Shown here: in pieces, positions 1-64,000 of the stretch
Position numbering within the stretch: the first letter of the stretch is position 1
Layout of the letters: every line of letters starts with the position of its first letter
Assembly: GCA_026003175.1 (NCBI GenBank)
Contig: BPGT01000002.1
Coordinates: 930,001 to 994,000 of the forward strand
Length of the DNA stretch: 64,000 nucleotides
From: Armatimonadota bacterium
Lineage (GTDB): Bacteria; Armatimonadota; HRBIN16
Direction of reading: 5' to 3'
Program-made: the position numbers and the translations under genes
The notes under the pieces: model-generated
The model's database searches: none
Seen by the model: the letters and a program-made list of their open reading frames with translations, nothing else
Told to the model about the DNA's origin: nothing

Positions 1-2148
1 ACCCCAGAAAAGGCATCGCTGGAAGTAACGCTCCACCTGCCCGCCGAAGGTTTCAAAATCAGTGTTCATCAACAGCAGATAGGATTTCTGATAGCTCATA
101 CTGCGCCACATATCCATCTGCGCAGGTGACACAGGTTTCCATGCACCGTTTTGCCACCAGTTGGTCTCCGTGCCCGACACGTCCAGCTGCGCCATCATAA
201 AGGGGAACCGCCAGCCGACCGCGTTCGCGAACAGCCACTTACCTCGCTGACGCATTTCGCCCGCAAGGTAGCGTGTGTATTCCCATGTGCTGAATACCTG
301 CAAGATAGCCGGGCGCAGACTGCTGGTGTCGAACACCAGCGGTACGTCCACCGTAGCGAAATGCTCCTCGCGGAAGTTCAGCATCTCGCCTCCCATCTCT
401 AACGAGTCGAGATACTCGCCGTCCAGTCCCTCTGTACCTGGCTTAGCATACGCACGTCGGGCGTGCTCGGGCGGAAAGTTGAGGGTGGCTTTGGAAGGGC
501 TGTCTGGCATGGAGGGGATATCGGGGTCGGGATTGAGCAGGAACATCGCGCCGTCGTTCCACGGGGCGACGGTGATGTAGCGATACAGTTTGCCACTGGC
601 ATCGGTAATGATGCCGCACTTGAGGGTCGCTCGTGCCTGCGCCCTTTGCCATGCATCGCCGAGTTTGCCCTGCGCATATTGCTGCAGGCAGTCGTCTACG
701 CCTGAGTCGGTACGGGGGAACTCCTTCGGCATGGGCATCCAGTAGCTCATCGGTTCGGTGTAGCGGAAGCTGAGGATACCCAGCTGGTCATCTTCGGCAA
801 CGCTGTTGTCGCCTTCATGGAAGGCGATGCCGAAGTCCTGCACGTTCTGTACCGTATGCGGCGCAGTGAAGGGCATCCAGATACCCTGCTTGGGCACACG
901 GGTGCGGAACCAGTCGGGGAAGCCGTCAATATAGCGCTGCAACGCGGAGCGAAAGCCCCACCGCGGCTCCGCCGACCATAACAGCAGGTGAAACTGCGCC
1001 TGATAGGGGAACTTGCGCGTCTTGCCGGTGAGCACGCAGTCGTACGCCGCACACGCCCATCCCCACTGCGGGTTCGCAAACAGGCGCACCAGTCGCGGCG
1101 CATCCATCCGCCATCCCCACGCAAGGCTCCAATCCTTGCCCGTCAGGCACGCCAGCGGGTAGAGGCTCATCATGCCGTTTGCACCGCAGTTAACCCGAAT
1201 CAGGTACGCCTTCTCGTTGCCTGCCGCGCCCACCGATTGGCGGATATCGTCATGCCAGAGCGCATCCTGCATTTGCACTGGCATCGCCCATATCAGGCTT
1301 ACCGCGCGGTCGGACGAGCCTTCGGAGGTGCGCAGGGTCGCGGTGGCTTGAAGGAGGTTGCCCTGTTGCTCGTACTTCACTTCTATCTGCACATCCTTTG
1401 CCTTGCCCGTCCACACGGGGGGTTGGCGGCTCGTCCACCTGCCGGTAAAAGGTATCAGATCTTCCGGGTGTTGCATGTCGCGCAGGAACCAGCCACCGGG
1501 TAGATTTGCCTTCGGCAGAGGCTTGCCGCCGGATAGCACGCCGGTGACGAACCCTGCATCGTCGAACTGCACCTGCAGGCCGTCGACGTCACCCCAGGTA
1601 ACGGTGGCTTTGCCTGCCCGCAGGGTCGGCTGACGGGTGGTCTGCATATCCAGTACCTGTAGCCCCTCCAGTACTTCCAGCTGTACATCGTCAAACCACG
1701 CTGTGCCGGAATGATTGCGTAGCAGCAGATGCACGTACACTTTGCCCACCGGCTTGCGAGGGACTACCAGCACTTCGCGCCGTTCCCAGTCGTGTACGCC
1801 GGTGCTGAAGGGGGCAATCAAACCCCATTCGGGCGTGCCGTCAGTGTAGTAGAGGTCCAGGTATAGCGAGTAGCCGGAGTCTGCGCTGCCGGACACATCC
1901 TGCGCTTTACTCCAGGCGGTTACGCGGAATGGTGTCGGCTTCGGCTGATTCAGCTCCACCACATGTATGACCCCACTGCGCAGTTCGGCAGTGGGGTTGT
2001 GCAGGCGGATGCTTTGCGCGCTGCTGCGCTTTACCTGCTCATCCCATGTAAACGTTCCCTCTACGGCGTTCCACGTTCGCAATAGTTGTTTTTGCGCGCA
2101 CACCTGCAGGGCGCACAGTAACAGAAACGAGACAATACCCAACCTCAC
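1..2148 (-). CDS. Secreted glycan-related protein, C-terminus outside window
   Basis: An uninterrupted frame of 716 codons runs from a GTG at 2148 to the window edge, so the C-terminus is missing. AGGAGG lies 6 nt upstream of the GTG. Residues 1-21 form a signal peptide (hydrophobic core LGIVSFLLLC, cleavage near VCA/QK). Residues about 25-165 look like a beta-sandwich carbohydrate-binding module, with WFDDVQLEV as the typical closing strand. The rest is rich in Trp and acidic residues and includes YLDSLEMGGE, reminiscent of glycoside hydrolase barrels. I could not assign a family, so an enzymatic role is inference from signal peptide, sandwich module and many glycan-active neighbours. It is the last visible gene on this strand and is separated from nadE by 95 bp. 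Confidence 0.7.
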   Translation of the reverse strand, partial: MRLGIVSFLLLCALQVCAQKQLLRTWNAVEGTFTWDEQVKRSSAQSIRLHNPTAELRSGVIHVVELNQPKPTPFRVTAWSKAQDVSGSADSGYSLYLDLYYTDGTPEWGLIAPFSTGVHDWERREVLVVPRKPVGKVYVHLLLRNHSGTAWFDDVQLEVLEGLQVLDMQTTRQPTLRAGKATVTWGDVDGLQVQFDDAGFVTGVLSGGKPLPKANLPGGWFLRDMQHPEDLIPFTGRWTSRQPPVWTGKAKDVQIEVKYEQQGNLLQATATLRTSEGSSDRAVSLIWAMPVQMQDALWHDDIRQSVGAAGNEKAYLIRVNCGANGMMSLYPLACLTGKDWSLAWGWRMDAPRLVRLFANPQWGWACAAYDCVLTGKTRKFPYQAQFHLLLWSAEPRWGFRSALQRYIDGFPDWFRTRVPKQGIWMPFTAPHTVQNVQDFGIAFHEGDNSVAEDDQLGILSFRYTEPMSYWMPMPKEFPRTDSGVDDCLQQYAQGKLGDAWQRAQARATLKCGIITDASGKLYRYITVAPWNDGAMFLLNPDPDIPSMPDSPSKATLNFPPEHARRAYAKPGTEGLDGEYLDSLEMGGEMLNFREEHFATVDVPLVFDTSSLRPAILQVFSTWEYTRYLAGEMRQRGKWLFANAVGWRFPFMMAQLDVSGTETNWWQNGAWKPVSPAQMDMWRSMSYQKSYLLLMNTDFETFGGQVERYFQRCLFWG

Positions 2149-2192
2149 CTGTAGCCTCCTACTCCATCCCTCCTTGTCGTCGGATTCTTTCG

Positions 2193-2215
2193 AAGAGAGC
2201 GAGGCTCCTGCCTGC
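2193..2215 (+). repeat. Dispersed repeat, copy 1 (divergent)
   Basis: This matches the core GAGGCTCCTGCC of a short element found at five intergenic sites in this window (also near 5165, 15541, 15852 and 29588). It lies between nadE and the secreted protein. The 5' half is more divergent here than in the other copies. Confidence 0.45.
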
Positions 2216-2243
2216 AGTCACGTCGCCCTTCCCGCAAAGAGGT

Positions 2244-3155
2244 TTAACAGGCTATTAACGGCGGAGCCAGCAGGCGCGTGGCACGCTCGGTCAGAGTCTG
2301 TATATACCGCACCTGCGTCGGCGCAAGCCCGATCTCCCCGGCGATAGCCTCTGCGCCCATACCCTGCTCCATCCGCCAGAGCACCCTGTCCAGCGTGGTA
2401 TAGTCCAGCCCTATCGCCAGCTCGTCGGTCAAGCCGGGCAGGAGGTCGGGCGAGGGGGGACGGGTGATAATCGGCTCGGGGATATTTAGGTACTCCGCGA
2501 GGGCGCGCACTTGCGTTTTGTAAAGGTGAGCCAGAGGGGCGATGTCCGCGGCGACGTCGCCGTGCTTCACACAGAACCCGATTGCCAGCTCGGTCTTGTT
2601 TGCGGTACCGGCGACCAGCAGGTTCAATCGCTCGGCGTAGTAGTAGAGCACGGTCATGCGCAGACGAACCTTTACCCGGTGATAAGCCACCGTTTGATTC
2701 AGCCATGGTCCGCTCAGGGAGCGCGTGCCCAGCATCACCGCAGAAAAGGGCGTTTCCCCCTCCGGCAGTGTCTCGCGGAATTGCTGGTAGTACCGCAGCA
2801 CCGCCTTTGCCTTCAAACGGCGCCCGGGCACCAGCCACAAGGGAACCTGCCAGTACACTCCCAGCAGAGCCAGAGGCAATGTTAAACCGACGGTTCGATA
2901 TCGGATGCCCAGGCTCCGGGCGAGCTGACGTGCCAGTTGCTTGCTTTCAGGTGCGCTGTCGCGCTCCGGCAGGATCAGCCCCAGCACGCGCTCTGCGCCC
3001 AGAGCCCGGGTAGCAAGAGCAGCGACCACCGCCGAGTCCATTCCGCCGCTTAACCCAACGACCACCCCCTCGCGGCGAAAATCCTCCACCGCCTGGCGGA
3101 TGAACGCCATCAGACGGGATGCTACGTCCGCTGGTTCGATGCGTAGCTCTTCCAA
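2244..3155 (-). CDS. nadE: NH3-dependent NAD+ synthetase
   Basis: This 303-aa cytosolic enzyme makes NAD+ from deamido-NAD+, ATP and ammonia. The PP-loop SGGMDS is at residues 36-41. The conserved GTANKTE and KHGD stretches follow, typical of the NadE synthetase domain. There is no N-terminal nitrilase (glutaminase) domain, so the protein should use free ammonia. The start is a TTG inside the end of the upstream radical SAM gene (34-nt overlap), with GGGAGG about 12 nt before it. Residues about 76-115 contain an insertion-like stretch (LALLGVYWQVPLWLVPGRR) that is not in compact NadE proteins. The C-terminus resembles a small DNA-binding helix (LAPTQVRYIQTL), as in longer NadE homologues. Confidence 0.88.
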   Translation of the reverse strand: MEELRIEPADVASRLMAFIRQAVEDFRREGVVVGLSGGMDSAVVAALATRALGAERVLGLILPERDSAPESKQLARQLARSLGIRYRTVGLTLPLALLGVYWQVPLWLVPGRRLKAKAVLRYYQQFRETLPEGETPFSAVMLGTRSLSGPWLNQTVAYHRVKVRLRMTVLYYYAERLNLLVAGTANKTELAIGFCVKHGDVAADIAPLAHLYKTQVRALAEYLNIPEPIITRPPSPDLLPGLTDELAIGLDYTTLDRVLWRMEQGMGAEAIAGEIGLAPTQVRYIQTLTERATRLLAPPLIAC

Positions 3156-4648
3156 GAGTGGCTCTTTCCTCCCTGCACCTCGCTCAGGTACTCCTGCTGC
3201 CAGATGGGATCGAACTTCTCGCGCAGCTTCTCGTCGTATGCCACCAGTCCCTGATAGTAGCTGGGGTCCTTGAGCGCGTCGGCGGCGGCTTCATCCTCCG
3301 GCTCCGGGTGGTACCGTTCTATCATCGCGCGTCCGTCGCGATGATGGTCCCGTATCGAGCAGGGGATGAGCCAGTTGCCATGCTCTTCCGGCCGTTCCTT
3401 GCCGAAGCCGTAGTCCCACTGCCACTGCCGGATAGCACGGAAGTAGGGCAGGTCGTAGATGTCGTCCAGCGTACCGCCTTTGCGGTAGATGTCGTGGATG
3501 TTGACTGGCGAGTAGGGCACAAACACACAGGGCATCACTCTACCGTTCCAGTCGATGTACAGATAGCCTGCGTCGCGCCCCGCCGCGATACAACCGTCAC
3601 TGACGGTACCGCAGTTCCAGAAGTCCGCCAGCATGATGTTGCGTTCGCGGATGAGCTGCCATGTGCGTCGCCACATCCACAGCCGCTGCTCCGGCGTAGG
3701 CAGCAGGTCCAGCGTGAAGCCGCGCCCGATAGGCATGTACTGGAACAGCCAGCCGAACACCGCTTGCTGCTGCTCGAAGAAGAAATCCACGAACTCGTCG
3801 GATAGGATCTCCTCGGCGTTGTGGCGCGTGGCGGTGAGCGAGATGCCGAAAATCACCCCTGCTTCACGTAGGTGCTCCATCGCTTTCAGGATACGCTGGA
3901 AGACACCTTTACCGCGTCGCGCATCGGTACGCTCTTCCAACCCTTCCACCGAAATGGCAGGCACAATGTTGCCCGCTTGCGCCATCCGTTCGGCAACGCG
4001 CTGGTCAATGAGCGTGCCGTTGGTGTACATCATGAAAAAGCAATCCTCATGTTCAGCAAACAGATCCAGCACACCCTTGCCCTGCGAGCGATACGCCAGC
4101 GGTTCGCCGCCCGAAATGGTGAAGAAGCGCATGCCCCACAGCGTCTTCGCTTCGGTCACGATGCGGTCAACCACTTCCCACTCCAGCTTGTCGGTAGCGC
4201 CTCGGCTGGAATTGGCGTAACAGCCGATGCAGTGCAGGTTGCACACCTTCGTGGGGCTGAGCACCATGGTGATCGGGGGGGCATGCCCTTCGTGTCGCTG
4301 CATGAAGCTGCGCTCGGCGGATTCCACCTCCTCGTTCTGGCGCAGGATGGTGTTCACCACCAGCACACGCAACAGCCGGCGAACAACCGGACGGGAGACC
4401 TGCTTGCGTTCCATTGCCCGGTCGATAGAGCGAATCAGCGCACGCATCAGGTCCATTTTATCACGAGTGACCTGCGGGGGACGGTTCGGGCTAGCGCTTG
4501 CCTGCACATGTGCCAGCACACGCTTCTCCAGTTGCCTCATGACCGTACGGCGCAAGGTATCGTTCCACAACGCTTGCTCGGCAAGGGACAGCAGAGACTC
4601 CAGACTTCCTTCCACCAGCTGTTGAACCACAGCCCTTCCTGCGTTCAT
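3122..4648 (-). CDS. Radical SAM protein with SPASM-like C-terminus
   Basis: This 508-aa protein carries the radical SAM cluster motif CNLHCIGC (Cys136, Cys140, Cys143). The motif is followed by the SAM-binding stretch FFTISGGEPL and the strand IVPAISVEG. The C-terminal third has more cysteines (NCGTVSDGC, MPCVFVPYS, PCSIRDHH) that suggest a SPASM-type auxiliary cluster. The first 110 residues are helical and basic, with no recognised domain. GGAGG lies 6 nt before the ATG. The gene overlaps nadE by 34 nt, so the two are probably co-transcribed. Long proteins of this architecture are often annotated only as radical SAM proteins; I cannot name the substrate. Confidence 0.85.
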   Translation of the reverse strand: MNAGRAVVQQLVEGSLESLLSLAEQALWNDTLRRTVMRQLEKRVLAHVQASASPNRPPQVTRDKMDLMRALIRSIDRAMERKQVSRPVVRRLLRVLVVNTILRQNEEVESAERSFMQRHEGHAPPITMVLSPTKVCNLHCIGCYANSSRGATDKLEWEVVDRIVTEAKTLWGMRFFTISGGEPLAYRSQGKGVLDLFAEHEDCFFMMYTNGTLIDQRVAERMAQAGNIVPAISVEGLEERTDARRGKGVFQRILKAMEHLREAGVIFGISLTATRHNAEEILSDEFVDFFFEQQQAVFGWLFQYMPIGRGFTLDLLPTPEQRLWMWRRTWQLIRERNIMLADFWNCGTVSDGCIAAGRDAGYLYIDWNGRVMPCVFVPYSPVNIHDIYRKGGTLDDIYDLPYFRAIRQWQWDYGFGKERPEEHGNWLIPCSIRDHHRDGRAMIERYHPEPEDEAAADALKDPSYYQGLVAYDEKLREKFDPIWQQEYLSEVQGGKSHSWKSYASNQRT

Positions 4649-4789
4649 GGCGAACCTCCTTCACCTCCGTTTTGTCAAGGAGCCTGCAGTTTGCCAATTG
4701 TACCCCCAGTATTATGAGATAGCACACAATGGGTTGCTTGTCAAGAGGCAGAGTCCGTGTGCCATCACCTGTAGCTATCTCTGATGCAG

Positions 4790-5030
4790 GAGGTTGCTTC
4801 GCTCCTTCGTCGCTCGCAAGGATACGGTGGGAGGATGCATACACCTACCCCCCTGCCCCCCTTCCCTGCGAGGGAAGGGGGAACTACGACACCCCTCTCC
4901 CTGTGGGAGAGGGGTCGGGGGTGAGGTCAAAACTGAACCTAACCCCCATTCCCTCCTCCCTGCGAGGGAAGAGGGGGACTACGGCTCCCCCTCTCCTTCT
5001 AGGAGAGGGGCCGGGGGAGAGGTTGACCAA
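4790..5030. repeat. Two tandem REP-like palindromic units
   Basis: Two imperfect copies of an approximately 80-bp unit occur at 4846-4926 and 4943-5024. Each has two small palindromes: CCCTGCGAGGG, and CCCTCTCC paired with GGAGAGGGG across a short loop. The preceding CTTCGTCGCTCGCAAGGAT resembles a motif also seen before a third, degenerate unit at 19575-19690. Such units are common in intergenic space of many bacteria and can act as terminators or binding sites. Confidence 0.7.
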
Positions 5031-5164
5031 CCAGGCACGAGGGAGTAATCACGAACGGCAGCGTACAGGTGATCAGCAACAACCTGCATGACCTGTTCAG
5101 GATGTTGCGCTACCAGCAGGGCAGTGCATTAACGCCGTGGAGGTGGGATATAGAACGTCATCAG

Positions 5165-5189
5165 CTCAGCGGGAGCCTCGCCCTCCAGA
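5165..5189 (-). repeat. Dispersed repeat, copy 2
   Basis: On the minus strand this reads TGGAGGGCGAGGCTCCCGCT, a near-perfect copy of the short element shared by five intergenic sites in this window. It sits just downstream of the stop codon of the GIDE-LemA gene. Confidence 0.6.
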
Positions 5190-5217
5190 GGATTGACCAA
5201 CCGGCAAACCGCTATGG

Positions 5218-9452
<4,235 letters not shown>

Positions 9453-9494
9453 CAGACGAGGGAACACCCTCTGAGGAGAAGAGGTACGGTCTCT

Positions 9495-10754
9495 ATGAGT
9501 ACACGTGGCACATGGCTCATCGGATGTGGCGCGGTGGTTTTTCTCGTGCTGATGTCTGCAGGGATACTCTTCCTGCGCTGGACGGCACCGCCCGATGTGC
9601 CCGTTCCCTCTCTGCAGACACCCCCCGACAACGCATACCCCGCCTACTTGCAGCTGGTGCAAAAGACCCACCAGTTGCAGGCAAGCACACCCGGGCTGGA
9701 GCAGCTGACTCGGCGGGTGCACCAACCCGGAGCCAGTGCCTCTACGTTGCGCCGCTATGTTGCCGCCTATGAGCCGGTTCGGCGGGAATACAGAAATCTG
9801 CTGGCAAAACCTTCGGTCGTCACCGATTGGGAAAATATAGATAGCCTGATCAGGTCCTCCGCAACGTTCCGGGAATGGGCGCGTGTGGAAGCCGCCGACA
9901 TGCGCCTGGCGTTTCAGGAGGGCGACGCAACCAGAGCCATAGACGACCTGCGCACCGTCTTGCTGCTGTCAGAAGCGCTTCGCAACGGCGCACCGCTCCT
10001 GCGGTATCTCGTCGGAGAGGCGATGATAGTCATCGCTACCGCTACTTTCACCGAGGAGATGACGAAACTCCCCCCTGCCGAGTGCGACCGAGTGGTACAG
10101 GTCGTGCGGGAGTGGGAGAAGGTGCGTGTACCCTACTGGCGGGCGCTGGAAGGCGAGAAGCGACTCACCATCGCCATGTACCACGCCCTGTACGAGGGCG
10201 GTGAAAGGATGACACGGCTCTTCGGTGCATCGCCGGGTGCGCCCCGCTATATGGGCAGAATCATGAACTTGCGTGCCGCCACACGCGAAGCGGCGCGGCT
10301 GTACGATAAAGCCATCGCCGAAGCCCAAAAGCCCTTGCTCCAGAGAGGGTCGCCGGGCGTGCCCAAACACCCGCTCAACCAGAGCCTGATAGCGACCGTA
10401 TGCGGCAAATCCTCAGACAAGTCTGCGGTTAGCGTCACACGCTTGCGTCTGCTGGCGTGTGCAGCAGCAGTACGTGCCTATCGGATGCGTCATGGTAGAT
10501 ATCCACACACCCTGACGGAAGCAGGTGTTGCCGATTGCAACAAAGACCCTCTCACGGGCGGTGAGTTCGTGTACCGTATCGGTGCGAAAGGCTTCTTACT
10601 GTACTCCAGAGGGGTAGATGGGCAGGACGATGGGGGCAAGCGGGTGGTGGATTCGCAAATCTTCGAGGCAAGAGGGGACATTTCCCTGTTCAGATACGTC
10701 GTACCCAAAGCCACTTCCAACACGCCACCAGGGCCTGCGGTGTGGCTGAGATAA
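9495..10754 (+). CDS. Membrane-anchored protein with pseudopilin-like C-terminus
   Basis: This 419-aa protein has one N-terminal membrane segment (WLIGCGAVVFLVLMSAGILFL). A largely helical extracytoplasmic region follows (LEQLTRRVHQ, LRTVLLLSEAL). Near the C-terminus, RLLACAAAVRAYRMRHGRYP followed by DPLTGGEFVYRI resembles the pattern in type II secretion pseudopilins and in many secreted proteins of Planctomycetes and Armatimonadota. I do not recognise a defined family and cannot assign a function. GAGGAGAAGAGG lies about 10 nt before the ATG, and the gene starts 42 bp after ligA on the same strand. Confidence 0.7.
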   Translation: MSTRGTWLIGCGAVVFLVLMSAGILFLRWTAPPDVPVPSLQTPPDNAYPAYLQLVQKTHQLQASTPGLEQLTRRVHQPGASASTLRRYVAAYEPVRREYRNLLAKPSVVTDWENIDSLIRSSATFREWARVEAADMRLAFQEGDATRAIDDLRTVLLLSEALRNGAPLLRYLVGEAMIVIATATFTEEMTKLPPAECDRVVQVVREWEKVRVPYWRALEGEKRLTIAMYHALYEGGERMTRLFGASPGAPRYMGRIMNLRAATREAARLYDKAIAEAQKPLLQRGSPGVPKHPLNQSLIATVCGKSSDKSAVSVTRLRLLACAAAVRAYRMRHGRYPHTLTEAGVADCNKDPLTGGEFVYRIGAKGFLLYSRGVDGQDDGGKRVVDSQIFEARGDISLFRYVVPKATSNTPPGPAVWLR

Positions 10755-10769
10755 GAACGGGAGGAGGAC

Positions 10770-11504
10770 ATGTCGGACACTTTCGCTATTTGCAAGCTCT
10801 ACAAATACCTGCGTGTGGTAGATGTGTGCGACGCGCTGGACGGCATTGGCTACTTTGACCTTACGCTGATGTCGCCCGACGTACGCCCTCTGTGGAGTGG
10901 GATGCGCTTCTGGGGCGTTGCGCTGACGGTGCGCTGTGTGCCCGCGAACCGTCCCATGTGGAAGCTGAACACCACCGAAGAGATTGTCAACGCTCACGGC
11001 ATCTGGTTCAAAGAGGCGGGACACATCGGCTTCGAGCACCTGATTCAGCCCGGTCACGTGGTAGTCACCGACACGGGCGGCAGCAAAGAGGTGGGTTTCT
11101 GGGGGTCCGCCAACAGCCTGGGTGCGGTGGCAGCAGGAGCAGTGGGCATCATCACCGACGGCTACGCGCGTGACACCTATGAGCTGAGCCTGCAGAAGAC
11201 GCCGATATGCTGTCGCGCACGGGGGCGAACTATTATTCCGGGGCGCATCGAGGTCGCCGAAGTGCAGACCAAAATCGCCTGCGCAGGCGTACAGGTACGC
11301 CCGGGCGACATCGTGGGTGCGGATGACGACGGCGTGGTGGTCGTGCCGCTGGAGGTAGCCGAAGAGGTGGCGAGGCACGCCCGCGCCGTGTTGCTGGCAG
11401 ACATGCGCGCCCGACGCCAGCTGTACGAGAGGCTGGGCATGACGCCAGACCACACGGTGGACTACGAGACGGTGGAGAAGTACTACGCGGAGCTGGAGGG
11501 GTAA
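10770..11504 (+). CDS. RraA-like family protein (putative aldolase/decarboxylase)
   Basis: This 244-aa cytosolic protein has the RraA/HMG-CHA aldolase core. GSANSLGAVAAGAVGIITDG is followed by ARD, which forms the conserved glycine-rich loop and the Asp-containing metal site, and then VRPGDIVGADDDGVVVVP. Family members either inhibit RNase E or act as divalent-metal-dependent class II pyruvate aldolases. The C-terminal helix (VARHARAVLLADMRARRQLY) is typical of the enzyme branch. GGAGGAGG precedes the ATG. It lies 93 bp upstream of a beta-hydroxyacid dehydrogenase on the same strand, which suggests a shared role in hydroxyacid or sugar-acid breakdown; that is inference. Confidence 0.82.
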   Translation: MSDTFAICKLYKYLRVVDVCDALDGIGYFDLTLMSPDVRPLWSGMRFWGVALTVRCVPANRPMWKLNTTEEIVNAHGIWFKEAGHIGFEHLIQPGHVVVTDTGGSKEVGFWGSANSLGAVAAGAVGIITDGYARDTYELSLQKTPICCRARGRTIIPGRIEVAEVQTKIACAGVQVRPGDIVGADDDGVVVVPLEVAEEVARHARAVLLADMRARRQLYERLGMTPDHTVDYETVEKYYAELEG

Positions 11505-11597
11505 GTTCTCACGCAGAGATAGGAAGGGAGAAAGGGACACGGAGGCAAAGAGCATAGAGAAGAGTGCCCAGGCTTGCAGGAGTGAGAGGAGGAAACG

Positions 11598-12485
11598 ATG
11601 GCTCAGGTCGCTTTCATCGGGTTGGGAACAATGGGTTATCCGATGGCGGGACACCTCGCCAAACGGTTTGATACATTGGTGTGGAACCGCACTGCCAGCA
11701 AAGCACAGGCACACGCGCAACAGTTTGGCTCCCACGCAGTGACCGACTTGAGGGATACAGCGCAGGCGCAGTTCATCTTCACCTGCTTGCCTACCAGCGT
11801 GGAGGTGGAGGCAGTGGTGGAGCAGGTTCAGCCCGCGCTGAAGCCTGACACGGTGTGGATAGACTGCACCAGCGGCGACCCCAATCACAGCCGACGCATC
11901 GCCCAGCGGTTGCGGGAGGCAGGTTGCGACTTTCTAGATGCTCCTGTTTCGGGAGGCAAAGCGGGCGCGGAAGCGGGCACGCTGACGGTGATGGTAGGTG
12001 GTCACCGCGAAACCTACGAGCGCGCTTTGCCCGTGATTCAGGCTTTCGCAGGCAAGGTGTTCCACGTGGGCGACGTGGGCGCGGGGCACGCCGTCAAAGC
12101 GGTGAACAACATGCTGCTGGCGATTGCCCTGCTCTCGGCGGCGGAGGGGTTGGTGACGCTGGTGAAGCAAGGAGTAGACCCTGCCATCGCGCTGGAGGTG
12201 ATTAACGTCAGCTCGGGACGATCGTTCTCCACCGAAGTACATTTCCCCGAACGGGTGCTCACCAGAGAGTTCCCGAACACCTTCAGCCTTGCTCTGCTGG
12301 CGAAGGACGCGCGTATCGCCGTCTCGATGGCGCGTGAGGCGTACGTGCCCGTGCCGTTGATGCAGCTTGCCGCAGAGATGTTCGAGATGGCGAAGCAGCA
12401 GATTGGCGGCGACGTAGACCATACGGCAGTAGTGAAGCTGATCGAGTCGTGGGCAGGTGCGGAGATTGCCCCAAAGGGGACATAG
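11598..12485 (+). CDS. NAD(P)-dependent beta-hydroxyacid dehydrogenase
   Basis: This 295-aa enzyme belongs to the 3-hydroxyisobutyrate / tartronate-semialdehyde reductase family. The Rossmann motif FIGLGTMGYPMAGHL is at residues 6-20. DAPVSGGKAGAEAGTLTVMV is the substrate-binding signature and VKAVNNMLL contains the catalytic lysine. Length is typical for the family. GAGGAGGAAACG precedes the ATG. Substrate cannot be told from sequence; the RraA-like gene upstream hints at hydroxyacid metabolism. Residues from about 103 on are duplicated at 14950-15531, where 506 bp are identical. A C6/G6 hairpin covers the stop codon. Confidence 0.9.
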   Translation: MAQVAFIGLGTMGYPMAGHLAKRFDTLVWNRTASKAQAHAQQFGSHAVTDLRDTAQAQFIFTCLPTSVEVEAVVEQVQPALKPDTVWIDCTSGDPNHSRRIAQRLREAGCDFLDAPVSGGKAGAEAGTLTVMVGGHRETYERALPVIQAFAGKVFHVGDVGAGHAVKAVNNMLLAIALLSAAEGLVTLVKQGVDPAIALEVINVSSGRSFSTEVHFPERVLTREFPNTFSLALLAKDARIAVSMAREAYVPVPLMQLAAEMFEMAKQQIGGDVDHTAVVKLIESWAGAEIAPKGT

Positions 12486-12501
12486 CCCCCCAAGGGGGGC
12501 T
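12484..12501 (+). terminator. Hairpin at the stop codon of the dehydrogenase gene
   Basis: AGCCCCCC and GGGGGGCT pair across a short AA-centred loop and overlap the TAG stop. There is no T-tract, so efficient intrinsic termination is uncertain. Confidence 0.45.
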
Positions 12502-12515
12502 CACCCGGTTAGAAA

Positions 12516-12578
12516 GGCACACTCACGTGCGCCACTACAAACTATAGGAAGGCTCGTAGCGGGGCACGTGAGTCTGCC
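12516..12578. terminator. Long inverted repeat between convergent genes
   Basis: Arms at 12516-12530 and 12564-12578 match at 14 of 15 positions (ACTCACGTGC pairs with GCACGTGAGT) around a 33-nt loop. The element lies between the dehydrogenase gene and the convergent pseudogene, where a bidirectional terminator would be expected. A small mobile-element relic is another reading. Confidence 0.45.
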
Positions 12579-12595
12579 GGCCACAGGGTTCTTCA

Positions 12596-14146
12596 CTACG
12601 ACCCGCCGGGCGGCTGGCTGGGAGGTGTAGTGACGTCGATGTATAGTGTGACCACGGGATTAGGGTTCGGCGTATCCACAAAACGCTCTTCCCCACCGGG
12701 CGCGGTGAGCTTTAGCTTCCATCTCCAACCCTTGCCGAGGTATATCTTTGCCCCCTGCTTGCCAACATATGTATCTGGAGCAGCAGACGGCGGCGGCGAT
12801 GGGTTGGTAAGGGGTATATCGCGCAGTGCCTGAACGATACCCTCAGCATGGGCGGTGCTTCCGTCTGGATACCTCACCTTGACGTAGACCGTCCACTCCT
12901 GCGTGAGGTTGACCACACGCGGGACGCTCATCGTGCCATCGGTGAGCACCGAGTACACATCCCCCCATGCCACCACCTCGCCCGGTTTTAGACCTGACGC
13001 CTGCTGGTTTTGCAGGTCCTGAAGCCATTGGTTCGCCGCATTCGCTGCAAGCACCGAAAGAAAACCGCGCTGTGGAGCAAGCAGGGTGTGAATGGTGCTC
13101 AGAAAAGCCTCCAGCGCCCTCTGCCGCTTCTTGCGCTCGTAGGGGATCGCCAGCACCGCCGTCACCTGACCGGTAAAACCCACACGCCACCTCGCACAAC
13201 CCTCCGAATAGGGCAACGCCTGCGCAGGCGACAGTGGACGAGATGGGATCCTCTGCCGCCGCCGTGCTCACCGCCTGCACCAGCTGCGCCATCGCCTGCG
13301 GGTCGGCTACCCTGAAACCGCCCAAAGTTCACCGTGTTCGCAATGGTCTTCTTCCGATACAAGTTCCAAAACGCACCGGGAGGTAGCACCTCAGCCGTTG
13401 CCGAGTTGTCGTTGGTGAAATCCTGATACACGGTCGTGCCGCTGCGCCCCACACCGCCACTCACATAGGTTTTTGCGCCTGGCGGGTCATAGGGATGACC
13501 AGATGCACTGCCGTAGACATCTCCCGGTTGTTCCCCAAAGTGAGAGCAGTACACCGGTTCAAGGTAGTAGGGTTCAAAGTTGCCCCCTACCAGCAGCGGC
13601 ACCACCGTATCAAACTTGCCTACGTCTACCGCAATGCGAGCCAGCACCCGACCAGTGTCGTTCAATACCTCCGCCACCATCTCACGCAGGTCTGCGGGGA
13701 TGGAGAACACCCCCGAAGCTTCTGTGCGATAAGCGTTCGCCCAGATGCTACCGACCAGTTGCCATGTTTCAGCGTTTCGGAACTCCACCCGCCCCAACCT
13801 GCCTCGCTGGTCGGTGACCCGCACCTGTATCTCCAGATAGTTGCCAGACGGTGCAAACAGTCCCCAACCGGGCTCTTCGGGCAGTTCCAGACTCGCTGAA
13901 CGACCGGCTGAGCAGCTGGTCGAAGTCCACCGGCTCGTTGGGCGAAAAGTCCGCTGCCCACACCGGCAGGGTGAGTGGGCGTTGCTCGTCTACGATGAGG
14001 CTGGCGAACTGCCCACGCACTGCAATGAGAGCAGCCAGACTGCGGTCAGTGTGCAGGGGCTTCGGTGTGAGCGGTTGCGCACTGGACAGTTGCACGCAAG
14101 CCAGGGCGAGGATAATCAGAGCGACAAGCAGACGGGAGTTTTTCAT
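12596..14146 (-). pseudogene. Secreted protein of unknown family, three frameshifts
   Basis: One coding sequence is spread over successive frames: 14146 to about 13890 (signal peptide LLVALIILALACVQLSSAQ), about 13890 to 13320 (GWGLFAPSGNYLEIQVRVTD through ANTVNF), about 13320 to 13210 (GGFRVADPQAMAQLVQAV), and 13216 to 12596 (VGFTGQVTAVLAIPYERKKR to the TAG stop). The joins are at about 13890, 13320 and 13205. Each adjoining piece reads as natural protein, so this is one broken gene and not three genes. GAGGG lies 8 nt before the ATG at 14146. I do not recognise the family. The start region has a sister copy near 15647. Confidence 0.7.
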
Positions 14147-14359
14147 CTTCAGCACCCTCTTCTTCTGTTGTCTTCTGCTATTATTAGAAAGCACTCCCAC
14201 CAAAGGCACCAATGCGAGCGTAATAATTGAGGCGAACCTCGAGATGGCAACAAACATCTTCCCAAACCTCCTCCTTTGAGAGTTTTCACTCCCTATTCTA
14301 CTCTGTCCCCCCCCCCCGTGTCAATAGTCCATTTTTGCCATTTTTGTACCCAATTTGTA
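14147..14359. other. Promoter-side region of the pseudogene with a C11 tract
   Basis: No gene is visible. A run of eleven C at 14307-14317 is followed by AT-rich sequence (GTCAATAGTCCATTTTTGCC) that may have held the promoter of the minus-strand pseudogene. A related AT-rich stretch (TTTTGTCAAGTGTCTG) lies upstream of the second copy's remnant near 15715. Confidence 0.35.
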
Positions 14360-14690
14360 CTAGACGGAGCGGTTAATACTCCCAACACCCACGCCACGTG
14401 CACCAACTGCGCCACGTTCTGCGCACCCACCCGCGCTCACGCCGCCGCCAGATGACGCCGAACCGTCTGCTCCGAACAGCACCTGCGCCTCGCCGCCTCA
14501 CGTACACTGCCCGTGTCCACATACGCCCGCAATGTCTCTACCTGAGCCTGTGTGAACACAGGAGGCACTACCACCACCGCATCCGCAACGCACGGCTTCA
14601 CGCATACCCCACCTGCTCCCCATCACACAAGCACCGCAACAGCCGTTCTCGCAACACCGCGTCAGGACAGATCAGCCATACAGTAGGCAT
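14360..14690 (-). pseudogene. LuxR/GerE-type HTH regulator, degraded
   Basis: Reading from ATG at 14690 gives MPTVWLICPDAVLRERLLRC and then GEQVGYA before a stop. After a frame change near 14607 the other frame continues as VVVVPPVFTQAQVETLRAY, VDTGSVREAARRR, CCSEQTVRRHLAAA. An in-frame TGA near 14449 stands where CGA would encode Arg, and the frame goes on as ARVGAQNVAQLVHVAWVLGV. The second half matches the four-helix GerE pattern (E-LR-Y--TGS--EAA, S-QTVR-HL, GA-N-AQLV). One frameshift and one nonsense mutation make it a pseudogene. Its coding strand is unusually rich in G and T, like the transposase gene at 61 kb. Confidence 0.6.
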
Positions 14691-14758
14691 ACGGGTTCCC
14701 TCTTGCGGTAGAATGCTAGCAATATCATAAAACAAGGTATGCAGGTTGTCAAGAGTAA

Positions 14759-14786
14759 TTGCCTGACGGTTTACCTGTGATATAAT
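14759..14786 (+). promoter_or_regulatory. Sigma70-type promoter
   Basis: TTGCCT (14759-14764) and TATAAT (14781-14786) are separated by 16 bp. The promoter lies 23 bp upstream of the short GTG-initiated ORF at 14810. Confidence 0.6.
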
Positions 14787-14809
14787 GGAGTTGCAGGAAG
14801 GATAGAACA

Positions 14810-14983
14810 GTGATTACCGTGCTCCGTCCGTTGCAGGATATACACGTCACCGACGGACAGGAAGTGGAGATTTTGTTATACTCGCCTGCTGGGGAGAGGT
14901 CTGCCCGTCCGCAGGCTTGGCTGCACTTCCTGCGCGATACCGAGCCCCTCAGCGGTTGCGGGAGGCAGGTTGCGACTTTCTAG
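14810..14983 (+). pseudogene. 5' part of an unknown small gene cut by the duplication junction
   Basis: GTG at 14810 with AGGAAGG 9 nt upstream opens a 57-codon frame (ITVLRPLQDIHVTDGQEVEI). The duplicated dehydrogenase block begins at 14950 in a different frame, so the last 11 codons are accidental. The pattern RPLQ-I-VTDGQEVEI faintly recalls AF2212-like (DUF104) antitoxins, but the match is too short to claim. A good promoter and ribosome-binding site suggest it was once a real gene. Confidence 0.4.
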
Positions 14984-15531
14984 ATGCTCCTGTTTCGGGA
15001 GGCAAAGCGGGCGCGGAAGCGGGCACGCTGACGGTGATGGTAGGTGGTCACCGCGAAACCTACGAGCGCGCTTTGCCCGTGATTCAGGCTTTCGCAGGCA
15101 AGGTGTTCCACGTGGGCGACGTGGGCGCGGGGCACGCCGTCAAAGCGGTGAACAACATGCTGCTGGCGATTGCCCTGCTCTCGGCGGCGGAGGGGTTGGT
15201 GACGCTGGTGAAGCAAGGAGTAGACCCTGCCATCGCGCTGGAGGTGATTAACGTCAGCTCGGGACGATCGTTCTCCACCGAAGTACATTTCCCCGAACGG
15301 GTGCTCACCAGAGAGTTCCCGAACACCTTCAGCCTTGCTCTGCTGGCGAAGGACGCGCGTATCGCCGTCTCGATGGCGCGTGAGGCGTACGTGCCCGTGC
15401 CGTTGATGCAGCTTGCCGCAGAGATGTTCGAGATGGCGAAGCAGCAGATTGGCGGTGATGTCGACCATACCGCAGTGGTGAAGTTGATCGAGTCGTGGGC
15501 AGGCGCGGAAATCGCATCGAAAAGCGGATAA
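14950..15531 (+). pseudogene. 5'-truncated second copy of the beta-hydroxyacid dehydrogenase
   Basis: Bases 14950-15455 are identical to 11904-12409 with no gap, covering the protein from about residue 103 onward. The first ~100 residues, including the Rossmann NAD-binding motif, are absent, so it cannot be a working dehydrogenase. After 15455 the two copies differ at about ten positions in 65 bp, almost all of them synonymous, and the C-termini end differently (EIAPKGT versus EIASKSG). The frame is open to the TAA at 15529. A TTG at 14917 could start a 204-aa product, without clear ribosome-binding site. Confidence 0.8.
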
Positions 15532-15540
15532 CCACTGTGG

Positions 15541-15562
15541 GGAGGGCGAGGCTCCTGCCGAA
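15541..15562 (+). repeat. Dispersed repeat, copy 3
   Basis: GGAGGGCGAGGCTCCTGCCG is a near-consensus copy of the short intergenic element, just downstream of the truncated dehydrogenase copy. Confidence 0.6.
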
Positions 15563-15563
15563 A

Positions 15564-15647
15564 CACTTGCGGGATGTACGGCCGTCACTGCTGAAGTCGC
15601 GCACAGAATGAGGATATCGAGCAGTACCACCTTCGCAGGGTTTCTCA
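15564..15647 (-). pseudogene. N-terminal remnant related to the 12.6-14.1 kb secreted protein
   Basis: An ATG at 15647 starts MRNPAKVVLLDILILCATSA, a signal-peptide-like sequence. Its upstream sequence (GAAGAGGCGGGGGTGCT) aligns with the start region of the pseudogene at 14146 (GAAGAAGAGGGTGCT), and both begin MKN/MRN plus a hydrophobic stretch. Similarity fades after about 25 codons. It seems to be what is left of a second copy of that gene, in the same position relative to the dehydrogenase copy. Confidence 0.4.
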
Positions 15648-16004
15648 TTTTTAGCACCCCCGCCTCTTCTGCTGTTTTCTGTCCTCACTATACTGCCACC
15701 CCACCCATTTTGTCAAGTGTCTGAAACCGCATTTTGCACAAATTTGTGCCTTGCGATACACTGAGCATCCATCCCCTGAATGGGTGGTGCCCCGGCGGAC
15801 GCGACGGTGCGCATCCATCCGGCGTAGCTTGCGCAGAGGTGAACGCGGCTACGGTTCGGTAGGACTTCGCCCTCCAATGAGGCACGTCGTCAGTTGCCAC
15901 GCCAGGCACACTATTTCCACGGGACGCTGCAGGAAGCCCTTCGCCCCAGAGCGAACAGGGATTTAACTCAGCAAGGTTTTCCCATCGTCTTCAGGAGGCA
16001 TACG
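15648..16004. other. Intergenic region upstream of the sugar-binding lipoprotein gene
   Basis: No gene is visible in this 357-bp stretch. It holds one dispersed-repeat copy (15852-15879, minus). It probably contains the promoter of the operon that starts at 16005, but I see no clear -35/-10 pair. Confidence 0.4.
15852..15879 (-). repeat. Dispersed repeat, copy 4
   Basis: On the minus strand this reads CATTGGAGGGCGAAGTCCTA followed by CCGAACCG, a moderately diverged copy of the element. Confidence 0.5.
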
Positions 16005-16952
16005 ATGCGTCATCGGGTGATGCTTCTGTTCGCCGTTGCCGCTTTGGTAATAGCCGGCTGTGCGAAGAAGCAAACGCAAACAACCGCCCCTGCCGAGAGC
16101 AAAAAGTGGCGGGTAGGCGTGACCCTGCTCACCAAACAGCATCCCTTCTATCAGGAGCTGGAAGCCGCCATGCGCGAGACGGCGCAGAAGGAGGGGATTG
16201 AACTGCTCATCCAGAGCGCGGAGTTCAACCTCGCCGACCAGACCGCGCAGGTGGAAAACTTCCTCACCAGCGGGGTGGATGCACTGATTATCTGTCCGGT
16301 AGACTCGGCGGGCATCGCGGGCGCGGTGAAGAAAGCGAACGCAGCGAAAGTGCCAGTCTTCACAGCAGACATCGCCGCGCAGGGTGGAGAAGTGGTGTGC
16401 CACGTCGCCTCTGATAACGTGCAGGGCGGCAGGCTCGCCGGCGAGTATATGGCGAAATTGCTCAACGGAAAGGGCAAGATAGTGATTATCGACCATCCTG
16501 TGGTCACCAGCGTGCAGGACCGCACGCGCGGCTTTCTGGAAGCTATCAGAAAGTATCCGGGCATTCAGGTGGTAGACCGTCCCCCGGGCGATGGCGTGCG
16601 CGATAAAGCGATGGCGGTTACCGAAACCATGCTGCAGAAATATCCCGATCTCGCCGGCATCTTCGCCATCAACGACAGCACCGCACTGGGCGCATTGAAG
16701 GCGGTAGAGAGCATGGGGCGCACCAACGTGGTTATCGTGGGCTATGACGGCGACCCGGAGGCGCGACGTGAAATCCTGCGGGGCAGCCCACTCAAGGCGG
16801 ACGCGGTGCAGTTCCCGCGCAAAATCGGCAGCACAGTGGTGGAGATGGTCGCCAAACACCTGCGAGGCGAGCAGGTTCCCAAACTGGTGCCCATCCCCTG
16901 CGACATCATCGACAAGGAGAAGCTGGAAAAGGAAGCCCCTAGTACCCCATGA
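16005..16952 (+). CDS. Sugar ABC transporter substrate-binding lipoprotein
   Basis: This 315-aa protein has a lipoprotein signal (LLFAVAALVIAGC, lipobox VIAGC). The mature part is a ribose/galactose-type periplasmic-binding protein: VGVTLLTKQHPFYQELEAAM, then GVDALIICPVDSAGIAGAVK, GIFAINDSTALGALKAVE and VIVGYDGDPEARREI. It would bind a sugar outside the membrane. No permease or ATPase genes of an importer lie next to it, so its transport partner is elsewhere or it has a sensing role. AGGAGG lies 6 nt before the ATG. Its TGA overlaps the ATG of the next gene (ATGA), which points to translational coupling with an SMC-like ATPase, an unexpected partner. Confidence 0.88.
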   Translation: MRHRVMLLFAVAALVIAGCAKKQTQTTAPAESKKWRVGVTLLTKQHPFYQELEAAMRETAQKEGIELLIQSAEFNLADQTAQVENFLTSGVDALIICPVDSAGIAGAVKKANAAKVPVFTADIAAQGGEVVCHVASDNVQGGRLAGEYMAKLLNGKGKIVIIDHPVVTSVQDRTRGFLEAIRKYPGIQVVDRPPGDGVRDKAMAVTETMLQKYPDLAGIFAINDSTALGALKAVESMGRTNVVIVGYDGDPEARREILRGSPLKADAVQFPRKIGSTVVEMVAKHLRGEQVPKLVPIPCDIIDKEKLEKEAPSTP

Positions 16953-18097
16953 AAAGCCTGAAAGTTTCTCAATTCGGGCCCATTCAGGAAGGACAGGTGG
17001 AGTTCGGTAATCTGACCCTGCTGGTCGGTCCGCAGGCAACAGGTAAGAGCCTGTTTTTGCAGCTGTTCAAGCTGCTGGTGGACATCAGTGCGGTAAAGGC
17101 GGAACTAAGGCGGTTCAACCTGCGCTGGAACAGTGAGATTACCAGCTTTCTCGAACTGTATTTCGGCGAAGGGATGTCGGCAGTGTATGAAGAACGAAAA
17201 ACACAGATCTTCATAGACAGGCAGCAGATTGACATGCCACAGTATATCCGCCGCAGAAAGAAGCAAGAAGCGGAAACGATGTTTTACATCCCTGCGCAAA
17301 GGGTTATCACCATCCGTGACGGGCTAACTCGCCCTTTCACCGACTATCGCGCGGGCGACCCGTTCGTGGTGCGTGAGTTTAGTGAACGGTTGCACCAGCT
17401 GGTACAAACCGAATTCGCTCAGACTGATCGACTGTTTCCTCAGGAGGGCAGACTGAAGAAAGAGTATCGTGACCTCATCGAAAAGCACATTTTCGGTGGT
17501 TTTGGGCTGCAAACGGACGCAGAGCGGTTTCAGCGGAGGGTGGTTTTGCAGGGTGCTGGCGGCAGGGTGTTGCCTTTTCTCGTGTGGTCAGCTGGGCAGA
17601 GAGAGTTCGTACCGCTCCTGCTCGGTTTGTACTGGCTGATTCCGCCCACCAAAGTCAGCCGAAGAGGAAAAGTGGAATGGGTAGTTATCGAAGAGCCTGA
17701 GATGGGGCTACACCCTAACGCCATTTCCGTGGTGATGCTATTGGTGCTCGAACTGCTGAGTCGTGGGTACCAGGTGTGCCTGTCCACGCATTCACCACAC
17801 GTACTGGATATAGTGTGGGCAATAAAAATGTTTCAGAAGCACCAGGGTGACGAAGCCGATGTGCGTGCCATTTTCGGCTTATCTGCCAGGCCGAATCTGA
17901 AAAGTCTCGCCCAGGAGTGTCTTCAGAAATCTTATCGTGTGTTTTACTTTCAACCCGGCGGCATCATCCGGGACATTAGCAATCTGGACCCCGCTTCTGA
18001 GGAAGCTTCAGAGGCTGGCTGGGGTGGTTTAACTGAGTTTAGCGGCAATATTGGCGAGATTGTGAGCCGAGTCGTGTCGCGGAGTGCGCGGGAGTGA
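16949..18097 (+). CDS. SMC/OLD-like AAA ATPase
   Basis: This 382-aa protein has Walker A GPQATGKS at residues 27-34, a signature-like VWSAGQREFVPLL, Walker B WVVIEEPEMGLHP and the H-motif STHSPHVLD. This is the layout of the AAA_15/AAA_21 ATPases found in OLD nucleases and several phage-defence systems. No TOPRIM domain follows. The start overlaps the stop of the sugar-binding protein gene by ATGA, and its own stop overlaps the GTG of the next gene. The link with the small downstream protein suggests a two-component ATPase-effector module; role is inference. Confidence 0.82.
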   Translation: MKSLKVSQFGPIQEGQVEFGNLTLLVGPQATGKSLFLQLFKLLVDISAVKAELRRFNLRWNSEITSFLELYFGEGMSAVYEERKTQIFIDRQQIDMPQYIRRRKKQEAETMFYIPAQRVITIRDGLTRPFTDYRAGDPFVVREFSERLHQLVQTEFAQTDRLFPQEGRLKKEYRDLIEKHIFGGFGLQTDAERFQRRVVLQGAGGRVLPFLVWSAGQREFVPLLLGLYWLIPPTKVSRRGKVEWVVIEEPEMGLHPNAISVVMLLVLELLSRGYQVCLSTHSPHVLDIVWAIKMFQKHQGDEADVRAIFGLSARPNLKSLAQECLQKSYRVFYFQPGGIIRDISNLDPASEEASEAGWGGLTEFSGNIGEIVSRVVSRSARE

Positions 18098-18594
18098 TGC
18101 CGGAGAATTCCCCGACTTTTCGGCAGGCTGTAGAGCAGTGCCCCGATCTGGGAATGTCTGCTTGGCAGCCGGGTCTACAAGCGCTGGGACAAAACAGTCA
18201 GCGCGTTCGTTGCAGCGACACTCGTCGGCTGACTGGAAGTGTTTTTCTGGGTGAGGCTTTGAAGGAACAGTATCCCGGCTCCCCTCGCTGGGATTACGGT
18301 ATCGGCTGGCGCGAAAGCCGCCGTGAAGTAGCGTTGTGGATAGAGGTTCACCCAGCACATACCGGCGAAGTAGAAACAGTGTTGCGCAAGTTGCAATGGT
18401 TGAAGTGGTGGCTGGCAGCATCGGCTCCCGCATTAGGCGACATAACCCCACAGGATAGGAGTCCATTCCACTGGATAGCTACGGATAGCGTCAGCATTCC
18501 CAAGAACAGTCCTCAGGCACGTCGTCTCTCCCAGAGCGGGTTGCGCTATCCGGTGCGAATATTACAGCTGGGACGGGAGGAACAGTCAACATGA
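18094..18594 (+). CDS. Small ATPase-partner protein with nuclease-like motif pattern
   Basis: The product is 166 aa from GTG at 18094, or 165 from the ATG at 18097. I do not recognise a named family. The centre reads RWDYGIGW, then about ten residues, then LWIEVHPAHTGEVETVLRKL and QWLKWWL. The spacing Asp67 - Glu84-x-His86 - Lys99 resembles a diverged PD-(D/E)xK nuclease core in which Lys has moved into the following helix. That reading is speculative. There is no signal peptide or membrane segment. It overlaps the ATPase gene upstream and the propeller gene downstream by 4 nt each, so all are probably translated together. Confidence 0.65.
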   Translation: MMPENSPTFRQAVEQCPDLGMSAWQPGLQALGQNSQRVRCSDTRRLTGSVFLGEALKEQYPGSPRWDYGIGWRESRREVALWIEVHPAHTGEVETVLRKLQWLKWWLAASAPALGDITPQDRSPFHWIATDSVSIPKNSPQARRLSQSGLRYPVRILQLGREEQST

Positions 18595-19556
18595 TATCAT
18601 CCATACCCAAAGCCACTCTACGCCCGGCGATGACGCATCGCCTGCCCGCAGGGGTGGATTCCAACAGCCCCTGCCACTGGCGCGGGGACCGATTCGTCAT
18701 CTTCCTGTCCACCGGTCACCCGTACCGCAGCGAGGGAAACTCGCCCTTTGAGCTCGGCGAGGCGCAGCCGATACAGTTCAACAACTCGCTCAACGGTGGG
18801 CGATGGATAGAGTGCACCATCCTGGCGAAGGACGGTACGCTCTACGGCTGGTATCACCACGAGCCAGCGGGCTTATGCCCCGGCACCACATTAACCGCCC
18901 CCATCATCGGCGCGATACGTTCCACCGACGACGGCAAAACATGGCAGGACCTCGGCTTCGTGCTGACCGCGCCCGAAGGAACCCTGCGCTGCGATGCCCA
19001 GAACGGCTACTTCGCAGGTGGGCATGGCGACTTCTGCGTGGTACTGGAGCCGGAAGAGCGCTACCTGTACTTCTTCTTCGGCAACTACGCAGGCAAACCC
19101 GAAGAGCAGGGCGTCGCCGTCGCGCGCATGGAGTGGGCGCAACGTGATAAACCGGCAGGCAAAGTCTGGAAGTGGTTTAATGGCAGATGGGAACAGCCGG
19201 GTCTAGGAGGCAAGGTCACTCCCATCTTCCCCGTCATGACCGACTGGATGCGTGCTGATTGCGACGCCTTCTGGGGTCCCTCCGTGCACTGGAACACTCA
19301 CCTGAAACGGTGGGTGATGTTGCTCAATCGCGCGAAGGGCGCAGGCTGGGTGCAGGAGGGTATCTACGTCAGCTTCAGCACCAAGCTCGATGTTCCGCGC
19401 AGCTGGAGCAAACCCCAGAAAATACTGGACGGCGGCAAGTGGTACCCGCAGGTCATTGGCGACCCCAAAGAGCGAGGTACCGACAAGCTAGCAGGCAAGA
19501 TAGCACGCTTTTACATGAGCGGCGTTTCGGAATATGAGATAGTTTTTGGCGAGTAA
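18591..19556 (+). CDS. Glycosidase-like five-bladed propeller protein
   Basis: This 321-aa protein has repeated strands typical of GH43/GH32-like propellers or sialidase-like proteins: GRWIECTILAKDGTLYGWYH, IGAIRSTDDGKTWQDLGF, and HWNTHLKRWVMLLNRAKGAG. The TDDGKTW stretch is an Asp-box-like motif. No signal peptide is visible, so it may act in the cytosol. It overlaps the upstream gene by ATGA. With the sugar-binding lipoprotein at the head of the same run of genes, a role in sugar handling is plausible, but catalytic residues cannot be assigned. Confidence 0.65.
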   Translation: MISSIPKATLRPAMTHRLPAGVDSNSPCHWRGDRFVIFLSTGHPYRSEGNSPFELGEAQPIQFNNSLNGGRWIECTILAKDGTLYGWYHHEPAGLCPGTTLTAPIIGAIRSTDDGKTWQDLGFVLTAPEGTLRCDAQNGYFAGGHGDFCVVLEPEERYLYFFFGNYAGKPEEQGVAVARMEWAQRDKPAGKVWKWFNGRWEQPGLGGKVTPIFPVMTDWMRADCDAFWGPSVHWNTHLKRWVMLLNRAKGAGWVQEGIYVSFSTKLDVPRSWSKPQKILDGGKWYPQVIGDPKERGTDKLAGKIARFYMSGVSEYEIVFGE

Positions 19557-19708
19557 TTATTTCGCCGAGGAGATGACTTCGGTCGCTACGCTCCCTCGCA
19601 ATGACAGGTGGGATGGACGGACCTCCCCCCGCTCCCCTGCAAGGGAAGAGGGAATGTGCACACGCCCCTCTGCCTTTGGAGGAGAATAAAACTCGCCCCA
19701 ATCCTCTC
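19557..19708. repeat. Degenerate REP-like unit in intergenic space
   Basis: CTCCCCTGCAAGGGAAGAGG and CCCCTCTGCCTTTGGAGGAG mirror the palindromes of the units near 4.9 kb. The preceding GGTCGCTACGCTCCCTCGCA matches their leader. It lies between two convergent operons. Confidence 0.55.
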
Positions 19709-20434
19709 TCACAGCTCATGCGTCATCGCGGGACGCTGCACCTCATCCTTGACGATGCGCCCGTCCTCCAGCACTACCACACGGTCTGCCTCTTGCGCCA
19801 GCCGTTCGTCGTGGGTGACCAACACGAAGGCGGTGCCCGTCTGGCGATTCATGAACCGCATCATCTCGAACACGGCAAAGCCGTTCTTGCTGTCTAGGTT
19901 ACCCGTCGGCTCGTCTGCCAGCACCAGCTCGGGATTGTTCGCCAGCGCGCGCACAATCGCTACCCGTTGTTGCTGACCGCCGGATAGCTGCGAAGGGCGA
20001 TACTTCAAACGGTCGCCCAATCCTACCCGCTCCAGCAGATCCTTCACACGCTCGTGGTTCTGCTCCACCATCGCCTTGCCCACAATCTGGCAGGGCAGCA
20101 ACGCATTCTCCAGCACGGTGAACTCGGGCAGCAGGTAGTGAAACTGGAACACGAAGCCCATGTAGCGACTGCGCAGGGCGGCACGCTCCTGCTCGGAGAG
20201 CTCGGCGGCGTTCCTGCCAGCCAGCCATACCTGACCCGATGTGGGGGTGTCCAGCAAGCCGATGATGTTCAGCAACGTGGTTTTGCCCGACCCCGATGCT
20301 CCCAGCACCACCAGAAACTCCCCGCGTCGCACCTGCAGGTTAATCTCCTGCAAAGCCGGGGTGGGCACTGCGCCCCCGTAGATTTTGTCCACCTGGCGCA
20401 GCTCGCACACAATCTCTCCGTTCTTCGCTTCCAC
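19709..20434 (-). CDS. ABC exporter ATP-binding protein (LolD/MacB type)
   Basis: This 241-aa protein has Walker A GASGSGKTT, Q-loop GFVFQFHYLLPEFTVLENAL, signature LSGGQQQRVAIVRALA, Walker B LVLADEPTGNLDS and H-loop VTHDERLA. The LLPEFT stretch is characteristic of the LolD/MacB/FtsE group. The GTG start at 20434 lies 1 nt after the stop of the permease gene, so the two are coupled. With the permease and the HlyD-type protein upstream it forms a three-part export complex at the inner membrane. Confidence 0.93.
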   Translation of the reverse strand: MEAKNGEIVCELRQVDKIYGGAVPTPALQEINLQVRRGEFLVVLGASGSGKTTLLNIIGLLDTPTSGQVWLAGRNAAELSEQERAALRSRYMGFVFQFHYLLPEFTVLENALLPCQIVGKAMVEQNHERVKDLLERVGLGDRLKYRPSQLSGGQQQRVAIVRALANNPELVLADEPTGNLDSKNGFAVFEMMRFMNRQTGTAFVLVTHDERLAQEADRVVVLEDGRIVKDEVQRPAMTHEL

Positions 20435-20435
20435 C

Positions 20436-21689
20436 CTACACCCCCCGAATCACTTCTATGGCATTCACTCGCGCTGCCCGCCACGAGGGATACCACGATG
20501 CCGCCAAACCCACCAGCACTGCAATCACGATGGCGCGGATTACCAGGTCGGGCGTCAGGTCGAAGGGAAATACTTCGGCGGTACGCCCCGTCTCGCTCAC
20601 CTGCGTGCGGATGCTGTAGAGGGCAAGGCTCAACGCAATGCCCTGTATCGCGCCTGCGATGGCTCCGAAGAACGCCAGCAGCGTGCCCTCAATGGCGAAA
20701 ATCTGCAATATCTGGCGATTGGTGGCGCCAATGGCTTTCAGGATGCCGATTTCACGCAGTCGGGTGACCACCGATGTAATCATAATGCTGGCGATACCAA
20801 AGCCCGCTGCAATAGTGGTGAACACCAGAATCAGGTTGGAAGATTGCGACTGCGCTCGCAGACCGCTCAGCAGTTGCTGGTTGTCTTCCATCCACGAACG
20901 TGTTTCATAAGGCACTTGGAGTGCTATTTGCTGTGCCAGGTCTCTAGCCTCGAAGATACGCTTCAGCTTCAAGCCAATGGTGGTCACCGCATTGCCCACA
21001 CCGAACAGGCTCTGCGCGTCACGCAGGGGCACGAACACCGTCGCGCTGTCTACCAGGTTGAACCCTGTGTCGAAGATACCCGCCACCGTATAGCTTGCCA
21101 CGTTGCCCTCTGGGCTGACCACGCGAATCTTGTCGCCCAGGTCTACAGCGAACTCATCCGCCAGCTTGAAGCCGATGACCGCTTCGCCTCCGTTGAGACC
21201 AAAGAAGCGTCCCCGCACGAGTTTGGACTGGATGTCTACCACCTCGTTATGCTTCTCGGGAAACATGCCGACGACAGTCAACGCCTTGCGCTTCTCGTTG
21301 CGGTTCACGAAAGCCTGACCTTCGACCACAGGGGATACCGCGCGAATGTTCTCGCTGAAAGAGGGCAGACGTTGCTCCCACATTTGCCAGTCCTCTATCT
21401 TGCGCTTCTGCTGCTGCAGTTTGACACGCGCACCCAGATACAACTTGCCATCCCCTGCCGCTGCTACCTCCCACGCCGCAATCGGCTCGCGCTCGGGCTG
21501 GCGGATGACCACATGCGGTATCGCACCCGTCACGCTGCTGATGAGACGCTTCTGCAAGCCACCAATCAGCGCGCCCAGAAAGATGATCAGCGTCACGCTT
21601 ACTGCCACCACGCCCATCGTCAGCAGCGTTTGTCCTTTATAATACAACAGGTGACGTATCGCCACGCCCAGGGAGAAACGGTCCATCAT
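20436..21689 (-). CDS. MacB/FtsX-type ABC permease
   Basis: This 417-aa protein has an N-terminal membrane helix (GVVAVSVTLIIFLGALIG), a large extracytoplasmic MacB_PCD-like domain (about residues 45-270), and three C-terminal helices in FtsX order (IITSVVTRLREIGILKAIGA, FAIEGTLLAFFGAIAGAIQG, VIRAIVIAVLVGLAASWYPS). The motif REIGILKAIGAT is the hallmark cytoplasmic loop. The ATG overlaps the stop of the HlyD-type gene (ATGA). Substrate is unknown; members export lipoproteins, peptides or macrolides. Confidence 0.93.
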   Translation of the reverse strand: MMDRFSLGVAIRHLLYYKGQTLLTMGVVAVSVTLIIFLGALIGGLQKRLISSVTGAIPHVVIRQPEREPIAAWEVAAAGDGKLYLGARVKLQQQKRKIEDWQMWEQRLPSFSENIRAVSPVVEGQAFVNRNEKRKALTVVGMFPEKHNEVVDIQSKLVRGRFFGLNGGEAVIGFKLADEFAVDLGDKIRVVSPEGNVASYTVAGIFDTGFNLVDSATVFVPLRDAQSLFGVGNAVTTIGLKLKRIFEARDLAQQIALQVPYETRSWMEDNQQLLSGLRAQSQSSNLILVFTTIAAGFGIASIMITSVVTRLREIGILKAIGATNRQILQIFAIEGTLLAFFGAIAGAIQGIALSLALYSIRTQVSETGRTAEVFPFDLTPDLVIRAIVIAVLVGLAASWYPSWRAARVNAIEVIRGV

Positions 21690-23137
21690 CGGCTGCCTCC
21701 TGATACCAGTTCGGGAGCGGCTTTCTGTCTCTCGCGCACTCGCAAAGCTTGCTTCACCACCAGGTCTTGCGCACTTAACCCCTCGACGGCGGCTACCTCC
21801 TCTCCACGCACCAGCACCTTCACGGGCTTGGCTCGCACCTTGCCACCTTCTACCACGAACACCGTTTCACCGCTTCGTGCGATAATCGCGCTGACAGGCA
21901 CCGTGATGGCACCAGCAATCTTCTGCACCTCCACGCTCACATCGACCGTCATATCGGGGCGCAAGAAGGAAGGTATTTGCTCAGGCTTCAGCCGTACGGT
22001 CACCACGCCTCGCTGGCTATCGATCTCGGGTCCGACCTGTGTCACCCTCGCCCGAAACGGTTTGTCCCGATATGCAGGCACCACCACCACCGCCGATTGC
22101 CCTGCGGACAACTTGGGAATGTTCGCTTCGTCGGTCTCCATCAGGATTTCCACGCGGCTCATGTCAGCGAGGGACAACAGGCTCTGTCCGGGCAGAATGC
22201 TCTGCCCAGGCTCCACATTGCGTCGGATGACGATTCCTCCCTGTGGTGCCACCACATCCCGCTGACGCAGCTGTTCCTCCACCAGACGGACGTTCGCTTC
22301 CGCCTGTTGCAGACGTGCTCGCGCGACCTCTATCTCCTCACGCAGGGGCTTGCGCAACAGCAACTGCAGGTTCGCCCGCGCCGCCTTCACCGACTGTTCG
22401 TAGCTGGCACGAGCTGATTGCACCTCCGCGCGCGCCGCCTCTATCTCCTCACTGCGAGCCGGTTGACGCGCCAGAGCCAGCTGTGCCCTAGCACTCTCCT
22501 CGGCGGCACGTGCGGCATCTAAAGCGGTCTCCGCCTTCTCCAGGTCCGCACGGCTCAATGCACCTGCCTCATACAGCTGGAGGGTACGGCGCAGGTCTGC
22601 CTCTGCTTGCTTGCGCCGCGACTCGGCTTCAGACAGTGCTGCTTGCGCACGAACGACCTCTTCAGGGCGTCCTCCTGCCTCCAGCTGCCTCAGCCGTTGT
22701 ATCGCGGCCTCCAGACGAGCGCGTCCGACTTGCTCTGCCTGTTCCAGCTCCGCACGGGCGCGGGCAATCTCCTCAGCGAGGCTACCCCGAGATACCTGTT
22801 GCAGCTCACGTCGGGCGGTTTCTACGGCAGCACGAGCAGCGTTCATCTGTTCCAGAAGCTCCTCACGGCGCAAACGAGCTACCACCTGACCCGCCTGCAC
22901 CGGGTCACCCTCGCGCACCAGCACACTTTCCACCACGCCACCTGTTTCGCTGCCCACTTCACTCTGCACCAGCGCACGCACCCGCCCCGTCGCCACCACG
23001 ACCTCCACCACATCTTGTGACGTGGGGCGTATGACCTCCACTTTGGGGGTGGACAGTGCGTAGCGCGCGGCGAAGCCCGCTACCAGAAGTACCGCTATCA
23101 GCAGCAACGCCATCAGCTTTTTGCCCGGGCGTCTCAT
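21686..23137 (-). CDS. HlyD-family periplasmic adaptor (MacA-like)
   Basis: This 483-aa protein has an N-terminal membrane anchor (LMALLLIAVLLVAGFAARYA) and lipoyl-like halves (GGVVESVLVREGDPVQAGQV and DVVAPQGGIVIRRNVEPGQS). A long Glu/Arg/Ala-rich coiled-coil hairpin (about residues 95-260) links the halves. The beta-barrel and membrane-proximal parts follow (ITVPVSAIIARSGETVFVVE). It begins a three-gene exporter operon and bridges the MacB-like permease to the outer envelope. The hairpin is longer than in many MacA proteins. Confidence 0.9.
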   Translation of the reverse strand: MRRPGKKLMALLLIAVLLVAGFAARYALSTPKVEVIRPTSQDVVEVVVATGRVRALVQSEVGSETGGVVESVLVREGDPVQAGQVVARLRREELLEQMNAARAAVETARRELQQVSRGSLAEEIARARAELEQAEQVGRARLEAAIQRLRQLEAGGRPEEVVRAQAALSEAESRRKQAEADLRRTLQLYEAGALSRADLEKAETALDAARAAEESARAQLALARQPARSEEIEAARAEVQSARASYEQSVKAARANLQLLLRKPLREEIEVARARLQQAEANVRLVEEQLRQRDVVAPQGGIVIRRNVEPGQSILPGQSLLSLADMSRVEILMETDEANIPKLSAGQSAVVVVPAYRDKPFRARVTQVGPEIDSQRGVVTVRLKPEQIPSFLRPDMTVDVSVEVQKIAGAITVPVSAIIARSGETVFVVEGGKVRAKPVKVLVRGEEVAAVEGLSAQDLVVKQALRVRERQKAAPELVSGGSR

Positions 23138-23258
23138 TCCTCACCTCTACCGTGTGTTTTCGCTATAAAAAATGATACCCGTTGTTACGACACAATGGTA
23201 TGGCTACCATTTCGCAGTGCGGACGTGTTACAATAAGTCCTGGAGGTGGCTGGTTCTT

Positions 23259-24647
<1,389 letters not shown>

Positions 24648-24676
24648 TCTCAGGTTTGTTCTACAGGAGGCGTCCG

Positions 24677-24892
24677 ATGTCTAAGCTGGAAGTAGACTTA
24701 CCAGTAACCGTCTCAGAGGATGAAGCCCGGTTGCTGCTCGCCATCAAACTGTATGAGGCAGGACGAGTGTCTCTCGGTAAGGCGGCGGAAATAGCAGGGT
24801 ATTCCGTTCGGACGTTTATCGAACTACTCGGTCACTACAAAGTACCGATAGTTTGCTACCCGCCCGAGGAGTTACATAGAGAAGTCGAATGA
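24677..24892 (+). CDS. UPF0175 family antitoxin
   Basis: This 71-aa protein matches the UPF0175 pattern (LLAIKLYEAGRVSLGKAAEI, AGYSVRTFIELLGHYKVPI). These small helix-turn-helix-like proteins are usually encoded just before a DUF3368 PIN toxin, and that is the case here. AGGAGG lies 5 nt before the ATG. The stop overlaps the ATG of the toxin gene (ATGA). It is 29 bp downstream of asnS and may be expressed with it. Confidence 0.85.
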   Translation: MSKLEVDLPVTVSEDEARLLLAIKLYEAGRVSLGKAAEIAGYSVRTFIELLGHYKVPIVCYPPEELHREVE

Positions 24893-25343
24893 TGAGCAAG
24901 GTCGGCGTGGTAGACTCGAGCTGTCTTATTGGGCTCTGGAAGATAGGGCAAATTCACCTTCTGCAACAGCTGTTTGCACGGGTCGTCGTACCCGATTCGG
25001 TACAGCAAGAGTCCGACATCTAGACTGGTTTGAGGTCAGATCTCCACAGAACGAACAGTTAGTTCGTAGCTTGTGTGCGTATCTGGGCAAGGGGGAATCT
25101 GATGTTATGGCGCTGGGTGTGGAAATTGGAGAGTGTGAGGTGCTCCTCGACGACAGGAAAGCACGTAAAACAGCAGGATACCTGGGCTTAAAAGTGGTAG
25201 GCACGGTGGGCATTTTGCTCCGAGCGAAACGACAGGGTTACCTGACACACGTGAAGCCTTTTGGGGACAGGTTGACATCCGAGGGATTCTATGTCTCACA
25301 GGAGATATACACGAAGGCTCTGGAGATAGCGGGAGAAGCATGA
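24889..25343 (+). pseudogene. DUF3368 PIN-domain toxin, frameshifted
   Basis: The first frame gives SKVGVVDSSCLIGLWKIGQI and VVVPDSVQQESDI, then stops at TAG 25021-25023. The frame that continues the family is shifted: DWFEVRSPQNEQLVRSL, YLGKGESDVMALGVEIGE, VLLDDRKARKTAGYLGLKVV, GTVGILLRAKRQGYL, to the TGA at 25341. Together they match a full PIN toxin (VDSS metal Asp, GESD, DDRKAR). A one-base loss or two-base gain near 25015-25024 breaks it. No homopolymer is present there, so a real mutation is more likely than a run-length error. The antitoxin gene is intact. Confidence 0.8.
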
Positions 25344-26329
25344 AAGAAAAACATGGTGGCAATAAAATCGCAATGGAAGCGCAAATAGCTGCTCTCAAGG
25401 CATTGCTCAAAGCCAAAAGGGCACAGCTAATGCGTCCAGTAAGCACGAATGTCCGGAGTCTTACCCGTTATCAGTGGGTTCTCCTGCTTTTGCTATTGGT
25501 TGTCGCCCCTTTGCTCACTGGCGTCTGGTGGGGCAACCGTATCGAAGTGGCCCGTATCCACGTTCCCGTAGAGGGATCCGGTGAACCCTTTCGCCTGGCG
25601 GTGCTGAGCGATATCCACATCGGCGCAGGGGGCTATGGTATGGAGCACTGGCGCAGGGCAATCGCTCTGGTGGAACAGCAACAGCCCGACGCCATCCTGT
25701 TGCTGGGCGATTACATCACCTCTCACGTCGGTATCCCCGCCCTGAAAGAGGCGTTGAGTGGCATCCATGCGCCACTGGGTGTGTATGCAGTGCTGGGCAA
25801 TCACGACCACTGGGCGGGAAGTAAAGCGATCGTGCGTATTCTGGAAGAACAGGGCATTCAGACGCTTACCAATCGTGCAGTGAGGCTGCGCCAGGGAAAC
25901 AGCGAACTGTGGCTGGTGGGCATCGATGACCTGTGGTCGGGCAAGCCCGACTGGCAGAAGGCGTTTCGTCACGTGCCGCGCAACGCCCCCGTCGTCCTGC
26001 TCTCGCACAATCCTGACGCTGCCCTCTCTCCCTATCGTGAGCGAGCCAACCTGATCGTATCGGGACACACGCATGGTGGGCAAATGTGGCTGCCGTTAGC
26101 CCGCGTGCTGGCGCGAATGCTGGGGGTCGCTCTCATCCCGCACAGCGAGTACGGCAGCCGTTATCCACACGGCTTGCGACAGGAAGGACGGACATGGGTC
26201 TACGTGACCAAAGGCGTGACCGCTGGCAACCGCCTGCCTCGCTGGTTCAATGCGCGGGAGGTGGTCCTCATCGAGATTCGACCGGTTACCCGACGCTTAT
26301 CGTCCGCGTGGCTGCGTCCCACTCGATAG
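25340..26329 (+). CDS. Membrane-anchored metallophosphoesterase (YaeI-like)
   Basis: This 329-aa protein has a cytosolic basic N-terminus, one membrane segment (WVLLLLLLVVAPLLTGVWWG) and a calcineurin-like catalytic domain: LSDIHIGA (D-x-H), LLLGDYIT (GD), LGNHDHW (GNHD), LLSHNPDAA and SGHTHGGQMW (GHTH). The family hydrolyses phosphodiesters in or near the membrane; YaeI relatives act on UDP-diacylglucosamine. The ATG overlaps the stop of the broken toxin gene (ATGA). Its last 44 bp overlap the convergent amidase gene. Confidence 0.9.
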   Translation: MKEKHGGNKIAMEAQIAALKALLKAKRAQLMRPVSTNVRSLTRYQWVLLLLLLVVAPLLTGVWWGNRIEVARIHVPVEGSGEPFRLAVLSDIHIGAGGYGMEHWRRAIALVEQQQPDAILLLGDYITSHVGIPALKEALSGIHAPLGVYAVLGNHDHWAGSKAIVRILEEQGIQTLTNRAVRLRQGNSELWLVGIDDLWSGKPDWQKAFRHVPRNAPVVLLSHNPDAALSPYRERANLIVSGHTHGGQMWLPLARVLARMLGVALIPHSEYGSRYPHGLRQEGRTWVYVTKGVTAGNRLPRWFNAREVVLIEIRPVTRRLSSAWLRPTR

Positions 26330-27104
26330 GTAGCTGCAGCGCATTCGCCAGTTCACGACACGCCACATGCCCTTTGCCGTCGACCAGTGTGCTTGCCAGG
26401 GTCAGCATCTTCCCTTCGGCGTTTACCTTCATCTGCCCGGCTGTCGCGCTGGAGATGGTCCAGTCGAGCGCGTCTGCCAGCGGGCGTATCGCCACATAAG
26501 CCGATCCGTTGAACATCACGACCGGAAACGTTTTGCCGCCGACGGACAGAGTAGCAGAGGACGGCTGCTCTGGTGGTTCATCGCCCAGCATCGCCCTCTG
26601 TACGAGCGCGCGCAGGAGGTTTCCTACCTGTGTCCTGCTCATCTCGGGCGACCAGGGCAGTATCATAGGGTCCCACTTGCCATGTTGAGGTATCCCCAGA
26701 TTGACCTCTACCTCGCCATGTCCCAGCACCGTCTGTGGGGTCACAGGTATCTGGTAGAATTGACACAGTTCCGCCACTACCTTCGCCATCGTCTCCCACT
26801 GCTTCTGGGTCATTGGAAAGGGTCCGGGCTGGAAAGGTGATGCCTGTGCTCCAGCCATACAGCATACCGACACGCCGATAGAGCCGGTGTTGCATCTTGC
26901 AGTATGCGCGGCGTAAACGCCATCTACGGTGGAAACGTTATCGGCGATGCTGTGGGTGCCGCGAATCAGGTTGCCGTCGTCTTCGATGAGGATATGGTAG
27001 TGGGCGCGGTCGAGGGACGTGGCTTTGTAGCCGCCTGCCGTCCAGTGGCAGATGATACGTTTCATGCTACACGCAGGTAGCCATTCCTTGGGTATCAGGG
27101 TCAT
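26286..27104 (-). CDS. N-acetylmuramoyl-L-alanine amidase with copper-amine-oxidase-like domain
   Basis: This 272-aa protein starts with an Amidase_2 domain (IICHWTAGGY with the zinc His, DRAHYHILIEDDGNLIRG, NTGSIGVSVCCM, TVLGHGEVEVNLGI). A C-terminal domain (residues about 190-272: GKTFPVVMFNGSAYVAIRPL, GHVACRELANALQLP) matches the Cu-amine-oxidase-N fold common in secreted cell-wall proteins. AAAGGAGG precedes the ATG. There is no clear signal peptide, so export may rely on another route or a phage-type holin. It hydrolyses the bond between MurNAc and L-Ala of peptidoglycan. Confidence 0.86.
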   Translation of the reverse strand: MTLIPKEWLPACSMKRIICHWTAGGYKATSLDRAHYHILIEDDGNLIRGTHSIADNVSTVDGVYAAHTARCNTGSIGVSVCCMAGAQASPFQPGPFPMTQKQWETMAKVVAELCQFYQIPVTPQTVLGHGEVEVNLGIPQHGKWDPMILPWSPEMSRTQVGNLLRALVQRAMLGDEPPEQPSSATLSVGGKTFPVVMFNGSAYVAIRPLADALDWTISSATAGQMKVNAEGKMLTLASTLVDGKGHVACRELANALQLPIEWDAATRTISVG

Positions 27105-27230
27105 CGCGAACCTCCTTTCCGGCTAGATTGTAGCATATCTTCTGTATGGGTGTATAGCCCTGCAGGATTTCCTTTCCCTATCCCGAACACTAGTGAAGCG
27201 AATAAGCAAATTTGTGGAGGAGGGAATCCC

Positions 27231-29087
27231 ATGGTACTGCTGAGCGTCGTTGCCACTCTAACCCTGTCGCCATACTTCCAGCTCATCTCGCATCAGTATA
27301 CAGCGAGACACGGTTTACCCGAACAACCGGTAACCGCTATCAAGGTACACGAGGGCAAAGTGTACTGTCTGGCAGGTGAGGTGTACGTGCTGGAGGGCGA
27401 ACGCTGGCGAAAGGCAGGAAATCCTCCCCTGGCCGCCCAGCAACTACTGCCGGAACCGCCACCCAAACTGGAGTATCCCAAACGTTTCTACCCGCACCAG
27501 CAGATGCCCAACTTTGATGGCGTACCGCAGTGCGCTTCACGTGACGCCGCAGGGCACTGGTGGATTGGCACCTCACGCGAACTGATTGTGACCAATCTGG
27601 ACGATTATCTGTTGCCCATCAAGCCGGAGCCAGGTGGGCTACCCTACTTCAACGTGACCGCTGTTGCCTGTGACCATCAAACAGGCTGGGTATGGGTCGG
27701 CTTTAGTGAGGGGGCAGCGGTGCTGCAAGAGGGCAAATGGCGTTACTTCTGGGGGCGACGCTGGCTGCCGGGCAACCGTGTCTATGCCATTGCGCTGGAC
27801 GGAGCAGGTGGCGCATGGTTCGCTACCGATAAAGGGGTAGCGCATATCGAGGCGCGCAAGATGCGTCTGAAAGACAAAGCGTCACACTATGAGCAAATCA
27901 ACGCCGCCCGCCACAACCGCTACGGCTTCACTGCTGATTGCCAGCTGCTGGACCCCGAAGACCCCAGCAAGTTCCGCTACAACGCCACCGACAACGATGG
28001 ACTGTGGACATCTATCACTGTCGCGGCGGAGGCGTTCCGCTATGCGACCACCAGGGAACCCGAAGCGCGTGAGCTGGCACGCAAAAGTATGCGCGCGATG
28101 CTGGAACTGGTGTACAAAACCGGTTCACCGGGCTTCGTGGCGCGCGCTATCGCTCGCGAAGACGAGCAGAACGTGAACCTGTCGGACTTCAGCCCGGAAA
28201 ACTGGAAACCATCGCCGGAAAAAGGCTGGCTGTGGAAGACCGACACCAGCTCCGACGAGATAGACGGTCACTACTTCGCCTGGTACATCTACTACGAGCT
28301 GGTTGCAGATGAACAGGAGCGCAAAGAGATTGCCGAGGTGTGCCGTGCAGTCACCAACCGCATCCTGAACGACAACCTGCTGCTAATCCGCCCCGACGGC
28401 AAACGCACGACGTGGGGCGTGTGGTCGCCGGAATACCTGAACGACAATCCCTGGTGGTGGCAGGAACGCGCGCTGAACGCGATGGAGATACTTTCACACC
28501 TGAAGGTTGCCATCCACATCTGCGGCGACCAGCGATTCAAGGACAAATACGAGGAGCTCATCACCAAACACCATTACCTGCTCAATGCTGCCGAGGGGCG
28601 CGTTATCGACCCGCCGGAAGCCATCAACCACTCCGACGATGAACTGTGGTTCCTTGCCTACTACCCTATCGTGATGCTTGAGAAAGAGCCTTCACGCCGT
28701 GCACTGATACAGCTCAGCATCGAGCGGTCATGGCGTACCATCCGCCCGGAACGCAGTCCGCTGTATAACTTCATCTATGGTCTCGCAACAGGCAAGCCGT
28801 GCGACGTGGAGGAGGCGGTACAAACTCTTCAACGCTGGCCCTGGGACCTGCGCGGCTGGGAAGTGCGCAACAGCCACCGTACCGACCTGGTGATTTCGCA
28901 GTCGCGCAGCCGGTTCGGTGAATGGATTTCCACCACTCCCTTGCCACCCGATGAGCGACAGGGCTTGAAATGGAACGCCAACCCCTATCGAATGGACTGG
29001 GGGGGCAGCGGGCATTCGGAGGAATACGGAGGCGCGTTCCTTATCGCCTACTGGCTGGGCAGATATCACCGGTTCATTGAGGAGTAA
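27231..29087 (+). CDS. Propeller plus alpha-toroid glycan-related protein
   Basis: This 618-aa protein has an N-terminal beta-propeller half (HWWIGTSRELIVTNLDDYLL, VWVGFSEGAAVLQEGKWRYF, GGAWFATDKGVAHIEARK), like the repeats of two-component regulator propellers. After about residue 210 it becomes helical (DNDGLWTSITVAAEAFRYAT, SSDEIDGHYFAWYIYYELV, WWWQERALNAMEILSHLKVA), resembling an alpha/alpha toroid as in glycan lyases or hydrolases. A hydrophobic N-terminus (VLLSVVATLTLSPYFQ) may be a weak signal peptide. GGAGGAGG lies 8 nt before the ATG. I know no named family with this pairing. Confidence 0.7.
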   Translation: MVLLSVVATLTLSPYFQLISHQYTARHGLPEQPVTAIKVHEGKVYCLAGEVYVLEGERWRKAGNPPLAAQQLLPEPPPKLEYPKRFYPHQQMPNFDGVPQCASRDAAGHWWIGTSRELIVTNLDDYLLPIKPEPGGLPYFNVTAVACDHQTGWVWVGFSEGAAVLQEGKWRYFWGRRWLPGNRVYAIALDGAGGAWFATDKGVAHIEARKMRLKDKASHYEQINAARHNRYGFTADCQLLDPEDPSKFRYNATDNDGLWTSITVAAEAFRYATTREPEARELARKSMRAMLELVYKTGSPGFVARAIAREDEQNVNLSDFSPENWKPSPEKGWLWKTDTSSDEIDGHYFAWYIYYELVADEQERKEIAEVCRAVTNRILNDNLLLIRPDGKRTTWGVWSPEYLNDNPWWWQERALNAMEILSHLKVAIHICGDQRFKDKYEELITKHHYLLNAAEGRVIDPPEAINHSDDELWFLAYYPIVMLEKEPSRRALIQLSIERSWRTIRPERSPLYNFIYGLATGKPCDVEEAVQTLQRWPWDLRGWEVRNSHRTDLVISQSRSRFGEWISTTPLPPDERQGLKWNANPYRMDWGGSGHSEEYGGAFLIAYWLGRYHRFIEE

Positions 29088-29177
29088 ACAAGACAAAGGG
29101 ATGCAGATGCCGAAACGTCGCTTTGTCCTTCACCCGAATCTACACAGCAGGCACAAAGGTCAACCTGAGGAGGCAAG

Positions 29178-29531
29178 ATGAACGTGCTGTTTATTATCAA
29201 TGAGTCGCCCTACGGCTCCGAGCGGGCATGGAACGCCCTGCGGCTCGCTACCGCTCTGCAACAGGAGGTTCCCCAAACGCAGATACGCATCTTCCTGCTC
29301 TCAGACGGTGTGTACGGCGCACTGCCAGAACACCACCGCCCAGAGGGCAGTTACAACATTGGGCAGATGCTTACCAACCTCATTGCCAATGGTGCAAAGG
29401 TGCTGGCGTGTGTCACCTGCACCGATCAGCGCGGACTGTGGGCGTCCCGATTGGTGGAAGGTGTGCAGCTGGGCTCGATGGTAGAACTGGCGCACTGGAC
29501 GGCGGAGGCGGACAAGGTAGTGGTATTTTAG
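29178..29531 (+). CDS. DsrE/DsrF-like sulfur-relay family protein
   Basis: This 117-aa cytosolic protein has the DsrE fold signature: FIINESPYGSERAWNALRLA at the N-terminus, IFLLSDGVYGAL in the core, NIGQMLTNLIANGAKVLACV with TCTD after it, then VEGVQLGSMVELAHWTAEAD. Cys in CVTC is at the place of the reactive cysteine of YchN/DsrE proteins. GGAGGCAAG precedes the ATG. It may carry sulfur or bind small ligands; no sulfur-transfer partners lie next to it. Confidence 0.85.
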   Translation: MNVLFIINESPYGSERAWNALRLATALQQEVPQTQIRIFLLSDGVYGALPEHHRPEGSYNIGQMLTNLIANGAKVLACVTCTDQRGLWASRLVEGVQLGSMVELAHWTAEADKVVVF

Positions 29532-29587
29532 CGGCGCATTAAGCATCTGGCGGGTCATGCTCCGCTATAACCCAGTGGGACATGGCG

Positions 29588-29613
29588 TGGAGGGCAAGGC
29601 TCGAGCCGAGCCG
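29588..29613 (+). repeat. Dispersed repeat, copy 5
   Basis: TGGAGGGCAAGGCTCGAGCC followed by GAGCCG is a slightly changed copy, placed between convergent genes. Confidence 0.55.
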
Positions 29614-29665
29614 CCCATTGGGGATGCGCCATGCCCCGCCAATCATTTGCCACAGGTGGCGCAAC

Positions 29666-32146
29666 CTACTGGGGTGAACGTTTGATCACGTATTCGCCCG
29701 GCTTCAGCAACCAGCCTCCCGTCACTTTCGGTAGGGGAACGGCGCTGCCTTTGGCAAAACACTGCGCCTCTTGCCAGCCTTCGATTCTGAGCCGGAACAG
29801 GTGAGGCTGCTCCTTTAGCTCTGCTACCGGCGCGGCAAAACTGCCCCGCAAACTGTTGCCTACCAGCACCGCATCGGGATTGACCAGCAACGAGAAGGTG
29901 CGTTCATCCTCCTGCTGCAGGATATACAGCCCACTTCCTGTATACTCCACAACCGGCGAGCTGCCTGTACCCACAACCCGCCTGGGCGATTTCGGCAGCT
30001 TTAGCGGTCGCCACTCGTCGATGCCCCGTGCGTACATCACGACCTCTTCTGTCGCTAGCATACTCTGGTTATGTGTAAAAGAGGTCGCCATCAGGTCGGG
30101 AAGAACCAGCTCGGTAGCAGGACGTTCGTAATTAGCTCCGCGCGGCAGACGGCGGAAAGTCTCTCCAGCCAGCATGTAGCTGACCACTTTGGAAGGAGTA
30201 TACAGCCAGTTCAGCCAGTGTGCCTGCCAGTCGGTGTTCCAGCGGGCGGTGCTGATACTGTCGTACTGGAACTGACACGCCACCTGCACCTCCCCACTAC
30301 GGAAGCGTGCTGCCAGCACAGGATACAGGTAACAACTGACGTTAGTGGCGGGTGTATCGAATTCATACTCCAGTCGCGCCTTGCGGGCGAACTCGGCAGG
30401 CAGTTCCATCGGCGAGGCTTCCGGTAACAGGTTGAATCCGTCGTTCACACGCTCCCAGCCTCCCGGGTACTCAGCAGGAATGGTAATGGCATCGCACTCG
30501 GAATCGCCGATAGCCTGCACCAGTTCTCTGTCCGCTGCCCCGAAAAAGGCAATTGCCACCGGCTGTTTTGCCCCTGTAGAACGTATCGCCTCCACCATCT
30601 CGCGAATGTAATGGCGCATCAGCTCATAGCGAAACAGCGGAAAATAGGCTGGCGATTCAACAAGTCCTTTTGCGCTGCACCACTCCTGCCACAGCCTGCG
30701 GAAGGTCGCGCGGTCGCGCTCTATCACTTCGGGACGTTCGCCCTGCGGGGTGTAGCTGCGCGTGAAGAGGTCTTGATAGACGAAGTAGGCGGGTTCGTTC
30801 ATCACCTCCAGCAGTACGAGGCAGGGTTCATCCCTGTACGCCCGTCCAGTGTAGCGATTGACATGGTTCAGGAACTGCCGAAGGTAGTTCGCGGCAGCGC
30901 GTTTGGCTTCGGGCACAAACATCATGCCCGGCTTGCTGGTGTTGGCGGAGAAGGAATCGGCACGCTCGCCGGGTCCACCCCACCACGCAATGGGCGTGAA
31001 CATGAGATAAATGCCCCGTCGGCTGCACTCCGCCACCAGATAGTCCAGCAAGTCTAAATGTTCGTTGTCTATCAGGTTGCCCTGTCCATCGCTGATTTCG
31101 CGGTCGAACACATGGATACGAATGATTTGTACACCCATCAGCTGCAGGTGGTCAAGGTCCTGCCGGATAGTTGCTTGCATGTCCACGCCCAACCGCTTCA
31201 TATTTGCAAACTGATGCCAGCTCTGCGGGTAGTAGTTCACCCCCCACAGCGCTACCTCTCCCCCGTCGGCATAGTACAACACACCGTCCCGCACCACCAT
31301 TGGGCGTAGGGGAAGCGGATTGCCGATGGTCGTTGGCTTGGGGCGTGGCGTAGACGGGAGCGATTCTTGTTCGATAGAGGTAACAGGTTCATCACCTACC
31401 AGAACTGCCACCGGTGCTTTGTACAGCCCTCCACCTGCGTAGGTATTCTCCACCATCACTGTCAGCACGTTCTCCGCGCCGTAGCGCACCAGCGAATCGG
31501 GCAGAGGATAGTCGCGGGGCAAGTTCCAGCCGTTGGTACGCCCAACTTGTTGACCGTTAAGGAAGGTGATGTCGTTGTCGTCCACCGCCGCGATGTACAG
31601 GCGTAGTTTTTTGCCTCGCCACACCTCCGGCACAGTGAAACGCACCCGACACCATGCAGCACGCAGGTCAAACCACAGGTTAGGCACTCCAAAAGTTTCC
31701 CACCCCGAGTCGTCAGTATCGGGATTTGCCAGCGAGGCGTCCGCACCAGCTTCACGTGGGGTATACAGGCGTTTCCACGCCCGCTGTGTCAGGTCTATCC
31801 CGCGCCGGACGGCGATGCGCGCCGTACGGTTGTCGACGCGCGCCTGCACCCAGGCAGAATCCCGCTGAGGGAAGAGCGATACCTGCGCGGTGACTATCTG
31901 CCATCCGCGAGCGGGCAGATGCACCTGTAAGGATGCTGGTTCCACCTTGCCCCCCTCACAGGCGAAAGTAACCCGCACCTCTGCTGGCTGGCTGCTACGG
32001 TTGAGCACCAGAAAAGCAACGGGTGCTGGTTGCTCTTCTGCCACCAGCACCACCGGTAAAGAGGCGCGTAGTTCGAGCGCACTTTCCGTCTGTGGTGTTG
32101 CGCTTGCCATTGCAAAACCCAGCACAGCCACCCACCAGATGGTCAC
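29666..32146 (-). CDS. Secreted clan-A glycoside hydrolase with beta-sandwich modules
   Basis: This 826-aa protein begins with a signal peptide (IWWVAVLGFAMASA). A GH2-like sandwich of about residues 110-255 follows (WFDLRAAWCRVRFTVPEVWR, NDITFLNGQQVGRTNGWNLP). The TIM barrel from about residue 290 has LWGVNYYPQSWHQ, IRIHVFDREISD and the acid/base motif LEVMNEPAY of clan-A (GH5/GH2-like) enzymes. A nucleophile Glu cannot be fixed without alignment. The GTG start overlaps the stop of the DsbA-like gene by one base. Likely substrate is a plant or microbial beta-glycan. Confidence 0.82.
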   Translation of the reverse strand: MTIWWVAVLGFAMASATPQTESALELRASLPVVLVAEEQPAPVAFLVLNRSSQPAEVRVTFACEGGKVEPASLQVHLPARGWQIVTAQVSLFPQRDSAWVQARVDNRTARIAVRRGIDLTQRAWKRLYTPREAGADASLANPDTDDSGWETFGVPNLWFDLRAAWCRVRFTVPEVWRGKKLRLYIAAVDDNDITFLNGQQVGRTNGWNLPRDYPLPDSLVRYGAENVLTVMVENTYAGGGLYKAPVAVLVGDEPVTSIEQESLPSTPRPKPTTIGNPLPLRPMVVRDGVLYYADGGEVALWGVNYYPQSWHQFANMKRLGVDMQATIRQDLDHLQLMGVQIIRIHVFDREISDGQGNLIDNEHLDLLDYLVAECSRRGIYLMFTPIAWWGGPGERADSFSANTSKPGMMFVPEAKRAAANYLRQFLNHVNRYTGRAYRDEPCLVLLEVMNEPAYFVYQDLFTRSYTPQGERPEVIERDRATFRRLWQEWCSAKGLVESPAYFPLFRYELMRHYIREMVEAIRSTGAKQPVAIAFFGAADRELVQAIGDSECDAITIPAEYPGGWERVNDGFNLLPEASPMELPAEFARKARLEYEFDTPATNVSCYLYPVLAARFRSGEVQVACQFQYDSISTARWNTDWQAHWLNWLYTPSKVVSYMLAGETFRRLPRGANYERPATELVLPDLMATSFTHNQSMLATEEVVMYARGIDEWRPLKLPKSPRRVVGTGSSPVVEYTGSGLYILQQEDERTFSLLVNPDAVLVGNSLRGSFAAPVAELKEQPHLFRLRIEGWQEAQCFAKGSAVPLPKVTGGWLLKPGEYVIKRSPQ

Positions 32147-32793
32147 TAACCGCCCTCCATTACCTTCTCCACTTCCGTCAGCAGACTGGTATAGCCCTGT
32201 ATCATTCTCCCCTTCTCCCCGACGAAGAGGAAGTACGTGGGTGTAGAGGTAATCCCCAAACGCTTGCCCGTACTCAGGTCGTCGGCAACAACTTGCATCA
32301 CTTCCCTGCTCTTCATATCCTTGCGGAACTGCTCCATATTTAAGCCCAGCGAGCGTGCGAACTCCTCGATGCGCTTATCGTTTGCATCCTGCTCGTTGAA
32401 AATAAGGTCCTGCATCTCCCAGAACTTGCCTTGCCGGTGCGCTGCCTCCGCTGCCAGAGCGTACATCATCGCCCGCTCGTGGATGTCCAGGGGATAGTGG
32501 CGATACACCAGTCGAATCTTGCCCTCGTATTTGAGCAGGAGCTGTTCCACCGCCTCACTACCGCGACGGCAGGAAGGGCATTGCAAATCGCTAAACTCGA
32601 CAATCACCACGTGGGCGTTCGGGCTTCCCTTCTCGGGTCTGCCCGGAGCCAGTACGTCGTTCAGTTTGACCTCGGTGTCCTTTACCGGGGGGGGTTGTGG
32701 AGGACGGGAGTAATAGTTCAGCGCAGCCAGTCCCGCGCCCAAAACCAGAACAAGCCCCAGCATGATAAGCAAAAAACGTGTCTCCGACTTCAT
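32146..32793 (-). CDS. DsbA-like thioredoxin-fold disulfide oxidoreductase
   Basis: This 215-aa protein has an N-terminal membrane anchor (FLLIMLGLVLVLGAGLAALN) and a Thioredoxin_4/DsbA domain. The active site is DLQCPSCRRG. An inserted helical region follows, then the cis-Pro loop ITSTPTYFLFVG. It would introduce disulfides into proteins outside the membrane. The VKOR gene 10 bp upstream encodes the expected reoxidising partner, which supports this role. A C8 tract at the PPP stretch is in frame. Confidence 0.92.
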   Translation of the reverse strand: MKSETRFLLIMLGLVLVLGAGLAALNYYSRPPQPPPVKDTEVKLNDVLAPGRPEKGSPNAHVVIVEFSDLQCPSCRRGSEAVEQLLLKYEGKIRLVYRHYPLDIHERAMMYALAAEAAHRQGKFWEMQDLIFNEQDANDKRIEEFARSLGLNMEQFRKDMKSREVMQVVADDLSTGKRLGITSTPTYFLFVGEKGRMIQGYTSLLTEVEKVMEGG

Positions 32794-32803
32794 TTTTTCC
32801 TCT

Positions 32804-33253
32804 CTATGCCTCAGATGGTATGGTTAATGCCTGTGGTTGGCGCCACGCCAGCATGCTCAGCACAAATAGCGCCGTGGCAATTATAGCAGAAGCCACGCAC
32901 CACTGGCAAATTGCGTGGATGACGAACAGCTCGAGGTAGGTGAGATACACTGAAACAAGAAAACCTGTGGTACCCCACAACAGAAGCAGGTGAGCCACCC
33001 ATTTCTGCCGTTCGGCAGGTACGGAAGGGCGTATCGCACACAGCAGCGCGAACGACAGGTAAAACAACGTTCCGTATGCAGCTACTGGTATACCAAACAG
33101 GCGAGATGTGGGATGTTGCGCCACCTGGTCACAGCCGGCATTTGTGCAGGGAATGTTCGCGTTTTGCGCGTGCCAGTACCACAACATCCCTGCGATCACC
33201 AGACCAACCACCGCGAGCGCGAACATCACGCGATTGAGCCTGACAGCGCTCAT
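32804..33253 (-). CDS. Vitamin K epoxide reductase family protein (DsbB-like)
   Basis: This 149-aa protein has four membrane segments (MFALAVVGLVIAGMLWYWHA, AAYGTLFYLSFALLCAI, HLLLLWGTTGFLVSVYLTYL, ASAIIATALFVLSMLAW). The quinone-side CxxC is CQWC, and IPCTNAGC provides the shuttle cysteines. Bacterial VKOR proteins replace DsbB: they reoxidise DsbA-like proteins and pass electrons to quinone. It is encoded directly before its likely substrate, the DsbA-like protein. Confidence 0.93.
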   Translation of the reverse strand: MSAVRLNRVMFALAVVGLVIAGMLWYWHAQNANIPCTNAGCDQVAQHPTSRLFGIPVAAYGTLFYLSFALLCAIRPSVPAERQKWVAHLLLLWGTTGFLVSVYLTYLELFVIHAICQWCVASAIIATALFVLSMLAWRQPQALTIPSEA

Positions 33254-33270
33254 ACTCCTCCATCCACGAG

Positions 33271-34821
<1,551 letters not shown>

Positions 34822-37026
34822 TCACGCGCTACGTCGCACGCGGGTTGCCACCTCGCCCAGCAAGGTGAACACCGTGTTGCCCTGCGCTCCCAGAGAGATG
34901 GCCTGCCGGAGATGCTCCTCTGCACGCCGGAAATCACCGTCAATCACATACAGTTCGCCCAGTCGCACGTGATACGCACTCTCACGCGGATCCAGCCGGG
35001 TAAGTGTCTCGAGCGCGCGGATTTCGCGGTCTACCATGCCGTGGTCCTTGGTAAACTCGGCGAGCTCTTTCCACACCTCGATGTTTTCCGGCTCCAGAGT
35101 CACCGCACGCTCATACAACTTGACGGCGGCGAGCACATCATGGTCGGTCAGGTGTTTCATCCGCGCTGTCATACAAAGAGCATGCACGTTATTGTTGTCG
35201 ATGTTGTCTAGCACATGCTCGAACACCGTGAGGGCAGCGGGGTAAACCTCCAATCGCGCCAGCGTATCGCCCAGAAGCAGGTTCGCCTCCAGGTGTAAGG
35301 GTTGTAGCGAGACGGCTGCCTGCAGTGCCTGCAACGCTCCGTTCAGGTCGTTGGTAAACTCCAGCAAGAGTTTACCTGTCATCAGCTGCGCTTCAAAATC
35401 GTCAGGCGCAATCTCCGCTGCCATCTGGTAATAGGTCAGCGCGTTCTTTGCCTCGCGGCGGCGCAGATACTCGGCGGCTATCCACTTGCGCACCTGTGCG
35501 TTCTGCGGTTGTTCCTCTGCCAGACGCTTCCACAGCTGGAGTGCGAGCTCGGGTGGGCGTTTCTCCTTGGCGTATAGAGCCGCCACACTTTCGCACATGC
35601 CAGGCCACTCCTTGCGGGCGTGCAGTACCTTCTGGTAGATGTGAGTGGCTTCGTGGTTGGTGACGCCGTTGTGCGCATATGCTTTTGCTAGCGCAATCAG
35701 TATCTCCACATCGTCCGGGTAGCTTTTATGGGCAACGGCGTACGCTCTCATCGCTTTCTGCGAGTAGTTCTCGGCCGCTGCCAGCGATCGCGAATAAGCA
35801 TAAGCAATCACGGCATCCGACGGGTCGTGTTCAAAAGCCTTGGCATACAAGCTTATCGCGCTTTTCGTTTGCGCGCCTCGCTGTGCCAGACAATGCGCCA
35901 TCGCACACTGAATGTCCGCAACGCTCCCCGCCAGCTCTTCTATCACGGGAGCCAGCGTTTTTTCGTTCTTCAACACCTTGCTGTAAACGTCTTCCGCCTG
36001 CTCGTCGTATATTTTGTTGTTCGCCAGGGCAAGAGCCAGCGCGGCAAGAATCTGCTGGTCGTCGGGGTTCAAAGCAAATGCCTCGCGATACACGGACAGG
36101 GCGTTCTCGTCGAAGCAACGCATTAGCGCGTAACATCGGGATAGAGCCTGCACGTAGCGAGGGCGTTCCTCTGCCCCGGTAGCTGCTGCCACACGCAGTA
36201 CTTCCGCTTCCCACGGCTTGCCCTGCAAGTGTTCGGTGACATAATCTGCGAGGAAGCGTGTGTTGGCGGTATCACGCGGCGAATGTTTGAAAAAGGCGTA
36301 ATACACTTTCAGCGCCTGTGGATCGGTGCGGGGTGGGTAGGCACGCGCGAGGTAGGTTAACCAGCCGGATGGATTGGGGTTGACGGCGTAGGCACGAGAT
36401 ACCACATCCACACACTCCGGGGTAATGTTGCCCTCGCGCACAATGATATTCGCCAAGTCCTCCAGAAACTTGGAACGCGACAGGTTGAAGCGATTCCATA
36501 GAGGATGTTCCTTCCACTCCTCACGCACTACCCGCACCCATACGGGTATCATCTGTTCATCCTGTGGGATCCATCCCTGTTTGTAGGCTGCTGCCAGTAG
36601 AAAAGCCGGACCGGGGTCGTCGGGTTGCGCCGTGAAACGTCGGCGGTATACAGGCACTCGTTCTGCGGAAAAAATACCGCTGTTGACATCTGCCTCTACC
36701 AGACACCGTTCCAGACGGGCACGGCTGATGTCATCCAGCCCATTGCACTTCAGAGCAGCCAGATAAAACGCAAAAGCCATTCGGCTGGTGCGAGGAGGGT
36801 CTTCCAGCGACCATTTGCGTGCCAGAGTCACCACGGTTTTACGGTATGCAACCAGCACGCTGGCGAAAGCTCCTATCACACTTCCCGCCGCTGCCGCAAA
36901 GGGGGTGAACAGGCAAAAGTACTGCTGCACCCACTGCAGCTCCGATGCCCCCAAACGCCCATCGGACGTGGCGAATAAGACGCTCTTCCTGATGCGTCGA
37001 AGCCGCCCGTAAAGCCATCGCACCAC
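34822..37026 (-). CDS. Large TPR-repeat protein
   Basis: This 734-aa protein is made almost entirely of helical pairs of TPR/SEL1 type. Clear units include ALTYYQMAAEIAPDDFEAQL, AAVKLYERAVTLEPENIEVW and AEEHLRQAISLGAQGNT near the C-terminus. A membrane-like segment near residues 38-62 (FAAAAGSVIGAFASVLVAY) may anchor it. It starts with GTG-GTG after AAAGGA. It probably works as a scaffold; no enzymatic domain is visible. Spacing to guaB is 66 bp on the same strand. Confidence 0.8.
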   Translation of the reverse strand: MVRWLYGRLRRIRKSVLFATSDGRLGASELQWVQQYFCLFTPFAAAAGSVIGAFASVLVAYRKTVVTLARKWSLEDPPRTSRMAFAFYLAALKCNGLDDISRARLERCLVEADVNSGIFSAERVPVYRRRFTAQPDDPGPAFLLAAAYKQGWIPQDEQMIPVWVRVVREEWKEHPLWNRFNLSRSKFLEDLANIIVREGNITPECVDVVSRAYAVNPNPSGWLTYLARAYPPRTDPQALKVYYAFFKHSPRDTANTRFLADYVTEHLQGKPWEAEVLRVAAATGAEERPRYVQALSRCYALMRCFDENALSVYREAFALNPDDQQILAALALALANNKIYDEQAEDVYSKVLKNEKTLAPVIEELAGSVADIQCAMAHCLAQRGAQTKSAISLYAKAFEHDPSDAVIAYAYSRSLAAAENYSQKAMRAYAVAHKSYPDDVEILIALAKAYAHNGVTNHEATHIYQKVLHARKEWPGMCESVAALYAKEKRPPELALQLWKRLAEEQPQNAQVRKWIAAEYLRRREAKNALTYYQMAAEIAPDDFEAQLMTGKLLLEFTNDLNGALQALQAAVSLQPLHLEANLLLGDTLARLEVYPAALTVFEHVLDNIDNNNVHALCMTARMKHLTDHDVLAAVKLYERAVTLEPENIEVWKELAEFTKDHGMVDREIRALETLTRLDPRESAYHVRLGELYVIDGDFRRAEEHLRQAISLGAQGNTVFTLLGEVATRVRRSA

Positions 37027-37101
37027 AACGTCCTTTCTATCCAGAGTATCTTCCCAGAAGGTTATTCCATAAAATTACGGGTTTCTCAAAGGGCGAGTCC
37101 G

Positions 37102-37941
37102 TTAGGGCAGTTGAAGAGGCTGGTCTGGAGCAAAAATGCGCTGGACATTTGCATACAGACTTGGCCATGCTCCTTTGCGAAGGCGGAATTTTGTGCCGTG
37201 ATTATGCCTCGTTCGTGCGTCGAAGTCTACTAGCACATCTCCTGTCTCTATCGCTTGAAGGAAAGCATCGAAACGAAAGTCGGATAGCAGATAAAGCTCC
37301 TCGAAGCGAAACCATTCGTGCTCATTCTCTATCTTACTGTCGGCAATCACGTAGAAACAGTTGCGGAGCTTTTGAGCAATAAGTGGTTCAAGGTCGTCAA
37401 ACGCCCAGAATGGCTCGGGGTTCAAAGGAGCGAATCCTGTTCGCTGTTTGACCTCCTCTAACCATCCTGCAATTTCCGGGACATCACTTTTTACCCTAGT
37501 GTGGTCGAAAACAAGTCTCAACTTCTTTGCCTCTCTATCTACCAGTATAGTGAAACCTCTATCGGTAAACTGCGAGGCGCGAATAGTCTGGCGGAAACTC
37601 ATTTCGTCCTGTGGGTATTTCTTGCCTGCCAGCTGGTGTCGCCACCCATGGAGAGGCAATAGTATATTAGTAACCACTTTGCATGCACGCGGAGATGGCT
37701 CGACATGCTTGAGGGTAACCAGCGAGGTAGAATCTTTGCGCTGAGCCTTAATCTCCCACTCTTGGGCGTTAGGGATCGGGAGGTTGTTCTCGGTGATGCC
37801 CAAGAGCGACTCAAGAGTGTTTCCAACAGCTCCATCGTTACGCATGTTCACAGTGTGCTTAACACTTTTGTGCCATCCCTGCTGAGAGATAGCATAAATC
37901 CTCATGATAAGGTCTTCTTTGCAGAGTAACTCAATGTTCAT
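37102..37941 (-). CDS. Type II restriction endonuclease, MvaI/BcnI family
   Basis: This 279-aa protein matches the monomeric MvaI/BcnI enzymes: LLGITENNLPIPNAQEWEIK contains the PD-(D/E)xK core (E-x-K in EWEIKAQ). Then come EPSPRA, EMSFRQTI, RGFTILVD, and DFDARTRHNHGTKFRLRKG near the end, the family's DNA-contact stretch. MvaI cuts CCWGG and BcnI CCSGG; the exact site here cannot be told. The ATG at 37941 overlaps the stop of the methyltransferase gene (ATGA) and has no ribosome-binding site of its own. This suggests coupling, so the nuclease is made only after the methyltransferase message is read. Confidence 0.9.
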   Translation of the reverse strand: MNIELLCKEDLIMRIYAISQQGWHKSVKHTVNMRNDGAVGNTLESLLGITENNLPIPNAQEWEIKAQRKDSTSLVTLKHVEPSPRACKVVTNILLPLHGWRHQLAGKKYPQDEMSFRQTIRASQFTDRGFTILVDREAKKLRLVFDHTRVKSDVPEIAGWLEEVKQRTGFAPLNPEPFWAFDDLEPLIAQKLRNCFYVIADSKIENEHEWFRFEELYLLSDFRFDAFLQAIETGDVLVDFDARTRHNHGTKFRLRKGAWPSLYANVQRIFAPDQPLQLP

Positions 37942-38876
37942 TCTGGTCGCCAAAAATCAAGGAGGTATTCAAACGTAGTGCCCATCGTGATGTAGTTTGA
38001 CGGATAGCCGAAAATGCCTATACCGTTAACAAGGTTGCGTCTATCCCAGATGATAATGTTGCGCAGCTCGTACCCCCGTTTGCGCAGTTCCTCGACAAGG
38101 GCAATGTGTATGGTAATCCGCTCATCTTCCCACCACATATCGGGCACGTTGATCACGCAGTGTGCTTTGGGTTTGAGTAACGGCAACAATGATTCAAAAA
38201 TGTCGCCCATCGCCTGCGTATAATTTTCCAGATTCATCGTGCCCAGGTCTCGTTCATCCTGGCTGTACTGCTCCACTTTTCCATACTGCTCGTTTTTACG
38301 GAACCTTCTGGATTTGTTCTTACGAGGGCGATTGAGAAGATTCGCATATGGGGGCGATGTCCAAACCAGCTTCACCGTCTCTTCCCGCAAGTACAAAGGG
38401 ATATGCCGAGCGTCATCCTGTATCGCCACCTGCTGGGTGCTGCCCAGAGGAAGCGAGGCACGTATCCTCTCCGCACATAACGCCACGTACCTCTCCTGCA
38501 GGTCAAAACCGACTGCGTTCCTATCCAGGTCCTGTGCCGCAACCAGTGTGGTGCCACTACCTACAAACGGGTCCAGCACCAGCTCTCCACGATGGGTAAA
38601 GAGCTCTATTATCCGCTTTGCCAGCGCGATGGGGAACACCGCAGGGTGCACACTCTTATCGCGAATGTCGCGTCCCTCATACGAAAATTGCCAAACTCCT
38701 ACCTGGCATTTCACCCACTCCGCTGGAGGCAGGCAACTCAGATGACTGGGTTTGCAGTCACACTGACGTTCGCAAGCAATCGGCAGTTTGCGGCGATAGA
38801 AAACACTATTCGGGTAGATTGCCTCTGGCAGACGTGGTATGTTCGGCAACACGCTGATTTCCGCCTGAACCGTCAT
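37938..38876 (-). CDS. Type II DNA methyltransferase (N4-cytosine type)
   Basis: This 312-aa protein has the SAM-binding motif LVLDPFVGSGTTL and the catalytic motif TSPPYANLL, whose SPPY form is typical of N4-cytosine methyltransferases. Later motifs NVPDMWWEDE and PSNYITMGTTFEYLLDFW complete the fold. A cysteine-rich stretch near residues 34-50 (CERQCDCKPSHLSC) may bind a metal. Next to an MvaI/BcnI nuclease it should protect the same site (MvaI's partner also makes N4-methylcytosine). GAGGAG precedes the ATG. Confidence 0.92.
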   Translation of the reverse strand: MTVQAEISVLPNIPRLPEAIYPNSVFYRRKLPIACERQCDCKPSHLSCLPPAEWVKCQVGVWQFSYEGRDIRDKSVHPAVFPIALAKRIIELFTHRGELVLDPFVGSGTTLVAAQDLDRNAVGFDLQERYVALCAERIRASLPLGSTQQVAIQDDARHIPLYLREETVKLVWTSPPYANLLNRPRKNKSRRFRKNEQYGKVEQYSQDERDLGTMNLENYTQAMGDIFESLLPLLKPKAHCVINVPDMWWEDERITIHIALVEELRKRGYELRNIIIWDRRNLVNGIGIFGYPSNYITMGTTFEYLLDFWRPE

Positions 38877-38915
38877 ATACTGGCTCTCCTCAATCCATAC
38901 CTCATCCTCTACCTA

Positions 38916-38944
38916 AACATATCATATTCTGCGTGGGCGGTCAA
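38916..38944 (-). promoter_or_regulatory. Promoter of the restriction-modification operon
   Basis: On the minus strand TTGACC (38944-38939) and TATGTT (38921-38916) are 17 bp apart. The start of the methyltransferase gene follows 40 bp later. Confidence 0.5.
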
Positions 38945-38975
38945 GAGCGTTCCACCCTGCCGAGCTCGCTCCAAT

Positions 38976-39004
38976 TTGCCAACATCTTTTAGGTATGTTA
39001 TAAT
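38976..39004 (+). promoter_or_regulatory. Promoter of the DUF362 operon
   Basis: TTGCCA (38976-38981) and TATAAT (38999-39004) are 17 bp apart, a near-ideal sigma70 promoter. It is divergent from the promoter of the restriction-modification operon 31 bp away. Confidence 0.7.
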
Positions 39005-39011
39005 GATATAC

Positions 39012-39083
39012 ATGCTAGATAAAATAAGCCAAACAACAAAAGAAAGCGTACCTTCTGCAAGCGGTACAGCGTCAGTAAAATAA
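39012..39083 (+). CDS. Possible 23-aa leader peptide, leaderless start
   Basis: An ATG lies 8 nt after the -10 box, about where transcription should start, so it could be translated from a leaderless message. It encodes MLDKISQTTKESVPSASGTA and VK, then stops 3 nt before the AGGAGG of the DUF362 gene. It has no recognised domain, and could be chance. Confidence 0.3.
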   Translation: MLDKISQTTKESVPSASGTASVK

Positions 39084-39097
39084 AGGAGGTTTACCCC

Positions 39098-40036
39098 ATG
39101 AACCGGCGTGAGATGTTACAGTGGTTAGGAGTAGCAGGCATGGCGGCGATCGCCGGTTGCTCAGGGCGAAGAAGCGGGCTGCCTGAAGTCTCCCAGAAAC
39201 CGCTGAGTACCCCTAAAGCAGAGCACCTCAAGAGGGTTCAAAACATCGTGGCAGTTGCTTCACGAGGTAACGCACGCGAGATGGTGGAGCGTGCCTTGCG
39301 TCCGCTGGGTGGCATCGACAAGTTCGTGCGCCCGGGCGATACGGTGGTGCTGAAGCCGAATGCGGCGTGGTTACGTACCCCCGAACAAGCCGCAAATACC
39401 AACCCCGAAGTAGTGGCAGCGGTGGTCGAACTGTGCAAGAAAGCGGGGGCAAAGCGCATCCTCATCGTAGAGCACACCTGCGACAACCCCGCCACGATGT
39501 GCTTCGAGATGAGCGGCATCCGCAAGGTTGCCGAAGCGGGTGGCGCAGTTATCATCAATGCCAACGCTGAAGGAATGTATCGCCCCGTAAACATCACAGG
39601 GGCAAAAGCGCTCCAGCAGACACAGGTGGTACGAGACGTGCTGGAGGCGGACTGTTTCATCAACCTGCCCGTTGCCAAAGACCACAGCGCCACCCGCGTC
39701 ACGCTGGGGCTGAAGAACCTGATGGGCATTATTTGGGACCGACAGGAGTGGCATCACCTCGGCGTGCATGAGTGCATCGGCGATTTTACGCTGGCAGTGA
39801 AGCCACATCTAACCATTATCGACGCTACTCGTATCCTGGTCACTAAAGGACCCAAGGGTCCTGGCGAGGTGGCACATCCCAACCAGATTATCGCGGCGGT
39901 AGACCCCGTAGCAGCGGATGCCTTCGCCACTACCCTGTTCGGGCTGAAGCCGGACGACATCGGTTACATCATGCACGCACACCGGCTGGGTGTGGGCGAG
40001 GCACGCCTGAATCGCCTCAGCATCACGAGGGTATAA
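39098..40036 (+). CDS. DUF362 protein, exported lipoprotein-like
   Basis: This 312-aa protein has a twin-arginine-like start (NRREMLQWLGVAG) and a lipobox AIAGC (Cys21), so it is probably anchored outside the membrane. The DUF362 core follows: VRPGDTVVLKPNAAW, NTNPEVVAAVVELCKKAGAK, FINLPVAKDHSATRVTLGLK, NLMGIIW and DPVAADAFA. Function of DUF362 is not established; many members sit beside iron-sulfur proteins, as here. AGGAGG precedes the ATG, and it heads a three-gene operon. Confidence 0.88.
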   Translation: MNRREMLQWLGVAGMAAIAGCSGRRSGLPEVSQKPLSTPKAEHLKRVQNIVAVASRGNAREMVERALRPLGGIDKFVRPGDTVVLKPNAAWLRTPEQAANTNPEVVAAVVELCKKAGAKRILIVEHTCDNPATMCFEMSGIRKVAEAGGAVIINANAEGMYRPVNITGAKALQQTQVVRDVLEADCFINLPVAKDHSATRVTLGLKNLMGIIWDRQEWHHLGVHECIGDFTLAVKPHLTIIDATRILVTKGPKGPGEVAHPNQIIAAVDPVAADAFATTLFGLKPDDIGYIMHAHRLGVGEARLNRLSITRV

Positions 40037-40039
40037 CCG

Positions 40040-41650
40040 ATGAGCACGGTCACGGAGGCACGACAGCGGTTTAAGCTGGCAGGGCGGGTGCGTCCGCGTT
40101 TCTGGCGGATGCAGAACGTCCGGCGCACGGTGCAGCTGGTGTTCCTTGCGCTGTTCGTGATGCTATTGGCGTTCACCGTTTACCCGGTACGCTCGCCGAT
40201 TACGGTAGATTTCTTCTTCCGTGCCGACCCGCTGGCTGTTATCAGCACCTTCATCGCCTCACGGGAGGTAGTCGGTGTGCTGATTCCTCTGGCGGCGGCG
40301 ATGCTCGCGCTGACTCTGGTGCTGGGCAGGTTCTTCTGCGGCTGGTTCTGCCCGATGGGCACGCTGATAGACCTGTCCGACCGCTTTGTGGTACGACGCA
40401 CCAGGCGCGCTGCCGGCGCGAAGGGATTCCCGCAGGTAAAGTACTATATTCTCGCCGCACTGTTGGTATCTGCTCTGTTCTCGGTGCAAGTCGCTTACTT
40501 CTTCGACCCGTTTGCCATCCTCACGCGCACGGTGGTGTGGGTGCTGTTCGCACCGATGGCTCTGCTGGGACGGATGGTGACCGAATCGCCGGTCGTAGCG
40601 GATTGGGTACCCTCGCTCACACAGATACCCTTCATCCCCGAAACCCAGCCGCACTACCGGATGAACCTGCTGGCAGCGTTGTTGTTTGCGGGCATCCTCG
40701 CGCTGGGGTTAGTTAGCCGACGCTTCTGGTGTCGTAACCTGTGCCCATTGGGTGCGTTGCTGGCGCTGCTCTCCGGGTGGGGCATCGTGCGACGACAGAC
40801 AGCGTCGGACAAGTGCATCGAGTGCCACCGCTGCGACCGCGAGTGCAAGATGGGCGCGATTCTTCCCGATTCGCATCGCTATCTGGCACGGGAATGCATC
40901 TATTGCTATAATTGTGTATCGGTATGTGCGCCCGGAGCCACCTCTTTCCCCCTCACGCTACGGCGTGAGGGTTTTGAAACGGCAACCGACCTCAACCGCC
41001 GTCGGTTGCTGGGGTTTGCTGCGCTGGGTGCGCTGTGGGCAGGCATTACAGTAAGCGATATCGGCGCGAAGAAGGCGGGCAATTCGCCCGTCAAGGCATC
41101 TAGCCCCTTCCGCATCCGACCGCCAGGCAGCCTGCCCGAGGAGCAGTTTCTGCAGAAGTGCGTGCGGTGCAGTCTGTGCATGAAAGTGTGCCCCACCAAC
41201 GGTTTGCAACCCGCACTTACCGAAGCAGGCATTGAAGGCTTCTGGACGCCCGTGCTGGTTCCGCGCATCGGACACTGTGCTCAGCACTGCACCGCCTGCG
41301 GTGATGTATGCCCGACCGACGCCATCCAGCCCTTCACCGCGGCGGAAAAGAAGTACCTTTTCATCGGGCGGGCATACATAGACAGGAGCATGTGCATTGT
41401 GTGGGCGCAGGATAAGAAGTGCCTCGTGTGCGACGAACACTGCTCTTACCGCGCGCTGCACTGGAAAGTGGTGGACGGACTGCGCCGCCCGTTCGTCAAT
41501 GAATATCTCTGTACAGGCTGCGGCGAATGCGAAGCCAAATGTCCGGTGCAACCGGTAGCGGCGATCCGCGTCACCACACTGGGCGACCTGCGCCATCTGA
41601 CGCGCGAAGCGCAAAAGCGATTCTACGAACGACATCTGGAAGAGGAGTGA
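40040..41650 (+). CDS. Membrane polyferredoxin (NapH-like) electron carrier
   Basis: This 536-aa protein has membrane helices (LVFLALFVMLLAFTVYPV and others) with the NapH/CcoG motif FFCGWFCPMG and a second CRNLCPLGALL. Many iron-sulfur motifs follow: CIECHRCDREC, CIYCYNCVSVC, CVRCSLCMKVCP, CTACGDVCP, CLVCDEHC and CTGCGECEAKCP, enough for at least five 4Fe-4S clusters. Residues near 315-335 (GFAALGALWAGITVSD) resemble a Tat-type segment, as if a NapH-like half were fused to a NapG-like half. It probably moves electrons between the quinone pool and the flanking DUF362 proteins. Confidence 0.9.
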   Translation: MSTVTEARQRFKLAGRVRPRFWRMQNVRRTVQLVFLALFVMLLAFTVYPVRSPITVDFFFRADPLAVISTFIASREVVGVLIPLAAAMLALTLVLGRFFCGWFCPMGTLIDLSDRFVVRRTRRAAGAKGFPQVKYYILAALLVSALFSVQVAYFFDPFAILTRTVVWVLFAPMALLGRMVTESPVVADWVPSLTQIPFIPETQPHYRMNLLAALLFAGILALGLVSRRFWCRNLCPLGALLALLSGWGIVRRQTASDKCIECHRCDRECKMGAILPDSHRYLARECIYCYNCVSVCAPGATSFPLTLRREGFETATDLNRRRLLGFAALGALWAGITVSDIGAKKAGNSPVKASSPFRIRPPGSLPEEQFLQKCVRCSLCMKVCPTNGLQPALTEAGIEGFWTPVLVPRIGHCAQHCTACGDVCPTDAIQPFTAAEKKYLFIGRAYIDRSMCIVWAQDKKCLVCDEHCSYRALHWKVVDGLRRPFVNEYLCTGCGECEAKCPVQPVAAIRVTTLGDLRHLTREAQKRFYERHLEEE

Positions 41651-41656
41651 AGCACC

Positions 41657-42640
41657 ATGCCATCGAGAAGAGAGTTTTTGAAAGAGCTGATGAGAACCGG
41701 AGCGGGGCTGTACACCCCGACCGCTGTGTTCGCTGTACTGCTACAAGAGAAAAGAAACCCCCAGAGCATAGTGGTAGAGGTCAAAAACCCCAATGTACAA
41801 ACCGAAGCACACCGGATTCGCCCAGAAATCGCGCAGGTGATGGTCTTCGAAGCGGTGCGGCGGCTAAGCGGAGAGAAAACCGACAGGGAAGCATGGCGAC
41901 ACTACTTCACCCCTGAAGACGTGGTGGGCATTAAAGTCAACTGCCTGTTTGGGCGAGGGGCTTCCACTCACCCTGAGGTGGTGATGGCGATTGTGGAGGG
42001 GCTGAAGTTGGCAGGTGTCAAGCCGGAAAATATCATCATCTGGGACCGGAGCGACGCCGACCTGGCGAAGGCGGGGTTCACCCTGAATCGCGAAGGACCC
42101 GGTGTGAAGTGCTACGGGACTAACGGTGACTACGAGCCTACCCCTACCCGGCACGGCTCCTTCAACGGACGCTTGAGCAAGATTCTCACCGAACGCATCA
42201 CTGCGCTGGTAAATGCCCCTATCTTGAAAGACCACAGCATCGCAGGCATTACCAACGCCTGCAAGAATCACTACGGCTCCATCGATAACCCGGGCGCCCA
42301 TCACGGCAATAACTGCGACCCTTATCTGGCAGACTTAAACGCAGTGCCCGCCATTCGTCAGAAAACACGCCTGGTTATCTGCGACGCCATCCGTCCGATA
42401 CCAGATGGCGGTCCTGGTCTGCGCGGAGACGTGGCATGGGATTACAACGCTATCCTCGCGTCCACCGACCCCATCGCTATCGACACCGTCGGCTGGCAGA
42501 TTATTGAGGCGAGGCGCAAGGAGACGGGCTTACCGCCGCTGGCACAGGTGGGGCGACCGGTACGCTATCTGCAGAGCGCGGCGCAGATAGGCATCGGCAC
42601 TAACGATCCGAATAAAATCAAGCTGGTACGGGTGGGGTAA
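41657..42640 (+). CDS. DUF362 protein, second copy
   Basis: This 327-aa protein starts with SRREFLKELMRTG, a Tat-like twin-arginine sequence, but has no lipobox. The DUF362 core is present (FTPEDVVGIKVNCLFGRGAS, ALVNAPILKDHSIAGITNAC, STDPIAIDTVGWQIIE). It differs clearly from the first DUF362 protein of the operon, so the two are not a recent duplication. It lies 6 bp after the polyferredoxin gene. The C-terminus (QSAAQIGIGTNDPNKIKLV) resembles an ending seen in related proteins. Confidence 0.88.
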   Translation: MPSRREFLKELMRTGAGLYTPTAVFAVLLQEKRNPQSIVVEVKNPNVQTEAHRIRPEIAQVMVFEAVRRLSGEKTDREAWRHYFTPEDVVGIKVNCLFGRGASTHPEVVMAIVEGLKLAGVKPENIIIWDRSDADLAKAGFTLNREGPGVKCYGTNGDYEPTPTRHGSFNGRLSKILTERITALVNAPILKDHSIAGITNACKNHYGSIDNPGAHHGNNCDPYLADLNAVPAIRQKTRLVICDAIRPIPDGGPGLRGDVAWDYNAILASTDPIAIDTVGWQIIEARRKETGLPPLAQVGRPVRYLQSAAQIGIGTNDPNKIKLVRVG

Positions 42641-42646
42641 TCCTCC

Positions 42647-42675
42647 GTAGGGGCAGCGCTCATGGTTGCCCCTAC
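42647..42675. terminator. Hairpin between convergent operons
   Basis: GTAGGGGCA (42647-42655) and TGCCCCTAC (42667-42675) form a perfect 9-bp stem with an 11-nt loop. It overlaps the stop codon of the TlpA-like gene and follows the DUF362 operon by 6 bp, so it may end transcription from both sides. No long T-run is present. Confidence 0.6.
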
Positions 42676-43181
42676 AGGGCACGTTGCACCGTATCTTCCA
42701 GCATCTGGATGGTGTTCTGCGGGTCGTAGCCCTCCATCCGTCGCAAGATATTGCCCTCTTTGTCGATAATGAACAGCGTGGGCAGGTTCCGTATCTGATA
42801 CGCGCTTTTCGCCGCCCCATCGCCGTCAACGGCGATGGGATAATTGACGCCCATCTCCTTGACGAACTGCTCTATCTCCGCGCGGCTAGTCGCGTCCACC
42901 GCTACACCGATGACCACCACGTTCTGGTCGCGATGGCGGCTGTGGAACTGTATCATCTTGGGCATGGTGAACCGGCATGGGGCGCACCATGTCGCCCAGA
43001 AGTCCAGTACCACCACTTTGCCCTTGTAATCCGCCAGCGATTTGGTTTCGCCGTCGAGCAGATTCAGGGTGATGTTCGGAGCAGCATCTCCCTCCCCCAT
43101 CTGCTTCGGGGGCTGGAACGCATAAATCACCAGCCCCGCTATCAACACAATCACCACATAAATGACCGCTCTTCGCATCAT
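42672..43181 (-). CDS. TlpA/ResA-like thioredoxin
   Basis: This 169-aa protein has an N-terminal membrane anchor (VIYVVIVLIAGLVIYAF) and an AhpC/TlpA-type domain with the active site FWATWCAPCRFTMPKM and the cis-Pro stretch IRNLPTLFIIDKEG. It should reduce disulfides on the outer face of the membrane, for example in cytochrome maturation. It is the last gene of an operon with the ferredoxin-NADP reductase and moaE, 9 bp after the reductase. Confidence 0.92.
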   Translation of the reverse strand: MMRRAVIYVVIVLIAGLVIYAFQPPKQMGEGDAAPNITLNLLDGETKSLADYKGKVVVLDFWATWCAPCRFTMPKMIQFHSRHRDQNVVVIGVAVDATSRAEIEQFVKEMGVNYPIAVDGDGAAKSAYQIRNLPTLFIIDKEGNILRRMEGYDPQNTIQMLEDTVQRAL

Positions 43182-43190
43182 GCCCCCTCA

Positions 43191-44181
43191 TCAGAGTTTC
43201 ATCTCACTGCTGTGACCGGGGAAGAACTGCGCGGTAGGGTCTATCCACCGCTTTGCCGAGTTCACGGCGATAGCCGCTTCCCCAACGCCTGTGGCAATCA
43301 GCCGGAGCTTGCCGGGGTAGGTTACCACATCGCCCGCCGCAAAAACACCGGGCAGGTTCGTGCGCATGAAGTGGTCCACCCGAATAAAGTGGTTCTCCAT
43401 ATCCAATCCCCAGTTTCGGACGGCGCCCACATCGGCGTTAAAGCCGATGCTGATAACCGCCGCATCCACTTCCAGCTGTTGCTCCTCCATCGTACGGTTG
43501 TTGAAGATGGTAACCGCCCGAAGGTTGCCGTTCTCGCCGTGCAACGCTTTCAGCTCCCAGAACAGCTTCACCTCGGCGGGCGAGCGGAGTAGCATCTGCA
43601 CATTGCCCTCATGCGCCCGAAACACATCGCGCCGGTGGATAAGGGTGACGTGGCGGGCAATAGGCAACAGGGTGAGTGCCCAGTCTACGGCGGAGTCACC
43701 TCCGCCTACGATAAGCACTCTCTTGCCGGCAAACGCTTCCTTTTCCCGCACAAAATAGAAAACGGAACGCCCTTCATACTCGCCGATACCCGGCAGCTGT
43801 AATTTGCGAGGGCGGAACGCACCGGCTCCCACTGCAATCAGCACCGTGCGGGTATCGTGCTCCGTCCTGTCGGTGATGATTCGCCAGTACCCCCCCAACC
43901 TGTCTCAGATCCAGTGCCTCTTCGTCCAGACAGACAGTGGGATGGAAACGCATCGCCTGCTCCACCATCCGCTGCACCAGATCGCGCGCCAGGATACAGG
44001 GGAAGCCGGGCATGTCATACACGTACTTCTCAGGATACAGCGTGCTGAGCTGCCCTCCCAGCTCCGGCAAACTGTCGATGATTTTGGTGCTCATGGAACG
44101 CATTCCTGCGCAAAACGCGGCGAACAACCCTACCGGTCCACCTCCAATGATGGTGATGTCGTACACCTCGCGCTCTGTCAC
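43191..44181 (-). pseudogene. Type 2 ferredoxin-NADP reductase, +1 shift in a G7 tract
   Basis: The N-terminal part ([36 protein letters not shown]) matches YumC-type ferredoxin-NADP+ reductases. After LDLRQV the frame is lost, and the family continues in another frame as [53 protein letters not shown], to the stop at 43191. The join lies in seven G (43890-43896 on the minus strand): six would give an intact protein of about 330 aa. FAD and NADPH motifs are complete. It may be a sequencing error, phase-variable or truly broken. GTG at 44181 is the likely start; 44211 overlaps moaE. Confidence 0.82.
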
Positions 44182-44207
44182 GAGGCATCCCTGCCCTTCC
44201 TGTAGTA

Positions 44208-44658
44208 TCACTCAACGGATTGCACGGCTTCGTCGCCTTCGATCCAGTAAGTGCCGTCAGGGCAAACCTCTTTCTTCCAGATAGGAACCCGCTCTTTCAA
44301 GGTATCGATGCACCAGCGGCAGGCTTCGAACGCCTGCTCCCGGTGCGGTGTGGCGACAGCGATGAGGACGCTCGTTTCGCCCACGTCCATTCTCCCTAAC
44401 CGATGCACCATCGCCACGCGCGCCCCCCCACCGTTGCGCTGCCTCCCCTGCTATCTCCCGCATCTGCTTCAGCGCCATCGGCTCGTACGCCTCGTACTCC
44501 AGATAGCGTACCTCGCGCCCACGCGAGTGATTGCGCACCACACCCGCGAATACTGCTACCGCCCCGCATTCTGCAGCCGCCACCGCTTGCCGAACCGACG
44601 CTTCATCAATCGGCTCGCGCGTGAGACGGCAATATACCACTGCTCCCGCTGGTGCCAT
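44208..44658 (-). pseudogene. moaE: Molybdopterin synthase large subunit, +1 shift in a G7 tract
   Basis: Starting at ATG 44658 (AGGAGG upstream), the frame matches MoaE through GAVAVFAGVVRNHSRGREV, RYLEYEAYEPMALKQMREI and AQRW. It then runs into seven G (44423-44429). The correct continuation lies in another frame: RVAMVHRLGRMDVGETSVLI, AVATPHREQAFEACRWCIDT, PIWKKEVCPDGTYWIEG. With six G the protein would be complete (about 149 aa, normal length). The conserved Lys of the active site (WKKE) is in the second part. MoaE transfers sulfur to form molybdopterin. No moaD is seen nearby. Confidence 0.8.
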
Positions 44659-44754
44659 TTCCTCCTCGCCTTCGGGAATCTACGCAGATTGAATCACTTT
44701 TCGTTCCTTCGCCGTTGGTTGCAGTATGCTCCTGAAACCGGTGCAACGTCACAT

Positions 44755-47067
44755 TTACTTCACGTAATCTGCTTCCTCCGGACGCCATATTGTATCGCGC
44801 ACCGTGAGATACAGCGTCCTGGCTGCATCAGCACGGGTGATGGGTCCCTCAGGGAAGAAGCGCATCCCGTCCTCCTGCAGAGCATCTGCACCATCCCATA
44901 GTATAGAAGTAATATGGTGTTTGCGCAAGGTTTCGATAGCAACGGCGAACGGTGAATCGGGGGGTACATCTAAATAGCTGCTTTTTTTCGGCGAAACGAG
45001 CACCCATTGCCCCAACTTCGTCATCACGGCTGCCAGCCACTGCGCGAACAGCCCACGCGAGATGGGGGCATCGGGGCGAAACAGCGTCTCGTTCGGCTGG
45101 ATAATGCCTGCCGCAATCAGACCTTCCACCGCCTGTCGGGCAGGGTGGTCTTCGGGCAGGTCGGTATAGGGCAAAGCGGGTCTGGCGTATGCAATCTGCA
45201 AACCGCCCTGCCTTAATCGGTGCCACAGCCATCGCGCGGCATCGGCACGGGTAAGCATTTTATCCGGCTCGAACCGCTCTTCTGGAAAGTAACCCCGCGC
45301 AGCGAGATACTGGATAGCGTGAAAACCGCGCGTCTCAGCAGTAACATCGGGGAACCAGTACAGGTACACGCCATAACGCAACAACACCTCCTGCACCAGG
45401 CGGGAGGGAATGCGCTTCGGCTCGGTATCATAGCGCAGTGCCAGCGCCGCCGCCGCGCCCGCTGCCTGCCCCATGTTCATGCGCACCGGCTCCATACGCA
45501 GGGTTCCGTAAGCCACATGCGTGGCGGAAACCGCTGTAGACACCAGCACATTACGCAGACGAAGAGGGAGCAGGATGCCAAAAGGAACCTGGTACCAGGG
45601 CGTGTAGTTCACCAGCCAGAACTCCCCTTCGCCAAGGTCTGGCGAGTTCCAGTCGCTCTTGGGCTGAACCGCGTGCGAGTCCATCGGATAGTCGCCGATG
45701 GCAACGGAGTCGGGGCGGATTCGTTCTCGCGCCTTCCAAACATCGCTTTCGTTCATCAGCACGTGCCCCATGATGCGCCGAGCCTCGCGCACATACAGTT
45801 GAGGAGGCACGTTGCCGTTGTCGCGATACTCATCCTCCGCCAGCCCGATGTTCTTCAGACCCAGCTCGGTCTGTATATAGTACAGATAGCCCAGCGCGTG
45901 CCACTTGTAGCGCTCGGCAATCTCGTCGCGCCGCTTCCAGCTGGCGGTGGGGTAATCATAGTTGATACCGGGCAGGTTACTGCCCTGCGGGTGCTGGTTG
46001 ATTTCAAACTTTCCGCCAGGGATGCGCCCGTACAGGTATGCCCATGTCTTCTCCCAGGGCGGGGTGTGGATATAATTCTCTCTGTTGTAGAACGGCGGCT
46101 GGGGAATGGTTTTGTCCGCCCCCTGTCCGTAGTCCTTCACCGCCAGCAGGATGGCGTAAGAGGGAATGCGCTTATCGCCTTTGCCGGTGCTACCGGGCAG
46201 GATGCGGTCGTTGGCGCGGTCATAGTAGATGTGCCCGGCATGTGGCTCTTCGGGGGAACGCGGCTCGCGCCCTACGCGGAACGGCGCACCTCCCCACGCG
46301 GCGATATCGCCTTCGTGTGTGGCGTCGATAAAGATATCGCCTTCGAAGGTTGCTTTGCGTCCGGTTAACATGTCCTGTACGATAACCGCGCGTATTCGCC
46401 CATTCTCTCGCAGCACCTTTATCGGTCTTACCCTGAAGTACACATGGATGTTCGGATGCTGTGCCACGATGCTCTTGATAAGCATATTTGCCACGCGAGG
46501 CTCGTATGCCATGCCGTTGCCTGTGCCGTAATACTGCTGAACCGCGCGGCGGAACTCTTCAAACAGTCCGTTAGAACGGGCTGGGTTACGCATATCGGTC
46601 AGGCTGACACCGTTGCTAATCATACCGCCCAGACGGTTTGTCTGCTCCAACAGGGCAACGGTGACGCCCTCGCGTGCGGCGGTGACCGCTGCTCCAACAC
46701 CCGAGGCGGTGCCTCCTACCACCACCAGTGGATAGTGGATGCGCTTCGGTAGGTCGCGGAAGGTGCGCTCGCTGACCTCTGGTGAAGGCTTCCGCGTACC
46801 GTCCGCCATCTGCGCAATCACCTGATACCGATAGGTTTGCGCAGGCATTAACGGCTCGTCCACAAACTGACGCGCCTCGGCGGGCAGTGTGGTAATCGGC
46901 TGTCCGTCGCGGATAACGATGTAAGATTGCACCTCGCCCTGTGCGGGCGGTAGCCAGTAGACGTTAATCTGGACGGGCGATTGCGCCAGCACCTCCACAG
47001 CGGTGGGCTGTGCCCATACTGTTGTTCCGATTATCGCCGTTAAGAGAACGAACAGAACCCCCTTCAT
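44755..47067 (-). CDS. Secreted FN3 - FAD oxidoreductase - SLH protein
   Basis: This 770-aa protein begins with a signal peptide (GVLFVLLTAIIGTTVWA). Residues about 20-95 are FN3-like (YIVIRDGQPITTLPAEARQF). The FAD-dependent domain follows (VVVGGTASGVGAAVTAAREG, LLEQTNRLGGMISNGVSLTD, FEGDIFIDATHEGDIAAWGG), as in FAD_oxidored proteins of glycan clusters. The last 220 residues hold SLH-like repeats (LTRADAARWLWHRL, ISRGLFAQWLAAVMTKLG, ITRADAARTLYLTV), which would fix it to the cell-wall layer. ATG at 47067 has AAGGGGG upstream. It lies 112 bp after the GH31 gene on the same strand. Confidence 0.85.
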   Translation of the reverse strand: MKGVLFVLLTAIIGTTVWAQPTAVEVLAQSPVQINVYWLPPAQGEVQSYIVIRDGQPITTLPAEARQFVDEPLMPAQTYRYQVIAQMADGTRKPSPEVSERTFRDLPKRIHYPLVVVGGTASGVGAAVTAAREGVTVALLEQTNRLGGMISNGVSLTDMRNPARSNGLFEEFRRAVQQYYGTGNGMAYEPRVANMLIKSIVAQHPNIHVYFRVRPIKVLRENGRIRAVIVQDMLTGRKATFEGDIFIDATHEGDIAAWGGAPFRVGREPRSPEEPHAGHIYYDRANDRILPGSTGKGDKRIPSYAILLAVKDYGQGADKTIPQPPFYNRENYIHTPPWEKTWAYLYGRIPGGKFEINQHPQGSNLPGINYDYPTASWKRRDEIAERYKWHALGYLYYIQTELGLKNIGLAEDEYRDNGNVPPQLYVREARRIMGHVLMNESDVWKARERIRPDSVAIGDYPMDSHAVQPKSDWNSPDLGEGEFWLVNYTPWYQVPFGILLPLRLRNVLVSTAVSATHVAYGTLRMEPVRMNMGQAAGAAAALALRYDTEPKRIPSRLVQEVLLRYGVYLYWFPDVTAETRGFHAIQYLAARGYFPEERFEPDKMLTRADAARWLWHRLRQGGLQIAYARPALPYTDLPEDHPARQAVEGLIAAGIIQPNETLFRPDAPISRGLFAQWLAAVMTKLGQWVLVSPKKSSYLDVPPDSPFAVAIETLRKHHITSILWDGADALQEDGMRFFPEGPITRADAARTLYLTVRDTIWRPEEADYVK

Positions 47068-47179
47068 CTCTTTCCCCCTTTCACGCCACAACTTGCTGCG
47101 GATTTTATTCGCGTGCACCAGCCGTTTCCCCTATGCGGATGCGACAGAGCCTGCAGCATGGCAGGAGTTGCCTGAAACG

Positions 47180-49498
47180 CTACAAGACTACTGCTATCGT
47201 TTCTGCACCATCGACGGGTTGTATCGCGGTTCCTTCGGCTGTCAGCGCTTCCTGCCCGCCTTCCACCTTATGCACGTTCGCCACGTTGCGCAGGAGTATG
47301 CTCCATCGTCGCGTGTCGCCTTCGGCACGGAAAGTGAGGAGTCCACCCTCGCGTCGGGTGTGCAACACCAGCGCAATCCGTCCCTTTACATCGGGCACAT
47401 GCGTTTTCACCTCAACCCCGTCTCCCATATCGAACACGTGGAATGTCACGCCATCGGGGTAATGATAATCCGGGCGTGTGTCCACTGCCCCCATCGGGAT
47501 GACCGAGCCAGGACGTACCATCAGCGGAAGGCTCAGGAAGCCGTGTTTTTCCTTTATCCATCGCCCCCCTTCTACCACCCGTCCACTCAACAGGTTCGTC
47601 CAGCGACCGGCGGGCAGGTAATAGTCCACCACACCCTCAGGCGAGAAAACGGGTGCTACCAGCAAGCTCGGACCCAGCATGTACTGCCTGTCCAGGGTAT
47701 CACAACCGGGGTCTTCCGGGAATTCCACGAACATCGCCCGCATCACGGGGATGCCCTCTTCGTGCGCTTCCACCGCACAGCGATACAGATACGGCATCAG
47801 CCGACACTTCAGTTTAGCGAAGAAGCGCAACACCTCCACCGCCTCTTCATCGAACAGCCAGGGCACACGGTAGGAGCTACTGCCATGTAGTCGGCTGTGT
47901 GAGGAGAGCAACCCGAACGCACACCAGCGTTTGTACAGGTCGGCAGGAGCGGTATCCACGAAGCCGCCGATGTCGTGGCTCCAGAAGCCGAACCCGCACA
48001 GGCTCAGCGACAATCCACCTCGCAGCGTCTCCGCCATCGATTCGTAGGTGGCGGTGCAGTCGCCTCCCCAGTGCACGGGAAACCTCTGCCCGCCTGCCGT
48101 TGCCGAGCGTGCGAAAAGCACCGCCTCACCCTCGCCACGCACCTGGGTTAGTAGTTCGTGTACCGTCTTGTTATACAGGTAGGAATAGAAATTATGCATT
48201 CGCACAGGGTCGGAGCCGTCGTGGTACACCACGTCGGTCGGGATGCGCTCACCGAAGTCGGTCTTGAAGCAGTCTACACCCATCTCCAGCAGACGGCGCA
48301 GCTGACTCTGAAACCACTGGCGCGCCTCCGAATTGGTGAAATCTACAATACCCATGCCTGCCTGCCACAGGTCGGTTTGCCACACGCTGCCATCGGGACG
48401 CTTCAGCAGGTAACCGCCCTTCATCCCTTCTTCGAACAGGCGCGAGCGCTGCGCAATGTAAGGATTCATCCATACACAAACGTGCAGACCGCGCTCCTTC
48501 AGACGGCGCAGCATCCCCTCTGGGTCGGGGAAGACACGCCGGTCCCACACGAAGTCGCACCAGTGAAACTCGCGCATCCAGAAGCAGTCAAAGTGGAACA
48601 CGCTCAGCGGGATACCACGCTCCGCCATGCCCTGAATGAACGAGGTCACAGTCTGCTCATCGTAGTCGGTAGTGAAAGAGGTGCTGAGCCACAAACCGAA
48701 CGACCACGCGGGCGGCAGAGCCGGTCGTCCCGTCAGCGCAGTGTAACGGCTGATGACCTCTCTGGGCGTCGGTCCGTAGACGAGATAGTACTCCAGGTAC
48801 TCGCCGGGTACACTGAACTGCACGCGCTCTACATGCTCAGAAGCTACCTCAAAAGAAACCTTTTCGGGGTGCGCCACAAACACGCCGTAGCCGCGATTAG
48901 TGATATAAAAGGGGATGTTCTTATAAGCGATTTCGGTGGCGGTGCCGCCATCCTCGTTCCACATCTCCACTACCTGCCCGTTCTTCACGAACGGTGTGAA
49001 CCGCTCGCCCAGCCCGTAGATGCATTCGCCGACGCCTATCCCCAGCTGCGCCACCATGAACCGTCCTTCGGGAGTATCCATATAGCCGATGCTTTTCGCA
49101 CCGCAGGTGGTGACCCGTTTCTCACCGTCGTAGAAATCCAGTTGCCACTCACCTTGCGTGCGCACACGTACGGTAAGCCTCCCTGTTGTGAGAGAGAGAA
49201 AACCCTCGCCCCCCTCTATCCGCACCGAAGGCGTGGGATGCTCTTGCAGTTCAAAGTACGGCGGGCGCACCGGCGTCCCCCGATGATGCCAGACCTGAAT
49301 GCGGATAACATTTTCAATGGGCGAGGAGAGCTTTATTGTCAAAAGCGGTGTATCCAGCGTCGCCACCCGACTGGTAACCCACTTATCAGGCGCGTAAAGG
49401 GTCAGCGAATTGTCGTCCTGTTCAAAGTCGTGCACGTGCACCGCATAATGGGGTGTCACGCCTTCGCGCATCAGCCAGACACCTCTGGTGAACTTCAT
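47180..49498 (-). CDS. GH31 alpha-xylosidase (YicI-like)
   Basis: This 772-aa cytosolic enzyme matches YicI-type family 31 enzymes. The nucleophile region is GVDCFKTDFGERIPTDV (Asp in KTDFGE), followed by YHDGSDPVRMHNFYSYLYN. The acid/base Asp is in HWGGDCTATYESM. The N-terminal sandwich and the proximal C-terminal domain (LVAPVFSPEGVVDYYLPAGR) are complete, and length is typical. It hydrolyses alpha-xylosyl ends, for example from xyloglucan oligosaccharides. No signal peptide is visible. Confidence 0.92.
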   Translation of the reverse strand: MKFTRGVWLMREGVTPHYAVHVHDFEQDDNSLTLYAPDKWVTSRVATLDTPLLTIKLSSPIENVIRIQVWHHRGTPVRPPYFELQEHPTPSVRIEGGEGFLSLTTGRLTVRVRTQGEWQLDFYDGEKRVTTCGAKSIGYMDTPEGRFMVAQLGIGVGECIYGLGERFTPFVKNGQVVEMWNEDGGTATEIAYKNIPFYITNRGYGVFVAHPEKVSFEVASEHVERVQFSVPGEYLEYYLVYGPTPREVISRYTALTGRPALPPAWSFGLWLSTSFTTDYDEQTVTSFIQGMAERGIPLSVFHFDCFWMREFHWCDFVWDRRVFPDPEGMLRRLKERGLHVCVWMNPYIAQRSRLFEEGMKGGYLLKRPDGSVWQTDLWQAGMGIVDFTNSEARQWFQSQLRRLLEMGVDCFKTDFGERIPTDVVYHDGSDPVRMHNFYSYLYNKTVHELLTQVRGEGEAVLFARSATAGGQRFPVHWGGDCTATYESMAETLRGGLSLSLCGFGFWSHDIGGFVDTAPADLYKRWCAFGLLSSHSRLHGSSSYRVPWLFDEEAVEVLRFFAKLKCRLMPYLYRCAVEAHEEGIPVMRAMFVEFPEDPGCDTLDRQYMLGPSLLVAPVFSPEGVVDYYLPAGRWTNLLSGRVVEGGRWIKEKHGFLSLPLMVRPGSVIPMGAVDTRPDYHYPDGVTFHVFDMGDGVEVKTHVPDVKGRIALVLHTRREGGLLTFRAEGDTRRWSILLRNVANVHKVEGGQEALTAEGTAIQPVDGAETIAVVL

Positions 49499-49659
49499 CA
49501 GTATCTACCGCCTCCTTATTTTTGCATTACCGATGAGAGAGCCATTGGATACTTTGAACTAAAGCTGTGCTCTGTCCTGCCTTTGCAGACATTCTGCGCT
49601 GTTTGTGCTATACTCTTTATCACGCCGAAGGCGATTCGAGCGGTAGGAGGAGGCATACA

Positions 49660-50226
49660 ATGAGCCAGCGTGTATCGCAAACGACGCTACCGAACGGCAC
49701 TGTGCTCGCGCTTGTACAGGGCGACATTACGAAGGTGCAGGTGGACGCCATCGTGAACGCCGCCAACGAGTGGCTACAGCATGGTGGAGGCGTTGCGGGC
49801 GCGATTGTACGCGCTGGCGGCAGCGTCATCCAGGAGGAAAGCAATCGCATCGGGCGTGTACCCACAGGTAGCGCGGCAGTCACAGGCGCGGGCAGGCTTC
49901 CCGCGCGATACGTGATTCACGCTGTAGGTCCCATCTGGAACAACTATACCCCTGAAGAAGCCGACCGTCTGCTAGCAAGTGCGGTGCATAGCAGCCTGCA
50001 AAAGGCAGACGAACTAGGGATAGCCACCATCGCTTTTCCTGCTATCAGCTCGGGTATCTACGGCTTCCCGAAAGACCGCTGCGCGCAGGTGATGATAGAA
50101 GCCATCGAACGCTACTTCGCAGAAAGTCCGAGCAGCAGCGTAAAAGAGGTACGATTGGTGCTGTTCGATGCCCCCACTCTGGAGGCGTTTCAGGCGGAGT
50201 TTACCTCGCGCTTCGGTACTGGCTAA
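49660..50226 (+). CDS. Macro-domain ADP-ribose-binding protein
   Basis: This 188-aa protein is a single macro domain (VQGDITKVQVDAIVNAAN, GGGVAGAIVRAGG, AISSGIYGFPKDR). These bind or remove ADP-ribose, O-acetyl-ADP-ribose or related nucleotides. AGGAGGAGG precedes the ATG at 49660. A TATACT box (about 49610) with a TTGCAG element further upstream may drive it, divergently from the xylosidase gene. It is convergent with purA. Confidence 0.92.
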   Translation: MSQRVSQTTLPNGTVLALVQGDITKVQVDAIVNAANEWLQHGGGVAGAIVRAGGSVIQEESNRIGRVPTGSAAVTGAGRLPARYVIHAVGPIWNNYTPEEADRLLASAVHSSLQKADELGIATIAFPAISSGIYGFPKDRCAQVMIEAIERYFAESPSSSVKEVRLVLFDAPTLEAFQAEFTSRFGTG

Positions 50227-50244
50227 CCTGGCGCGAACACACCC

Positions 50245-50273
50245 GCGCCCGAAGAGGGACACTCTTTGGGCGC
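50245..50273. terminator. Hairpin between macro-domain gene and purA
   Basis: GCGCCCGAAGAG and CTCTTTGGGCGC form a 12-bp stem (one G-T pair) with a 5-nt loop in the 54-bp gap between the two convergent genes. It is placed to stop both transcripts. Confidence 0.65.
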
Positions 50274-50280
50274 AGAACCC

Positions 50281-51609
50281 TCATCTTTGCGCAAGCTGCT
50301 GCAAAGACTGCACCGGCGCGTCGCCCAGGACGCCATGACGCCAGAAGGTTTGCGTGCGTAGCGGTCCCACCGACACCATCGCTACCGGCACACCGGTCAG
50401 CTCCTCCACCTTTTGTACATAGTTTCGTGCCTCTTCGGGCAGCTCGTGCCAGCTCCTCACGTCGGCAATCTCCTCTTTCCAGCCGGGCAGCTGTTCGTAC
50501 ACTGGCTCGCACTGCTCCAGCACCGCGTTGTCGGAAGGAAACTGCTCGATAACTTGTCCACCGGGCAAGCGGTAGGCGCGGCATATCTGCACGGTGTCTA
50601 GCCCGCTCAGCACATCCAGCAGAGTCATGGCGAAGGCGGCGAGGCCGTTGACCTGCGCAGAGTAGCGCAGCACTACCGCGTCCAACCATCCACAACGGCG
50701 CGGTCTGCCGGTAGTTGTGCCGTACTCCCTGCCCCGTTCGCGCAAGTAATTGCCGATTTCGTTAGGCTGTTCGGTGGGAAACGCCCCCGAGCCTACGCGG
50801 GTAGTATACGCTTTCGCCACGCCGACAACAGCGTCCAAATAAGTGGGACCAATGCCTGTACCTACACATGCCCCACCCGCAACCGGGTGAGAAGAAGTGA
50901 CGTACGGGTAAGTACCGTGGTCTAAATCCAGCAGTGTGCCCTGCGCTCCCTCAAATACCACCCTCTGCCCGCTCTTCACCGCTGCATATACCAACGGGTC
51001 GGTGTCGGTAATGAACGGGCGCAGAACCTCTGCATACTCCTTATACTCGCGCCAGACGTCCTCGAAGGCAGGACACTCCGCGTCGTACACACTATGCAGG
51101 AGACGACTTTTCTCTTCTATCGCCCTGCGCAACACAGCGGCGAAGCGCTCAGGCTGACGCAGATCTGCCATCCGGATGCCCTTACGCGCCGCTTTATCGG
51201 CGTAAGCGGGACCGATGCCTCTACAAGTAGTGCCAATTTGCGCCGAGCCACGTTGCTTCTCCTCCAGCGCGTCCAGTAGTCGATGATAGGGCATCACCAC
51301 GTGCGCGCTAGCGCTCACCCGAAGGTTGCTTACATCTACTCCGTCCGCTTGCAGAGAACGGATCTCCTCCACCAACACCTGCGGGTCCACCACGACCCCG
51401 CTGGCAATGATGTTGGTCACCTGCGGGCGAAAAATGCCAGAGGGTACCAGGTGTAATTTGAACTCATGTCCGTCAAAGCGTACAGTGTGCCCTGCGTTAC
51501 TGCCCCCGCCGTAGCGCACCACCATATCGGCATCCTGCGCCAGGCAATCTACCACTTTTCCCTTCGCCTCATCGCCCCACTGGGCGCCCACTACCACCAC
51601 TGCTGGCAT
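50281..51609 (-). CDS. purA: Adenylosuccinate synthetase
   Basis: This 442-aa enzyme makes adenylosuccinate from IMP, aspartate and GTP, the first step to AMP. Motifs: VVVGAQWGDEAKGKVVD, GGGSNAGHTV, TTCRGIGPAYADK, EGAQGTLLDLDHGTYPYVTS and TTGRPRRCGWLDAVVLRYSA. The P-loop reads GDEAKGK where most homologues have GDEGKGK. Other residues look normal, so activity is likely. The ATG lies 28 nt after AGGAGG, with a small hairpin (CGGCTTTAGCCG) in between. Together with guaB the window holds both branch enzymes from IMP. Confidence 0.96.
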   Translation of the reverse strand: MPAVVVVGAQWGDEAKGKVVDCLAQDADMVVRYGGGSNAGHTVRFDGHEFKLHLVPSGIFRPQVTNIIASGVVVDPQVLVEEIRSLQADGVDVSNLRVSASAHVVMPYHRLLDALEEKQRGSAQIGTTCRGIGPAYADKAARKGIRMADLRQPERFAAVLRRAIEEKSRLLHSVYDAECPAFEDVWREYKEYAEVLRPFITDTDPLVYAAVKSGQRVVFEGAQGTLLDLDHGTYPYVTSSHPVAGGACVGTGIGPTYLDAVVGVAKAYTTRVGSGAFPTEQPNEIGNYLRERGREYGTTTGRPRRCGWLDAVVLRYSAQVNGLAAFAMTLLDVLSGLDTVQICRAYRLPGGQVIEQFPSDNAVLEQCEPVYEQLPGWKEEIADVRSWHELPEEARNYVQKVEELTGVPVAMVSVGPLRTQTFWRHGVLGDAPVQSLQQLAQR

Positions 51610-51679
51610 AGGCGTCTGTAACGGCTAAAGCCGCTTTCCTCCTTTCCGTCTCGCCGGGTAACAGGCTGGGTCAAAAACG

Positions 51680-51705
51680 ATTGGATAGCCTGCCGGCTAT
51701 CCAAT
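51680..51705 (-). terminator. Possible attenuator hairpin in the purA leader
   Basis: ATTGGATAGCC and GGCTATCCAAT form a perfect 11-bp stem with a 4-nt loop. On the minus strand it is followed within 2 nt by a run of five T (TCGTTTTTG), the form of an intrinsic terminator. It lies 71 bp upstream of the purA ATG with no gene between, so it may control entry into purA. Confidence 0.55.
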
Positions 51706-51904
51706 AGGCTAACGCCAACCAGCGTCACCCAGATCAGTTTTACCCGGGTTGACTGCATTCATACCCTGGAAGTGACAACCACCTGAAGTGTATCACAACC
51801 GTAAGCGAACGTCAAGTTAATCAGAGGCTCCTTGCCCTACAAAAGCAGCCCGCATAAACCGAAGATTTTACCAGTAATCCATCAAGAGCATGGGGGTACC
51901 TTGC

Positions 51905-52360
51905 ATGAGTGCAGCAACCATAACATCCACCGCCGAACGGCAGGTGGTCGCTTTTCGTCTGGGCAACGAAACATACGCTATCGATATCTCATACATCCAC
52001 GAAATCATCCGCATGAAGGAAATCACCTTCGTACCGCGTGCGCCGCACTACATGCGTGGAGTGATTAACCTGCGCGGACGCATCGTGCCGGTCATGGACC
52101 TGAGCGCACGTCTGGGTCTGCCCCCCCAGCAAGAGACCCCTCAATCACGCATTATCGTGGTGGAGGTCAGCGGGGAGAGTATCGGCATGATTGTGGACGC
52201 GGTTTCGGAGGTGCTGCGGCTGCCGGAAGACCAGATTGAACCGCCCACCCAGATGGCTGGCACCGAAAGTGCAGACTACATCTGCGGACTGGGCAAGATA
52301 AACGACAGGTTGGTGTTGCTACTGGACGTGGAGAAAGTCGTGGAGAACGTGCAGAGCTAG
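51905..52360 (+). CDS. cheW: Chemotaxis adaptor protein CheW
   Basis: This 151-aa protein is a single CheW domain (FRLGNETYAIDISYIHEIIR, RGVINLRGRIVPVMDLSARL, SIGMIVDAVSEVLRLPEDQI). It links receptors to the kinase CheA, whose gene follows after 49 bp. An ATG 15 nt upstream (51890) is an alternative start. Length is typical. Confidence 0.94.
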   Translation: MSAATITSTAERQVVAFRLGNETYAIDISYIHEIIRMKEITFVPRAPHYMRGVINLRGRIVPVMDLSARLGLPPQQETPQSRIIVVEVSGESIGMIVDAVSEVLRLPEDQIEPPTQMAGTESADYICGLGKINDRLVLLLDVEKVVENVQS

Positions 52361-52409
52361 GCAGACGTGCCCGCTCATTGAATAGAACTTCCTTGCCGTG
52401 AGGTTGCGC

Positions 52410-54524
52410 ATGATGGACACCAGCGAGTATATTGCCTTGTTTCTGGAGGAGGCTGCGGAACAGATTAATATCCTCGAGCAAGACATTTTGTTGCTCGAGC
52501 AGTCGCCTTCTCAGGACGTCTTGAACGAGATTTTCCGCGCGGCACATACTTTGAAGGGTTCGTCGCGGGCAATGGGCTTTACCGCAATGGGCGAACTCAC
52601 CCACGCGATGGAAGATGTGTTCGACGCCCTGCGTAAAGGCGAACTGAGCGTTTCTACCGAGATGGTCAATCGCCTGTTTGACGCGCTGGATACCCTTAAA
52701 GCGATGCGGGACCAGATTGCGGAAGTCGGCGCCTCAGACATCGTTTGTGATGAGCTGGTGCAGAGCCTGCGCGACATTTTAAACGTTTCATCCCCCTCTC
52801 ATGCACCTGTGCCAATGCACACTCACGAAAGCAAACAGCCGATCACCAGTTTGACGCTGCAAGAGCACCAGCGAGAAGCCGCGCTGACCGCCATGGACAA
52901 CGGGTTGCAGGTGTACCACTTCACCGTGAGGCTGGCGGAAGACACACTGATGAAATCGGTGCGTGCGCTGATGGTGCTGCAGGCGATAGACGCCAGTGGC
53001 GCAGCAGTGATCGCTTCGCATCCCGACGAAGACGCTCTAGATAACGAACAGTTCGACCTGTCGTTCGAGCTGCTGGTAGCGACCGATAAGCCCATAGACC
53101 AGCTGCGCCAAGTGCTGTTGCAGATTAGCGAGATCCGCGATGTAGAGGTCTCTCCCTGGCAGGGAGGTCCCGGCGATTCGCCAGCGCAGACGACCACCGT
53201 TACTGTACCATCCCCTGCCCTCTCTGAGCAGCCTCCGACAGAAGAGAAGCGATCGCAAATACCCCAACCCGCTGCGTCACCGGGCGATGGAGACAAGACC
53301 GCTGGTCGCGCGCAGGCAGTCTCGCAAACGGTGCGCGTAGACGTGGCACGTCTGGACACGCTTTTGAATCTGGTAGGCGAGCTGGTGATCGACCGCACAC
53401 GCATAGCACAGCTGGGGCGCGAGTTTGAAGCACGGTTCCAGCATGACGATCTGGTAGACAGCTTGCTCGAGGCGGCAGGACACATTGGACGCATCACCGA
53501 CGAACTGCAAGAGCACATTATGAAGGCGCGGATGTTGCCCATTGAGCACGTCTTTAACCGCTTCCCGCGCATGATACGCGACCTCGCCCAGAAGTTCGGC
53601 AAGGAAGTGCGTCTGGTGATGGAGGGACAGGAGACCGAGCTCGACCGTTCGGTGATTGAAATCATCAGCGACCCATTAATCCACATGCTGCGCAACAGCG
53701 TGGATCATGGTATTGAACCGCCAGACGAACGCGAATCACTGGGCAAACCCCGACAGGGAACCATCCGCCTGAGCGCACGACACGAGGAGAACTATATCCT
53801 GATTGAGATAGAAGATGATGGCAAGGGGATGGACCCCGCGCACCTGCGCGAGGTGGCGGTGCGCAAGGGCGTATTGACCCGCGACGCCGCCGAAAGGCTT
53901 AGCGATAAGGAGGCATTGCACCTTATCTTCGCGCCTGGCTTCAGCACCGCCAAAGAAGTGACGGAAGTGTCAGGGCGGGGCGTGGGGATGGACATTGTGC
54001 GCAGTAACGTCCAGCGTGTAGGGGGGCTTGTGGAGGTAGATAGCACGCCCGGCAAAGGCACTCGTTTCTCCATCCGTTTGCCCTTGACGCTGGCGATTAT
54101 CCGCGCGCTGCTGGTGCGCGTCGCCGGGCAGGTATATGCTATCCCGCTAAGCTCTGTGCTGGAGACGCTGAAGATTTATCCCGAAATAGTGCAGTTCGTT
54201 GGCAGACGCCCGGCCATCGTGTTGCGAGGACGCACTTTACCCCTCGTCAGCCTACAGGCGCACTTTTACGGCAAAGACTTTGGAGCCCTCTCCTACCTCA
54301 GTGAGCAACCGATGTTCGTGGTGGTTGTTGGGCTGGGCGAGAGGCAACTTGGACTGGTGGTCAACCACTTGATCGGCGAACAGGAGATTGTTATCAAGTC
54401 GCTCAGCCGGTATCTCGGTGAGATTAGCGGCGTCTCCGGCGCTACCATACTGGGTGATGGACGGGTAGCATTGATTCTGGAGGTCGCGGACCTTTTTGAC
54501 AACGTGTCAGCATGTGCCGCATAG
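52410..54524 (+). CDS. cheA: Chemotaxis histidine kinase CheA
   Basis: This 704-aa protein has the HPt domain with the phospho-His in AAHTLKGSSRAMGF. A P2-like domain follows (QVYHFTVRLAEDTLMKSVRA), then a linker, dimerisation (DVARLDTLLNLVGELVIDRT), the ATP-binding HATPase domain (HMLRNSVDHGIEPPDERE, IEDDGKGMD, GRGVGMDIVRSNV), and a C-terminal CheW-like domain (AIPLSSVLETLKIYPEIVQF). All parts of class CheA are present. ATG at 52410 or 52413 follows GAGGTTGCGC. Confidence 0.95.
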   Translation: MMDTSEYIALFLEEAAEQINILEQDILLLEQSPSQDVLNEIFRAAHTLKGSSRAMGFTAMGELTHAMEDVFDALRKGELSVSTEMVNRLFDALDTLKAMRDQIAEVGASDIVCDELVQSLRDILNVSSPSHAPVPMHTHESKQPITSLTLQEHQREAALTAMDNGLQVYHFTVRLAEDTLMKSVRALMVLQAIDASGAAVIASHPDEDALDNEQFDLSFELLVATDKPIDQLRQVLLQISEIRDVEVSPWQGGPGDSPAQTTTVTVPSPALSEQPPTEEKRSQIPQPAASPGDGDKTAGRAQAVSQTVRVDVARLDTLLNLVGELVIDRTRIAQLGREFEARFQHDDLVDSLLEAAGHIGRITDELQEHIMKARMLPIEHVFNRFPRMIRDLAQKFGKEVRLVMEGQETELDRSVIEIISDPLIHMLRNSVDHGIEPPDERESLGKPRQGTIRLSARHEENYILIEIEDDGKGMDPAHLREVAVRKGVLTRDAAERLSDKEALHLIFAPGFSTAKEVTEVSGRGVGMDIVRSNVQRVGGLVEVDSTPGKGTRFSIRLPLTLAIIRALLVRVAGQVYAIPLSSVLETLKIYPEIVQFVGRRPAIVLRGRTLPLVSLQAHFYGKDFGALSYLSEQPMFVVVVGLGERQLGLVVNHLIGEQEIVIKSLSRYLGEISGVSGATILGDGRVALILEVADLFDNVSACAA

Positions 54525-54544
54525 ACGAGGAAAGGAAGAAGAGG

Positions 54545-55447
54545 ATGACCATGAACGAGCCTGCAGTGAAGCCCGTATCTCGAGGAACCATTGATACAGA
54601 ACGCCTGAGGGAAGCCGTTCGAGAGAGCATGGAGCGCTTGCCCCCGATGCCAGCGGTCATCGCCAAGGTCATGGAGTTGACCAATGACCCCAACTGCACG
54701 GCGCAGGATCTGCAGAAGGTGATTGGTATGGACGAGGTGCTCTCTTCGAAGGTGCTGCGCCTGGTGAACTCCGCCCGCTATGGCTTCCCCCGCCGCATTA
54801 CCACACTCTCCCATGCGGTTATCTTACTGGGCTTCGAGACCGTTCGCAATCTGGCGATAGGGGTTGCTACGGTGCGTCTGCTGTTACGCCACGGAGCAAA
54901 CTGCCCGGTGAACCGTCAAAGATTCTGGGAACATTCGCTGGAAACCGGGCTGGCAGCTTCCGCCCTTGCCAAACATCTACGCAAAGACCTTATCCTGCGC
55001 GAAGAGATGTTCCTCGCCGGCTTACTGCACGACTTGGGTATACTTTTCCTGAGCCAAATCTTCCCCGAGCAGTACCGGACGGTGATAGAACAGTGCCGTT
55101 CGCTGGAAGAGACGTATCCGATAGAGCAAGAGGTGCTGGGCATCACCCACGGCGAAGTAGGAGCGATGATGGCGGAACACTGGAACCTGCCCCCTGTGTT
55201 CGCCGAGGTGATGCAGCACCACCACGCACCAGCAGAAGGATTGTCGTTCTATCATCACGTCAGCGCGGTGTACCTGGGCGATATTCTATCGCACAGCATA
55301 GGCACTGACGAGCCAATGCCCGAACTGCCTCCCCACATCCAGCAGACCTTCCACCTCGACGAAGAAGCCTGGCAATGGTGTCGTCGCGAAGTGGAAATGC
55401 AGATGGATGCAGCGCGCGACTTCCTGCATATCCTTCAATCACCGTAG
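54545..55447 (+). CDS. HDOD-domain signalling protein
   Basis: This 300-aa protein has the HDOD signature: RLPPMPAVIAKVMELTNDP, SKVLRLVNSARYGFPRRITT, LSHAVILLGFETVRNLAIGV and an HD-like FLAGLLHDLGILFLSQIFPE. HDOD proteins lack most HD metal ligands and relay signals in regulation of motility or cell cycle. The start follows a purine-rich AGGAAAGGAAGAAGAGG, 20 nt after cheA, so it is probably in the cheWA transcript. Confidence 0.9.
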   Translation: MTMNEPAVKPVSRGTIDTERLREAVRESMERLPPMPAVIAKVMELTNDPNCTAQDLQKVIGMDEVLSSKVLRLVNSARYGFPRRITTLSHAVILLGFETVRNLAIGVATVRLLLRHGANCPVNRQRFWEHSLETGLAASALAKHLRKDLILREEMFLAGLLHDLGILFLSQIFPEQYRTVIEQCRSLEETYPIEQEVLGITHGEVGAMMAEHWNLPPVFAEVMQHHHAPAEGLSFYHHVSAVYLGDILSHSIGTDEPMPELPPHIQQTFHLDEEAWQWCRREVEMQMDAARDFLHILQSP

Positions 55448-55510
55448 CGACTGCACAGTCAGTTGTGGAACTATTATACCGGATGCACCGCCTAACTAAC
55501 CTGGGATAAG

Positions 55511-55539
55511 TTGCAGTCACAAGGGCAGTGTGTTATAAT
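55511..55539 (+). promoter_or_regulatory. Promoter of the histidine kinase gene
   Basis: TTGCAG (55511-55516) and TATAAT (55534-55539) are 17 bp apart, in the gap between the HDOD gene and the kinase gene. Confidence 0.7.
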
Positions 55540-55592
55540 CCTCTCGGTGCAGAGGAACCATCGTACAGAAGCAGGAGAGGTAAAGGTCGCTT

Positions 55593-57338
55593 ATGGACAA
55601 CGTGTTTCAACTGCGCTCGCAGATAGAAGCACTCCAGAAGAGCCTGGAAGAAAAGGACAGATACATCGCGAAGCTGGAGCGCGATTTTCAGGATCTACAG
55701 CGCAGCTATCGGGAGCTGGAACAGAAATACCGCAGCACCGCCGAGACGGTCGAGACACCTACCGCTATCACCGAGTTCGAAGAGACGCTCAAACGCCTGG
55801 TACACCGTATCGCTATGATCCTGCAGGCAGAGAAGTGCGTCTTCATGCTGTTTGATCGCGAGAGCGGTGAGCTGTATGCCGTACGTCCCGCCTTCGGGTT
55901 AACCGATGATGAAATCAAGAGCTTTCGCGTGCGCGCCACGCAGGGTATCAGCGGCGAAGTGTTCCGCACCTCTCAGCCGATCATCTTCCACGACGCGGTC
56001 AACGACCCCCGCACCCTTCAGGAGCACGTAGCACTTCTGCACATCCGCAACGGCGTGAGCGCACCGCTGATCGTGGAAAAGCGCGACGAGGAGAACCGTG
56101 TCATAGACCGTATCACCATCGGCGTGGTGCACGTGTTCAATAAACGCTACGGTGGCAACTTCATCGATGAAGATGTGCGCCTGCTGGAGCGCCTTGCGCG
56201 CAACGCCGCCGCGGTCATTGTCAGCGCGCAGATGTACCGCGAAGTGGTGGAGGAGAAAGAAGAGCTGGTGCACACCATCGAAAGCCTCTACGCCGGGTTG
56301 GTGATGGTGAACAAGCACGAGCGCATCACGCAGATGAACGCCTCCGCACGACGTATTTTCGGCATCAAAAACGGCGAGAATGTTATCGGCAAACCTTATA
56401 AGGAAGTCATCCACATCGATCAGGTGCGTGAACTGTTTGAGAATGCACTGGGTCAAAAGAACGAAGGCGCCGTCGAAATCTCCGTGAAGGACCATGAAAG
56501 CGACGCAGAGCGCATCTTTCAGGTGCAGGCAGCCATCGTACGCGGAGACGAAGAGAACGACCTCATCGGCGCGGTAGCTATCTTCAACGACATCACCGAA
56601 ATCCGCAACGTGGAGCGCATGAAAACCGCCTTCGTCTCGACGGTCTCCCACGAGCTGCGCACCCCGCTTACCTCCATCAAAGGCTTCGTATCCACCCTGC
56701 TACAGGATACGGAAGGCTTCTATGACCGTGAGACACAGCGCGAGTTCCTGCAGATTATCGACACCGAGACCGACCGCTTGAAGCGGCTCATCGACGACCT
56801 GCTGAACGTGTCGCGTATCGAATCAGGGCGAGCGTTGCAGCTCAACCCCAAACCCATCGACCTGCCTGCGCTGGCAGACCGCGTGGCAACCATCCAGCGA
56901 TCCTACACCACCAAGCACCAGATTATTCTGGACTTCCCGGAGGACTTCCCCACCATCATCGCGGACGAGGACAAGGTGGACCAGATACTGACCAACCTCA
57001 TCAACAACGCCATCAAGTACTCGCCGCGCGGTGGTGAGGTGCGCGTGAAGGGCGTGCCGGAGGGCGAGACAGTGCTCATCAGCGTGAGCGACCAGGGCAT
57101 CGGCATCCCGAAAGAGCATCTGCCCAAGATTTTCGAGCGGTTCCACCGTGTGGACAACCGCGACACACGCGAGGCAGGCGGCACGGGCATCGGGCTGTTC
57201 CTGGTGAAACACCTGGTGGAGCGACACGGCGGCACTATCTGGGTGGAGAGCGAAGAGGGCAAAGGCTCCACCTTCTACTTCCGCCTGCCCTTGCAGCCGC
57301 CGCCCGAAGTGCCCGAAGACGAAAAGCCGAGCAAATAG
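55593..57338 (+). CDS. GAF-PAS sensor histidine kinase
   Basis: This 581-aa protein has an N-terminal coiled coil (LQKSLEEKDRYIAKLERDFQ), a GAF domain (MILQAEKCVFMLFDRESGEL to IGVVHVFNKRYGG), a PAS domain (ESLYAGLVMVNKHERITQMN), and the kinase core: phospho-His in VSTVSHELRTPLTSIKGF, N-box NLINNAIKYSP, G1 VSDQGIGIP and G2 GGTGIGLFLVKHLVERHGG. No membrane segment is visible, so it is a cytosolic sensor. No response regulator is encoded next to it. It has its own promoter and a terminator-like hairpin after it. Confidence 0.93.
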   Translation: MDNVFQLRSQIEALQKSLEEKDRYIAKLERDFQDLQRSYRELEQKYRSTAETVETPTAITEFEETLKRLVHRIAMILQAEKCVFMLFDRESGELYAVRPAFGLTDDEIKSFRVRATQGISGEVFRTSQPIIFHDAVNDPRTLQEHVALLHIRNGVSAPLIVEKRDEENRVIDRITIGVVHVFNKRYGGNFIDEDVRLLERLARNAAAVIVSAQMYREVVEEKEELVHTIESLYAGLVMVNKHERITQMNASARRIFGIKNGENVIGKPYKEVIHIDQVRELFENALGQKNEGAVEISVKDHESDAERIFQVQAAIVRGDEENDLIGAVAIFNDITEIRNVERMKTAFVSTVSHELRTPLTSIKGFVSTLLQDTEGFYDRETQREFLQIIDTETDRLKRLIDDLLNVSRIESGRALQLNPKPIDLPALADRVATIQRSYTTKHQIILDFPEDFPTIIADEDKVDQILTNLINNAIKYSPRGGEVRVKGVPEGETVLISVSDQGIGIPKEHLPKIFERFHRVDNRDTREAGGTGIGLFLVKHLVERHGGTIWVESEEGKGSTFYFRLPLQPPPEVPEDEKPSK

Positions 57339-57359
57339 TTGTGTGAAGCAACCTTTTGT

Positions 57360-57405
57360 CCCCCTCTGTCCGCCCACAACAGTGCGCAGAGGGGCTCTTG
57401 CTTTT
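57360..57405 (+). terminator. Intrinsic terminator after the histidine kinase
   Basis: CCCCTCTG and CAGAGGGG (57387-57394) form an 8-bp stem around an 18-nt loop, followed by CTCTTGCTTTT. It lies 22 bp after the kinase stop. Confidence 0.65.
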
Positions 57406-57478
57406 CTGGCTTGTTTACGGTCAGGCGTTTCCCGTTAAAAAACTTGGAAATTTTTATCCAGTTTATCGCTTAACCATA

Positions 57479-57508
57479 TTGCATCGTCGCGTATTCGCGG
57501 TGTATAAT
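57479..57508 (+). promoter_or_regulatory. Promoter of the Rhs gene
   Basis: TTGCAT (57479-57484) and TATAAT (57503-57508) are 18 bp apart, 40 bp before the Rhs ATG at 57549. Confidence 0.7.
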
Positions 57509-57548
57509 ACCCGCAAAACACGACGTCACACTAACGAGGAACAGCGTC

Positions 57549-60500
57549 ATGAACCGTGTTCGCAAACGTTTTGTGACCAAACCCCTCGCTGTGGTGCTTT
57601 CTGTTGTATTCTTGCTTACTAATGCGGGGGGGGGTAATTACCGCTAGCGCGCTCTTCTCCGCGCTCGCCCCTTTAGGATTTGTCCTCGTCAACACCACCT
57701 CTGCTTACGCCACGCAACTCAGCCTCACTGCCAACCACTTATTGGCAGCGACTTTTATGGCAGCTCAGCCACCACCGCCTCCCGGTTCGCAGCCTCCAAC
57801 CGACGATACTGCCGCCGGCTCTGGCTCGGGACATCCCTGGCAGCCGCGTGTGGCAGGTGTGAACGCACTCTCCCGCGCCAAACAGACCGATGTGCCTCTC
57901 TTCGGCTGGCGGGCGCGAGGAGGACTACCCGTGCAGTTCAGCCTGCACCACAACAGTAGAGCCACGTATGCCAATAACGCTATCAGCCCCAAGTGGGCGC
58001 ATACCTACGATACCCATCTGGATGTGTACCCTTCGCAGAACCTCGCCGTTGTCACCTGGGGCAATCACACCCTGCAACTGTTTGACAGACAGGACAACCA
58101 GTGGGTGGCTCACGACGGCTATCGCGACAGCCTCACTGCCAGTGGAAACGGCTATGTGCTCATCCTCAAGCCGCAAGTGCGCTTGGAGTTTGAACCTTCC
58201 AACACGGTCAACCGCTATCGCCTGGCGCGTATCGTAGACCCCAACGGTAACGCTATCGCGCTCACCTACAACGACACGGGTCTGCTCACACAGGTGACCG
58301 ACCCGTCGGGACGGGCTATACAACTGCAGTATACCGGTGGCAAACTCACGCAGGTTCGGTTCGTGGTGGGCGAATGGAGCCGCACGTGGACACTGGAGTA
58401 TGACGCCAGCGGACGCCTGTGGCGAGTGCATTATCCGCTGGTCACCACTGACAACGGAGTGCAGAGTTACCACGTGCAGTTCAGCTACACCAGCCAGAGC
58501 AACATCAGCAGTTACACCGACCGCAACGGGCAGAAGTGGCAATATGGTTATGGCGACCCCGAAGTCAACGGTGACCCCGATGCGCTGGAGTGGGAACAGT
58601 ATCCGGGCAACACAGCACAACAGCGGGTGCTATACACCGTTGTGCAAGAAGGGGAAATGACTGGTCTGCAAGTGACCGACCCACGTGGTACGGTAACCAC
58701 CTTCTACTACAACACCGGCGACGTGTGGGGCAGGCTTCGGCAGGTGAAGGACGGGGAGAACCACATCACCATCCTGAGCTATGGTGACACCGACTACGCC
58801 TGGGCACCCAGCGTGGTGACCACCGCTGCCGGCACGCAGTGGCAACTGGATTATGATGCCAACGGCAACATCGTGGGCATTACCGACCCTGCCAATAACC
58901 GCTTTGACCTGAGTTACAACAACCAGAACCGGTTGACCCAAATACTGGAGCCGATGGTGACTGATGCGTGGGGTAACACCGAAACCGCTCGCCACAAAAC
59001 CGAATACTTCTACGACGGCAACGGCAACTTGATAGAGGTGAGGCAGTATACCGACGCCACCAACTACCTGAGCACGCAATACGGCTATGACGCTTACGGG
59101 CAATTGATCTCTGTCACCGATGCACGAGGCAAGGTCACCCAGTATGGGTACGACGCCTACGGCAATCTGGTGAGCCTAACCACTCCGCTGGGCTACCAGA
59201 CGCAGTGGCAATATACGAGCGCCGACAGCACCTTCGGATACACCCAGCCGAGCGCCCGCATAGACGCAAAAGGGCAACAGACCAGCTACACCTATGACGA
59301 GTGGGGCAGACTGCGCGCCAAGACTTACCCCGACCCCTCCACCGTGCAATACAGTTACGATGGGGAAGACCGTCTGGTGCGCATGGTGGACGCCACAGGG
59401 GAAACCATCTGGCAATATACCCCGCAGGGCTGGCTGGCAAGCGAGCAGAAGGGAACCGCCTGGCGGGTGGAGTATAGCTACCTACCCAGTGGGCTGGTGT
59501 CCGCTATGAGCGAGGCGTTATCGGGTCAGGTGGTGCGTACGATAGAATACACGTATACCGCCCGCAACCTGCTGCAGTCGTTGACGGAGCTGGGCAAGAC
59601 CACCAGCTGGCAGTATGACGCTGATGGTCGGGTGACAGCGGTTCTGCTGGGCAACGGGGCGCGTCGGGAATACACCTACTCGCAGGGACGGTTGCAGAGC
59701 GTGGTGCACAGGGATGTGAGCGGCAACGTGCTGGCGTCGTTCGTTTACAGTTACCAGCAGAACGGGCGGTGCAAGCAGGTAAATGAGCAGATATGGAGCG
59801 CCCAGAGTGTGGTGCGCTATCGGTATGACTTCCTGAACCGTTTGATACGGGAAGAGCGCACCGGATACGCCCCGTTGAATGTGGAGTGGACATATGATGC
59901 GGTGGGCAACCGCATCCAGCAAGTGAAGGACGGTGTGGTCACGAACTACACTTACGATGACGACAACCGTTTATTGAGTGCAGGTGCGGTGACCTACGCC
60001 TGGGATGCCAACGGCAATATGGTCGAACGAGTGGCAGACGGGGTGTTCTATCGCTTCCAGTATGATACGGAGGACAGGCTCACTTCCATCTACTGGACGC
60101 GGGATAATCGCCGCCAGACGACCCATCGCTACAGTTACGACGGTTTAGGCCGTCGGGTAAGCCGTTCGGTATACGATGGCGACTGGCGCACTGCCACCTA
60201 CCGCTTTGCCGGAGGCAACCTGATCCGGGAGCAGTGGCAGAACCCCAATCCGAACAACCACCTGATGATGGACTGGAAGTACACGTGGGCAGGTGGTCTG
60301 GTAAACGCGGTGAACGTGATGTGGGGCGACCAGTGGTGGAGTGGCAGTGACCGGCTTGGTTCGGCGCGGGTTCACACCGACGAGCTGGGCGAGTATGTGA
60401 CCTATCTGGCTTATTTCACCGCGTTCGGGGAGCGGATGGATGCAGGTTTCCGCACCGCGTATACCTTCGCCGGTGATTGGGGCTACCGCGATGACGGCGA

Positions 60501-60698
60501 CATGGGCTTGCTGTATATCGGGGCGCGGTGGTATGATCCTGCTGTCGGTCGGTGGACGAGCGCGGACAAGTGGCTGGGGGATATCTACCGCCCGCTGTCG
60601 TTGAACCGGTATCTGTATTGTAGAGACGAGCCGATTAGCCGGGTTGACCCAACTGGGATGTTCGACATCACCGGCTGGCTTGGACGAACCCTGCAGCT
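57549..60698 (+). pseudogene. Rhs/YD-repeat polymorphic toxin, body; shifted at G9 and split by an IS
   Basis: ATG at 57549 (GAGGA upstream) opens MNRVRKRFVTKPLAVVLSVV, a signal peptide, then hits a G9 tract (57626-57634) and stops soon after. The main frame continues from there (VITASALFSALAPLGF). Eight G would join them. The body has an RHS-type N-terminus (LFGWRARGGLPVQFSLHHNS) and dozens of YD repeats (YDAYGQLISVTDARGKVTQY). The core ends in SLNRYLYCRDEPISRVDPTG, the hallmark junction before variable toxin tips. At 60698 an IS separates it from its tip. Rhs proteins deliver C-terminal toxins to neighbours or act in surface interactions. Confidence 0.85.
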
Positions 60699-61667
60699 GA
60701 GGGTGTTCGAAAAATCGCATAGACCCCACACCCACCACCAACACACAAAACAACCGCTACCAGCCACCTGCACCACACCCACCATGTTCCACAACACAAA
60801 CATGCCCCACACCCACACCCGTGCAACCACCCACGAACGCGCTCGCCACACACTCCCATAAGCTCCCTTCACACTACCAAACACCTGCTCTATCCGATAA
60901 CGCTCCCGCAACGCCCAACCATATGTCTGCGCACGTGCACGCGCACGCAACCGCGCATCCGCACGCACCTGCTGCCACACGCCATCCCGAACCACTGCCA
61001 CAGGCAACCAACCCGCACGCTCCAACGCAACCAATAACTGCGCCCGATAACCATACAACCCGTCCCCAACTAATAAAGTGCCACACGACAAACCACCAAG
61101 CCCATGACGCTCCACCCACTCCCACAACAGACGCCCCTCATCCGCATATGCCCCCCCACACGATAACCCCATCACCCACACCCGACCCCCCTGCCAACAC
61201 CCCAACGCCACCACCTTCACATGCGACCGCTGCTGACGTACCTGTGCCCCACGCAAATACTGCGCCAAAAACGGTGAGGCATACCCCACGCCCGTGCCAT
61301 CCACAAACACACACGGCGTTTCACGGGTCGGTGTCTCTGACGCGATGCCCTGCTGGGCAAGCCAAGTGAGCAGTTGGTGCAGGCGTTCGTCTGCAAGATG
61401 CTGCAAGCGGTAGGCGAGCGTGCCTAAGGCAGGCAGGGGTTGGTCGGGCAGCAGTTCTGGGGCGAGGGCGAACAGTAGGCGTCGGTAGGAGGCGTTTTCG
61501 CGCACTCCCAGCAAGAGGAGGGTGAGGATGAGCGCTTCGGGGTATTTGTAGGGTCGCCCGCGGCGTGGGGGCAGAGGATGGATTTGGCAGAAGCGTTGGA
61601 CGATGGTGAAGATGACCTTCACCGACAGGGTAGTGAGTCTGCTTTGTGGTAGGTATCGTCGTTTCAT
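60585..61667 (-). CDS. IS4/IS5-superfamily DDE transposase
   Basis: ATG at 61667 (or GTG 61706 within the right inverted repeat) opens a DDE transposase: CVFVDGTGVGY (first Asp), LLVGDGLYGYR (second Asp) and RYRIEQVFGSVKGAYGS (Glu). The frame reaches the left end of the IS at 60699 with no stop and runs 37 codons into the interrupted Rhs gene before ending at 60585. The IS-encoded part is about 323 aa. Its coding strand is extremely G and T rich in the 3' two thirds (60710-61340) but not near the 5' end. The catalytic triad appears intact, so the element may still be active. Confidence 0.88.
   Translation of the reverse strand: MKRRYLPQSRLTTLSVKVIFTIVQRFCQIHPLPPRRGRPYKYPEALILTLLLLGVRENASYRRLLFALAPELLPDQPLPALGTLAYRLQHLADERLHQLLTWLAQQGIASETPTRETPCVFVDGTGVGYASPFLAQYLRGAQVRQQRSHVKVVALGCWQGGRVWVMGLSCGGAYADEGRLLWEWVERHGLGGLSCGTLLVGDGLYGYRAQLLVALERAGWLPVAVVRDGVWQQVRADARLRARARAQTYGWALRERYRIEQVFGSVKGAYGSVWRARSWVVARVWVWGMFVLWNMVGVVQVAGSGCFVCWWWVWGLCDFSNTLSCRVRPSQPVMSNIPVGSTRLIGSSLQYRYRFNDSGR
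60690..60698 (+). repeat. Left 9-bp target-site duplication of the IS
   Basis: CCTGCAGCT here is repeated exactly at 61711-61719 on the other side of the IS. Confidence 0.9.
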
Positions 61668-61710
61668 GGAATCGATATACCCGATACTAACCGATTTTTT
61701 GAACACCCTC
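60699..61710. mobile_element. Insertion sequence of 1012 bp with DDE transposase
   Basis: The ends carry matching terminal inverted repeats: GAGGGTGTTCGAAAAATCG on the left and GAGGGTGTTCAAAAAATCG at the right end read inward (one mismatch in 19). Flanking 9-bp duplications are perfect, so insertion is recent. Removing the IS and one duplication rejoins the Rhs frame exactly. A 9-bp duplication and the transposase type fit the IS4/IS5 superfamily; I cannot place it more finely. Confidence 0.93.
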
Positions 61711-61719
61711 CCTGCAGCT
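61711..61719 (+). repeat. Right 9-bp target-site duplication of the IS
   Basis: CCTGCAGCT, identical to 60690-60698. Confidence 0.9.
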
Positions 61720-61993
61720 GGACTTTAATTTCACGAAGGACGACTGGAGGCAGATTGCAGACGATATAAATCGGATAGCGGATTTCGAAATAAAGATCGG
61801 GGTGCTTCTAGCAGTTCCTGCGCCTCCGGTGATTGACCGAATACTGCCACCTCCAAAACGGGGAAGGGGAAGACCACCTAAGCTGGTGCCAGCTCCTCCC
61901 TCGGACATTTCGGCTGGGGTCGGTGTAGGGTTGATTTTCGGAGGAGTGGTAGCAAAAGGTATTGCATGGCTCGTTTACGAATTAACGGACTAG
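61720..61993 (+). pseudogene. Rhs C-terminal tip 1, separated by the IS
   Basis: After virtual removal of the IS the Rhs frame continues here for 91 codons: GDF-type sequence DFNFTKDDWRQIADDINRIA, then IGVLLAVPAPPVIDRILPPP, KRGRGRPPKLVPAPPSDISA, VGVGLIFGGVVAKGIAWLVY and a TAG stop. KRGRGRPPK is an AT-hook-like DNA-binding motif, and a hydrophobic stretch lies near the end. The tip has no toxin family I recognise. In its present position it lacks a start signal. Confidence 0.75.
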
Positions 61994-61998
61994 CGTGT

Positions 61999-62023
61999 GG
62001 GTGCTGAGCTTGGCTCAGCACCC
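61999..62023. terminator. Perfect hairpin between tip 1 and the small membrane protein
   Basis: GGGTGCTGAGC and GCTCAGCACCC form an 11-bp stem with a 3-nt loop, 6 bp after the tip stop. No T-run follows. It may protect or partly end the transcript. Confidence 0.5.
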
Positions 62024-62058
62024 TACAAAACGAATATGCCATACTGCGGAGGGGCAAC

Positions 62059-62334
62059 ATGTTCCATTTAACCTACTCGGTTGCTATCCTTCTTATCATC
62101 GGTGCAATATTCAGGCTGATATTCAAGCAACGTGTCCTTGACGGACGCATGAGGTTCGGTCTGATCGGGCTTACCGTCTGTGTGCTATGGGATATGCAAA
62201 AGCTCGCTGAGAAAATCGCGCCGAAGCTATCCTTGTGGTTAGGGTTACTGGCGCTGTTAGGTACGGCAGCACTCTTTTATCCCGGGATCCGTTGGCTAAC
62301 CAATAGCGGAGCGGAACAAAAGCTCCAGAAGTAG
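62059..62334 (+). CDS. Small membrane protein, candidate immunity protein 1
   Basis: This 91-aa protein has two or three membrane segments (LTYSVAILLIIGAIFRLIF, FGLIGLTVCVLW, LSLWLGLLALLGTAALFYPG). GGAGGGG precedes the ATG. It directly follows the Rhs tip, where immunity genes of polymorphic toxins are encoded; that assignment is inference from position. I recognise no family. Confidence 0.65.
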   Translation: MFHLTYSVAILLIIGAIFRLIFKQRVLDGRMRFGLIGLTVCVLWDMQKLAEKIAPKLSLWLGLLALLGTAALFYPGIRWLTNSGAEQKLQK

Positions 62335-62594
62335 GCGGTACCTGGTTTGGCATGGGAATAGGTGGCGCCGTGGGATTGGCGGTGGGTGATGCGATTTGGG
62401 AAGGAGGAGAGCAGGTTTGCAACACAGTAAGAGATGCATGGAACTGGCTTGTAGGAAAGCTGAGCAAACTACGTGAGTATAATGCCATGTTTGAGGAACT
62501 GGGGGTTGTAGTGCCGCTCTTGCGAATAGGAGAAAGCATGCGATGGCAACGCCTGGCAAGGGTGGAAAAAATCGCCGATTCTGGAAGGCAATAG
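62307..62594 (+). pseudogene. Orphan Rhs-like tip 2
   Basis: An open frame begins after TAG 62304-62306, overlapping the end of the small membrane protein gene. It reads RSGTKAPEVGGTWFGMGIGG, AVGLAVGDAIWEGGEQVCNT, VRDAWNWLVGKLSKLREYNA, to a TAG at 62592. The Gly-rich hydrophobic start followed by a helical end resembles the pre-tip parts of Rhs C-termini. There is no ribosome-binding site before the ATG at 62352. It looks like a displaced tip stored without its core. Confidence 0.5.
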
Positions 62595-62611
62595 TCGAAT
62601 GAGTAGGAGGG

Positions 62612-62779
62612 ATGGTAAGCATCATCATTGCGATCTTCCTCTATTATAGCAAAGTCACCTCCTCCTACCATAACCCGTTTTTCAACGGCCCAGTTGGTAT
62701 GCTCATCTTGCTTGGCATACCAACGATGTGGTACTGGTGCTGGGGACGGGGTAAGTGGCACATCAGAGATATCGAGTAG
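62612..62779 (+). CDS. 55-aa membrane protein, candidate immunity protein 2
   Basis: ATG at 62612, with GTAGGAGGG immediately upstream, starts MVSIIIAIFLYYSKVTSSYH and later VGMLILLGIPTMWYWCWGRG, two membrane helices, ending in KWHIRDIE. It follows orphan tip 2 as the other small proteins follow their tips. No known family. Confidence 0.6.
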   Translation: MVSIIIAIFLYYSKVTSSYHNPFFNGPVGMLILLGIPTMWYWCWGRGKWHIRDIE

Positions 62780-62832
62780 TTGACATCAGTGTGATGTTTT
62801 CACCATCTCGCCGCCCGTGCGGTGGAGGGTTA

Positions 62833-63376
62833 ACAATGCGCTCTGCTGTCCACCGGTGCACACCATCACGACGACGGCGACATGGGCTTGCTGTGTATCG
62901 GGGCGAGGTGGTATGATCCTGCTGTCGGTCGGTGGACGAGCGCGGACAAGTAGCTGGGCAACATCTACCACCCGCTGTCGTTGAACCGGTACCTGTATTG
63001 TGAGGATGACCCAGTTAACGCGGTGGATCCGAGTGGATATCTGCCAACTTGGGAAGACGTCAAGCGTTGGGGGCGAGGTGTTGGAGAGTGGATGAAAGAG
63101 CATGGGCAAACCATACTCAAGGGAGCGGGGACAGTGCTAGGCGTGGTAACCGGCATCAAAATTGCAGAGGAAGTGTACATCGTATATGTCGACTGGGACT
63201 GTTCCAACCGGATGAGGGATATGCTCAGGAAGTGGAAACCAAGGGAACCAGAAAGTGTCGACTGGGATCTCATCAATCGGCTTCGCAACCAGCACATTCG
63301 GGATGGCATGCGGGATATCGGCAATCTTGTAGGGGATGTAGCCAAACAGGTCTATAGGGTTCGCCCGGCGCAATAA
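62833..63376 (+). pseudogene. Orphan Rhs core end with tip 3
   Basis: From 62865 the sequence is a close copy of the Rhs core end near 60.5 kb (DDGDMGLLCIGARWYDPAVG, then PLSLNRYLYCEDDPVNAVDP). A TAG at 62951-62953 replaces the Trp codon of the main copy (SADKW). After SG the tip differs completely: YLPTWEDVKRWGRGVGEWMK, AGTVLGVVTGIKIAEEVYIV, NRMRDMLRKWKPREPESVDW, LRNQHIRDGMRDIGNLVGDV, stop at 63376. A TTG at 62981 could start the tip alone. This is the known form of orphan Rhs modules, which can recombine into the main gene. Confidence 0.8.
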
Positions 63377-63393
63377 ACCAGTAAGGGGGTGTT

Positions 63394-63999
63394 ATGATGG
63401 GAAGGGCTCTTGCTGCTCACTTCAGCACGACCGCGTGCGGGAGAATACTCATGATGGTTAATCTCCTCTTTCTGGTAGGGCTAACATACTGGTTCTGGCG
63501 GTATGCGACGAATCACTATCTGTGCTTTGCGGCGGTCAGCGATGACTTCAGCACGGCGGAGTTGGTTCTGCGTCTGGGGGCTTCCCCCAATTACCGACTA
63601 CCTACTGGAGAAACACCTCTGACATTGGCGAGGCATCCCCTCATGATAAAGACTCTGTTAGCTGCTGGGGCGGATGTGAATGCGCGAGACGGCATAGGAC
63701 GCAGTGCGTTGTTTCTTGCGGTGGAGAGAGGGGACATGAGCGTAGTAAAGGTCTTGGTGGAGCATGGTGCAGATGTCAACCAGGCTACCGACAGTGGTGT
63801 AACTCCGCTGATGATCGCCAGCCGCGATGGCAGGTTGGACATAGTGCAGTTGCTGGTAGATCATGGAGCAGACCCCACGCTGCGTGACCGGCGAGGCTTC
63901 ACCGCCATTGACTTCGCAAGAGGTAGAGATAGAGCGGAGCACCGTGTGATAAAACAGCTTTTGCAGAAAGTGGTCGTCATTAGAAGAAGCGTTCCATAA
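63394..63999 (+). CDS. Membrane-anchored ankyrin-repeat protein, candidate immunity protein 3
   Basis: This 201-aa protein has a membrane segment near residues 20-36 (MMVNLLFLVGLTYWFWRYA) and four ankyrin repeats (GETPLTLARHPLMIKTLLAA, GRSALFLAVERGDMSVVKVL, GVTPLMIASRDGRLDIVQLL, GFTAIDFARGRD). AAGGGGGTGTT precedes the ATG. It lies 17 bp after tip 3. Ankyrin proteins are a known class of immunity proteins in polymorphic toxin loci, so a protective role is plausible. It is complete and ends at the window edge. Confidence 0.8.
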   Translation: MMGRALAAHFSTTACGRILMMVNLLFLVGLTYWFWRYATNHYLCFAAVSDDFSTAELVLRLGASPNYRLPTGETPLTLARHPLMIKTLLAAGADVNARDGIGRSALFLAVERGDMSVVKVLVEHGADVNQATDSGVTPLMIASRDGRLDIVQLLVDHGADPTLRDRRGFTAIDFARGRDRAEHRVIKQLLQKVVVIRRSVP

Positions 64000-64000
64000 A

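Follow-up and report, generated by a model that had tools for sequence, protein, structure and literature searches.

NapGH is the quinol dehydrogenase of the periplasmic nitrate reductase, and its two parts are resembled by a membrane polyferredoxin that is encoded between two DUF362 proteins, here called D1 and D2, in an Armatimonadota bacterium (HRBIN16). Its NapH-like part carries two CX3CP motifs and two cluster motifs, while four further cluster motifs lie behind a twin-arginine stretch in the NapG-like part. Unlike NapGH, however, the host polyferredoxin is a single fused protein scoring under the curated cut-offs, and its partner is DUF362 instead of NapB/NapA. Membrane NapH-like electron carriers are also found among the NosR/PceC-type proteins combining FMN-bind and NapH, yet the host module has no FMN_bind domain according to Pfam. 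For D1 and D2 themselves, the closest characterized relatives are the LarA/DUF2088 racemases and epimerases, which share their predicted fold and the residues aligned with K184, H200 and H174; DUF362 and LarA/DUF2088 are placed in one Pfam clan, CL0471, in a passage of PMC11770544. In contrast to these enzymes, D1 and D2 give no PF09861 match, have a shorter C-terminal part with no K298 counterpart seen, are predicted to be exported and are probably coupled to an electron carrier. Within the Pfam family DUF362, D1 and D2 share the lysine and two histidines with the Npun_F2552 family and with cytoplasmic types that carry a ferredoxin tail; export starts, the lack of such a tail and linkage to the polyferredoxin set them apart. 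In the literature searched, which mostly excluded subscription journals, no proposal of a cofactor or function for DUF362, including the nickel-pincer cofactor NPN, was found.

Operon architecture and polyferredoxin anatomy

The window, i.e. the whole stretch analyzed, comprises 64,000 nt of contig BPGT01000002.1 (positions 930,001 to 994,000, forward strand). Within it, D1 (39098..40036, 312 aa), the polyferredoxin (40040..41650, 536 aa) and D2 (41657..42640, 327 aa) all lie on the plus strand with gaps of only 3 and 6 bases. Open reading frame positions and PF04015 (DUF362) matches of 175.7 bits for D1 and 83.0 bits for D2 (Pfam curated cut-off 24) thus confirm the original prediction of two DUF362 genes flanking a membrane polyferredoxin, and an identity of about 28% justifies calling the pair clearly different. 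PF04015 is the only Pfam match in each protein; as PF09861 (LarA) is not matched by either, they are not filed as LarA. Against the Npun_F2552 family model of NCBIfam, D1 reaches 92.7 bits (cut-off 500). The Tat-like starts claimed for both proteins are present as well, NRREML followed by a lipobox-like IAGC with C21 in D1 and SRREFLK in D2. A twin-arginine motif occurs in 39/39 D1-type frames examined, where the matched arginine pair may precede the true start in L063 and possibly other frames with overlong starts. Among the 6 cysteines of D1 and the 5 of D2 there is no CxxC-type cluster motif. Hence, the idea of DUF362 proteins as iron-sulphur carriers was dropped, the point of electron contact is not evident, and the receipt of electrons by DUF362 proteins suggested in the original prediction is putative.

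The first part of the polyferredoxin matches NapH models of NCBIfam (TIGR02163, 98.6 bits versus a cut-off of 213.05; NF007013, 94.8 versus 234) and the last part NapG models (NF007012, 70.6 versus 269; TIGR00397, 64.4 versus 178.85). Its 28 cysteines, grouped by interpretation of their listed positions, are all accounted for by the two CX3CP motifs, which lie beside hydrophobic stretches, and six four-cysteine cluster motifs. An internal RRR precedes the hydrophobic stretch 323-341, ahead of the NapG-like part. Model matches, cysteine motifs, hydrophobic stretches and this RRR together bear out the proposed anatomy of NapH joined to NapG. A PDB sequence search with the polyferredoxin returned generic ferredoxin matches only, and no nap reductase gene adjoins the operon according to the open reading frame list and Pfam matches.

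On the minus strand, a TlpA/ResA-like thioredoxin-fold protein identified by Pfam/NCBIfam matches (42672..43181) converges tail to tail with D2. It is followed by a thioredoxin-reductase-like/FNR-like flavoprotein (43191..44211), whose gene is split by a frameshift into two overlapping frames (43191-43898 and 43774-44211); in L027, from the sibling HRbin16, it is intact as one frame of 329 aa. Of the facing operon described earlier, the TlpA-like member therefore stands, while the ferredoxin-NADP reductase is plausible, with scores under curated cut-offs. Since, among the loci examined, both genes adjoin the operon solely within the host genus, they carry little weight as evidence.

Predicted fold and candidate active-site residues of D1 and D2

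By PDB sequence search, nothing was found for D1 at E 0.001 and nothing for D2 at E 1. AlphaFold2 models were obtained with a pLDDT of 92.6 and a pTM of 0.88 for D1, and 92.0 and 0.87 for D2. In a Foldseek search with the D1 model, the top 19 matches were all LarA-type entries. VIA-align superimposed the D1 model on the LarA fold with Z 18.7 (207 residues, 2.6 A) and the D2 model with Z 17.4 (204 residues, 2.7 A), whereas the next unrelated fold reached only Z 5.6 and 5.2, respectively. Judged by these predicted models, with scores far above those of any other fold, D1 and D2 share the fold of the nickel-pincer racemase LarA; this assignment is a new result of the present modelling.

In alignments of DUF362 against LarA by hhalign, H196, K206 and H219 of D1 fall opposite H174, K184 and H200 of LarA. 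The match was reproduced in both runs, although its significance is modest (E 0.0097 and 4% probability with 43 rows; E 1.1e-4 and 56% with the larger alignment). Across a DUF362 alignment of 134 rows, many of them near-identical, K206 is kept in 130/130 ungapped rows, H196 in 126/129 and H219 in 128/130. For D2 (28 rows), H193 and K203 are invariant and H216 is found in at least 90%. D1 and D2, in which these stretches span 39683..39754 (H196 to H219) and 42233..42304 (H193 to H216) on the plus strand, thus appear from their alignments to keep counterparts of the cofactor-tethering lysine, the nickel histidine and one catalytic histidine of LarA. Additionally, H126 and R93 of D1 lie near LarA H108 and R75, but here the two hhalign runs differ, and D2 has an arginine in the H126 column of the DUF362 alignment. 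No lysine opposite LarA K298 was seen in the DUF362-LarA alignment. Loss of H219 was considered as a mark of genomes lacking NPN and rejected: glutamine occurs in only two rows (G010, G024), and further DUF362 proteins encoded in these two genomes have histidine at this position.

According to the original prediction, no terminal enzyme is present at the locus. This probably does not hold, given the predicted LarA fold of both DUF362 proteins and the part of its active site that they keep. An improbable alternative is that neither is an enzyme and both instead assist or help to assemble the polyferredoxin or another exported protein, with the redox partner encoded elsewhere, for example a TlpA-like protein for thiol reduction. 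The TlpA-like gene facing the operon in the host genus and the missing cluster motifs of D1 and D2 would fit such a role, but near-invariant lysine and histidine residues within an enzyme fold would not. Moreover, outside the host genus TlpA and flavoprotein genes do not stand beside the pair, the sole exception being a 31%-identical TlpA-like match in L023, a locus where DUF362 is absent.

Genomic linkage and nickel-pincer cofactor genes

Loose linkage between the DUF362 and polyferredoxin genes in other genomes would speak against a joint function, and a survey of gene neighbourhoods found the opposite. In 31/35 polyferredoxin-bearing Armatimonadota genomes, the gene immediately before the polyferredoxin on its upstream side encodes DUF362; three of the remainder have none there and one is cut by a contig end. 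At named-genome loci, which reach into Desulfobacterota and Aminicenantes, the same holds for 33/40 (6/40 are from the host genus, and one of the seven misses has only 257 upstream bases). The pair, with its residues kept, also occurs in one Bacteroidota record (Parabacteroides distasonis). As the pairing recurs across phyla, it is no chance neighbourhood, and a real functional link between D1 and the polyferredoxin is supported. At two Planctomycetota loci, a related polyferredoxin is preceded by an FMN_bind-TPR protein, not by DUF362. The idea of a shared third neighbour family was dropped: none was found beside the pair in all lineages among the loci examined, and neighbours vary by lineage (two-component propeller, RecD2, amidase, kinase, PilZ). 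It is very improbable that the polyferredoxin is an ordinary NapGH-like quinol dehydrogenase feeding an unlinked reductase, with the DUF362 genes as hitch-hikers. NapH and NapG models are indeed its best NCBIfam matches, and the loci and genomes without upstream DUF362 (7/40 and 3/35) agree with such an arrangement; at the other loci, however, the order and strand of the genes are the same from phylum to phylum, as would not be expected of hitch-hikers.

Regarding the cofactor, the host genome encodes LarE (340 bits), LarB (302) and LarC (476), all above the cut-off, together with a third DUF362 protein, and PF09861 (LarA) has 0 matches in it. With LarB, LarC and LarE present and no detectable LarA, D1 and D2 may be the missing enzymes. 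No lar gene adjoins the operon and no further lar gene lies by larE-larB; nor did the surroundings of larE-larB and of larC in the host reveal a user of NPN. Genomes of this kind are not rare: a passage of the mBio 2024 study (PMC11796402) gives about 15% of the genomes analyzed as having larB, larE and larC without larA and expects for them an unknown NPN user that differs from LarA in fold. The same study showed lar genes of Synechocystis sp. PCC 6803 to be functional.

Among the 22 LarA-negative members of a 61-genome set, LarC is present in 15/16 genomes with DUF362 versus 1/6 without. Over the whole set, it is found in 34/35 genomes with the polyferredoxin versus 14/26 without. Genomes behind the named loci L030-L065 have LarC in 32/36 cases; four of the six lacking LarA have LarC, but since LarA is so common here (30/36), this set is uninformative on independence from LarA. 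Among 291 Armatimonadota genomes, in counts that ignore shared descent, 18/157 DUF362-positive genomes are without LarC and 26/165 LarC-positive genomes without DUF362. LarC without either LarA or DUF362 is found in Corynebacterium glutamicum and Methanocaldococcus jannaschii, so not every orphan LarC can be explained by DUF362.

Conversely, the D1-polyferredoxin pair occurs in four LarC-negative Armatimonadota genomes, G249 (98% complete), G270 (95%), G271 (99%) and G274 (97%), with all three residues kept and D2 nearby in three of the four; having been picked from the DUF362-positive, LarC-negative list, they yield no rate. G271 matches neither LarC nor LarA, and both f39 genomes (G270 and G271) are without LarC, whereas the absence in G274 may be a gap, as a congener has LarC. 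The control Bacteroides ihuae shows DUF362 and Fer4_5 matches and no LarC. A strict rule that the pair implies NPN synthesis is broken by the four Armatimonadota and the Bacteroidota case, and LarC-negative genomes that have the module and keep its residues speak against an obligate tie of the module to NPN.

These genomes also speak for a quite possible alternative, in which the module is an exported redox module whose LarA-like site holds another nucleotide or metal, or only the catalytic lysine and histidines; the LarBCE match in this lineage would then reflect shared ancestry or another NPN user. In agreement with this, the three residues are widely conserved across the various kinds of DUF362 protein, also in LarC-negative genomes (G010, G024, G059). 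Such a site would, on the other hand, not account for what uses the product of LarBCE in those genomes of the genus that have no LarA, and the residues retained in DUF362 are exactly those that hold NPN in LarA, as described in a passage of PMC7583248.

Proposed function and significance

The preferred reading, to which a probability of roughly 0.4 is assigned, sees D1 and D2 as LarA-fold terminal enzymes served by the polyferredoxin, most likely with NPN. The three genes would form an extracytoplasmic redox module. Going by its anatomy and by known NapGH, the NapH-like half would exchange electrons with the quinone pool on the inner membrane side, and the extracytoplasmic NapG-like half, with its iron-sulphur clusters, would pass them on. 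The enzymes docking at the polyferredoxin would be D1 and, in this lineage, also D2, both exported by Tat, with an active site around the conserved lysine and two histidines, which in LarA serve NPN tethering, nickel binding and catalysis. Because the genus makes NPN and LarA was not detected, D1 and D2, or the third DUF362 protein of the host, would most likely carry this cofactor, loaded in the cytoplasm ahead of Tat export. The cofactor would take a substrate hydride and, unlike in a racemase, where it is handed back, the electrons would exit via the polyferredoxin; the reverse direction is also conceivable. Taken by parts, D1 rather probably acts as an enzyme outside the cytoplasm with the polyferredoxin serving it, its use of NPN in this host is doubtful, and it is somewhat less likely still that D1 and D2 both work as exported NPN enzymes, catalyzing a net oxidation or reduction in electron exchange with the polyferredoxin.

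For DUF362, so far a domain of unknown function, the analysis predicts a fold, points out residues that may form the active site and shows tight linkage to a putative electron partner in several phyla. As a LarA-fold family keeping the tethering lysine, it becomes a candidate NPN user, testable with a co-expression system that already exists. If the cofactor is not NPN, the kept residues of the LarC-negative genomes would suggest that the LarA site serves another purpose there, in itself a new finding. If it is, these proteins would be the first NPN enzymes beyond the LarA racemase family and beyond the cytoplasm, and they would offer one explanation of what NPN is used for in NPN-making genomes without LarA; in the LarA-less host, D1 and D2 may fill the place of the missing enzymes, with a connection to the quinone pool.

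The operon and the spread of its gene pair

The operon consists of three closely spaced genes on the forward strand: D1 (39098-40036), a polyferredoxin gene (40040-41650) and D2 (41657-42640), with intergenic gaps of 3 and 6 bases, respectively. D1 and D2 both score above the DUF362 cut-off and share about 28% identity; the start of D1 contains NRREML plus a lipobox-like IAGC, and that of D2 contains SRREFLK. In the polyferredoxin, which is NapH-like and then NapG-like, 28 cysteines are placed in two CX3CP and six cluster motifs, and an internal RRR is followed by a hydrophobic stretch (323-341). Judging from hydropathy, the NapH-like part would be cytoplasmic and the NapG-like part after this stretch external. 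The host genome (4.1 Mb, 7 contigs) belongs to Armatimonadota, its nearest named relatives including HRbin16, whose polyferredoxin is 93% identical (locus L027), and MAGs labelled Armatimonadetes and Chthonomonadia. Upstream of the operon, at 37102-38876 (reverse strand), an MvaI/BcnI-type restriction endonuclease lies beside an N4/N6 DNA methylase, forming a restriction-modification pair. On the other side, a flavoprotein gene (43191-44211, reverse strand) and the adjoining MoaE gene (44257-44658, reverse strand) appear frameshifted. In HRbin16 each of the two forms one uninterrupted frame, pointing to small indels introduced in this assembly or to recent decay.

The original prediction of an exported redox complex had named loose linkage of DUF362 and polyferredoxin genes in other genomes as its refutation. 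Such looseness is not borne out, since an upstream DUF362 gene recurs across genomes and loci. At a threshold of E below 1e-60, the polyferredoxin is present in 35 of 61 Armatimonadota genomes, 31 of which carry a same-strand DUF362 gene directly upstream; none was found there in three (G017, G044, G054), and one (G053) is not scorable because of a contig end. Among 40 scored loci of named genomes (42 minus two with a weak match), 33 have the upstream DUF362 gene and seven do not, one of the latter having only 257 bases upstream. Six of the 40 belong to the host genus, leaving a linkage of 27/34 outside it, and the titles cover Armatimonadota, Deltaproteobacteria/Thermodesulfobacteriota, Syntrophaceae and Aminicenantes. 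The same pair occurs in a Parabacteroides distasonis record. D2 is rarer than D1; it was located 3' of the polyferredoxin in G249 and throughout the host genus, and 5' of D1 in G013, G051, G270 and G271. No neighbour family among those compared was recurrent in all lineages.

At two Planctomycetaceae loci (L057:1587-4465, L058:5935-9377), a related polyferredoxin is preceded by a gene of an FMN_bind-TPR cluster rather than DUF362; the domain scan was done on the L058 protein, and the L057 gene was assigned via the same cluster. A third exported DUF362 protein of the host follows a DUF6599 gene (L178:4636-6418, contig C2), and genome G045 (L016:3141-4582) shows the row D1 - polyferredoxin - DUF6599 - DUF362. 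DUF6599 may thus be part of a related DUF362 unit.

Predicted LarA fold and candidate active site

AlphaFold2 models of D1 (pLDDT 92.6, pTM 0.88) and D2 (pLDDT 92.0, pTM 0.87) are confident outside the signal regions, and in these models both proteins have the LarA fold. A Foldseek search with D1 gave 19 matches with E below 0.001: all are LarA or its relatives except for 4nar, a structural-genomics entry that belongs to this fold group too. VIA-align superimposed D1 on Isosphaera pallida LarA with Z 18.7 (207 residues, 2.6 A; first unrelated fold 5.6), while D2 reached Z 17.4 (204 residues, 2.7 A; next fold 5.2). The relation is not new in itself, because one Pfam clan already groups DUF362 with the domain of LarA, as stated in PMC11770544.

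Profile alignment (hhalign) of DUF362 against 22 LarA homologues, with modest scores (E 0.0097, then 1.1e-4), places H196, K206 and H219 of D1 opposite the LarA positions equivalent to H174, K184 and H200. PMC7583248 describes K184 and H200 as holding the nickel-pincer cofactor and H174 as catalytic. For the LarA residues R75 and H108, the D1 residues R93 and H126 fall close by but are paired differently in the two alignment runs; no lysine was seen facing K298, and D2 has R in the H126 column. Spacings are 10 and 16 in the LarA template row, as published, and 10 and 13 in D1; the candidate D2 triad is H193, K203 and H216. In an alignment of 134 DUF362 rows, where a single gene is often represented by several near-identical copies, the ungapped rows retain K206 in 130/130, H196 in 126/129 and H219 in 128/130 cases. 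Two DUF362 proteins carry Q at the H219 column (L150, G010:C28; L153, G024:C24), and neither genome has a LarC match.

Supply of the nickel-pincer nucleotide

The makers of the nickel-pincer nucleotide (NPN) are all above cut-off in the host (LarE 340 bits, LarB 302, LarC 476), a second scan agreeing; profile search gave no LarA match in this genome, and its DUF362 matches are just D1, D2 and the third exported protein. According to PMC11796402 (2024), about 15% of the genomes analysed there have larB, larE and larC without larA; the paper expects these genomes to contain an NPN user whose fold differs from that of LarA. In our set, LarA is absent from 22 of 61 Armatimonadota genomes, and LarC occurs in 15/16 of these with DUF362 versus 1/6 without. 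The only DUF362-positive genome in which LarC was missed is G007, which is 77% complete and encodes LarB as well as LarE; the sole DUF362-negative match (G006) is a host sibling at 89%. G006 aside, five families have DUF362 and LarC and three have neither, so that the association rests on few independent cases. Across 291 Armatimonadota genomes, raw counts that ignore shared descent show DUF362 and LarC together in 139 genomes and neither of them in 108; DUF362 occurs alone in 18 and LarC alone in 26. Genomes of family f7 encode LarC as two separate halves at distant positions (G029:C1:3233253-3233969 and G029:C1:656941-657399; also in G015 and other f7 genomes).

Counter-cases exist. LarC was not found in G249, G270, G271 and G274, each at least 95% complete, all with the D1-polyferredoxin pair and all three residues kept; therefore, NPN synthesis is no general need of the module. 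LarA was also not found in G271 (as G061), the genome of locus L030. The control Bacteroides ihuae has DUF362 and Fer4_5, LarC not being found, and the Parabacteroides pair retains all residues. Conversely, the controls Corynebacterium glutamicum and Methanocaldococcus jannaschii possess LarC, neither LarA nor DUF362 being found; here another NPN user or another LarC role is likely, and DUF362 therefore cannot account for every orphan LarBCE. Because of these cases, NPN as cofactor of D1 and D2 in this host is given a probability of roughly 0.3.

A putative exported redox module

The carrier would work like NapGH, the quinol dehydrogenase of periplasmic nitrate reductase, but falls below every curated cut-off and is hence not filed as NapG or NapH. 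Likewise, D1 and D2 have the predicted LarA fold but no match to its family model, and are not filed as LarA. In the literature searched, we found no description of exported LarA-fold proteins that are associated with a NapHG-like carrier.

We infer docking of D1 and D2, electron direction, substrate and cofactor. The NapH-like part would exchange electrons with the quinone pool, and the NapG-like clusters would transport them to the outside, where D1, and here also D2, may be the enzyme using or supplying electrons at a LarA-like site. Folding and cofactor loading in the cytoplasm before exit would fit Tat export. The LarA-type cofactor takes a hydride off a 2-hydroxy acid and then returns it; an adjacent electron carrier removing the reducing equivalents would make such an enzyme a dehydrogenase, and one supplying them a reductase.
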